This document shows, one piece after another, positions 1-32,421 of a stretch of 32,421 nt of DNA. Under the pieces are notes generated by a model. It was not told the origin of the DNA. It saw only the letters and a program-made list of their open reading frames with translations, and made no database searches. Both the position numbers and the translations under genes were made by a program. Each line of letters opens with the position of its first letter. Positions within the stretch are counted from its first letter, which is position 1. Source of the stretch: a virus; IMG/VR virus record IMGVR_UViG_3300033153_003551, positions 1-32,421 of that record. The stretch is one strand, 5' to 3'.

Positions 1-114
1 TTCTAGCGTTCTCGCTATTTTGTATCGCATAACTTCTTTTATTTGTCTACCTTGTTGTGCTTTATAGCCGTATTGTAATCCTACTACGAACACGTCCGCT
101 AATTCTTCCGTGAT
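1..114. repeat. Terminal redundancy, left copy
   Basis: These 114 bases are identical to the last 114 bases of the window (32308-32421). The repeat lies inside the coding sequence of the MazG-like gene and its reading frame stays open across the join. This is what a circular or circularly permuted genome looks like when cut open at an arbitrary point. It is less likely to be a true packaged terminal repeat, since such repeats usually lie in or near noncoding sequence. Confidence 0.95.
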
Positions 115-228
115 GTTTGATTCATCGTTAGACTTGATTGCTATGATGAGTTCGTTTAACTCTTCTAGTAATTTAACTTTGATACCGTGTAGTCCGTTTG
201 TATCAGCTATTGTTTTAATCCCTTTCAT
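1..228 (-). CDS. MazG-like nucleotide pyrophosphohydrolase, N-terminal part (cut by window edge)
   Basis: This is a small protein resembling the MazG/dUTPase-like all-alpha NTP pyrophosphohydrolases, which hydrolyse nucleoside triphosphates to the monophosphate and pyrophosphate. The visible part starts MKGIKTIADTNGLHG and carries the two acidic clusters typical of the family: KLLEELNELIIA at about residues 20-31 and EELADVFVVGLQ at about 42-53. Joined to the repeat copy at the right end of the window it reads through to a TGA stop, giving a full product of 84 residues, short even for this family. The start is ATG at 228 with AGGAGG just upstream. It is the next gene after the 68-aa gene in the leftward early block, and its stop overlaps the ATG of the membrane protein at 32284. 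Phage MazG-like proteins are often assumed to adjust nucleotide pools or alarmone levels; the substrate here is unknown. Confidence 0.75.
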   Translation of the reverse strand, partial: MKGIKTIADTNGLHGIKVKLLEELNELIIAIKSNDESNITEELADVFVVGLQYGYKAQQGRQIKEVMRYKIARTLE

Positions 229-237
229 GTAGTCCTC

Positions 238-444
238 CTATGTTAAGTATTTAAATTCTCTTACTACTGTGCGATGATTCCTTTGTTGACGTTCTTTCGT
301 GTGCGCTATCCGTTTATGTTTAACGTTGCGTAACTTTAATAGTTTGTTAAACTCTGGTGTATCGTTATCGTGGACTACTACGTTACCCATGTTGATTAGT
401 TTATTGAATAGATGCTCGATGTATCGCGTGCTATGTATACTCAT
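238..444 (-). CDS. Small basic protein of unknown function (68 aa)
   Basis: I do not recognise this protein. It is basic and rich in His, Arg and Lys, with a C-terminal half (about residues 38-62) dense in positive charge, which would suit nucleic-acid binding; that is inference only. Its ATG overlaps the TGA stop of the cytosine methyltransferase gene by four bases (ATGA), with GGAGG eight bases upstream. It is therefore almost certainly translated as part of the leftward early operon, between the methyltransferase and the MazG-like gene. Confidence 0.7.
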   Translation of the reverse strand: MSIHSTRYIEHLFNKLINMGNVVVHDNDTPEFNKLLKLRNVKHKRIAHTKERQQRNHRTVVREFKYLT

Positions 445-1139
445 TGGTTGCCTCCTAACATTTTATTTAAGATGTCTACGATCAATTTTGGTGGCACACT
501 AGCTCTTAACTTATAATTCATAAAACTATCGTTAGTTTGTATTTGAATTTTATGTTTTGTTTTACACTTACATGTTTTTAATTCCATAGCGTGGTTACTA
601 TATATCGCTGTCGGTTTCATATAATCAAATCCGTAAGCACAATAATCTGCTCTGTTTTTTATTATCAAATAAGGTAATACTCTTTCTATTAAACTATTGA
701 ATGGGTTTTCTATTATAAACTTTACATCATAATGATTTAATATTTCTATTACATTGTTCACAATTTTCAAAGCTATATTTGCTTCATCGTATGCTCCATC
801 TACTCTGTTTCTATAATTAGGTTGTATTTTAATATCCCAGTTTTCTCTAGGCTTTAATCCTATACTTGTTTTCTCAAAATAGAAGTTACCATTTTCTCCT
901 GTTGATAGCCTACTAAATTTATTACATGGAGGACTAGCCCAAATGAAATCTGGATTCCAACCTTTAGGTAATACTGAAATAACTTTATTAACTATATCGT
1001 CTTGTGATAAATCTAATATGACGTTTTCATCTTCTGGACTATATATATCAATTCCGTAATATTCGTAATCTACGTTCATTTCATCAAGACCTTTTTTTAC
1101 ACTTTGTGTTCCACTAAATAGATCAAGAACTTTTATCAT
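441..1139 (-). CDS. C5-cytosine DNA methyltransferase
   Basis: This enzyme transfers a methyl group from S-adenosylmethionine to C5 of cytosine in DNA. The family motifs are clear: motif I, VLDLFSGTQSVKKG, at about residues 4-17 for cofactor binding; the catalytic loop ASPPC with Cys72; a motif VI variant IENPF at 143-147, where ENV is usual; and RASVPP at about 212-217 as motif X near the C-terminus. At 232 residues it is short, with a small target-recognition region, as is common in phage orphan enzymes. A cysteine group at about 190-192 (CKC) is unusual. No restriction endonuclease is adjacent, so protection of phage DNA from host restriction is the likely role. It starts with an ATGA overlap on the RusA gene and a GAGGT ribosome site. 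Confidence 0.9.
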   Translation of the reverse strand: MIKVLDLFSGTQSVKKGLDEMNVDYEYYGIDIYSPEDENVILDLSQDDIVNKVISVLPKGWNPDFIWASPPCNKFSRLSTGENGNFYFEKTSIGLKPRENWDIKIQPNYRNRVDGAYDEANIALKIVNNVIEILNHYDVKFIIENPFNSLIERVLPYLIIKNRADYCAYGFDYMKPTAIYSNHAMELKTCKCKTKHKIQIQTNDSFMNYKLRASVPPKLIVDILNKMLGGNQ

Positions 1140-1477
1140 TCGTATACCTCAATTTCTACCGACCATTTATCGCTGAATACTAATACATCTTCAAATCCTA
1201 CAATATAACGCATTGAGTCGTTTTCTATGACTCCAGCTTTCACCATTCCGTCAATGATAAATTTACGCGCCCAGACCAGATTGTCTAAGTCTGTACGTTT
1301 ATTAGCACAACTCCAAATGAATCTCAACTTTACTGGAGTATTAAGTGGCGGATAACCTAATAAACTTAATCGTGCTATCTCGGTTTCCTCACGTTTAATT
1401 TTAGCGCTAACATATCTATTTGTACGTGTTGCATTGATGAATTGATTCAGTGTAGTAAATTTATGTTCTATTCTCAT
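1136..1477 (-). CDS. rusA: RusA-like Holliday junction resolvase
   Basis: RusA-type endonucleases cut four-way DNA junctions made during recombination and replication. The signature block is present: KRTDLDNLVWARKFIIDGM at residues 60-78, giving Asp63, Asp65 and Asp76 as expected metal-binding acids, followed by AGVIENDSMR with Asp87. Length (113 aa) is normal for the family. It overlaps its upstream neighbour (NPPY protein) and its downstream neighbour (C5 methyltransferase) by four bases each, and has GAGG before the ATG. In this genome it probably resolves replication or recombination intermediates made with the ERF protein before packaging. Confidence 0.88.
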   Translation of the reverse strand: MRIEHKFTTLNQFINATRTNRYVSAKIKREETEIARLSLLGYPPLNTPVKLRFIWSCANKRTDLDNLVWARKFIIDGMVKAGVIENDSMRYIVGFEDVLVFSDKWSVEIEVYE

Positions 1478-2061
1478 ATGTCTAACCTCACTTGTTCCGT
1501 TTTAGGTAATGTTCCTTCTAATAACGGTTTATTTGTTTTATATAATTTCTCAAATATAAGTTGTTTCGGTAATACATTCCAACAAAAATATATACTTGCA
1601 AAACTGTTTGATGGTGTTGGAACTTGCATACTATTTTTTGAATGAAAACCAACTCTATCATCAAATATCAATAACTCTAGTCCTTGCTTGTTAAATAATT
1701 CAAACCTACCTAACGCTTGTAAACTTGGTAAAGGTAATAACATCATAAACGGTTTTCCTAACTCATATAATTTACCTAACACTTGGTCTTTAATGCTATA
1801 TGGTGGATTGCTTATAATGTAATCACATTCAACTTTTGTAAAGAAGAAGTTTTGATCATTATCTAAATGCGTGAACGCTACCTCGTGTCCTGCATCTTTT
1901 AATACATTTACAAACGCACTCCATTCTTTATCAAACGGACACCATATTTTAGAATTAGGCTTTAAGTATTTAAGTATCGGTTCCACTGCATAATAAGGTG
2001 TGTAGACTTCATCTGATTCCTTTGTAGATGCTGATGTTAAATAACCTGTGTTACCACTCAT
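1474..2061 (-). CDS. NPPY-motif DNA methyltransferase-like protein
   Basis: This 195-aa protein has the Asn-Pro-Pro-Tyr motif of amino-methyltransferases (adenine-N6 or cytosine-N4) in DYIISNPPYS at about residues 80-89. N-terminal blocks YTPYYAVEPIL (20-30) and IWCPFDKEWSAFV (39-51) probably replace the usual cofactor loop. Close relatives are frequent in phages of Gram-positive bacteria and are often annotated, probably wrongly, as sugar-phosphate nucleotidyltransferases. I see no separate target-recognition domain, so specificity is not predictable. Its start has GGAGG upstream and overlaps the stop of the preceding small gene. It is one of three methyltransferase-like genes in a 2.7-kb stretch. 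Confidence 0.75.
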   Translation of the reverse strand: MSGNTGYLTSASTKESDEVYTPYYAVEPILKYLKPNSKIWCPFDKEWSAFVNVLKDAGHEVAFTHLDNDQNFFFTKVECDYIISNPPYSIKDQVLGKLYELGKPFMMLLPLPSLQALGRFELFNKQGLELLIFDDRVGFHSKNSMQVPTPSNSFASIYFCWNVLPKQLIFEKLYKTNKPLLEGTLPKTEQVRLDI

Positions 2062-2249
2062 TACGATGCCTCCTCTACCAACTTCTCATATAAATTCATT
2101 TCTATTTTAGCTATACGTATTGCTTCTTCTATAATAACTTTTCTTTCACTTGGTTCGTACGATTCTTTTGACAATTCCTCTAATCCATCTAAATACTTTT
2201 CGTGAATCTCACATCTTAATTTTAACCACTTCTTAATTTCGTATTTCAT
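2061..2249 (-). CDS. Small helical protein of unknown function (62 aa)
   Basis: I do not recognise this protein. It is highly charged (Glu and Lys rich) and predicted by composition to be almost wholly alpha-helical, for example EEAIRIAKIEMNLYEKLVEE near the C-terminus. The ATG is preceded by TTGGAGGAAG, and the gene overlaps the 43-aa gene upstream by 17 bases and the NPPY gene downstream by one base. The tight packing supports translation. It could be a small regulator or partner of the adjacent methyltransferases, but nothing in the sequence shows this. Confidence 0.65.
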   Translation of the reverse strand: MKYEIKKWLKLRCEIHEKYLDGLEELSKESYEPSERKVIIEEAIRIAKIEMNLYEKLVEEAS

Positions 2250-2364
2250 ATACTTCCTCCAATTTATAATTACCTTGCTTGTCTTTGTATATATCGTATT
2301 TATCTAGTACTTCTTTTAATCTTGCTATGTTTCGGTTATATCGTTCTTGTTGTTCTTTAGTCAT
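2233..2364 (-). CDS. Small protein of unknown function (43 aa)
   Basis: This short gene starts MTKEQQERYNRNIARLK and ends LEEVYEIRN. It starts with an ATGA overlap on the Dam-type methyltransferase stop, with the strong ribosome site AAGGAGATAAAC immediately upstream, and ends inside the next small gene. Without it the region 2250-2360 would be the only gap in this otherwise gap-free operon. The protein is charged and probably helical. The call rests on the ribosome site and coupling; I know no family for it. Confidence 0.65.
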   Translation of the reverse strand: MTKEQQERYNRNIARLKEVLDKYDIYKDKQGNYKLEEVYEIRN

Positions 2365-3119
2365 TGTTTATCTCCTTTGTAGATGAACAATTTTTCTATA
2401 TTTGTTTTTCTTATTCCACCCATAGTATCCATCATATTTGTTTTAGTTTCTTTACTCCAAATAACTTCAAAATCAACAGGCATTTCATATTCACTAACCA
2501 ACACTATATTATTTTTTGACATTTTTCTAACCCACTCATAGAAATTGTAGTAATCAAAATTTTTAGATGTTAAGTATTTTTTTGTATTTTTATATGGTGG
2601 GTCGCAATATATTAAACAACCTTTAACGTCTATTTTTTTAAAGTCTAAAGTTTTAAATTTTATATCTTTGATATTTTCTAGTTGTGATTCTAAATTATTG
2701 ATTGTTTGTCTTATAAAGTCCCTGCCTTTTTCTTTTCCTTTTTCTTTAACGTCGTGCCCACTATAACCACCATCAAAAAATCTTCCATTATATGATCCCA
2801 TAAAGCCTATATAACCTATATAATATTTTGGAAACATAATTCCACCATTATTATATACCGTTCTAACATTAGAATAGTGTTCCCTTGTTATTTCATTCGG
2901 CAGATTATCTAACCCATTGTTACTCACATAATTCAACAAAGATATTAAATATTCGTTATTGTCATAACCAATTTTTTCATAACAATTAACAACCTCAATC
3001 ATATTTGCCCCGCCAACAAATGGTTCAATGTAAGTTGATATATTATTATCTGTTATCAATTTGTTTATTATTGGTGCTATATGTTTTTGTAACTTTTTTT
3101 TACTTCCCATATATTTCAC
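2361..3119 (-). CDS. dam: Dam-type (D12 class) adenine-N6 DNA methyltransferase
   Basis: This is an adenine-specific methyltransferase of the MT-A70/D12 Dam group, which modifies adenine N6 in a short DNA site. The N-terminal KYMGSKKKL (residues 2-10) is the usual opening of this class. IEPFVGGANM at 31-40 is the cofactor-binding motif I, and YCDPPYKNTKKY with DPPY at 173-176 is the catalytic motif IV. Length (252 aa) is normal for Dam-like enzymes. It lies directly downstream of the helicase-loader gene with a three-base gap. Its ribosome site is weaker than its neighbours': the GGAGG lies about 14 bases off, with a closer AAGTG. Likely role: self-modification against host restriction, or marking of replicated DNA. 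Confidence 0.9.
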   Translation of the reverse strand: MKYMGSKKKLQKHIAPIINKLITDNNISTYIEPFVGGANMIEVVNCYEKIGYDNNEYLISLLNYVSNNGLDNLPNEITREHYSNVRTVYNNGGIMFPKYYIGYIGFMGSYNGRFFDGGYSGHDVKEKGKEKGRDFIRQTINNLESQLENIKDIKFKTLDFKKIDVKGCLIYCDPPYKNTKKYLTSKNFDYYNFYEWVRKMSKNNIVLVSEYEMPVDFEVIWSKETKTNMMDTMGGIRKTNIEKLFIYKGDKQ

Positions 3120-3122
3120 TTC

Positions 3123-3845
3123 TTATATCCTCCAATTTTTTGATTTAATCTCTAGCTCGCCAAATGTTTTTAAGCGAGATATTAATGGTCTTACTTGTTT
3201 TTGTGCGTAATCGCCTTTTATTACACTTCCATACATTGAATACAATTCACTCAACGAATAGTTGCTAGATATGAATGTAGGCTTTTTATTAACATATCTA
3301 TAATCAATGATAGGTAGTAAGATATCTGATACGTTAAACTCACTCTTTGTTTCTGAACCTAAATCATCAATGAATAAGTAGTCTACATTTTGTAAGTATT
3401 CCGTATGAGATTGTTCGCCTTGTTCCATTTTACGATTAAACTCACTCTTAACTTTCTTAACTATATTACCAAAGTAATCTATATGAATGTTACGGCCTTG
3501 CTTATTTATTTGATTAGCTAACCAATATAAGAAATGAGTTTTACCTAATCCAACGTCGCCATGCAGAAATATATTCCAGTTAGATTTAACGTGATTCATT
3601 ATCTCAACTTTATTACTTGCTTCCCACGTTTCATAATTCTTAATAAGTATGGTATTAGTTTTACCTCGTGCATATTTACATTTCTTATGAGCAAGTGAGT
3701 AAGTATCAAAGTTCTCATCGTAAGTTGTGGTAGGAACTAATCCTATCATTTCTTGTTTACAATTATCAATGTCATCGCACCCTTTACATTTATCTAATAA
3801 TGATTGTGCGTACAGTTGATCAATTTTATTTAATTTATCAAACAT
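3123..3845 (-). CDS. dnaC: DnaC/DnaI-like helicase-loader ATPase
   Basis: This is an AAA+ ATPase of the DnaC/DnaI/IstB type that delivers the replicative helicase to the origin. Walker A is GDVGLGKT at residues 96-103; Walker B is LFIDDLG at 157-163; SSN near residue 194 is a sensor-1-like block; and RPLISRL near the C-terminus resembles the arginine-finger region. The N-terminal part has Cys20, Cys23, Cys29 and Cys56, suggesting a zinc-binding domain like that of Bacillus DnaI. No helicase gene is seen in the window, so it presumably loads the host DnaB-type helicase. It follows the replisome-organiser gene, the standard initiator-loader pair of Gram-positive phages, and has AGGAGGT before its ATG. 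Confidence 0.88.
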   Translation of the reverse strand: MFDKLNKIDQLYAQSLLDKCKGCDDIDNCKQEMIGLVPTTTYDENFDTYSLAHKKCKYARGKTNTILIKNYETWEASNKVEIMNHVKSNWNIFLHGDVGLGKTHFLYWLANQINKQGRNIHIDYFGNIVKKVKSEFNRKMEQGEQSHTEYLQNVDYLFIDDLGSETKSEFNVSDILLPIIDYRYVNKKPTFISSNYSLSELYSMYGSVIKGDYAQKQVRPLISRLKTFGELEIKSKNWRI

Positions 3846-3855
3846 AGTTTACCTC

Positions 3856-4527
3856 CTATAATTTATCAAAGTCATCGTATTTAGTTGATGGCTTATCGTT
3901 ACTTGATTCCCAAGTTCTTATTGCTGCTTTCCAATTCTTCATTTTGTTTTTACCTACTAACCATCCTTTAGATTCGTAAAAGTCATAAAACTTATTAGGA
4001 TTAACATTGTTCTTTCTTTCAGTACAATATTCTTTAATCTCTAAAACGGTTGGTATAGTGAATTTTTTAGAAGTAGGTGTCGTTGTATTACCTAAACTAG
4101 ACTTAACTAAACTAACCTTACCTAACCTAACCTGTGGTTCCATTTGGTTGTCACTTGGTATGACATCTATTATTTGCCCTTTGTTTACCTCTGTATAGGA
4201 TTTGTTTTTGTTTTCAATTAACAAACCTTTCTCTTGTAGATATGTAGTTTCAGTATAGCGATCTAATCTAATTAAATTGTGAATCTTCCAATGTTTAATT
4301 ACTATTACACCACTATCAAAATCTAATATAAATCTTTTAGCTAACAATATTTTTATATCGTCATTCATACAACCAACAGACCTAACTACTTTTTTAGGAT
4401 TGCCAATAAATCCATCATCATCTGCATTTAATACCATGTGCATATATAATGCTTGTGACGATAAAGGCATATCCATAAACGCATCAGTATCAATTATCTT
4501 CTTGCTTAACATTCTTCTTATTGCCAT
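3856..4527 (-). CDS. Phage replisome organiser (replication initiator)
   Basis: The N-terminal 100 residues match the phage replisome-organiser family: AIRRMLSKKIIDTDAFMDMP at the start, then ADDDGFIGNPKKVVRSVGC, then SGVIVIKHWKIHN at about residues 72-84. Such proteins bind the phage origin through a winged-helix N-terminal domain. The C-terminal segment FYESKGWLVGKNKMKNWKAAIRTWE is the common C-terminal block of DnaD-like and replisome-organiser proteins, thought to contact the loader or helicase. The linker region (about residues 132-146) is encoded by the pentameric repeat array described separately. This mirrors phages whose origin lies inside the initiator gene. An XRE gene lies three bases upstream and the helicase loader lies downstream. 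Confidence 0.85.
   Translation of the reverse strand: MAIRRMLSKKIIDTDAFMDMPLSSQALYMHMVLNADDDGFIGNPKKVVRSVGCMNDDIKILLAKRFILDFDSGVIVIKHWKIHNLIRLDRYTETTYLQEKGLLIENKNKSYTEVNKGQIIDVIPSDNQMEPQVRLGKVSLVKSSLGNTTTPTSKKFTIPTVLEIKEYCTERKNNVNPNKFYDFYESKGWLVGKNKMKNWKAAIRTWESSNDKPSTKYDDFDKL
4088..4132 (-). other. Pentameric repeat array; probable replication origin
   Basis: Read on the minus strand, 45 bases divide into nine consecutive 5-base units: GGTTA, GGTTA, GGTAA, GGTTA, GTTTA, GTTAA, GTCTA, GTTTA, GGTAA. In the coding frame this is also three 15-base repeats encoding VRLGK, VSLVK and SSLGN. It sits between the DNA-binding and C-terminal domains of the replisome organiser. Direct repeats inside the initiator gene are the usual origin layout in Gram-positive phages, so this is the best origin candidate in the window. 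The repeat is visible in the sequence; the origin role is inference. Confidence 0.65.
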
Positions 4528-4530
4528 TGT

Positions 4531-4695
4531 TTATACCTCTACTTTCAATGCTTTTTTTAATTTCTTCATATTGTCTTTGTTTGGTGTATTGATATTGCGT
4601 TCCCATAATTGAATAGTTGTTACGCTAACATTACACTTCGATGCTAGGTCTACTTGTGACAACCCAAGTGATTTTCTTAATTTTTTAATGTTCAT
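4531..4695 (-). CDS. XRE/Cro-type helix-turn-helix protein (54 aa)
   Basis: This is a minimal lambda-repressor-like DNA-binding domain. The sequence starts MNIKKLRKSLGLSQVDLASK, continues CNVSVTTIQLWERN and ends KALKVEV. The LSQVDLA..CNVS..TIQLWE pattern at about residues 12-32 is the canonical XRE helix-turn-helix, with nothing beyond the DNA-binding domain. It starts at ATG 4695 behind AAAGGAGTGATATA and lies three bases before the replisome organiser. It has its own upstream promoter (4717-4745). It most likely controls the replication genes, perhaps by autorepression. Confidence 0.82.
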   Translation of the reverse strand: MNIKKLRKSLGLSQVDLASKCNVSVTTIQLWERNINTPNKDNMKKLKKALKVEV

Positions 4696-4716
4696 TATAT
4701 CACTCCTTTCATAAAT

Positions 4717-4745
4717 AGTATAACTTATTGTTGTTGTTTGTACAA
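4717..4745 (-). promoter_or_regulatory. Promoter for XRE-replisome organiser unit
   Basis: On the minus strand, TTGTAC (4740-4745) and TATACT (4717-4722) are separated by 17 bases and followed by the ribosome site of the 54-aa XRE gene. The -10 box matches the consensus at five of six positions; the -35 box is weak. The -35 region holds GTTGTTTGTACAAC, a near-dyad that could be an operator. A terminator lies directly upstream, which supports an independent transcript starting here. Confidence 0.6.
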
Positions 4746-4760
4746 CACCTAATTTAAATT

Positions 4761-4790
4761 AAAAAAAAAGAGGCAATATATACCTCTTTA
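4761..4790 (-). terminator. Rho-independent terminator before the replication unit
   Basis: On the minus strand AAAGAGG and CCTCTTT form a 7-bp stem around an 8-base loop, followed by a run of T. It begins at the stop codon of the 29-aa membrane peptide, so it ends or attenuates the transcript coming from the 8539-4788 block. Confidence 0.85.
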
Positions 4791-4877
4791 TCGTAAACTC
4801 ATTTGCATCGCTACCATCATATATAAGAATATGAAACATAGGGTTGTGACGAATGCGATGATTAGTTTAGTTTTCAT
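4788..4877 (-). CDS. Very small membrane peptide (29 aa)
   Basis: The product starts MKTKLIIAFVTTLCFIF and ends MVAMQMSLR. It is a single hydrophobic segment flanked by basic residues, so one transmembrane helix with a short cytoplasmic start is expected. The ATG follows the strong ribosome site GGAGGTAACTA, which lies inside the end of the zinc-protein gene, and the stop abuts a terminator. Small phage membrane peptides can be regulators of host membrane enzymes or lysis accessories; no role can be assigned. Confidence 0.6.
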   Translation of the reverse strand: MKTKLIIAFVTTLCFIFLYMMVAMQMSLR

Positions 4878-5199
4878 TAGTTACCTCCAAATCTTTGATT
4901 AGTGATTCAACTGTGTCTAGTGAGATAACTGGAGTCCAATAAAACTCATCTCCACCGTTCCACATAAATATTCTAAAATACGTGTCATAATATCGTATAC
5001 CACAAGTGTTGTCTATTTGATATTCGTAATCTTCGTCTTTGCTTTTATCAAACTTACTTAATACGTTGTCTAATCTTTGTTGGTAATACATTTTTTCTGT
5101 TTCTTTGCCTCCGACTACATAACTACAATGTGTGCATTTATATTGTCTTACACTTCCTTTTAATAATTCTAATTTCATTAAACATTTAGGACATTCCAT
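4867..5199 (-). CDS. Zinc-ribbon protein of unknown function (110 aa)
   Basis: The first 28 residues are a treble-clef or zinc-ribbon type motif, with CPKC at residues 3-6 and CTHC at 22-25. The rest is rich in Asp, Tyr and Trp and has no family I recognise. AAGGAGG precedes the ATG. It belongs to the leftward early operon between an unknown 137-aa gene and the 29-aa membrane peptide. A nucleic-acid or protein-binding accessory role is plausible but not shown. Confidence 0.7.
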   Translation of the reverse strand: MECPKCLMKLELLKGSVRQYKCTHCSYVVGGKETEKMYYQQRLDNVLSKFDKSKDEDYEYQIDNTCGIRYYDTYFRIFMWNGGDEFYWTPVISLDTVESLIKDLEVTNEN

Positions 5200-5612
5200 T
5201 ATACTTCCTCCTTTAATAATTCATGTAGCATATCAATTTGATCGAGTCCGCTTCCATCGTCTAATACTTTTAAATAACTATGGTAATCTATCAACGCACA
5301 TTTTAAATCACTTAATTGCTTAACACGTATCTTTTCTTTATACTTGCTGTGAATATCAACTTTACGATAAAGTCCTTTTAGAGTGTAAATACGATACGTT
5401 ACAGTTGGTATGTCGAGATATTTCAGTGTGTTATAACGTTCTTTCCATTCTCTTAATGTACGTCCAGTTATGCGTAGGTTGAATATACGGTTGATATGAA
5501 GCACAAGCCACGATTCACGATATCCGAAGTGGTCGCTTGTTCTATTCATTAGCTCGATGAAATATAGTTCTTCTGGTGTAGGTTGTACTTGCGGTGATAA
5601 TTTAGTTCTCAT
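5199..5612 (-). CDS. Protein of unknown function (137 aa)
   Basis: I do not recognise this protein. It is mixed helical and basic: an N-terminal segment (QPTPEELYFIELMNRTSDHFGYRES) is followed by a region RITGRTLREWKERYNTLKYL at about residues 47-66 that could be a DNA-binding helix pair. The start is supported by GGAGTGAGAAAG upstream and an ATGA overlap with the 20-codon open frame before it. The stop overlaps the next ATG. Its position among replication and recombination genes is the only hint about function. Confidence 0.65.
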   Translation of the reverse strand: MRTKLSPQVQPTPEELYFIELMNRTSDHFGYRESWLVLHINRIFNLRITGRTLREWKERYNTLKYLDIPTVTYRIYTLKGLYRKVDIHSKYKEKIRVKQLSDLKCALIDYHSYLKVLDDGSGLDQIDMLHELLKEEV

Positions 5613-5671
5613 TCTTTCTCACTCCTATCTTCTATTATTGTTAGGATTAACATATACAGTATTACTAGCAT
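5609..5671 (-). CDS. Possible 20-aa hydrophobic peptide
   Basis: A short frame encodes MLVILYMLILTIIEDRSEKE, a hydrophobic start followed by a charged tail. It fills the only gap between the HNH gene and the 137-aa gene and ends in an ATGA overlap with the latter. The ribosome site is weak (AGGATACATA). It may be a real micropeptide or simply a translational-coupling leader; the evidence is thin. Confidence 0.35.
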   Translation of the reverse strand: MLVILYMLILTIIEDRSEKE

Positions 5672-5690
5672 TATGTATCCTAATATTATT

Positions 5691-5975
5691 TTATTTACGA
5701 GGAAATGCAAGATTACTGTACCTCGTTTTCTTCATTAGTGATTCTTTATCGATGTGGCCGTAATGCGTTTCAAGATACTCAATACATATAGTTTCCCATT
5801 TACGTTGATGAGAATGCGCCATACTGTGATGCTTGGAACATAAGCACACTATATTCATTTCGCTATCATTACCACCTTTAGAACGAAATATAACGTGGTG
5901 TCGGTGGATATAAGGGGAACGGCATATGATACAACCGTTATCCCTTTCCGTTGCTATTGCGTAACCTTTACTCAT
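5691..5975 (-). CDS. HNH endonuclease (94 aa)
   Basis: A compact HNH nuclease. Cys15-x2-Cys18 and Cys44/Cys46 would form the structural zinc site. HRHHVIF at residues 24-30 holds the catalytic His pair, Asn41 (MNIVCLC) is the central N, and KHH at 48-50 closes the motif. It is not next to the terminase genes as many packaging HNH proteins are, so a recombination, replication or homing role is possible. The open frame extends to a TTG at 5984. I prefer ATG 5975 because it overlaps the stop of the 94-aa gene upstream in the usual way, though its ribosome site is poor. Confidence 0.82.
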   Translation of the reverse strand: MSKGYAIATERDNGCIICRSPYIHRHHVIFRSKGGNDSEMNIVCLCSKHHSMAHSHQRKWETICIEYLETHYGHIDKESLMKKTRYSNLAFPRK

Positions 5976-6252
5976 CTTCAACAATTCTAATGAAACCTAA
6001 TTCTATTAAATGATTTAAAGCGTGATTATATTCACTACTCCAACCACCATTATACCATTCATTGATTCCATCATCTTTATTAGGTAGTCCTACGTAATGA
6101 AATCCTTGTTGCAACTTATAACGTTTGCTTTCTCTGTTAATTGAATAATGGTTAAATTTATCTAAAGCATAAACATCATCTTCGTATTCATTGAAATCTA
6201 CATTAAACTTAATCCATTCCCAATAAAATCTACTTTCTCCTACTTTACTCAT
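5968..6252 (-). CDS. Protein of unknown function (94 aa)
   Basis: I do not recognise this protein. It is acidic and rich in aromatic residues (Trp, Tyr, His, Phe), with a hydrophobic C-terminal block HALNHLIELGFIRIVEDE that resembles a small winged-helix end. It starts in an ATGA overlap with the NinB-like gene, with GGAG upstream, and its end overlaps the HNH gene. Coupling to the recombination genes suggests an accessory role in DNA metabolism. Confidence 0.65.
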   Translation of the reverse strand: MSKVGESRFYWEWIKFNVDFNEYEDDVYALDKFNHYSINRESKRYKLQQGFHYVGLPNKDDGINEWYNGGWSSEYNHALNHLIELGFIRIVEDE

Positions 6253-6740
6253 TCTATCATCTCCATTTCTATATTATGTTCCGTGCAATATCTCATTACT
6301 GTATCTAGCAATGTATTCATTTCCGCAATGTTAAACTTACTTGAACCGACTATTACTCTATATAGCCAACCTGGACTATCTTTAATCGTATGAGGCTTAA
6401 CACGTTGGATAGCTCGGAATCCTTTTTTTAATGTGGACTCCGTTTTCTCCATTCCCCATATGTAATCTACGACTGCGCCAGTTTCTACGAGTGCTTTAAT
6501 ATACCAATCCATTGCAAGTTCTCGTGTGACTTTCTCTAGTTCATGTAATAACTTCCAGAGTAATGCGTTTTGATTCAATGATCGCTGCGACTTAACTTTC
6601 TTAATCTCTATTGAATAATTAACATCACATTCTAATTCATCAGTCCAAGCAACGTGCCGATAGTTAGTAATATGTAAATTAAGATGTGCGTGATTCTCTT
6701 GGTCTACTATCTTTGATTTGAGTGTACCGTGTATTTTCAT
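6249..6740 (-). CDS. NinB/Orf-like recombination protein
   Basis: The region KVKSQRSLNQNALLWKLLHELEK (about residues 48-70) matches the core of the NinB/lambda Orf group, whose members bind single-stranded DNA and assist phage recombinases. The later GSSKFNIAEMNTLLDTVMRYCTEHNIE resembles the family's C-terminal block. Length (163 aa) fits. The gene sits between the ERF/SpoVG genes and the HNH nuclease, a normal place for a recombination mediator. A strong AAGGAG site precedes ATG 6740. The family call is from motif recall and needs a profile search. Confidence 0.6.
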   Translation of the reverse strand: MKIHGTLKSKIVDQENHAHLNLHITNYRHVAWTDELECDVNYSIEIKKVKSQRSLNQNALLWKLLHELEKVTRELAMDWYIKALVETGAVVDYIWGMEKTESTLKKGFRAIQRVKPHTIKDSPGWLYRVIVGSSKFNIAEMNTLLDTVMRYCTEHNIEMEMIE

Positions 6741-6750
6741 AGTTTACTCC

Positions 6751-6894
6751 TTATCTACAATTCCAATATGTAATATCGTCACGTAAATCTTCTTCGCCTA
6801 ATCCGTGACACCACATAAAGAATGTTCTATATCGTTTCTTTGGTATCAACTTACCAAATAGTTTAAATATCAATTTACGTATTTCCATATTCAT
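6751..6894 (-). CDS. Small basic protein of unknown function (47 aa)
   Basis: The product starts MNMEIRKLIFKLFGKLIPKK and ends DDITYWNCR. An amphipathic basic N-terminal half is followed by an acidic, Trp/Cys-containing tail. The start is well supported: AGGAGG lies six bases upstream, overlapping the stop codon of the SpoVG-like gene. It fills the gap between that gene and the NinB-like gene. No family is recognised. Confidence 0.65.
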   Translation of the reverse strand: MNMEIRKLIFKLFGKLIPKKRYRTFFMWCHGLGEEDLRDDITYWNCR

Positions 6895-6899
6895 TCCTC

Positions 6900-7283
6900 C
6901 TAGAACGGTAAGTCATCTTCATTGATATCTAACACTTCGCCCTTATGTAATCCGTTTGGGTCGTCGATTATCTTAGTGAAATCAATGTTATCTTGCGCTT
7001 CTTTTTGTGCGTTGGATTGAGTGTAGTTTACTTCTTGATATTTAGTTAACACTGCATCTTGGATTTGTTGACGTGCTTCTTTAGTAATAGGATAGGCTAC
7101 ATCGCTATAAGGTTTCTCGCTACCCTCTTTATTCTTACGACTAGGCATACTAACCCATAATCCATTTTTGCCATCGTATACGGTTAATCCTGTTACTACG
7201 AAATCTTTGTCGATTGTAATTGACGCAAGTGCTAATGCTTTGCTGTTATCTATTTTAGTCATTCTGATTTCTGTTATATTCAT
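6900..7283 (-). CDS. SpoVG-domain DNA-binding protein with SSB-like C-terminal tip
   Basis: Residues 1 to about 84 match the SpoVG family: MNITEIRMTKID, ALASITIDKDFVVTGLTVYDGKNGLWVSMPS, then DVAYPITKEARQQIQDAVLTKYQ. Bacterial SpoVG proteins are small DNA- and RNA-binding regulators. Here a 40-residue linker rich in Gln, Asn and Asp follows and ends in EDDLPF. The last five residues, DDLPF, match the protein-docking tip of bacterial single-stranded-DNA-binding proteins. No OB-fold SSB gene is visible, and this gene occupies the usual SSB position beside the ERF gene. A role as SSB substitute is inference. GAGGAG precedes the ATG. Confidence 0.85.
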   Translation of the reverse strand: MNITEIRMTKIDNSKALALASITIDKDFVVTGLTVYDGKNGLWVSMPSRKNKEGSEKPYSDVAYPITKEARQQIQDAVLTKYQEVNYTQSNAQKEAQDNIDFTKIIDDPNGLHKGEVLDINEDDLPF

Positions 7284-7465
7284 TATTTAATCTCCTCTAA
7301 TCTACAATTTATCAATTTTTTTGTATTTGGGTTTGGCAACCAACCATAATCAATGTCTAATGCACAAGTATCCCACCAGTCATTATCACCATAATAATAT
7401 TTAATACAAAGTTCACATTCGCTACAAGTTTTAGGTAATTCACTCCCAATTATTTTTACACTCAT
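7283..7465 (-). CDS. Cys-rich small protein (60 aa)
   Basis: Four cysteines in the first 35 residues (CSECELC at 14-20 and Cys34) plus one near the C-terminus suggest a metal-binding fold. Tryptophans in NDWWDTC and GWLPNP are notable for such a small protein. Similar short Cys-rich proteins occur beside SSB and recombinase genes in Gram-positive phages, but I know no function for them. It is coupled to both neighbours: its ATG overlaps the ERF stop and its stop overlaps the SpoVG-like ATG. Confidence 0.65.
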   Translation of the reverse strand: MSVKIIGSELPKTCSECELCIKYYYGDNDWWDTCALDIDYGWLPNPNTKKLINCRLEEIK

Positions 7466-8064
7466 AATGTCGCCACCTTTTCAATGAATACATTTAAGAA
7501 CTCTTGTTCTTTTAATTGGTTGAAGTCTAATGATTTCCAATTTCTTAACTTGAAATGACCTAGTGTTAAGTTTGTTGCTTGTCTTAACTTTTCATCATCC
7601 GGACACTCTAGTTTCATTTTTGCTACGATTCCTTTTTTAATAGCTATTGCAATTTGATCGTTGGCAGCCATCTCGTTAATATCCATACCATCTATTACTT
7701 CTCCATCCGTAATTCCGAATGCGTTTAAGTATAGATAACGTTTGTAATATGTATTCAATGCCCCTAAATATTGAATGTCTTGCATTGTTTTCTTGTTACT
7801 GTTACCAACTGGGGTTTCGTAAACTGTAAACGGTATAGCGTAAGTTTCTCTATCTTCCCCTTTAACTAATGTAAGTGTTGCGTGTCCTTCTGATATGCTA
7901 ATAATATCATTTACTCCGTGAGCTAACATTAACTCGTTTAACTTTGGTAAGAAGTCTTTTAGTTCATAATATGTAAATCCTTGAAACTTGTTCTTACCAC
8001 TTTTCTTAATTGTACTGTTTTGTAACTCTACTCTAATCTTAATTATACTTTCGTTTAAACTCAT
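7462..8064 (-). CDS. erf: ERF-family single-strand annealing protein
   Basis: ERF proteins anneal complementary single-stranded DNA and drive phage recombination and genome circularisation. The core is visible: FQGFTYYELKDFLPKLNELMLAHG (about residues 28-51), a beta region ATLTLVKGEDRETYAIPF, and the conserved QYLGALNTYYKRYLYLNAFGI (about 98-118). The C-terminal region (about 140-200) is lysine-rich and variable, as usual. No partner exonuclease is recognised nearby. AAGGAGGAAC lies upstream of the ATG. It is an early gene in the leftward operon, following the XRE gene and the 86-aa gene. Confidence 0.85.
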   Translation of the reverse strand: MSLNESIIKIRVELQNSTIKKSGKNKFQGFTYYELKDFLPKLNELMLAHGVNDIISISEGHATLTLVKGEDRETYAIPFTVYETPVGNSNKKTMQDIQYLGALNTYYKRYLYLNAFGITDGEVIDGMDINEMAANDQIAIAIKKGIVAKMKLECPDDEKLRQATNLTLGHFKLRNWKSLDFNQLKEQEFLNVFIEKVATL

Positions 8065-8078
8065 TCTATTGTTCCTCC

Positions 8079-8339
8079 TTATAATTTAGCGATAGCAAAC
8101 GCTAATGATATTAGTTTTAAATCGCTTGTTGATATTTTTGTATTCTTCATTTCTTCTAATGTATTGTCATATACATTTTCCTTCATTCTCACTTGGTCTT
8201 TTCTAATTAACTTATTTGTTAGTATACATTTTATAACACTTTTATCAATCGTTCTTTTGTGGGCTATAATAAAATCATTCGTTCCTTCTTCTGAAATGTA
8301 TGTAACTATAAACAAATTCTTTCTATTATGTTTCTTCAT
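8079..8339 (-). CDS. Protein of unknown function (86 aa)
   Basis: I do not recognise this protein. It is basic, with a short beta-like start (NLFIVTYISEEGTNDFIIAH) and helical C-terminal half. It lies directly after the XRE gene with a five-base gap and before the ERF gene. The ribosome site is poor (AAGGTAGTG at a long distance), so it may be translated by coupling. A regulator or anti-repressor role would fit the position, but there is no direct evidence. Confidence 0.55.
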   Translation of the reverse strand: MKKHNRKNLFIVTYISEEGTNDFIIAHKRTIDKSVIKCILTNKLIRKDQVRMKENVYDNTLEEMKNTKISTSDLKLISLAFAIAKL

Positions 8340-8344
8340 TTTCT

Positions 8345-8539
8345 CTACACTACCTTTCTATATATATTTAATATACGTTTGTCGCTAACTCTTAATGCCT
8401 TTGCTAATCTCATTACTTCTCTTGCATCTGGAATAGCACCGTTGTCTAACCTTGAAATCTTTGCTTGTGATACCTTAATTCTATTTGCTAATTCTTGTTG
8501 GCTAACTTTCTTTGCTAACCTTAATTCTTTAAATGTCAT
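8345..8539 (-). CDS. XRE-family repressor/Cro-like regulator (64 aa)
   Basis: A single helix-turn-helix domain of the lambda-repressor type: TFKELRLAKKVSQQELANRI, KVSQAKISRLDNG and AIPDAREVMRLAKAL, with the HTH at about residues 12-33. There is no protease or oligomerisation domain, so it is Cro-sized. The open frame extends to a GTG at 8548 that lies directly against the ribosome site. ATG 8539 has AGGAGG at correct spacing and is the better start. It is the first gene of the leftward operon and faces the plus-strand operon across a 139-bp control region containing an imperfect palindrome, its likely binding site. Confidence 0.85.
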   Translation of the reverse strand: MTFKELRLAKKVSQQELANRIKVSQAKISRLDNGAIPDAREVMRLAKALRVSDKRILNIYRKVV

Positions 8540-8563
8540 TTCTAACACCTCCTACTTAAAGGG

Positions 8564-8583
8564 TATCACACAATTATGCGATA
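8564..8583. promoter_or_regulatory. Candidate operator palindrome in the divergent control region
   Basis: The 20-base sequence TATCACACAATTATGCGATA is a dyad with half-sites TATCACA and TGCGATA (one mismatch) around six bases. It lies about 25 bases upstream of the XRE start codon and upstream of the opposing promoter, where a phage repressor or Cro protein would bind. The 11-base block GATATTCARTA occurs beside it (8580-8590) and again inside the plus-strand promoter (8629-8639), possibly a second weaker site. Confidence 0.55.
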
Positions 8584-8620
8584 TTCAATATAAACTTATT
8601 TATTTTTGTATAACTTTCTC

Positions 8621-8648
8621 TTGACATTGATATTCAGTAGTGTATAAT
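8621..8648 (+). promoter_or_regulatory. Strong promoter of the plus-strand module
   Basis: Perfect TTGACA (8621-8626) and TATAAT (8643-8648) with a 16-base spacer. Transcription would start near 8655, before the ribosome site AAAGGAGGAAG of the first gene. It diverges from the XRE gene and is the strongest promoter match in the window, so the plus-strand genes are probably expressed early and fall under control of the regulator next to it. Confidence 0.85.
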
Positions 8649-8678
8649 TGGGGTATAGTTATAAAAGGAGGAAGTAGA

Positions 8679-8846
8679 ATGACAAGCAAAGATGAAAAAT
8701 CAATGCAAGGATTTATGATGTGGGTTTTAATATTAGCAGTAGTAAGTTTGATTAGTGAAACAACAGCAATAGTTATAGCAATATTATTAGTAGCATTAGA
8801 GGTATCGTTGTTAAGTCATAAATTTGATAAGGAGGAAACAAAATGA
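8679..8846 (+). CDS. Small membrane protein, two helices (55 aa)
   Basis: The protein starts MTSKDEKSMQGFMMWVLILA. Two hydrophobic stretches (about residues 13-27 and 29-45) are joined by a short SETT turn, forming a helical hairpin with both ends probably cytoplasmic, followed by a charged tail. ATG 8679 is chosen because it has AAAGGAGGAAGTAG upstream; the frame also opens at a GTG inside the promoter, which cannot be used. It is the first gene behind the strongest promoter and is coupled by ATGA overlap to a second membrane protein. Such early membrane pairs could act in superinfection exclusion or host takeover; this is speculation. Confidence 0.7.
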   Translation: MTSKDEKSMQGFMMWVLILAVVSLISETTAIVIAILLVALEVSLLSHKFDKEETK

Positions 8847-9040
8847 TTTGGTTATGGACTTATTTAGTAATTAACTTTTTGATATTATTCGTAGCAACCT
8901 ATAAAGGCGCTATTGTCGATGTATCAGATACTAAGAAACAAATTGCATTATTGATTATTATTATATTACTGTTCGGATTTCCAATAGCAATATGGTTAAT
9001 CGTTGATGACGTATTTATAGACCGCACGAAAAAACACTAA
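8843..9040 (+). CDS. Small membrane protein, two helices (65 aa)
   Basis: Two transmembrane stretches are evident: WLWTYLVINFLILFVATYKG at about residues 3-22 and QIALLIIIILLFGFPIAIWLIV at about 33-54, with a short polar loop and a basic tail. It starts in an ATGA overlap with the preceding membrane gene and has GGAGGAAAC upstream. The end RTKKH fits a cytoplasmic C-terminus. The family is unknown to me. Co-translation suggests it may work with the 55-aa protein as a membrane complex. Confidence 0.7.
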   Translation: MIWLWTYLVINFLILFVATYKGAIVDVSDTKKQIALLIIIILLFGFPIAIWLIVDDVFIDRTKKH

Positions 9041-9053
9041 AGGAGGAAGCAAA

Positions 9054-9254
9054 ATGAAAAATAAAAACTATTTCATATGTGACAGTAAAGCAATACATAC
9101 GTTTGAACACGACATTGCATATTTAGTTTATTTAACGGTAGATACAACCGACTATTTACATAAAAGTGAATTAACTTTAAAAGTAGATAGGGAAGAATAC
9201 GATACATACACTGTTGGAGATGCATACGTGTTTGATATTAAGAAAGCAAAATAG
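9054..9254 (+). CDS. Protein of unknown function (66 aa)
   Basis: A small soluble protein with many acidic and Tyr residues and a likely beta-rich fold (IAYLVYLTVDTTDYLHKSELTLKVD, then TYTVGDAYVFDIKKAK). The pattern of a small beta-barrel is suggestive, but I know no family. AAAGGAGGAAGC precedes the ATG. It lies in the same operon as the two membrane proteins, 13 bases after the second. Confidence 0.6.
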   Translation: MKNKNYFICDSKAIHTFEHDIAYLVYLTVDTTDYLHKSELTLKVDREEYDTYTVGDAYVFDIKKAK

Positions 9255-9350
9255 ATTTATTTATTGCTAGAGTATATAAGCATAACAAATGAAACGATTG
9301 AAAGTGTTTGTATACTCAATGGAGTTAATAAATATAAGGAGGAAGTAAGA

Positions 9351-9488
9351 ATGAAGTGGTATCGTGTTTGGACTAGTGATGGAAAACATTTAATAAACAA
9401 TAAGGTTACATATGAAGAATTACAAGAACTTATTTTTGCATTAGGTTGTGTTACTTATGAAGAATATGAAGAGGAGGAAGAAAGATGA
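9351..9488 (+). CDS. Small acidic protein (45 aa)
   Basis: The product starts MKWYRVWTSDGKHLINNK and ends in a run of Glu (EEYEEEEER), so it is strongly acidic. A longer frame opens at a TTG at 9264, but ATG 9351 has the strong AAGGAGGAAGTAAG site and is preferred. The Glu-rich end of the gene doubles as the GAGGAGG ribosome site for the next gene, explaining part of the odd composition. Small acidic phage proteins can be DNA mimics; there is no direct evidence here. Confidence 0.6.
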   Translation: MKWYRVWTSDGKHLINNKVTYEELQELIFALGCVTYEEYEEEEER

Positions 9489-9655
9489 ATAAAGTTAAAT
9501 TTATATCAAGAAAAGAATTAGAAGAGTTTATTAAAGGAAAAGAGTTAGTCATAGTCCAATATATCATTAGACAACATACTTACGAAACAAGAGAAGGTGG
9601 AATTATCACTGAACACGAAGAAGAAGTAATGGTTATTTATAAGGAGGAAGCATAA
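9485..9655 (+). CDS. Protein of unknown function (56 aa)
   Basis: This short gene starts MNKVKFISRKELEEFIKGK and ends EEEVMVIYKEEA. It overlaps the preceding gene by four bases (ATGA) and the next by one, with GAGGAGGAAG upstream. It looks like a small beta-helix protein with a charged first helix. Position in the compact plus-strand operon and the ribosome site support it; no family is known to me. Confidence 0.65.
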   Translation: MNKVKFISRKELEEFIKGKELVIVQYIIRQHTYETREGGIITEHEEEVMVIYKEEA

Positions 9656-10050
9656 TGGAAAATTATTTTATCAAACGAGGACAATATTACATACAAGAAA
9701 CGAGCAAAGATGGAGTATACAATCACGTATTAAGCAAGGCACACGCAACGGAGTTTAGTTCACTAGATACACTGGCATCGTACGTTAGACATGATATGAA
9801 ATTAAATCTAGCTAATGTTACAGTTGAGAAGGAAACAGTGGTTACAGTTAATTTAAAGAACATAAAAGGATCGTGGCTTGACACATCAGAAATTGAGCAA
9901 TGTCCTCACTGTCTTAAATGGTATTCACTAGATGAATTATATCCAACGATAGTATGTAAGGAAAGCGGAGTCGAATTATATTGTGTTGATTGTAAAGAAG
10001 ATGCAGATGAGATAGTTGGCAATCAATTATTAGACGTGGAGGTAGAGTAA
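9655..10050 (+). CDS. Zinc-finger protein of unknown function (131 aa)
   Basis: The C-terminal third carries a four-cysteine zinc ribbon: CPHC at residues 83-86 and CVDC at 110-113. An extra Cys101 lies between them. The N-terminal 70 residues look like a mixed alpha-beta domain (MENYFIKRGQYYIQETSK, then a helix SSLDTLASYVRHDM). AAGGAGGAAGC precedes the ATG. It may bind nucleic acid or a host protein; early plus-strand location would fit a host-takeover factor, but this is inference. Confidence 0.65.
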   Translation: MENYFIKRGQYYIQETSKDGVYNHVLSKAHATEFSSLDTLASYVRHDMKLNLANVTVEKETVVTVNLKNIKGSWLDTSEIEQCPHCLKWYSLDELYPTIVCKESGVELYCVDCKEDADEIVGNQLLDVEVE

Positions 10051-10301
10051 TGTTAAAGTTTATAGGAGATTTTGAACAGTTAAAGGATTATGGGTTTACC
10101 CAATCACTGATAAAAGATTTGATTGTTAAATTTGCATCACAAGGTAAATCTCAAATCATAGTTAATAAACGCACAAGGGAAATATATGCTATATATAATG
10201 GTGGATATGGTTTTTATGGTTCAACAAGTAAACCAAGTCCGTTAAAGTATAAAGTAGTTAAACAATTAATCAAAGATGGATTAGTAATCAAAGAAGATTA
10301 A
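10050..10301 (+). CDS. Protein of unknown function (83 aa)
   Basis: I do not recognise it. Residues 1-30 form a probable helix pair (FEQLKDYGFTQSLIKDLIVKFAS). The middle holds a Gly/Tyr-rich segment YNGGYGFYGSTSKPSP and the end is basic. It is the last gene of the first plus-strand unit, joined to the zinc-finger gene by a one-base overlap and GGAGG. The small-RNA promoter begins right after its stop. Confidence 0.6.
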   Translation: MLKFIGDFEQLKDYGFTQSLIKDLIVKFASQGKSQIIVNKRTREIYAIYNGGYGFYGSTSKPSPLKYKVVKQLIKDGLVIKED

Positions 10302-10304
10302 ATA

Positions 10305-10331
10305 TTGATATAGAACATATCATATGATAAT
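10305..10331 (+). promoter_or_regulatory. Candidate promoter with palindrome for the small RNA
   Basis: TTGATA (10305-10310) and GATAAT (10326-10331) are separated by 15 bases, slightly short. A 12-base perfect palindrome TATCATATGATA (10318-10329) overlaps the -10 box; its outer bases resemble the half-sites of the operator at 8564. Transcription would begin at about 10338-10342, exactly at the first stem of the structured RNA. Confidence 0.45.
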
Positions 10332-10339
10332 ATAAGAGT

Positions 10340-10458
10340 ATGACATGCCGAACGTTAGATGAGAAATGGTTGAAGAAGCCATACGAATACGCTATATGCT
10401 TATTCTACAAAGTCGGATGTCGCCCTCCCAAAGACTATCGTAATCGGTAGTCTTTTTT
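10340..10458 (+). ncRNA. Candidate small structured RNA with exposed anti-Shine-Dalgarno segment
   Basis: The gene-free stretch folds well by eye. A closing stem pairs GACATgCCGA (10342-10351) with TCGGATGTC (10413-10421), nine pairs with one bulge. Inside are two hairpins: ATGGTT-GAAGA-AGCCAT (10366-10382) and GAATACGC-TATAT-GCTTATTC (10385-10405, one mismatch), giving a three-way junction. A single-stranded GCCCTCCCA (10422-10430) follows, then the terminator. The CCUCC is complementary to the GGAGG ribosome sites used all over this genome, the design of many Gram-positive regulatory RNAs. It has its own promoter and terminator. It is not a tRNA. All pairing is from inspection. Confidence 0.6.
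10432..10458 (+). terminator. Rho-independent terminator of the small RNA
   Basis: AGACTATCG (10432-10440) pairs with CGGTAGTCT (10445-10453), nine pairs with one G-U, around a TAAT loop, followed by six T. It separates the small RNA and first plus-strand unit from the next promoter only a few bases downstream. Confidence 0.9.
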
Positions 10459-10459
10459 A

Positions 10460-10488
10460 TTGAGTTATGTGCATATGCGTGTTATAAT
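10460..10488 (+). promoter_or_regulatory. Promoter of second plus-strand unit
   Basis: TTGAGT (10460-10465) and perfect TATAAT (10483-10488) with a 17-base spacer lie directly after a terminator and about 30 bases before the HTH gene. The spacer contains GCATATGC, an 8-base palindrome that might be bound by that HTH protein. Confidence 0.8.
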
Positions 10489-10518
10489 ATGTATATATTA
10501 GAGAAAAGGAGTGAAACA

Positions 10519-10728
10519 ATGGAACGTAAAGAAGTAATAATGAACGATTACAAGATGAAAGGATACAATACATCACAAGTAGCAAGGGTGTTAGGTATAT
10601 CAAGAAGAAGTATGTATAACTTATTAGAAGGTAATATGCCACACTTTAAAACTAAATTGTATGAAGAGTTAATATATAAATTAAAACCTTTGTACAACAC
10701 AGATTACATTGAGAAGGAGGTTAAGTAG
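10519..10728 (+). CDS. Helix-turn-helix protein (69 aa)
   Basis: The segment MKGYNTSQVARVLGISRRSMYNLLEG (about residues 13-38) is a clear helix-turn-helix of the type found in small phage regulators and resolvase-like proteins. The rest is helical and basic. ATG 10519 is chosen: it has AAAAGGAGTGAAAC upstream, whereas the earlier in-frame ATG at 10489 lies within the promoter. It is first in its unit, so autoregulation is plausible. It precedes a large membrane protein. Confidence 0.75.
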   Translation: MERKEVIMNDYKMKGYNTSQVARVLGISRRSMYNLLEGNMPHFKTKLYEELIYKLKPLYNTDYIEKEVK

Positions 10729-11517
10729 ATGACGTTAGAAGAAGAGTTAGCGGAGGTTAGACGAATTGAGAAAGAAGAAAAGAAAGAAAAACGTATCAAA
10801 GATAAAGAAGATAGGTTAGGTAAAAAACTTAACGACAAGATTAAGGAATGGTTATTATACGTTGGATTCGCTAGTGCGTTAATATCAATACTAGGTTACA
10901 TTGCGATTACCGTTGTTATGATAAAAGGATTCAGCAGTGCATTTGAGTTAAAGAATCAAATCTTATTCTCATTAGTCGGTGCAGGTATAGGATTGATTAT
11001 TACATTTGCTTTGAGGTATCAAGGTATAGCGTTCGCTAAATCAGAAGATGAATCGAAAGTTGTTATGAAGAAGTATTACGAGGCCATGAATAAGAATAAG
11101 GAAGAGAAAGAGTTAAAGGATATTAACTATTACTTAATACGAGCTACGATTATTGATGTAGTTATCAAGGGTTTCATATTCATTATTATCACCACGTTAG
11201 TAATTGATCTATTCTCAAAAGGAAACGGAGATTGGAGTTTAATATGGTTAATGCTATTCAATATCCTAATGTTCACTGGATTCGGCTTAATGGCAATCGC
11301 TAAATCATACGACCATTATATCGAACAACATATCCCAGTAATCAAAGAACGCACGATTAAACTTAATAATCCATCAGTCGGAGTTAAGTGGAAAGATGTT
11401 AAAGAGAGAGTAGGATTACCGTTCACTGATTTACCTAAAGATTATTCAAGCGCAGATGTTCAAACAGATTATTCAAGTAATGATAGCGCCCAAACATTTA
11501 AGGAGGAAGTAGAATGA
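10729..11517 (+). CDS. Four-helix membrane protein with charged N-terminal coil (262 aa)
   Basis: Residues 1-40 are almost entirely Glu/Lys/Arg and would form a cytoplasmic coiled coil. Four transmembrane helices follow at about residues 41-65, 77-96, 138-161 and 169-192. A cytoplasmic tail contains a repeated DYSS motif (KDYSSADVQTDYSSND). I know no family for it. The layout (regulator, then membrane protein, away from the late operon) suggests an effect on the infected cell such as superinfection exclusion or membrane defence rather than virion structure. GAGAAGGAGG precedes the ATG, one base after the HTH stop. Confidence 0.7.
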   Translation: MTLEEELAEVRRIEKEEKKEKRIKDKEDRLGKKLNDKIKEWLLYVGFASALISILGYIAITVVMIKGFSSAFELKNQILFSLVGAGIGLIITFALRYQGIAFAKSEDESKVVMKKYYEAMNKNKEEKELKDINYYLIRATIIDVVIKGFIFIIITTLVIDLFSKGNGDWSLIWLMLFNILMFTGFGLMAIAKSYDHYIEQHIPVIKERTIKLNNPSVGVKWKDVKERVGLPFTDLPKDYSSADVQTDYSSNDSAQTFKEEVE

Positions 11518-11702
11518 TAAAGAAGTTAGAACCAACGAAACAATATCTTGTTAGTAATTTGGAAAATATGGAGGCGGATGAAAGAATAGACGTAATTGCA
11601 AATATCGAAGATTACGACTACATATATCATTTACCAAACAACGAAGAAATGATGAATAAAATTAACGAGATTATAGATTATTTAAATAAGGAGGATGAGT
11701 AA
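11514..11702 (+). CDS. Small acidic protein (62 aa)
   Basis: An acidic, helical protein beginning MIKKLEPTKQYLVSNLENME and ending EIIDYLNKEDE. It is coupled to the membrane protein by ATGA overlap behind AAGGAGGAAG. No family recognised. The acidic composition and size would fit a small antitoxin-like or DNA-mimic protein, but neither is supported by a motif. Confidence 0.6.
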   Translation: MIKKLEPTKQYLVSNLENMEADERIDVIANIEDYDYIYHLPNNEEMMNKINEIIDYLNKEDE

Positions 11703-11722
11703 TGAGAGGAGAGAAGATATGA
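11702..11722 (+). CDS. Possible six-codon leader peptide (MRGEKI)
   Basis: An ATG ideally spaced (seven bases) from AAGGAGG opens a frame of only six codons. Its TGA overlaps the ATG of the next gene. It looks like a device that hands ribosomes to the 59-aa gene. It could equally be a by-product of tight packing. Confidence 0.3.
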   Translation: MRGEKI

Positions 11723-11898
11723 ATGGTTTAACAAGCAAAGAAGCATTAGGTATATTAGCCCAATATGCCAAAAAAGGTACAATAGAAAATTCTATACTAA
11801 TATTAGAAATGAATAGGACTTACAGTGTTGAACAGTTGGTAGAAATTGTCAACCAACAACTAATGATAAATAATCAAAAAGAAAAAACCTCAAATTAA
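11719..11898 (+). CDS. Protein of unknown function (59 aa)
   Basis: A helical protein starting MNGLTSKEALGILAQYAKKG. The frame is open from ATG 11695, but that codon abuts the Shine-Dalgarno sequence with no spacer. ATG 11719 has GAGGAGAG at normal distance and is preferred. The last gene of the plus-strand module; its stop lies inside the 3' terminator hairpin. No family recognised. Confidence 0.55.
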   Translation: MNGLTSKEALGILAQYAKKGTIENSILILEMNRTYSVEQLVEIVNQQLMINNQKEKTSN

Positions 11899-11913
11899 TG
11901 AGGTCTTTTTTTT
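11883..11913. terminator. Bidirectional terminator between convergent operons
   Basis: ACCTC and GAGGT (11887-11904) pair around AAATTAAT. The stem is flanked by A-run on the left and T-run on the right, so it can stop transcripts in both directions. The plus-strand module and the late operon converge here; the stop of the last late gene begins in the T-run. Confidence 0.85.
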
Positions 11914-12379
11914 ATGTTGTTTTATATTCGTGTACCTTATATGCTATCGTTGTTGATAATCCTATACCTAATCCTATTGCTACCCACATCATTACGACTC
12001 CTAGACTGTAATAATATCCGTTTAAATCGCTGATAAATTGCGTGACATTCGTTTCTATTAACAACGTGACTTTCATTACTAACATTCTAAATACCCACGT
12101 TAGAGCGAATATTACTAATCCGAATGGTGCTATGAATGCGAATGATACCTTGCTCTTCATTGCTGATTGTAACCACATTGCGAATAGATAAACTGATAAG
12201 CCGATTATCCCAACTAATATAAATATTGCTAGGAATAATAATATCGGTATCGGCATTACTGTTTTAGTTGTTGCTTCTACCACTTCAACCTTTGAATATT
12301 TAGTTATAAGATATATTAACGGTACAACGAATATACATAATGCTGATGCTATAAATCCACCGTACTTAACTATCTTCAT
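11912..12379 (-). CDS. Four-helix membrane protein at end of late operon (155 aa)
   Basis: Four hydrophobic helices are visible: about residues 7-26, 43-67, 80-104 and 124-147. Acidic and polar loops are short. It has no similarity I can name. Being last in the late operon beside another membrane protein, it could take part in host lysis or membrane disruption, for example as holin or antiholin; in a wall-less host this alone might release virions. This is inference from place and topology. Confidence 0.65.
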   Translation of the reverse strand: MKIVKYGGFIASALCIFVVPLIYLITKYSKVEVVEATTKTVMPIPILLFLAIFILVGIIGLSVYLFAMWLQSAMKSKVSFAFIAPFGLVIFALTWVFRMLVMKVTLLIETNVTQFISDLNGYYYSLGVVMMWVAIGLGIGLSTTIAYKVHEYKTT

Positions 12380-12380
12380 A

Positions 12381-12755
12381 TTACATCACATTTTCTTGTC
12401 GTTCTTTAATCAATGTAACTGTATTCTTTAAGTCAACAAACTCACTCATAAACTCGGTTACTTTATTAACTACTTCTTGTGGTGCGATTGAGTTTACTAA
12501 CTCTACTAACTGTTTCGTATGCTCGTTGCCAAATCTCTTTTGTGCGAAATTAAATACCACTCTTACTATTGCTGTTGGTAAGATATAGCGTAATGCTTCA
12601 AACATATAAGTTACTATGATAAGTACAATCGGTGATGCTGTTGCCATAATTGTTGTCATATTAACTCCTAGTTCACCTTGATTGGATAAATATAATACTG
12701 CTGCTGCTCCAAATCCTCCTGCGCTTAATCTAATTAATGTCATAACTTTTTTCAT
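12381..12755 (-). CDS. Membrane protein, possible holin (124 aa)
   Basis: The N-terminal half holds two hydrophobic segments, at about residues 5-25 and 32-56, the second leading into EALRYILPTAIVRVV. The C-terminal half is a charged helical, probably cytoplasmic, domain (VNKVTEFMSEFVDLKNTVTLIKERQENVM). Size and two-helix topology followed by a charged tail are compatible with a holin, though many holins are shorter. No endolysin gene follows. It is coupled to the coiled-coil protein upstream. The holin call is inference from location. Confidence 0.5.
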   Translation of the reverse strand: MKKVMTLIRLSAGGFGAAAVLYLSNQGELGVNMTTIMATASPIVLIIVTYMFEALRYILPTAIVRVVFNFAQKRFGNEHTKQLVELVNSIAPQEVVNKVTEFMSEFVDLKNTVTLIKERQENVM

Positions 12756-13117
12756 TATAATCCTCCTAATTTTCTATATTTTTCTTTGTCTAATTCCACC
12801 GTGCCATTTGATAACTTGTAACAACCATTATTTACATTACTTGGTAACGGTTGCTCATACGTTGTTACGAATCCGCCTAGCACATGTCCACTTGCTACGA
12901 TATAATTGTCATCGTTTAGTACGTACCAGTTGAAACCTTTTTGTAATAGTTTAAACTTTGTATCTAGTTTATCGTGTTCAATTTGTAACGTGTTAAACTT
13001 TGATTCTAATATTGAGTACTCACGATCCTTTTGCTTATTATCTTTCTCGTGTGCTACTTTCTCGTTAGCTAACTTGCTAATAATGTTCCTATATTTCTTT
13101 GACGTTTCTTCCATCAT
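12755..13117 (-). CDS. Coiled-coil protein, possible tail accessory (120 aa)
   Basis: Residues 1-58 form an obvious coiled coil (KYRNIISKLANEKVAHEKDN and onward). The C-terminal half is a small globular region with FNWYVLNDDNYIVASGHVLGG, and a short tail GCYKLSNGTVELDKEKYRKL. That tail resembles the ends of small proteins encoded after receptor-binding proteins in Gram-positive phages. It could be a virion-attached accessory or a chaperone of the 1641-aa protein. The function is not established. Confidence 0.5.
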   Translation of the reverse strand: MMEETSKKYRNIISKLANEKVAHEKDNKQKDREYSILESKFNTLQIEHDKLDTKFKLLQKGFNWYVLNDDNYIVASGHVLGGFVTTYEQPLPSNVNNGCYKLSNGTVELDKEKYRKLGGL

Positions 13118-13122
13118 AGCAC

Positions 13123-14016
13123 CTACTTACTAAACTCTAGTACGTAATTTATGAACGTTTCGTCTAATATGAATTGGTCGTATAACGCTTGCGCTATCTC
13201 TAAATCGAATGTGAAGTTAGTTGATATTTCCCAATCGTTCATATAATAATCGTCTAAACTTAATTCAAATCCTTCACTTCTGAAACTCGGCATATAGATT
13301 GAGAATACGTGATACTCGTTGTTTCCATATACTTGTACGTATACCTCACTTGAACCAATTAACCAATAATCATAGTTTGCTAATTCTTCTAACAATAAAA
13401 CTACTCTAACTGCTATTTCTTCTTTAGTGAATAAATCTCCTATACTTGCTTCTAAATTGGTTTTAGCGCCAACTACATTCATATCCCAAGTTAACGGTTC
13501 AACTCCAAAGTATTTCATAAATAATAAATCAGTTAATGTATCAAAGTTTACTGCGTTACCATCAATATCAAATAGATAACTAGGTAATTTGTTTTTATCT
13601 AACTCACTCGCTAGATACACAGAACTCATATTAGTCATTCCGCTTGATGTGGTGTAGTAACTTCGCTGTCCGTTAAGTCCATCAATGTACCCTAGACTCT
13701 CAAAATCATTCTCTAGTCCATTTACTTGTTCTTTTAGTAAAACTATGTCGGCTTCGTTTAAACCAACTCTTAAACTCAAATTTATGAATGAATCAATATA
13801 TGTATTAAGTTCAGTTTGTAAATCTAATAAATCTTGTTCATAATCCTCGTTTACTAATTCTAATAAATCAATGTTATCTTGTAACGCTTGTAAGTCAGTT
13901 TCTACTTGTAATGTTAATGATGCTAACTCGTCTTTTAGTGAATCATCAGGAGGGCTTTGACACCCTACCAATGATAATACTAATGCGAATAATAATATAC
14001 TTATAAATTTTTTCAT
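13123..14016 (-). CDS. Phage-encoded lipoprotein (297 aa)
   Basis: The N-terminus is a textbook lipoprotein signal: MKK, a hydrophobic run ISILLFALVLSL, then lipobox LVGC with the lipid-accepting Cys19. Residues 25-95 form a coiled coil rich in Leu, Asp and Glu. A collagen-like or glycine turn (DGLNGQRSYYTTSSG) precedes a C-terminal globular domain of about 180 residues that I do not recognise. It would be anchored on the outer face of the host membrane. Its place right after the receptor-binding protein suggests receptor masking or superinfection exclusion late in infection, or release of progeny from receptors. GGAGGAAAG lies upstream of the ATG. Confidence 0.75.
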   Translation of the reverse strand: MKKFISILLFALVLSLVGCQSPPDDSLKDELASLTLQVETDLQALQDNIDLLELVNEDYEQDLLDLQTELNTYIDSFINLSLRVGLNEADIVLLKEQVNGLENDFESLGYIDGLNGQRSYYTTSSGMTNMSSVYLASELDKNKLPSYLFDIDGNAVNFDTLTDLLFMKYFGVEPLTWDMNVVGAKTNLEASIGDLFTKEEIAVRVVLLLEELANYDYWLIGSSEVYVQVYGNNEYHVFSIYMPSFRSEGFELSLDDYYMNDWEISTNFTFDLEIAQALYDQFILDETFINYVLEFSK

Positions 14017-14027
14017 TTTCTTTCCTC

Positions 14028-17000
14028 CTATACGTAGTTGATTCCGTAGACTTTACTTACTACGATATCATCGTCAGTTGTACGACCGATTGTGTTACTC
14101 GTTGTTGAAGTCCATTTAGAACCATAGTATGCGTTCATGTTTACTTCGCTTCCACTTACATTAGCCAACAAGAAGTTAGCGTTAATAATTGAAGTTGTAG
14201 TCATCGCTCTTGTCATTTCAAATCTATGGAATATCTTATCGTCTGCTACATCATATCTAATTTTTCTAAAATGTGTTGATTCAGTTACTCCACCAGCATC
14301 TTCAGTTAATAATATCTCAAGTTCTATTGCGTCGTAGTTTTTATAACTATCACTTAATGTAAAGAATGCCGTTGGTGATGTTGCTATCTCTACGCTAAAT
14401 CCTGAATCATATAATAATGTTGATTGTCCTTCTAGTGTTGTAACTTTACTTTCTAATGTTCCTACCTTCGATGTGTTGGTAGCGGTTAATCCGTTTACCT
14501 CGCTAATCGCATTAACTAGATCGTTCTTATTAACTGTCGTTAAGTTAGCTAACACTCCTATTTCATCGGTATGTGTTGATACAATCGGCTCTACTATATC
14601 TAATCTATCTTCAACCGTACCAATTTGTTTACTGTTATCTTGAATGTTCTTCGTGTTAGTTATAATTTGCGCTGATGAATCAAGGTTAAACTTAATCGTT
14701 ACTTCGGTGCTTAATCCCTCTTGAATAAGTGTAGTAGGATTCTCTTGTATCAATCCACCATCTTTATCAATGTCAGTATATACCGCATCTTCTAATTCAT
14801 ATGTCAACGTTACATCATTTGCTTGTAAGTAAGTTTCAAAATCTCCACTTGTTGCATATGTAGTTTTATTCATTCTAATTCTAATGTTATTACTATTTGT
14901 TGCTATGTAGAACGTTTTTTCGTTATCTGTTACATCATTAAACTCCCAAGTATATATTTCATCACCTATCACTAACGATGCATTCGCTATTGTTGTACTT
15001 CCTTTGGCAGGGATTTCAGTTGTCAAATCTTTATAAAATTGATGGGTATTTGTTAATACACTTGCAATACCCCAACTTATAGCGTTTTTAACTTCGGTTG
15101 TGTCTATCTCTACATTTTGCTCTAACTTCCATACACCGTTATCTTGATATATTCTATCTCGTATAGTGCTTACGCTTCGTAATGTAGTGTTAGGGAATGA
15201 TATTGTTTCACTGTTATATGGTGCGTATGTTGTTGCTACTGTGCCTTGTTCTAATTGAATATTGTTAAATTTTGCTTCAAATGTTCCTGCTGCAACTAAG
15301 TTAGAGAAGTTTAATACTATTACCTCATTACTTCCACTATTGAACGTTACGTCAGCGCCAGTAAATTGATTTATAAATCCTGCACTTTCAGTTTGAATCC
15401 TAATTCTATTAGTGCTTACTATGTCGTCTATTGTTCCGCTTATTACATAATCCGTATTTGGCATAACATCAAACGAGAATAGATAACTACCTATTGTAGA
15501 CGTTGATTTAATATATATCTCATTAGCCAATCCATAATAATCTATTAAATTACTTGGAACTCCAATGCTAAAATCAAATAAGTTACTACCGATAGATTGC
15601 ACGGATAAGTCTACGATTGATTTTGTATCTTCAAAATATGATGAGATTATGTTATTAAGTTGTGATGCTGTATGTGATGCTAATGGTGTGTTGGTAATGT
15701 CAATCAACATTGTATAACCATTTTCAAATAACCCACTATTAACTGTGCTTTCTTGCATTTTTATATTTGCTAATAACGATTTGTTAGCCGTTATTACACC
15801 AATAGCAAATCCATTTGTTCTTGGCACTCCTGTTGTTACTTCTTGTGATGTCGCATCACTATAAATTAATTTAACTAAATCGTTTGTGTTTTCATAACCA
15901 CTAGGGATATTAGATATAATCAAATACTTATTACCACTAATGATATTATATGTTTGTTCTAACACTGAGTATGCGTTTAGAAATTGCCACGTACCATCTA
16001 GTTTAATACCAAATTGAGTACCAGTTCCATCACTTGTTAAACTCGTTGTCTTATCGCCATCTACAACTTGTTGTGTTAATGATAATCCTAAGCCTTCTAT
16101 AAACTCTGGTGAACCTTCTATTGGGTCGATTGCTCCGAATGTACTCTCGTGTAGTTCGTCATATGTTTGTTCGATTGTTGAGTTATCTAGTTTGTCATTG
16201 ATTTCATCTATCAATACTAAGTTCGCATCAATGTCCGCTTTATCTCCGATTACATACGATTTATCTTGTGGTTGTAATGTACGTGAGTTTCCTGTTGTAA
16301 GTAATGCTAAATCAAATAACATTTTCTTAGTTGAATCAGTAGTGTTAAGTATCTTGAATACGGTATCGAAGAATTCAGTATCTTGACCTCCGCCTCCGCC
16401 ACCACCGATGATTGCGTTTGCATCTCTTAAATCAGTTGTTGCGATATAGGTATATGTTGAACCTACTTTTCGCATTGTGATACGTGCTATTGCGAATGCT
16501 GTTGAACTATCTTTAGTAAACGCTCTATCAATGTCATACACTGATAAATTATCTACATCTAATATTGCATCATCTTCGCCATTATATCCACTTGTTGAAA
16601 TGTTTGCTAGTAACGGTGAATACTGTCCACCTTTATTTGCTACCCCAAACATAACTACGTTGAAGTAAACATTTCCTATTGATGAACCATCGCTAAATGT
16701 ATCAAACTCATTAAACGTTGTAATTTGTTTATAATTCTCACCAAAGTAATTTGCTACGTGGATGTCATCACCGTTCTCTGTATCGTGTGCCATAAATGTA
16801 TGAGGGTGCATTTGCCAAACTAATCCACTTGACAATTTAACATACCAAGTCCCACTTGATGTACTATCATCTAGTATATCATTGTTACCTAATCCTGCAA
16901 CACCATCATCATACTTCGCTCCTCTACTTCTAATCCAAGCTCGAATATGTTGTAATGCTCCTAGTACATCAGTACCGCTTGCGTGATTGTTCCAGTTCTG

Positions 17001-18953
17001 ATTGATAAATGCTCCTTCGGTATCTGTATATGCTTCATCTAATAATGATACAAACGCTATTCTAATATGTTCTTCATTAGCCCACGTTATATCAAATCCT
17101 GTTGCTACTGCTGGTAACTTAGTACTAATCGGAATATATAACCAGTTGCTTTGTAAACTTGTTGTCGTACCGAATGTTGGTGTGAAAGTTTTAGGTAATG
17201 CTAACGTAAACTCTCCAGTACTAAATTGCATTGTTAATTCATTCGGTGCTGTACCAAATGTTGGGTCACTTGCACTTTTCGTTAATATAAATGTGCTTGT
17301 AGGTATATCGTATAACAAATCAAACGACTCTTTAAATTGTCCGTTTTGTAATTCTTTATCAGCGAAGTTATTACGTAAATGTAATTGCTCATATCTATCG
17401 TTCACTAAGTTATAAACAATAGTTGCTCCATCTACTTTTCCGCTATTCAAGTACACGTCATGTAAATCTCCTAGAAATGAACCGAATGTTGGTCTAATTG
17501 CTAATTGTCCATTGACTGCGTGTTCAACTGTTACTAATGCCATTTGAACTTGTACGCAAGGTGCTACTGGTTTATCGTATGTCATCGCTCCTGGTGTTAC
17601 ACCTTCACTATCATAATACAAGATTGAACCTTCGCCACCTGTACCTGCATAGTTTGCTGTATCTATTGTATTAACACGACCATAGAAGTTACATTCTCCT
17701 TCTTGTCCTACTGTAATTTGTTCCGTTGCTACTCCGACGATCAAGAATGGTGCTACATTAACTTCCGCTTGTACCGCTGGTTTACCTTCAATTTTACCAG
17801 ATGCTCCAATACTACCTGCATATTGAACTACATCTCCTTCTTCAATTTGTACAGTTGCTTTAACTCTTGTGAATAAGTTCTTAGCCATCTCTACATTTTT
17901 ACCACCATATGCGAATACTACATCTACTCCATCATATGTTGCGACTGCGACTGCGTTACCGCCCGAATCAAACAACGTCATAGACTCCATTTGTACGTTT
18001 CCATTAACTACAAACGATTCCCCTGTACCTAGATTAACGGTTACTGAACCATCTTGATTAGTTAATATCTCGCATTTAGTTGTGTCGGCTTTACCGTTCC
18101 ATAATTTTAACGCTGCATCAACTATGTTAGTATAACCAAGTCCATCTGCTGTCGGTGTGTATATCGCTTTAAGCATTGCGCCTGAAACATCTCCGATTGC
18201 TTCCGCTATTGGAACTACTTTAAGATTACCACTATCATCATTCATCATAATTGTATATGTTGCTGTGATGTTGGTATCTGTATTATAGATTGAGAAATCT
18301 TGATTAACATAATTAGCTACTGCATCTACTTTTGAAAGTTTACCATTTAATACGCTAATAATAATCTCTGTATTTTCTGGTGCTATTGTTGGTAGACCTG
18401 TGTTAATGCTAGGATCAATCGGTATATCGTAAGTTTCAGATGGAACTCGTGACTCTTCGCCTACTATTGTAGTTGTAGAATCTGTCCATACACTGCTTAA
18501 ATATTGCCAATCGGTATTCGTGTCTACTACACGAGCAAAGTCGCCCTCAATCGCTGCTGGGAACGTTCCTGCTAAATCTGCTTCGAGTTGCACGATACCT
18601 AAGAACCCATCTTCAGGCTCAAAGAACCACGCTTCAAATTGTCCTGTTACATTTTGCGTAACCGAACTTTCAATATCAAACACTGGACTAGGTATAATAT
18701 GTTTATACTTATTCCACGTTTCAAATACATCTTCACTTACTTCTACTTGCTCTGTCCCATCTTCAATCATTAAATATCGTTCAGGGCTTAATCCATTTGG
18801 TTTCTGATATAACGCATAGAATACGTATTCAGTCCCATAACTTGTTAATAAATTATTCTGTGTGCTTCCGTTACCATTGGCTGCTGCGAATACATCAGTC
18901 GGTTGTTCTAGTAACGTGCCATCATCTTTTAATTTTACATCATATTGATTCAT
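14028..18953 (-). CDS. Giant tail fibre / receptor-binding protein (1641 aa)
   Basis: The largest gene, a modular tail protein. The N-terminal 850 residues are beta-rich and repetitive. A seven-glycine linker near residue 850 leads into DTVFKILNTTDSTKKMLFDL and TGNSRTLQPQD, a short domain widespread in phage tail fibres. Residues about 1030-1340 look like two carbohydrate-binding or jelly-roll modules, the second ending NIQLEQGTVATTYAPY, a typical fibre motif. After a coiled coil (NKNDLVNAISEVNG, near 1500) the final domain ends TIGRTTDDDIVVSKVYGINYV, a pattern common at receptor-binding C-termini. No peptidase or lysozyme motif was seen. AAGGAGTG precedes the ATG. Confidence 0.82.
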   Translation of the reverse strand: MNQYDVKLKDDGTLLEQPTDVFAAANGNGSTQNNLLTSYGTEYVFYALYQKPNGLSPERYLMIEDGTEQVEVSEDVFETWNKYKHIIPSPVFDIESSVTQNVTGQFEAWFFEPEDGFLGIVQLEADLAGTFPAAIEGDFARVVDTNTDWQYLSSVWTDSTTTIVGEESRVPSETYDIPIDPSINTGLPTIAPENTEIIISVLNGKLSKVDAVANYVNQDFSIYNTDTNITATYTIMMNDDSGNLKVVPIAEAIGDVSGAMLKAIYTPTADGLGYTNIVDAALKLWNGKADTTKCEILTNQDGSVTVNLGTGESFVVNGNVQMESMTLFDSGGNAVAVATYDGVDVVFAYGGKNVEMAKNLFTRVKATVQIEEGDVVQYAGSIGASGKIEGKPAVQAEVNVAPFLIVGVATEQITVGQEGECNFYGRVNTIDTANYAGTGGEGSILYYDSEGVTPGAMTYDKPVAPCVQVQMALVTVEHAVNGQLAIRPTFGSFLGDLHDVYLNSGKVDGATIVYNLVNDRYEQLHLRNNFADKELQNGQFKESFDLLYDIPTSTFILTKSASDPTFGTAPNELTMQFSTGEFTLALPKTFTPTFGTTTSLQSNWLYIPISTKLPAVATGFDITWANEEHIRIAFVSLLDEAYTDTEGAFINQNWNNHASGTDVLGALQHIRAWIRSRGAKYDDGVAGLGNNDILDDSTSSGTWYVKLSSGLVWQMHPHTFMAHDTENGDDIHVANYFGENYKQITTFNEFDTFSDGSSIGNVYFNVVMFGVANKGGQYSPLLANISTSGYNGEDDAILDVDNLSVYDIDRAFTKDSSTAFAIARITMRKVGSTYTYIATTDLRDANAIIGGGGGGGQDTEFFDTVFKILNTTDSTKKMLFDLALLTTGNSRTLQPQDKSYVIGDKADIDANLVLIDEINDKLDNSTIEQTYDELHESTFGAIDPIEGSPEFIEGLGLSLTQQVVDGDKTTSLTSDGTGTQFGIKLDGTWQFLNAYSVLEQTYNIISGNKYLIISNIPSGYENTNDLVKLIYSDATSQEVTTGVPRTNGFAIGVITANKSLLANIKMQESTVNSGLFENGYTMLIDITNTPLASHTASQLNNIISSYFEDTKSIVDLSVQSIGSNLFDFSIGVPSNLIDYYGLANEIYIKSTSTIGSYLFSFDVMPNTDYVISGTIDDIVSTNRIRIQTESAGFINQFTGADVTFNSGSNEVIVLNFSNLVAAGTFEAKFNNIQLEQGTVATTYAPYNSETISFPNTTLRSVSTIRDRIYQDNGVWKLEQNVEIDTTEVKNAISWGIASVLTNTHQFYKDLTTEIPAKGSTTIANASLVIGDEIYTWEFNDVTDNEKTFYIATNSNNIRIRMNKTTYATSGDFETYLQANDVTLTYELEDAVYTDIDKDGGLIQENPTTLIQEGLSTEVTIKFNLDSSAQIITNTKNIQDNSKQIGTVEDRLDIVEPIVSTHTDEIGVLANLTTVNKNDLVNAISEVNGLTATNTSKVGTLESKVTTLEGQSTLLYDSGFSVEIATSPTAFFTLSDSYKNYDAIELEILLTEDAGGVTESTHFRKIRYDVADDKIFHRFEMTRAMTTTSIINANFLLANVSGSEVNMNAYYGSKWTSTTSNTIGRTTDDDIVVSKVYGINYV

Positions 18954-21428
18954 CTAATCACTCCTTTTATTTTTTGGGTTAAAGTATATCGTTCTTTTTG
19001 CTATATCGTTAACAATGAAATATACTTCATCGTTCTCGTCTACTATTGCCCAATTTCTTACACCTATATCTGGAATAGTTATAGATGCGTAATCGCCGTT
19101 ATTAAATAATGTTACTGTTACTTGTGAGCCTGTTGCCCCACTTGTTACTATTTCTTCTTTAGCTGTATAATCAGTTGATAACAAATATTGTCGTTCTGCT
19201 ATCGGTGTTATCTTACTTACTATGTATAGTTGATCGAATGTCTTTTTAATCAACAAGTTATCCGTTGACAGTTTATCTCCTATGAATATATCTTCATCAT
19301 TTGAGAAGTGTGATATTTGATAAGTGAACTTTAATATCTCGTTAACATCTTTCTTAAATTTAAACGCTTCTGTTAGTGTATCGAAATATATTTCATCTGT
19401 GTCTGCTACTGTTAGGTTTAACTTTGGCAATCCTTTTGATAATGTTAAGAATTGACTATATGTTCCGCCTAATGTTTTTAACTCTCCAAAGAAATATATG
19501 AATGCTTGTTCTACTTTCTTATCACTATCAACATATTCAATATAACTACTTGTCCATAATCCATCTACTAACTTTGCTTCTCTTCCTGCAACGTTTGGAC
19601 TATCGAATCCGAAATCAAACTTGATTACATTTGATGCTCCTACTGATTTACATTGTAGTACTAGATTTTCTGCTACATTCTCACCTTTATACCAAACCAT
19701 TTCGATTGGATTTAAGTTAGTTAATGTTCCATTATCGAATGTGCTTATATATCTATTCAATCCTTTTTCTCTCATAATACTTGTGTTGTCTACGTTAGCG
19801 ACTGAATCAACGATAATATACTCGTTAAACAATTCATGTCTTACTACCGCTTTACTTGCATCTATCAATGTATCTCTATTCTCTGTGTTAATACCTACGT
19901 CTAAGGCTATATTTTGTGCGCCTAAACTTAAATATGCTACTGATATAATCTCGCCTTTATCAACATTATTGATTACTTTGTTCGTAATGTAATCTCCATA
20001 GTAATCTCCATCTTGGAATACGTCATTATAACTTGTTACTGTCTTACCTAAGATTAATTCTTTGTTACCTAATCGTTCTATATCTTGTCCTACTTTAGAA
20101 CCTAACTTCTCAATATCTGGTATACGTTCGTTTTGATTAAAGTATAACGTTCTACTGTTGTTAGGGTTCTTGCGTTCAATTCGTAATCGTTCATCTTGTA
20201 ACGGTATATATGTTAACCTAAACATAAAGTCTTGGTAATCTCCACTATCGAAGTCTGAACCAAATCTAACTGGACTACCTCCTATTGCTTTGGTGGCTGC
20301 ATAACTCAAAAAATGTCTATACGCAAAGTAAGCTCCACTAAACCCTGTAAACTTATCTAGTTCTACGTGCCACCCTTCTATTGTTGTTCCACCTTTTGTA
20401 TAAAACACCGAGTTGTTTCGTGCTACTGTATCGTAATAAGCATTTCCTGCTCCAATACCTAAAACATACGGAAGTCCCTCGTATACTGTTTTTTCACTTA
20501 ATAGTTCTGTTATATCCACTTGAATAGTTTCAGTCAGTGGGCTAAGTGACACAGTTGAAGTAACTTTAATATATACTTCAAACTTTAACACTCTATCAAT
20601 AGGCTCAGCTACTTCCATTATGAAGTCGTCACTCGTTAAGAATGAGCCACTACCTCTTACACTAGACCATGCTGTGCTTGGATATACTACCGCTTGTTTG
20701 TTTAAGTTGTTTTCGGTTATTGCGTTCTCTACGAATAAATCTAACTTATCTGCATATTGTTCTAATGCTTGTTTACCTTTATAAGTTATGACATCAGTAA
20801 TGTCTATTTCATTTTTTTTATTATTGATCAATACCGCACTCACTACACCGAAGTCATTTATTTGTACTTCCATATCGGCTTGTGCTAATACTTGGTCTAA
20901 CGCTTCACGTGCATTAGGTTTATTAAGTGTAACCTCTCTTGCTAGTATTCCATCTGTATAAGTTTCCAAGCTAACACCTAATCCATCTATAACACTTGTG
21001 TCATAAGTCCATAAGTAATCAGTGTCAGTACCTAATTTCAATTCTGCTGTAATTCTTAAATTTTCTAGTATATCCCATATAGTCCACCCCGTTATTAATG
21101 TTGCATCTAACGGTTGGCTAAACTTTCTATTAGGGAATGTGATACCTTCTAAATATTTTTCTAATCCTACTAAATCTAGTATGTGTTCATATGTATTAGG
21201 ACTCTTCGATACTCTCTCAAAGTCATCCATTGATAATAAGAACTTACGTGATGTTCCATCTACTATTACTTCTACCTCTGAATCAACGTCAAACGCTTCA
21301 TCATTAGTATCATTTATAACCGTTATCTTACCTATGTCTAGGTTTTTCATCCTTGTATATTCCTCGTTGTAGTTGCTGTTAATGTTAGAGATGGACACGT
21401 TGTTAATCTTTAATGTTATTACACTCAT
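18954..21428 (-). CDS. Tail-tip / baseplate hub protein (824 aa)
   Basis: This is likely the tail-associated hub or baseplate protein of a siphovirus-like tail. The N-terminus has the pattern of such proteins: ITVINDTNDEAFDVDSEVEV, then PNTYEHILDLVGLEKYLEGI at about residues 77-96, then WTIWDILENLRI. A central IERLGNKELILGKTVTSYND and GEIISVAYLSLGAQNIAL block follows, and the C-terminal part is a beta-rich extension. No lytic domain is recognised. It lies between the 142-aa gene and the 1641-aa receptor-binding gene, the expected order. Confidence 0.7.
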   Translation of the reverse strand: MSVITLKINNVSISNINSNYNEEYTRMKNLDIGKITVINDTNDEAFDVDSEVEVIVDGTSRKFLLSMDDFERVSKSPNTYEHILDLVGLEKYLEGITFPNRKFSQPLDATLITGWTIWDILENLRITAELKLGTDTDYLWTYDTSVIDGLGVSLETYTDGILAREVTLNKPNAREALDQVLAQADMEVQINDFGVVSAVLINNKKNEIDITDVITYKGKQALEQYADKLDLFVENAITENNLNKQAVVYPSTAWSSVRGSGSFLTSDDFIMEVAEPIDRVLKFEVYIKVTSTVSLSPLTETIQVDITELLSEKTVYEGLPYVLGIGAGNAYYDTVARNNSVFYTKGGTTIEGWHVELDKFTGFSGAYFAYRHFLSYAATKAIGGSPVRFGSDFDSGDYQDFMFRLTYIPLQDERLRIERKNPNNSRTLYFNQNERIPDIEKLGSKVGQDIERLGNKELILGKTVTSYNDVFQDGDYYGDYITNKVINNVDKGEIISVAYLSLGAQNIALDVGINTENRDTLIDASKAVVRHELFNEYIIVDSVANVDNTSIMREKGLNRYISTFDNGTLTNLNPIEMVWYKGENVAENLVLQCKSVGASNVIKFDFGFDSPNVAGREAKLVDGLWTSSYIEYVDSDKKVEQAFIYFFGELKTLGGTYSQFLTLSKGLPKLNLTVADTDEIYFDTLTEAFKFKKDVNEILKFTYQISHFSNDEDIFIGDKLSTDNLLIKKTFDQLYIVSKITPIAERQYLLSTDYTAKEEIVTSGATGSQVTVTLFNNGDYASITIPDIGVRNWAIVDENDEVYFIVNDIAKRTIYFNPKNKRSD

Positions 21429-21853
21429 TTTTGTCCACCTTTCCTGCTATTGTTAGAACGTGTTTGTCCTGTAATAACTTGATTTTGTTGTGCTGTGAAT
21501 GTCTTTCTAAATATAGTTCTATTACGGCTTACCGCTTCTGCTGCTTGTTGTATCGCTAATGCTCCTAATGTTAAAGGTGCATTAACTACTAATCCTGCAA
21601 CTAATCCTACTGTTGATAGTCCGCTTTTAATTTTTCGTTCTAACGCATAGTCACCTGTTACATCACCTATTAAACTAACTCCACTGTTTATCGCTTGTCT
21701 ACCAAATGTTAATAGTAGCGCACCTGTCATTAATGATTTAGTTTGATTAGGCGCTTTCGGTTGTGCTGGGTTCGTATTTGCTGTTGTAGTTACTGGTGTT
21801 GTTTCGTTTTCTTCAATACCGCCATCTTTAACAAGTATTTCTAGTCTAGCCAT
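21425..21853 (-). CDS. 142-aa protein in the tape-measure position
   Basis: An acidic start (MARLEILVKDGGIEENE) is followed by a Thr/Pro/Gln linker (residues 18-40) and a hydrophobic, Ala/Gly/Leu-rich region (about 41-107), including GLSTVGLVAGLVVNAPLTLGALAIQQAAEAV. A basic Asn/Arg-rich tail ends it. Tape-measure proteins have hydrophobic segments and sit between the tail tube and tip genes, as this does, but they normally exceed 600 residues. If it is a tape measure, the tail would be very short. It may instead be a membrane-penetrating tail component. Neighbouring genes overlap on both sides. Confidence 0.55.
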   Translation of the reverse strand: MARLEILVKDGGIEENETTPVTTTANTNPAQPKAPNQTKSLMTGALLLTFGRQAINSGVSLIGDVTGDYALERKIKSGLSTVGLVAGLVVNAPLTLGALAIQQAAEAVSRNRTIFRKTFTAQQNQVITGQTRSNNSRKGGQK

Positions 21854-22821
21854 TAGTCTACAAAGTCCATCTCAATTAAGACTGATGTTCCATTGACAAC
21901 CATTACACTTCCGTTATCAACTTTCATTGTACGTAATGCGCTATATGGTGTATCGAATGGATATTCTACATTAAACTCATACTCGGTATTGATGGTATTG
22001 CCTTCTATTTCTTTTATCCACGTATCTGCTAATAATAAATCTTGTAATATAACGATCTTTCTTCTATGCTGTTTACCGTTTGATTTATTGACTCCATATG
22101 TAAGATTAGCAGGTGTTGTATAATTCATTTCGTTGACCATTGATTTAGCATAATTTAATGGTTCAATTACAATGCTAACTACTCCGTTACCTGTTCCTAC
22201 ACCTGTTGCGGTAAATATAGTGCCTACATTGTTATCACTTGCTCCTATTAGCGTGAAATTTGTTGTACCTACTGTTTTTATTCTATATCTAGCACCAACT
22301 ACCAAAAGTCCTGCGGTAGTCGTATTAAGAGTAAATATGATATCGTTACCCATCATTACATTTCCACTATATGCGAATACTGTTATTGTTACTTGAATCC
22401 AATCTTCTGCATCTAACTCTAGTTCTACTCCATTACTTGATGCTGGTGTTGTTCCGAAGCCTGTTGCTACTCCACCTACGTCAAATGTCTTACCATTAAT
22501 ACTATCAGCAAAGTCCTCTATATATTGTTCCCAAACTTCTTTATTACCATATCTTATACCGAACACTAATGGTATTGCGAACTGTTGTATCTTCGTATGT
22601 GCTAACGGTACTCGTTCACCATCAAATGCCAGTACAGTAAATGGGATGATTGGGTGTTCATCTAATTGTAACGTTTGTGCGTTTGCTACCTTTAATGATA
22701 CTTGTCCTTGTTCATAAGTAAATAAATGCTCACCACCAAATAAGAACTTATTATCGGTATCAGCATTAGCTATTGCATTCAATTTTGTTTTGATAAAGTT
22801 AAATAATGTTAAATTACTCAT
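21853..22821 (-). CDS. Tail tube-like structural protein with inserted domain (322 aa)
   Basis: Residues 1-160 and 220-322 form the probable tube or neck fold (for example FTVLAFDGERVPLAHTKIQQFAIPLVFG and EFNVEYPFDTPYSALRTMKVDN). Between them, about residues 166-219, lies an inserted beta domain LLVVGARYRIKTVGTTNFTLIGA with GTIFTATGVGTGNG. This is a small domain seen in many phage structural proteins. A related insertion is in this phage's capsid protein. Order after head-tail connector genes supports a tail tube or tail completion role. Confidence 0.6.
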   Translation of the reverse strand: MSNLTLFNFIKTKLNAIANADTDNKFLFGGEHLFTYEQGQVSLKVANAQTLQLDEHPIIPFTVLAFDGERVPLAHTKIQQFAIPLVFGIRYGNKEVWEQYIEDFADSINGKTFDVGGVATGFGTTPASSNGVELELDAEDWIQVTITVFAYSGNVMMGNDIIFTLNTTTAGLLVVGARYRIKTVGTTNFTLIGASDNNVGTIFTATGVGTGNGVVSIVIEPLNYAKSMVNEMNYTTPANLTYGVNKSNGKQHRRKIVILQDLLLADTWIKEIEGNTINTEYEFNVEYPFDTPYSALRTMKVDNGSVMVVNGTSVLIEMDFVD

Positions 22822-23195
22822 TACTTCACACTCCTTATGTTGCGTAAATATGTTATCTGTCTTTCCGTTGTATCTGGTTCATTCTGTGCTACTGTTTCAG
22901 CAGTGGATGCTATATTCGATTTACGATCATTGAAATCACTGTTAATCCATGATGCCACTTTCGTATATGCAGTTTTACTGAACCACCCTTTATGTTGTTG
23001 TCCTATACCTGGTACTTTACCTGCATCTAATAACGCCCCATACTTTGCGATGTTATCATCTACATAGACAAGTACTCCGTTCATTGTATCTCTTGTTAGG
23101 ATTGCATTTTGTTGTAAGTTACCACTCTTATTACGAAACACTGAACTCTTTACTAATGTACTTACAGTTCTTTTAATACTTGTTCTACTAGCCAA
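22821..23195 (-). CDS. Head-tail connector / tail completion protein (124 aa)
   Basis: This gene lies third after the major capsid gene, where gp10-type tail completion proteins of HK97-like phages occur. It has a basic N-terminus (MASRTSIKRTVSTLVKSS) and a central YVDDNIAKYGALLDAGKVPG that loosely matches the family's aromatic-Ala-Gly core. The C-terminal KTAYTKVASWINSDFN is helical. Overlaps with both neighbours show translational coupling. The call rests mainly on position and size. Confidence 0.5.
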   Translation of the reverse strand: MASRTSIKRTVSTLVKSSVFRNKSGNLQQNAILTRDTMNGVLVYVDDNIAKYGALLDAGKVPGIGQQHKGWFSKTAYTKVASWINSDFNDRKSNIASTAETVAQNEPDTTERQITYLRNIRSVK

Positions 23196-23583
23196 ATGGA
23201 ATAACCTTGCTATTTACTTGTGTTGCAAATCTATTACCATATGAGTTTGTTTCGTAAGTTGGATTACTTTCAATACCTGCTTTTTGTATCTTACTTGCTT
23301 TATCTTTCTTAGGTGCTACTCTACCAAATCCTATCTTACCTTTATCATCGAAGTTAATGGTTGATTCAGTAGTAAACTTACCACCTGTTGATGTTGCAGT
23401 AAAGTTAGGCACGATACTTAATCCGTTTTTAGTTTCAATAACATATGCTCCCATAAACGTAACTGGATTATCCGACCAAGTTAATTTCTTACTTGCCGTT
23501 GTATCAGTTGTGTTGTCAATATAGATTGGTGCATAGTACCACGCTTTAACATTGTGATTAGGGTTTCTCTTTTGTGTTAACAT
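23188..23583 (-). CDS. Head closure / connector protein (131 aa)
   Basis: A beta-rich protein with no family I can name with confidence; DNPVTFMGAYVIETKNGLSI and IGFGRVAPKKDK suggest a compact barrel like head-closure proteins. It sits between the 174-aa connector and the 124-aa gene, in the standard order connector, closure, tail completion. The start codon overlaps the stop of the previous gene. Function is inferred from synteny. Confidence 0.5.
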   Translation of the reverse strand: MLTQKRNPNHNVKAWYYAPIYIDNTTDTTASKKLTWSDNPVTFMGAYVIETKNGLSIVPNFTATSTGGKFTTESTINFDDKGKIGFGRVAPKKDKASKIQKAGIESNPTYETNSYGNRFATQVNSKVIPFG

Positions 23584-24107
23584 TAATAATCAGTCCCAAA
23601 TACCAAGTCGGTTACATCACTTACTTCATAACATAGTTGAGATAGTTTCCATACACCACTGTTATTCTTTCCGTTACCGTTTTTTAGTATTCTTTGGACT
23701 TGTAACCCTAATGAGATTTTATCCATTACCTCTGGGGCAATATATGTTGACGTATCAAAGTTAATCCCAGTTTTCCTAGACGTTTCATCTCCACCACTCA
23801 ATACAAAATGAGCCATTGCTTGGAAAGCTCTAGCCATTGTTATTTGTTCACCTTGTGCGTTCTCTGCTATCTCCGCTAATACTATCTCTTGATTACGTGA
23901 TACCATGTGACTCATCATATAATCATATATCGTATCACTGATGTTAAATCGTTCTACTTCTCCTAATGCGTTGCTCCCTGCTTCTATATCTAAGTCTACA
24001 CCTACATCTTTGAATAAAGTCTTTAACGGATATAGTCTATGTGTAGTTGAATCGTACCCCATCTTGTCTAGGTACGTTCTTTTTATTTTAGTTTGACTTA
24101 ATGCCAT
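23583..24107 (-). CDS. Head-tail connector protein (174 aa)
   Basis: The first gene after the major capsid gene. It is largely helical (YDYMMSHMVSRNQEIVLAEIAENAQGEQITMARAFQAMA), which fits the helical connector or adaptor proteins that extend the portal. A C-terminal helix KISLGLQVQRILKNGNG follows. AGAGGTGAAAC precedes the ATG. A stem-loop terminator-like element lies between it and the capsid gene, so it is probably expressed less than the capsid. Confidence 0.55.
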   Translation of the reverse strand: MALSQTKIKRTYLDKMGYDSTTHRLYPLKTLFKDVGVDLDIEAGSNALGEVERFNISDTIYDYMMSHMVSRNQEIVLAEIAENAQGEQITMARAFQAMAHFVLSGGDETSRKTGINFDTSTYIAPEVMDKISLGLQVQRILKNGNGKNNSGVWKLSQLCYEVSDVTDLVFGTDY

Positions 24108-24125
24108 AGTTTCACCTCTTAATTT

Positions 24126-24158
24126 AAAATAAGCCCCACCGTTATAGTGAGGCTATTT
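24126..24158 (-). terminator. Stem-loop downstream of the major capsid gene
   Basis: On the minus strand AAATAGCCTCAC pairs with GTGGGGCTTATTT in a long stem (one G-U, slight bulge) followed by TTTTAAATT. It is terminator-like but with a weak T-run, 16 bases after the capsid stop. Partial termination or mRNA end protection here would allow more capsid than connector protein. Confidence 0.65.
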
Positions 24159-24173
24159 AATTATTCTCTTTTC

Positions 24174-25190
24174 TTATAGTGAGTTTGCACTATTGATTTG
24201 AATCAATGTAGGTCTTACTGCTCCACTAATTGATGCTAATCTTTGTTTCAACGCTGAATCTCCAACGTGTTTTGCATCGCCATCTAATGATACGATTCTA
24301 GCTTCATGTCTAAATACATCTTTGAAATAGAATGCATCAGGATGTCCTGCTATCATATGTGTACCACTTGGTAATAATACTGTTGAGAAGATGTTGAATC
24401 CTAATAAACGACCAACTGAACCTTCTACTTGTTGCATTTTTGATGCTGGTTCTGCAATGATTACTGTTGCATCAGGACTTAATAATAAGTTTTCTGTTGC
24501 ACTATCTACTACTAAATATCTACCACTTCTTGGCGCTTTTGCTAAATCTAACGCTGCTTTAAGTGCTAATACATCGTTGTAGATTGATGCTGCTGTTGGC
24601 GCTGCTACTGAATAAGCTGTTAGTGCTGTTAACCCTGTACCATCTGTTAATGCTTTAAATACTTCACCGATAACTGCTGTTGATCCTGCACAACCTATTG
24701 TTGTTGCATCTCCTGCACTGTTTGCTACCTTAACTGTATACCAGTTTCCTACTACAAAGTTTGTGATAGTAATTACAGATGTTCCAAATGTACCTGATGC
24801 TACTGATCCATCTGCATCCATTTTAATAAATCCGATTGTATCATCTTTTTCTGCTCTAGCTTTTAATCCTGCATCATATCTTTTGGCTACATAGTCACCT
24901 TTTGCATATGCTGCTGCTACCGATAATCCATCCATTAATTCGTTAATTGCTTCATCTTTTAAATTTGATACTACTACATAATCACTACCATCAGTTGATG
25001 GAGTAACTCCTGTACCTGCTACATAATCTTGAATAGTTGCTAATTCATGTACAAATACTTTTGCTGATACTGCACCCTCAGGTAACGTACCATCGTTGAA
25101 ACTAATATTTCTAATAATTGATTCCTGTGCTAATGCTTCTTTACCTACTTGTGTGTATCCTGCTAATACTCTTACTGTATCTATTGCCAT
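24174..25190 (-). CDS. Major capsid protein (338 aa)
   Basis: Position directly after the scaffold gene, length, and Ala/Val-rich composition identify the major capsid protein. The N-terminal part (DTVRVLAGYTQVGKEALAQE, FVHELATIQDYVAGTG) and the C-terminal part (GRYLVVDSATENLLLSPDATVI, RLLGFNIFSTVLLPSGTHMIAG, FRHEARIVSLDGDAKHVGDS) fit the HK97-fold coat group. Residues about 143-196 are an inserted beta domain (FVVGNWYTVKVANSAGDATT and on) resembling the one in the tail tube-like protein; it may project as a surface decoration. GGAGGAAAC precedes the ATG. Confidence 0.82.
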   Translation of the reverse strand: MAIDTVRVLAGYTQVGKEALAQESIIRNISFNDGTLPEGAVSAKVFVHELATIQDYVAGTGVTPSTDGSDYVVVSNLKDEAINELMDGLSVAAAYAKGDYVAKRYDAGLKARAEKDDTIGFIKMDADGSVASGTFGTSVITITNFVVGNWYTVKVANSAGDATTIGCAGSTAVIGEVFKALTDGTGLTALTAYSVAAPTAASIYNDVLALKAALDLAKAPRSGRYLVVDSATENLLLSPDATVIIAEPASKMQQVEGSVGRLLGFNIFSTVLLPSGTHMIAGHPDAFYFKDVFRHEARIVSLDGDAKHVGDSALKQRLASISGAVRPTLIQINSANSL

Positions 25191-25211
25191 TATTGTTTCC
25201 TCCTATTTTTT

Positions 25212-25781
25212 TTAGTTTTTTTCTCTTAATTTTTTTAATGCTTCTAACGGTTCCGAAGTCTGAGTTTGTTCAAAGTTGTTATTCAATGGTCTATATGTAT
25301 CTTCTCTATTTTCTTTTTTATAATTGTCAATTTGACTTTCAAATGTTACATCATCACTTACATTATTGTTAAACTTGTATTTTAAGAACTCTGCTTTTTC
25401 TTTACCTTTAGTTGTTGTCGAATCAAATCCTAAACCACTGATTAACGTATCTTGTTTAAAGTTAGTATAATCTTTTGATATAGTTGTATTTGATTTTAAT
25501 GCATCGTCTAGTTCTTTTTGTAATGTTACTGATTGTTTTTGAAAATCTGTTGAACTATCATTAATAGTTGATGCCCATTTCTTAACGCCTTCAATGTCAC
25601 TCGCTTCAATACCTAATTCCGTAATGAAATTGCTAACTAACTCTGTTTCCTTTTTGCCAATCTCTTTTTTGACATTCTTTTTTACAATTCCATTAACCTG
25701 TGATTGAAAAGATGCCTCTGCGTCCTCATAATTGATTTCGCCATCTTTGGTATGCTTTTCTAATAATTCTTTAAAATTCAT
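25212..25781 (-). CDS. Capsid scaffolding protein, GP20-like (189 aa)
   Basis: A charged, highly helical protein with coiled-coil segments (VKKNVKKEIGKKETELVSNF, VTLQKELDDALKSNT) and a Gln/Glu-rich disordered C-terminus. It lies directly before the major capsid gene, the normal place of the scaffold. The start (FKELLEKHTKDGEINYEDAEASF) is like the phage GP20 minor structural or scaffold family. The scaffold directs procapsid assembly and leaves before maturation. Its leader carries a structured RNA element, described separately. Confidence 0.75.
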   Translation of the reverse strand: MNFKELLEKHTKDGEINYEDAEASFQSQVNGIVKKNVKKEIGKKETELVSNFITELGIEASDIEGVKKWASTINDSSTDFQKQSVTLQKELDDALKSNTTISKDYTNFKQDTLISGLGFDSTTTKGKEKAEFLKYKFNNNVSDDVTFESQIDNYKKENREDTYRPLNNNFEQTQTSEPLEALKKLREKN

Positions 25782-25900
25782 ATTGTTCCTCCTATTTAAG
25801 TCGTGAGCCGACCCTCCTTGTTTTAAGGTTTACAAGCAACCTGTTTTCCTATGAGTGTGCATAGCCACTTTATTATTAAGGGGTTGATACCCTTTATAAC
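25782..25900 (-). promoter_or_regulatory. Structured leader RNA before the scaffold gene
   Basis: The only long gap inside the late operon. On the minus strand it can form four hairpins in a row: AAGGG/CCCTT (about 25878-25894), CTATG/CATAG (25849-25864), AGGTT/AACCT (25826-25842) and GTCG-GCTCA-CGAC (25800-25812). The last sits about seven bases before AGGAGG of the scaffold gene. Its loop GCTCA and flanking bases (GGCTCAC) recur in the hairpin before the small terminase gene. A cis-acting control of scaffold translation or mRNA processing is likely. I recall Rfam motifs named after GP20 genes; whether this is one needs a covariance search. Confidence 0.65.
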
Positions 25901-26758
25901 CTAATCGAATATTAAATAACATTTACAATAGATAGTCTCTCCTGGTGGTAAACTATCATCACCTGGTCGTTGTGCTTTCATGCCACACGATCTAAACGGA
26001 CTTTCTATCGGTATTCTTTTGTTGACTACTCCATTATGGAAACAAGTCTCTCTCTTATTTGGTGATTGATTCTGTTTCCAAGTCTTATGTGTGTAGCCTA
26101 ATGCTATACTGTGTTCTTGTCTTACTAATTCACTTGCTCTATGTAATTCAGTCTGTAATGCTCGTTTAATGTTGTTAGGATTGTTGTACTTTTTAGTTAA
26201 TCCTTTTTTTATACTCGCAATAGACTTATTAGCTTTTAAACCTTGCTTTAAGTCTCGTAACATACGTTTGCTTATCTTCGACTTCTTAATAGAGTTTTGG
26301 ATTTCTTTTACTGCTCTATTTCTAGTTTTGACTAACACTTGCTTGTTCTTCGATTCAAAACTTCTAATAAACAATCGTGCTCTCTTCTCGTTAGCGTTCA
26401 AACCTTTACCTTTAATAATCTTATTAACTCGTTTAGCAAATTGTTTAGGCTTGGCTATACTGTATATTGCCAACAACCCAAGTATAGGTGCTACACTATC
26501 GTTTTTCTTTGCTTGTCTAGGTTTGTTTATCAATTCTATAATAGTGTTCTGTATAGCGAATAATAACGCCATATCAGTTATATTCAATGATTGATTACTG
26601 ATAATAGATTTTACTTTATCTACTGTTAAATTCTCTACATTGTTAATTAACTCATTATTGATTGCTTTGATGTAACTACCATATGCTTTAGAGTTTTCTT
26701 TGAATGCTAGGTCAATGAATGCATCGTTTATTTCATCTATTAACTTTAACTTCCCCAT
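25901..26758 (-). CDS. MuF-like minor head protein (285 aa)
   Basis: The C-terminal part matches the Mu gpF / SPP1 gp7 minor head protein group: LQTELHRASELVRQEHSIALG, then KTWKQNQSPNKRETCFHNGV with a conserved Cys-His, then RPGDDSLPPGETIYCKCYLIF. The closing CKC is the typical family end (usually CRC). The N-terminal two-thirds is helical and very basic. These proteins sit at the portal vertex and may enter the cell with DNA. The gene follows the portal gene with a one-base overlap. Confidence 0.8.
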   Translation of the reverse strand: MGKLKLIDEINDAFIDLAFKENSKAYGSYIKAINNELINNVENLTVDKVKSIISNQSLNITDMALLFAIQNTIIELINKPRQAKKNDSVAPILGLLAIYSIAKPKQFAKRVNKIIKGKGLNANEKRARLFIRSFESKNKQVLVKTRNRAVKEIQNSIKKSKISKRMLRDLKQGLKANKSIASIKKGLTKKYNNPNNIKRALQTELHRASELVRQEHSIALGYTHKTWKQNQSPNKRETCFHNGVVNKRIPIESPFRSCGMKAQRPGDDSLPPGETIYCKCYLIFD

Positions 26759-28278
26759 TATTCATCATCTGTTTCTTCTTCTTCATCATCGTCGTCTGTA
26801 TCCTCTACATTTTCAGCGAACGATATGAATGCATCATCTTTTTCTTCTTGTGCTTCGGCTACCCATTTTTTAGCTTCATCATCAGTAAGGTTATAGCGTT
26901 CTGCTACATATCTCCATTTAGCTACGTAACCCTCGTTTGAATCTGCTTTCATTTCTGTTAGTCGTTGCTCATCATTGATAATCATACTATCATCTAACTG
27001 CACTACGTATTCCTTGTTATTGATTTCTTCTAATGACATAATTGCTTTCATCATATTCGTTAAGAATGTTTTAACTAGATTTGCATTGGCTTGTCTATTG
27101 CGCCACATATCACTATTAGAACTGAATACATTAGCCTCGTTGACATATACTCCACCTTCATCAAAGTTAAAGTAATTCTTACCTAACCCACATTTAAGCG
27201 ATATTAGATTTAAATCAAATTGTATTGCTGTGTTATGAGTTTCAGGCTCATACGTTGGGTCGTATATTTCTAGCTTCTTATCGCTGTCTCCAAGATTAGC
27301 TGTTTTATATAACGTTTGGTCTCTATCTAAGTACTCAACATAACTATTCACTATGTCGTTATTTTCTGCATCATAACTTTTAACAACTTCACTCTTGCTT
27401 GATTGATCATCAAAGAATATCTTTTTACGAGAGTTGATGCTATCTTCTATGCTTGAATAGAACTTATCATCAATACTTTTTAATAATCCTATTTCATTCG
27501 CAGCAACACTTATTCCCAATGGTGAGAAATCAAAGTTGTTTGCTATGTTATACTTGAATACTTGGAAATATGGTGTGTCTGTTTGATACTCCATATAGAA
27601 CACTACATCTTTACTTCCATCTTTGTCTGTTATTATATGTTTGAATTTATTACTCTCTGCAACTGTAAACACTGGTCTTAAGGTAGGTTTTTTAGTCCCT
27701 AGCTTACTCTGTGTCTTACTTTCATATACTTCATGTTCTACACGGTATGTACCATCTTTAAATGTGTGTATAGTTAAATGTGTATAGTATTTTTTATTCT
27801 TCATTACACGTTGCAATACTACTATACCGCTTGGTGTAGTATTATGGTAATCAGTGATAACTAATGTGTCACCATATGAGAATCCAACCTTTGTTTTCTT
27901 GTCTGCTATATATTCAATAGCGACACCTGTTCCATACAATGCTGTCTTTTCAAAGAATATACTTAATTCCGTATATAGATTATTATCATTGATTATCTCG
28001 TCTAACTTATCTTGATTAGATTCATCGACTTGTAATCCACTATTCTCATTCCACATTAAACTTGAATAAGTCTCACATATTAATTTCATTATGTTTAAAC
28101 TTGGTTTTTGAACTGTGTGATTACGTCCATCTATTGTCTTGAGGTTAAATCTATGGAAATCTACAACCTCGCCTTGATAGAAGTCTACCCATTCTCTCAT
28201 TTTTTGATATATAGATGTGGTTGGTACTCTATAACCTTTTTGTATCATTACTTGTGAAACTTCATTAATTACGCTCAT
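26758..28278 (-). CDS. Portal protein (506 aa)
   Basis: The dodecameric ring at the capsid vertex for DNA entry and tail attachment. The sequence fits the SPP1/A118-like portal group: WVDFYQGEVVDFHRFNL near the N-terminus, PSLNIMKLICETYSSLMWNE, then ETALYGTGVAIEYIADKK, and the late GGVYVNEANVFSSNSDMWRNRQANANLV. The C-terminus is a strongly acidic tail (EDTDDDDEEEETDDE). An upstream in-frame ATG exists at 28335, but ATG 28278 has AAGGAG upstream and a four-base overlap with the terminase stop, so it is chosen. Followed by the MuF-like gene. Confidence 0.82.
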   Translation of the reverse strand: MSVINEVSQVMIQKGYRVPTTSIYQKMREWVDFYQGEVVDFHRFNLKTIDGRNHTVQKPSLNIMKLICETYSSLMWNENSGLQVDESNQDKLDEIINDNNLYTELSIFFEKTALYGTGVAIEYIADKKTKVGFSYGDTLVITDYHNTTPSGIVVLQRVMKNKKYYTHLTIHTFKDGTYRVEHEVYESKTQSKLGTKKPTLRPVFTVAESNKFKHIITDKDGSKDVVFYMEYQTDTPYFQVFKYNIANNFDFSPLGISVAANEIGLLKSIDDKFYSSIEDSINSRKKIFFDDQSSKSEVVKSYDAENNDIVNSYVEYLDRDQTLYKTANLGDSDKKLEIYDPTYEPETHNTAIQFDLNLISLKCGLGKNYFNFDEGGVYVNEANVFSSNSDMWRNRQANANLVKTFLTNMMKAIMSLEEINNKEYVVQLDDSMIINDEQRLTEMKADSNEGYVAKWRYVAERYNLTDDEAKKWVAEAQEEKDDAFISFAENVEDTDDDDEEEETDDE

Positions 28279-29642
28279 CTTATCAAATCTCCTTTTACTA
28301 TCGTATCGTATATTATATCCATGTCCTCTAACCAACTATACCAAAAGCCATCAACACTGTCTATGTCGCTTCTTCCATCATCTGCTAATTCACCTTTTTT
28401 ATTATACTCTGCGCCTTCTAATGCTTTTATTAGATGCTTACATTCAACGGGATCAATAGTACAATAATTAGAACCGAAGATGATTTCCGTTATATCTCCA
28501 CGTTCTTGTATGACTGACTTTTCTTTTTTAGTTTGTTTCCTTCGCTTCATCTTATGTAATGGTTTCATATCGATGAATCTATAATTAATTGCTATCTGTT
28601 CTTTTAATAACATACCTAGCGTAGTGTTGTTCGCACTATCTATATATAATATGATTATCTTCTTATACTTTAGAAACAGGTCTTGACAGAACTTTAATAT
28701 ATCATCCCTGTAATCATTTATAGTCTTTATTTTTGGGCTTACACCGTTCTTATGATAGTATTGTTTGAATATCTCCATACGTTCATAATTACGGACTACA
28801 CCTCTTGCTATTGCTGTTGTTGCATCATTCCCACCAAAGTCTACTCCTACTACTATCTTACTATACACGTGTGTAGATGGTTTGGCGTGGACTAACCTAC
28901 TGAATGTTTTAAAGAATGTTCCCTCAAGGTTAGCAGGATAGCCTAAGTACTCTGATTTATATAGTTCTGGATTAACATTCCTTAATATCTCTATCTCTTT
29001 AAGTAATGGTTTACCTAAGAACTCTTCCATTTGTTGTTTAGGTGTATCGTTATAATTAGTTTTCTTAACGTAAGCATCTTCTCTTATTGCCATCTCTCCC
29101 ATGAACTCATATGTCCAATGTGATAGTTTAGGTGCGTTATTCCATTCATATAGACTAATGAACCATTCTCCAGCCTCTCTCATTACAGATGACTTAGCTG
29201 TGGTTATGTAAGTACGGTCTTTAAACTCTGTTATCTCAAAGAACCACGCTATATTGATTACGTTACTTGGTTTGGTTGGTCTATATCCTTTTAACTTATC
29301 CTTAACCTTCATTTGTTTAAAGTGGATGAAGTTTCCTTGTGGTAGTTTAATGAACAACACTGATGTTAGTCCTGTAGGATAATTAACTCCTGGTTTTAAC
29401 TTAATGCCTAGTTTCTCATAAGCCCATATTAAATCTCTAAACGTACTATCTCTATGGTCTGTATAATCTTGTCTAAATACTATTGCTTCTATATTAGGGT
29501 TCGCTAGTGTTAGTATAGCTATCTTGATTGCGTTCTTACTAGACTTGTACCCTGCTCTACCACCATGATCTAATTGATTAGGCAGCATAGAGTTAAAGTT
29601 CTCTAAGTGAGGTTCTGCTACTATCTCGCTAATTCGTACCAT
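28275..29642 (-). CDS. terL: Terminase large subunit (455 aa)
   Basis: The DNA-packaging motor and nuclease. HGGRAGYKSSKNA at about residues 26-38 is the Walker A type of the PBSX-like terminases. IAWFFEI (131-137) is the Walker B region with Glu136. In the C-terminal nuclease domain, VVGVDFGGND gives Asp268, LYIDSANNTT gives Asp335, and the final DDGRSDIDSVDG supplies the third acidic site. Length is normal. It overlaps the small terminase gene upstream and the portal downstream. Confidence 0.9.
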   Translation of the reverse strand: MVRISEIVAEPHLENFNSMLPNQLDHGGRAGYKSSKNAIKIAILTLANPNIEAIVFRQDYTDHRDSTFRDLIWAYEKLGIKLKPGVNYPTGLTSVLFIKLPQGNFIHFKQMKVKDKLKGYRPTKPSNVINIAWFFEITEFKDRTYITTAKSSVMREAGEWFISLYEWNNAPKLSHWTYEFMGEMAIREDAYVKKTNYNDTPKQQMEEFLGKPLLKEIEILRNVNPELYKSEYLGYPANLEGTFFKTFSRLVHAKPSTHVYSKIVVGVDFGGNDATTAIARGVVRNYERMEIFKQYYHKNGVSPKIKTINDYRDDILKFCQDLFLKYKKIIILYIDSANNTTLGMLLKEQIAINYRFIDMKPLHKMKRRKQTKKEKSVIQERGDITEIIFGSNYCTIDPVECKHLIKALEGAEYNKKGELADDGRSDIDSVDGFWYSWLEDMDIIYDTIVKGDLIR

Positions 29643-30135
29643 AGATTATGTCCTTTACTGGTGCATCGTTTATTATCTGTACTGTTGCAAAGGCATCAGG
29701 GTTCTCTATTCTAGCTTGCAGCTCTTGTTCTTTAAGTTCTAATGTTCTTTCTTGTATATCTAATTTATGTCTATCTAGTTGTAGTTTCTCATATGCCATT
29801 CCTTTATCAAATGTATTACCTACTAATGCTATTATGCTTCTTAATCCTCTACTATCGAATTCTTTCTGCATATTCTCTTTTGTAAATATTGATATGCCAT
29901 CTTCTGCTATCTCTTTATATCGGACTGATTTAATGATATCCAATAGTTCTTCGTTGTTCTTCTGTTCGTTTTTATTGTAATCGTCTAAAAACTGTTGATT
30001 CACTGTCCAATTACTTTTTAGCACTTTGATTACCGAGCCCCTATTAACGCCCACAAGTCTTGCTATCTCAGTGTTGTTTTTTCCTTCGTTCTTACTCAAT
30101 ATAATGATATGGTCTTTTTGTGCATTGGTTAACAA
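29629..30135 (-). CDS. terS: Terminase small subunit (168 aa)
   Basis: This protein would recognise the packaging site. The N-terminal 45 residues contain a helix-turn-helix (NAQKDHIIILSKNEGKNN, TEIARLVGVNRGSVIKVLK), and a C-terminal coiled coil (KLQLDRHKLDIQERTLELKE) probably drives ring assembly. The start appears to be TTG 30135, with AAGGAGGTGA at normal distance and no good ATG nearby. It is the first gene of the late operon, directly after the promoter and its structured leader, and overlaps the large terminase gene by 14 bases. Confidence 0.8.
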   Translation of the reverse strand: MLTNAQKDHIIILSKNEGKNNTEIARLVGVNRGSVIKVLKSNWTVNQQFLDDYNKNEQKNNEELLDIIKSVRYKEIAEDGISIFTKENMQKEFDSRGLRSIIALVGNTFDKGMAYEKLQLDRHKLDIQERTLELKEQELQARIENPDAFATVQIINDAPVKDIIYGTN

Positions 30136-30209
30136 TTAAATCACCTCCTTTTACCGTAGTGAGCCTACGTCACCCAAGTTATACCTCTTGGCAGGTCAAT
30201 ATCTCTCTC
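30136..30209 (-). promoter_or_regulatory. Structured 5' leader of the late operon
   Basis: Between the promoter and the terminase gene the transcript can form CCAAG/CTTGG (30174-30191) and CGTAG-GCTCA-CTACG (30155-30169), the latter about nine bases before AAGGAGG. The hairpin loop is identical to that in the scaffold leader. Alternative pairings exist: ACCT with AGGT would block the first hairpin, and GTGA upstream can pair with TCAC of the loop, giving an H-type pseudoknot arrangement. Control of late-operon translation or RNA stability is likely. Confidence 0.6.
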
Positions 30210-30215
30210 TCCTTT

Positions 30216-30245
30216 ATTTTAAATCATTTTCGTACAGTCTGTCAA
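30216..30245 (-). promoter_or_regulatory. Late operon promoter
   Basis: On the minus strand perfect TTGACA (30240-30245) and TAAAAT (30216-30221) are separated by 18 bases. Transcription would start near 30209. It lies just after a terminator and drives the structural genes from 30135 down to 11912, over 18 kb. No phage sigma or late activator gene was recognised, but the match to the host consensus suggests none is needed; timing may depend on repression or on the leader RNA. Confidence 0.8.
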
Positions 30246-30264
30246 TGTTTTTGTATATTGCAAT

Positions 30265-30289
30265 AAAAAAGGAGGTTGTTAGCCTCCTA
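30265..30289 (-). terminator. Rho-independent terminator before the late promoter
   Basis: On the minus strand AGGAGG and CCTCCT form a stem around CTAACAA-type loop bases, followed by a run of T. It ends the unit of small genes 31373-30301, about 12 bases after the last stop codon. Confidence 0.85.
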
Positions 30290-30300
30290 GTAGAATTAGA

Positions 30301-30438
30301 TCACTCCCTTAACTTAACTATCTTCTCTACCACCGTATACTTAATCTTACACTTACTACACCAATAAACATATTTCCCCTTTGGTGGAGGTGGTACATTA
30401 ACTGCTTGTCTGTAATCGTTAGGATGTTTACACTTCAT
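30301..30438 (-). CDS. Small zinc-ribbon protein (45 aa)
   Basis: Starts MKCKHPNDYRQAVNVPPPPK and continues KYVYWCSKC. Cys3, His5, Cys27 and Cys30 form a probable zinc site; a four-proline run separates the halves. GGAGGAAGCAC precedes the ATG and a terminator follows. Tiny CxC/H..CxxC phage proteins of this type are common near terminase genes; their function is not known to me. Confidence 0.65.
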   Translation of the reverse strand: MKCKHPNDYRQAVNVPPPPKGKYVYWCSKCKIKYTVVEKIVKLRE

Positions 30439-30460
30439 GTGCTTCCTCCATTCTTATATG

Positions 30461-30955
30461 TTATTTGATTCCTTTGAAGTATGTTGTTATCTTATGTGCT
30501 AATTCTAGTGGCACTGTCGTCGAGTTGAAGTCAATTCCAAACTCCTTGTCATATTCTATAAAACAATTATCGTCAGCATCTACAAAAAATAGAAGTTTAT
30601 CATAACTCCATTCATTTTGAGTATCCCATTCATTCAATTCCTTAACAATCTCTTCACTTGTTACTGTACGTTGTTGTAGGGCTTTTTTGATTGTGTTGTA
30701 ATCTAATTCTTGTTTTGCTGATAAATGCCAAACACTATTCATTCTTAATATTTCAATAAGATTACTATAACCATCTAACGCTTCCTCTACATTGCCTAAT
30801 GGTGTGATAGGTTGATTGAAATAGTTTGTTAGTCTATCACTTATTTCCTTTACTTCTTCGTTACTTAATGGTCTTTGGTGTTCCCCTGTGCCTCCATCAA
30901 ACATCATTCCAGTCATAAACATTAGCCAATCTTGTCTTGCATCTTCTCTACTCAT
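30461..30955 (-). CDS. Protein of unknown function (164 aa)
   Basis: I do not recognise it. The start (DARQDWLMFMTGMMFDGGTGEHQRPLSNEEV) has clusters of Met and Trp. A helical middle is followed by an acidic C-terminal half (YDKLLFFVDADDNCFIEYDKEFGIDF) that may be a small alpha-beta domain. It is coupled to the 67-aa gene by an ATGA overlap with GAGGAAGTAA upstream. Location just before the terminase unit could suit a packaging or regulatory role. Confidence 0.6.
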   Translation of the reverse strand: MSREDARQDWLMFMTGMMFDGGTGEHQRPLSNEEVKEISDRLTNYFNQPITPLGNVEEALDGYSNLIEILRMNSVWHLSAKQELDYNTIKKALQQRTVTSEEIVKELNEWDTQNEWSYDKLLFFVDADDNCFIEYDKEFGIDFNSTTVPLELAHKITTYFKGIK

Positions 30956-31155
30956 TTTACTTCCTCCTCTGCATTGCTGTTACGTGGTGCTAGGTCTAGT
31001 CTTTCGTACTCTTCGTGTATTAGTTTTATCGTTGTATCCGTGTTATTCGTTCCGTGATGCTTCTTTATCGCTTTGAACTTGTTATTACTCCTCTTGTTTA
31101 GTTTAGCTTGTAACGTAAAGATTTTTATTTCATCTATTGATATTGTTTTAGCCAT
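30952..31155 (-). CDS. Small basic protein (67 aa)
   Basis: A basic, helical protein: MAKTISIDEIKIFTLQAKLN, then KRSNNKFKAIKKHH, then NTDTTIKLIHEEYERLDLAP. The pattern resembles a short ribbon or helix pair with a basic centre and might bind DNA; no family match is claimed. GGAGGAAAGAC precedes its ATG. It lies between two unknown genes in the short unit behind promoter 31407-31435. Confidence 0.6.
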   Translation of the reverse strand: MAKTISIDEIKIFTLQAKLNKRSNNKFKAIKKHHGTNNTDTTIKLIHEEYERLDLAPRNSNAEEEVK

Positions 31156-31166
31156 TGTCTTTCCTC

Positions 31167-31373
31167 CTAATAGTTAATTACATCATCTACCGCTACTAAT
31201 AATGTAGTTAGTACCGTTTTTAATGTTGTTCCTTTTTCTCCATATGAACATTCAAGTTCTCCAATTATATGGTTTATATCTTCTTTTCCTAAATAATTGA
31301 ATGTATCTTCATCCATTTTACTCGCTATGCTTTCAATCGTTTTAAATACCTTTCTTAATGTTGCTTTGGTCAT
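31167..31373 (-). CDS. Protein of unknown function (68 aa)
   Basis: A helical protein starting MTKATLRKVFKTIESIASKM. The frame is open further upstream to 31406, but that ATG lies on the promoter -10 box. ATG 31373 has AAAGGAGGAAGTAA and is preferred. It is first in a short unit with its own promoter. No family recognised. Confidence 0.65.
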   Translation of the reverse strand: MTKATLRKVFKTIESIASKMDEDTFNYLGKEDINHIIGELECSYGEKGTTLKTVLTTLLVAVDDVINY

Positions 31374-31406
31374 TTTACTTCCTCCTTTGTATTCTTTTAT
31401 ATTCAT

Positions 31407-31435
31407 ATTGTATCATACATTTTAACGTATTACAA
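31407..31435 (-). promoter_or_regulatory. Promoter of the 31373-30301 unit
   Basis: On the minus strand TTGTAA (31430-31435) and TACAAT (31407-31412), 17-base spacer. It lies directly after a terminator and before the 68-aa gene. The spacer and -10 contain GTATGATAC, a short dyad that might be an operator. Confidence 0.7.
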
Positions 31436-31436
31436 A

Positions 31437-31476
31437 CAAAAACGATAAACTTTTACGCCTATCGCTTTTTTAGGTG
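31437..31476. terminator. Terminator at the end of the wrapped early operon
   Basis: AAAACGATA and TATCGCTTTTTT can pair (about ten pairs with one bulged base) around an 11-base loop. A-run and T-run on either side let it work in both directions. On the minus strand it ends transcripts from the early genes that run through the window join, downstream of the 79-aa zinc protein. Confidence 0.7.
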
Positions 31477-31507
31477 TTACTCATGAACTAACTCCCTTTC
31501 TATTATC

Positions 31508-31747
31508 TCATTCACGTTTATCTTCACGTGACTTGGATTTCATTAACTTGGTTAATATGTACTTACGTGTTCCCTTTCTTCCTATAACTCGTTTTTCTTC
31601 CTCCGTTGTATGTGCGTGTCCGTTTTCACATCTTGTCTTATATGCTTTGATTGTGAATGATAATCCATTATGTGTGAGTTTGATTACTTGTTTCTCGGTT
31701 ATACGTTCCACGATCAAATTACAACTTTTACAATATATATCTTTCAT
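31508..31747 (-). CDS. Zinc-finger protein of unknown function (79 aa)
   Basis: CKSC at residues 6-9, Cys40 and His44/His46 form a probable zinc site, with a beta-rich segment VIKLTHNGLSFTIKAYKTRC between. The C-terminal third is very basic (RKGTRKYILTKLMKSKSREDKRE), suitable for nucleic-acid binding. The ribosome site is weak (AATGAGTGT). It is the last gene of the early operon before the terminator at 31437-31476. Confidence 0.6.
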   Translation of the reverse strand: MKDIYCKSCNLIVERITEKQVIKLTHNGLSFTIKAYKTRCENGHAHTTEEEKRVIGRKGTRKYILTKLMKSKSREDKRE

Positions 31748-31756
31748 ACACTCATT

Positions 31757-32284
31757 TTACCATAAAAAAAGGCACAAATCATAATCACTTGGTTCTATCT
31801 TACGTATCTCGTCTTGTTTATAAAACTTACCGCCCTTAACGAATTGATATAACGGCTTATCGTAATTCAGTATCGTGTCAGTTAATTTCATTCCGTAAAC
31901 CTTTTGTACTTTGAAATAACTTGTACGTGTAACCTCATCACCTAGTTTAATTCTAGCGTTATCATGTGCTATCATTGTTGCTATGCGTTGCTTTAAATTC
32001 TCAGTATCTAACGTCAATTCCTCGATTACGTCCTCGTTTTCTTTGTATTCCTTGATTCCATCTTCCAAATACTTCGTGTATGTATCATTTGTTGCTACCT
32101 CAATGCCTATACGCTTGATTTTCCTACTTAATACATAAACTAATACTAATTCAGTTAGAAAACCGATTACAGCGAAGATTAAGCCTGTTCGTTCTATTAA
32201 CAATTTTGCCGTGTAATCTTGTGTCAATGATAATACCGTGAATATTGTTGCTAATACTACTAAATAATATATTACTCTTTTCAT
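31757..32284 (-). CDS. Membrane protein with coiled coil (175 aa)
   Basis: Two transmembrane helices lie near the N-terminus (about residues 4-20 and 32-54). After the basic SRKIKRIG comes a long cytoplasmic region, including a probable coiled coil (YTKYLEDGIKEYKENEDVIEELTLDTENLKQRIA). A small C-terminal domain ends in an aromatic run. It is coupled to the MazG-like gene by ATGA overlap, with AAAGGAGAGATAG upstream. A membrane-anchored scaffold for early functions is possible; nothing specific is recognised. Confidence 0.65.
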   Translation of the reverse strand: MKRVIYYLVVLATIFTVLSLTQDYTAKLLIERTGLIFAVIGFLTELVLVYVLSRKIKRIGIEVATNDTYTKYLEDGIKEYKENEDVIEELTLDTENLKQRIATMIAHDNARIKLGDEVTRTSYFKVQKVYGMKLTDTILNYDKPLYQFVKGGKFYKQDEIRKIEPSDYDLCLFLW

Positions 32285-32421
32285 TCTATCTCTCCTTTTT
32301 CTATTTTTTCTAGCGTTCTCGCTATTTTGTATCGCATAACTTCTTTTATTTGTCTACCTTGTTGTGCTTTATAGCCGTATTGTAATCCTACTACGAACAC
32401 GTCCGCTAATTCTTCCGTGAT
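32281..32421 (-). CDS. MazG-like nucleotide pyrophosphohydrolase, C-terminal part (cut by window edge)
   Basis: The same gene as at 1-228. This copy enters at the right edge in frame at codon 39 (ITEELADVFVVG) and ends KIEKGEIE at a TGA that overlaps the ATG of the membrane protein. Taken with the left part it completes an 84-residue product. The acidic cluster EELAD visible here is the second half of the MazG metal-binding pattern. Confidence 0.75.
   Translation of the reverse strand: MTEELADVFVVGLQYGYKAQQGRQIKEVMRYKIARTLEKIEKGEIE
32308..32421. repeat. Terminal redundancy, right copy
   Basis: Identical to positions 1-114. Removing one copy gives a unit of 32,307 bp in which every gene at the join is intact. 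See the left copy for interpretation. Confidence 0.95.

Follow-up and report, generated by a model that had tools for sequence, protein, structure and literature searches.

Two leaders of one phage genome, one before the packaging genes and one before the scaffold gene, raise the question of what RNA element they share and what it does there. The window, the whole stretch of DNA analysed, is the IMG/VR uncultured virus record IMGVR_UViG_3300033153_003551 of 32,421 bp. Its minus strand carries late genes in the order putative small terminase (terS), large terminase (terL), portal, head morphogenesis, scaffold and capsid.

Two leaders of the window share a two-hairpin element

The relevant features, in the order of transcription, are as follows.

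30270–30288, minus strand: intrinsic terminator-like hairpin of the upstream operon
30216–30245, minus strand: sigma-A-type promoter TTGACA-18-TAAAAT (11/12), a consensus match only; transcription of the terS operon would begin here, upstream of the element
30174–30191, minus strand: H1 hairpin of the terS leader, C-CAAG-(AGGTATAA)-CTTG-G (sequence and covariation)
30170–30173, minus strand: linker GTGA after H1 of the terS leader
30155–30169, minus strand: H2 hairpin of the terS leader, CGTAG-GCTCA-CTACG (sequence and covariation)
30144–30149, minus strand: terS Shine-Dalgarno sequence (SD) AGGAGG, with GAG at 30145–30147 complementary to loop CTC at 30161–30163
29629–30135, minus strand: putative small terminase, an HTH protein with a TTG start; the homologue in relative L126 has ATG at the same place
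28275–29642, minus strand: large terminase (phrog_3717, 3.5e-22)
25848–25866, minus strand: extra H1-type hairpin CTATG-(CACACT)-CATAG, then GGAAAA, upstream of the scaffold element
25817–25836, minus strand: H1 hairpin of the scaffold leader, C-TTGT-(AAACCTTAAA)-ACAA-G (sequence and covariation)
25813–25816, minus strand: linker GAGG after H1 of the scaffold leader
25800–25812, minus strand: H2 hairpin of the scaffold leader, GTCG-GCTCA-CGAC (sequence and covariation); a G-U pair can extend the stem
25788–25793, minus strand: scaffold-gene SD AGGAGG, with GAG at 25789–25791 complementary to loop CTC at 25805–25807
25212–25781, minus strand: scaffold protein gene, homologous to the scaffold of L017, which itself matches phrog_2303
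24174–25190, minus strand: major capsid protein gene, 3´ of the scaffold gene (phrog_267, 5e-13)

The first-pass annotation had placed a GCUCA-loop hairpin in each leader, and both were confirmed on the minus strand at 25800–25812 and 30155–30169. It had also asked whether such hairpins recur by chance. Within the window, GCTCA-loop hairpins with at least four Watson-Crick pairs occur at these two sites only; dinucleotide shuffles of the minus strand contain 0.07 on average, and none of 200 contains two. The heptamer GGCTCAC by itself is weakly enriched (3 in the window against 0.83 expected), which is not significant alone. In the two leaders AGGAGG follows the H2 stem after 5–6 nt. Two features had been overlooked: each H2 is directly preceded by another hairpin, H1, and a conserved linker, and the H2 loop is complementary to the SD.

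The extra H1-type hairpin at 25848–25866 has the same sequence as H1 of the first-gene element of L195 (L195 1681–1728). Tandem partial copies are also present in the relatives L126, L159 and L172.

The element recurs before packaging and scaffold genes of relatives

A close relative, L002, whose portal is 76% identical, has AGGTG-GCTCA-CACCT in the corresponding position ahead of its scaffold gene; the loop is unchanged, and the stem differs from both stems of the window. The pattern GGCTCAC-N8/9-AGGAGG-start, which does not require a stem, was sought in 2.9 million viral contigs and gave at least 119 stretches; among the matches listed, six have at least four Watson-Crick pairs. These six also share the upstream H1 and the linker, usually GGUAA, neither of which was selected for. 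The genes downstream of them are terS and scaffold genes, and two of the scan contigs, L060 and L071, each hold a second copy. Scan contigs lacking the element were the negative control, and those searched gave no match to covariance model R2 at E<=0.1.

Relatives were also chosen independently of the motif, by TerL alignment (31 loci) and by head-morphogenesis alignment (27 loci), and scanned with covariance models R2 and R3, which replaced a model R1 with a misaligned H1. In many lineages the element was found ahead of the scaffold gene, ahead of the first packaging gene (usually terS), or ahead of both. The only exceptions to this positioning are weak tandem copies that directly precede the scaffold copy; within the genomes searched, the element is confined to packaging-operon and scaffold leaders. 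Both copies are present in the window, L060, L071, L126, L154, L159, L162, L172, L192 and L195. The search of relatives and the covariance-model scan had been proposed in the first-pass annotation, and its claim that one element is common to terS-operon and scaffold leaders thus holds in the window and beyond it.

In two carriers the first gene behind the element is not terS. The element precedes a ParB/methylase-like gene (461 aa) at L195 1681–1728 and an 81-residue protein of no assigned function at L154 1018–1063. As these two loci show, the element marks the first gene of the packaging operon.

The R2/R3 scans found no element in L164–L169, L175, L176 and L179, which indicates that it is not essential to this phage type. 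A portal relative, L003, has neither the motif nor a comparable scaffold leader, and L157, a distant relative that is a human-gut phage, has no element. A single-sequence TerL search of viral and genome collections returned no relatives, and nucleotide searches against named phages yielded nothing beyond chance matches. When 85,000 bacterial genomes were scanned for the exact pattern, which covers GUG-stem forms only, eight matches with neither H1 nor linker were returned; these were judged to be chance.

Compensatory changes preserve both hairpins

The element spans about 50 nt and has the layout GC-H1-G-GUAA-H2(loop GCUCA)-A-rich tail-AGGAGG-start. In alignment A11, whose 20 leaders come from the window and from relatives chosen by TerL, all 176 cells are paired (100%) and 55 cells are changed on both sides, a number reached in 0 of 500 shuffles; sliding the partners by one column lowers pairing to 21–52%. 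Across all 24 leaders, 98.6% of cells are paired and 68 carry two-sided changes. Fitting to the model biases both alignments towards the structure; 25 two-sided changes are already present in the seed A6, which was aligned with MAFFT after H1 loops had been shortened. RNAalifold recovers the same nine pairs, and most single leaders form both hairpins when folded alone. The leaders chosen without reference to the motif therefore define a new conserved RNA element with compensatory changes. Selection on the RNA, first proposed from stems that differ and still pair, is supported by the 55 two-sided changes in A11.

The conserved unpaired nucleotides are the GC before H1, GGUAA, and the G and C of the loop. 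The first-pass annotation had described one hairpin with a conserved loop. The hairpin structure stands; the unit really consists of two hairpins and a linker, and the loop, most commonly GCUCA in relatives, is not invariant. Besides the majority form, GCUCU, GCUUA, GCUUU, GCACA, GCCCA, GCUCG and GUCCU occur.

Two explanations can be set aside from these features. A DNA operator or cruciform is excluded by stems that differ completely yet pair, by the short distance to the SD and by the position downstream of the promoter. An intrinsic terminator is excluded by the lack of a U tract.

The phage loop variants also bear on a resemblance to ribosomal RNA. Near nt 265, E. coli 16S rRNA (L188) reads GGUGGGGUAACGGCUCACC, which shares GGUAA and GGCUCAC with the element, and imitation of 16S helix 11 (GGUAACGGCUCACC) might capture a host ribosomal protein. 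The variants GCUCU, GCUUA and GCCCA break this likeness, and in 16S rRNA CUCACC lies in a stem and GUAA in the loop, so that the structure differs from that of the phage element. The resemblance is probably chance, and imitation seems very improbable.

The H2 loop varies in step with the Shine-Dalgarno sequence

Single-sequence folds of some loop variants paired the loop with the SD, and for this reason loop-SD complementarity was tested. In a first set of leaders, loop nucleotides 2–4 are Watson-Crick complementary to the leader's own SD core in 27 of 28; with permuted loops this was reached in 0 of 20,000 trials for the SD core and in 38 of 20,000 for the whole SD-to-start region. All five leaders fetched after the hypothesis had been formed fit it, which brings the total to 32 of 33. 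For the 33 leaders, permuted loops gave 7 of 20,000 (8 of 20,000 without the two weakest matches and 7 of 20,000 after dereplication) in a test that ignores shared ancestry, and the variants do lie in different lineages. The neighbouring register, loop positions 1–3, gives no match.

Compensatory combinations are found in L162 (loop CAC with SD AGGUGG, CAC:GUG), L163 (CCC with UGGGG, CCC:GGG) and L185 (CUU with AGGAAG, CUU:AAG). The one exception, the L154_s leader, pairs CUU with GAG through a single G-U wobble. The element thus shows the loop-SD complementarity and compensatory variation that characterise regulators with an SD-sequestering pseudoknot. The CUC:GAG complementarity could be partly incidental, since most SDs contain GAG, and the comparison draws its force from about 4–6 variant leaders.

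Because the loop varies in step with the SD, an SD-hiding pseudoknot is favoured over a bare protein-binding loop. Coat-protein and other phage translational operators block ribosome binding beside the SD, and a head protein or host RNA-binding protein might likewise grip H1, the GUAA linker and the GCUCA loop and block the 30S subunit there, with loop-SD complementarity only secondary. More unpaired nucleotides are conserved than pairing needs, the SD spacing is short, and each phage has two copies with different stems, all as such an operator would have them. A protein that binds purely the loop would not require it to change together with the SD, however, and we regard an operator lacking the pseudoknot as unlikely.

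The same covariation bears on the idea that the hairpins are RNase targets or shields, which would process the mRNA or stabilise its 5´ end and make the terS and scaffold messages long-lived. The terS leaders have promoter-like sequence shortly upstream, which would place the element near the 5´ end, and the scaffold leaders of the window, L002 and L126 lie inside an operon, where cutting could make a new 5´ end. Stabilising hairpins need neither loop-SD covariation nor a conserved linker, and such a role appears quite improbable.

Other scaffold leaders in the collection differ. In L202 (about 6790–6835), the hairpin CAUCUU-AUCC-AAGAUG is followed by AUAAAGAGGAG and its loop UCC likewise complements the SD; this may be another type of leader that works on the same principle. 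L167 (about 5140–5200), L190 (about 5090–5130) and L191 (about 4700–4740) share a scaffold leader with an ACCACUUGGGGUU..ACCAAG-like hairpin and no CUC loop.

A candidate translational switch

We favour, with some confidence, the reading that the window holds two copies of a cis-acting RNA element that controls translation initiation through an SD-hiding pseudoknot. The loop CUC would pair with GAG of AGGAGG across the A-rich tail to form a small H-type pseudoknot. The SD would be free (ON) as long as only H2 forms and hidden (OFF) once the pseudoknot does. The formation of the pseudoknot in solution and repression as the direction of control are what we infer from the sequence. The pseudoknot would be held by only three base pairs; therefore a bound factor is probably needed. 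Such a structure should be marginal alone, which suits a partner-dependent switch. The factor would bind H1, the linker and H2 together and either stabilise the pseudoknot or prevent it.

Promoter-like sequences stand at the same place before the packaging-operon leaders of relatives, and directly upstream of the window's scaffold leader no promoter-like match occurs on the minus strand; the lack of one there also favours action on translation rather than on transcription start. The sigma-A-type promoters give no evident timing, and a switch at the level of translation could provide it. If one factor acted on both leaders, packaging proteins and scaffold would be regulated together although their sigma-A promoters are otherwise ordinary. 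The element probably switches the production of packaging and head-assembly proteins on or off together, and a shared trans-acting factor is likely.

The terS protein is an unlikely regulator, because the terS proteins encoded behind the element fall into unrelated groups between carriers while the element is shared; terS autoregulation is disfavoured. The scaffold, head-morphogenesis and portal proteins of the carriers, by contrast, are homologues, linked either pairwise or through chains of similarity. On the basis of co-occurrence, the scaffold protein, the capsid protein or a host factor remain as candidates. For a phage-encoded factor, a head-assembly protein that all carriers possess would fit better than terS, with scaffold ahead of capsid. 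Tentatively, free scaffold (or capsid) protein might sense the demand of head assembly and jointly repress scaffold and packaging-motor synthesis through a new class of two-hairpin, SD-hiding pseudoknot riboregulator with two copies per genome.

Relation to known systems

No match to the element was found with cmscan against all 4,227 families of Rfam 15 in the window, L060, L071, L017, L002 and L093. In the window's terS leader nothing matches at E<=10, in the window as a whole nothing relevant does, and one far sub-threshold match lies on the opposite strand of the L093 leader. GP20-type and other phage RNA motifs in Rfam are also short conserved structures near capsid or scaffold genes, and the comparison suggested in the first-pass annotation found none that matches the element in the window or in the leaders of relatives. 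Literature searches returned no description of the element. It is an RNA family absent from Rfam 15 and evolutionarily conserved in uncultured phages.

In topology the element appears, by analogy, closest to the SD pseudoknots of the preQ1-I type. Like the preQ1-I riboswitch and other small SD-hiding H-type pseudoknots, it has a hairpin, an A-rich tail and a loop complementary to the SD by the start codon. It differs in the additional H1 and GUAA linker, in the GCUCA loop and in its position before phage virion genes, and it matches no preQ1 model in Rfam. A sensor of a small molecule or ion would share this topology with the small SD-sequestering pseudoknot riboswitches, and the compact core with conserved unpaired bases agrees with such a sensor. 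The element matches no Rfam riboswitch, however, occurs only before phage virion genes and is absent from the 85,000 bacterial genomes by exact pattern (GUG-stem forms only); a riboswitch of this kind is therefore improbable.

In setting, the pseudoknot switch that we favour would be closest to phage translational operators and to scaffold autoregulation in P22. In the MS2/R17 coat operator and the T4 gene 32 leader pseudoknot, an mRNA structure lies beside the ribosome-binding site of a gene for a virion or replication protein. The present element differs in that it occupies two leaders of the same dsDNA phage and shows loop-SD covariation. The P22 scaffolding protein is autoregulated; in this tailed phage scaffold synthesis is controlled post-transcriptionally. 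We know of no defined RNA site in P22, and a literature search gave no open paper on it; the likeness is one of description, and the element here also stands before packaging genes. To our knowledge, the matching of scaffold, capsid and packaging-motor synthesis in tailed phages is poorly understood, and a compact element with known base pairs throughout a phage group offers a candidate site that is open to direct mutational design.

Two further structures were observed near terS genes of relatives. In L060 (about 1220–1360), the promoter block before the terS element is tandem-duplicated (TTGACT...TTATAATTAAGATGTAGAAGTATATCA twice), and in L185 (about 1120–1280) terS is directly preceded by a structured stretch and a tRNA-like 3´ end.
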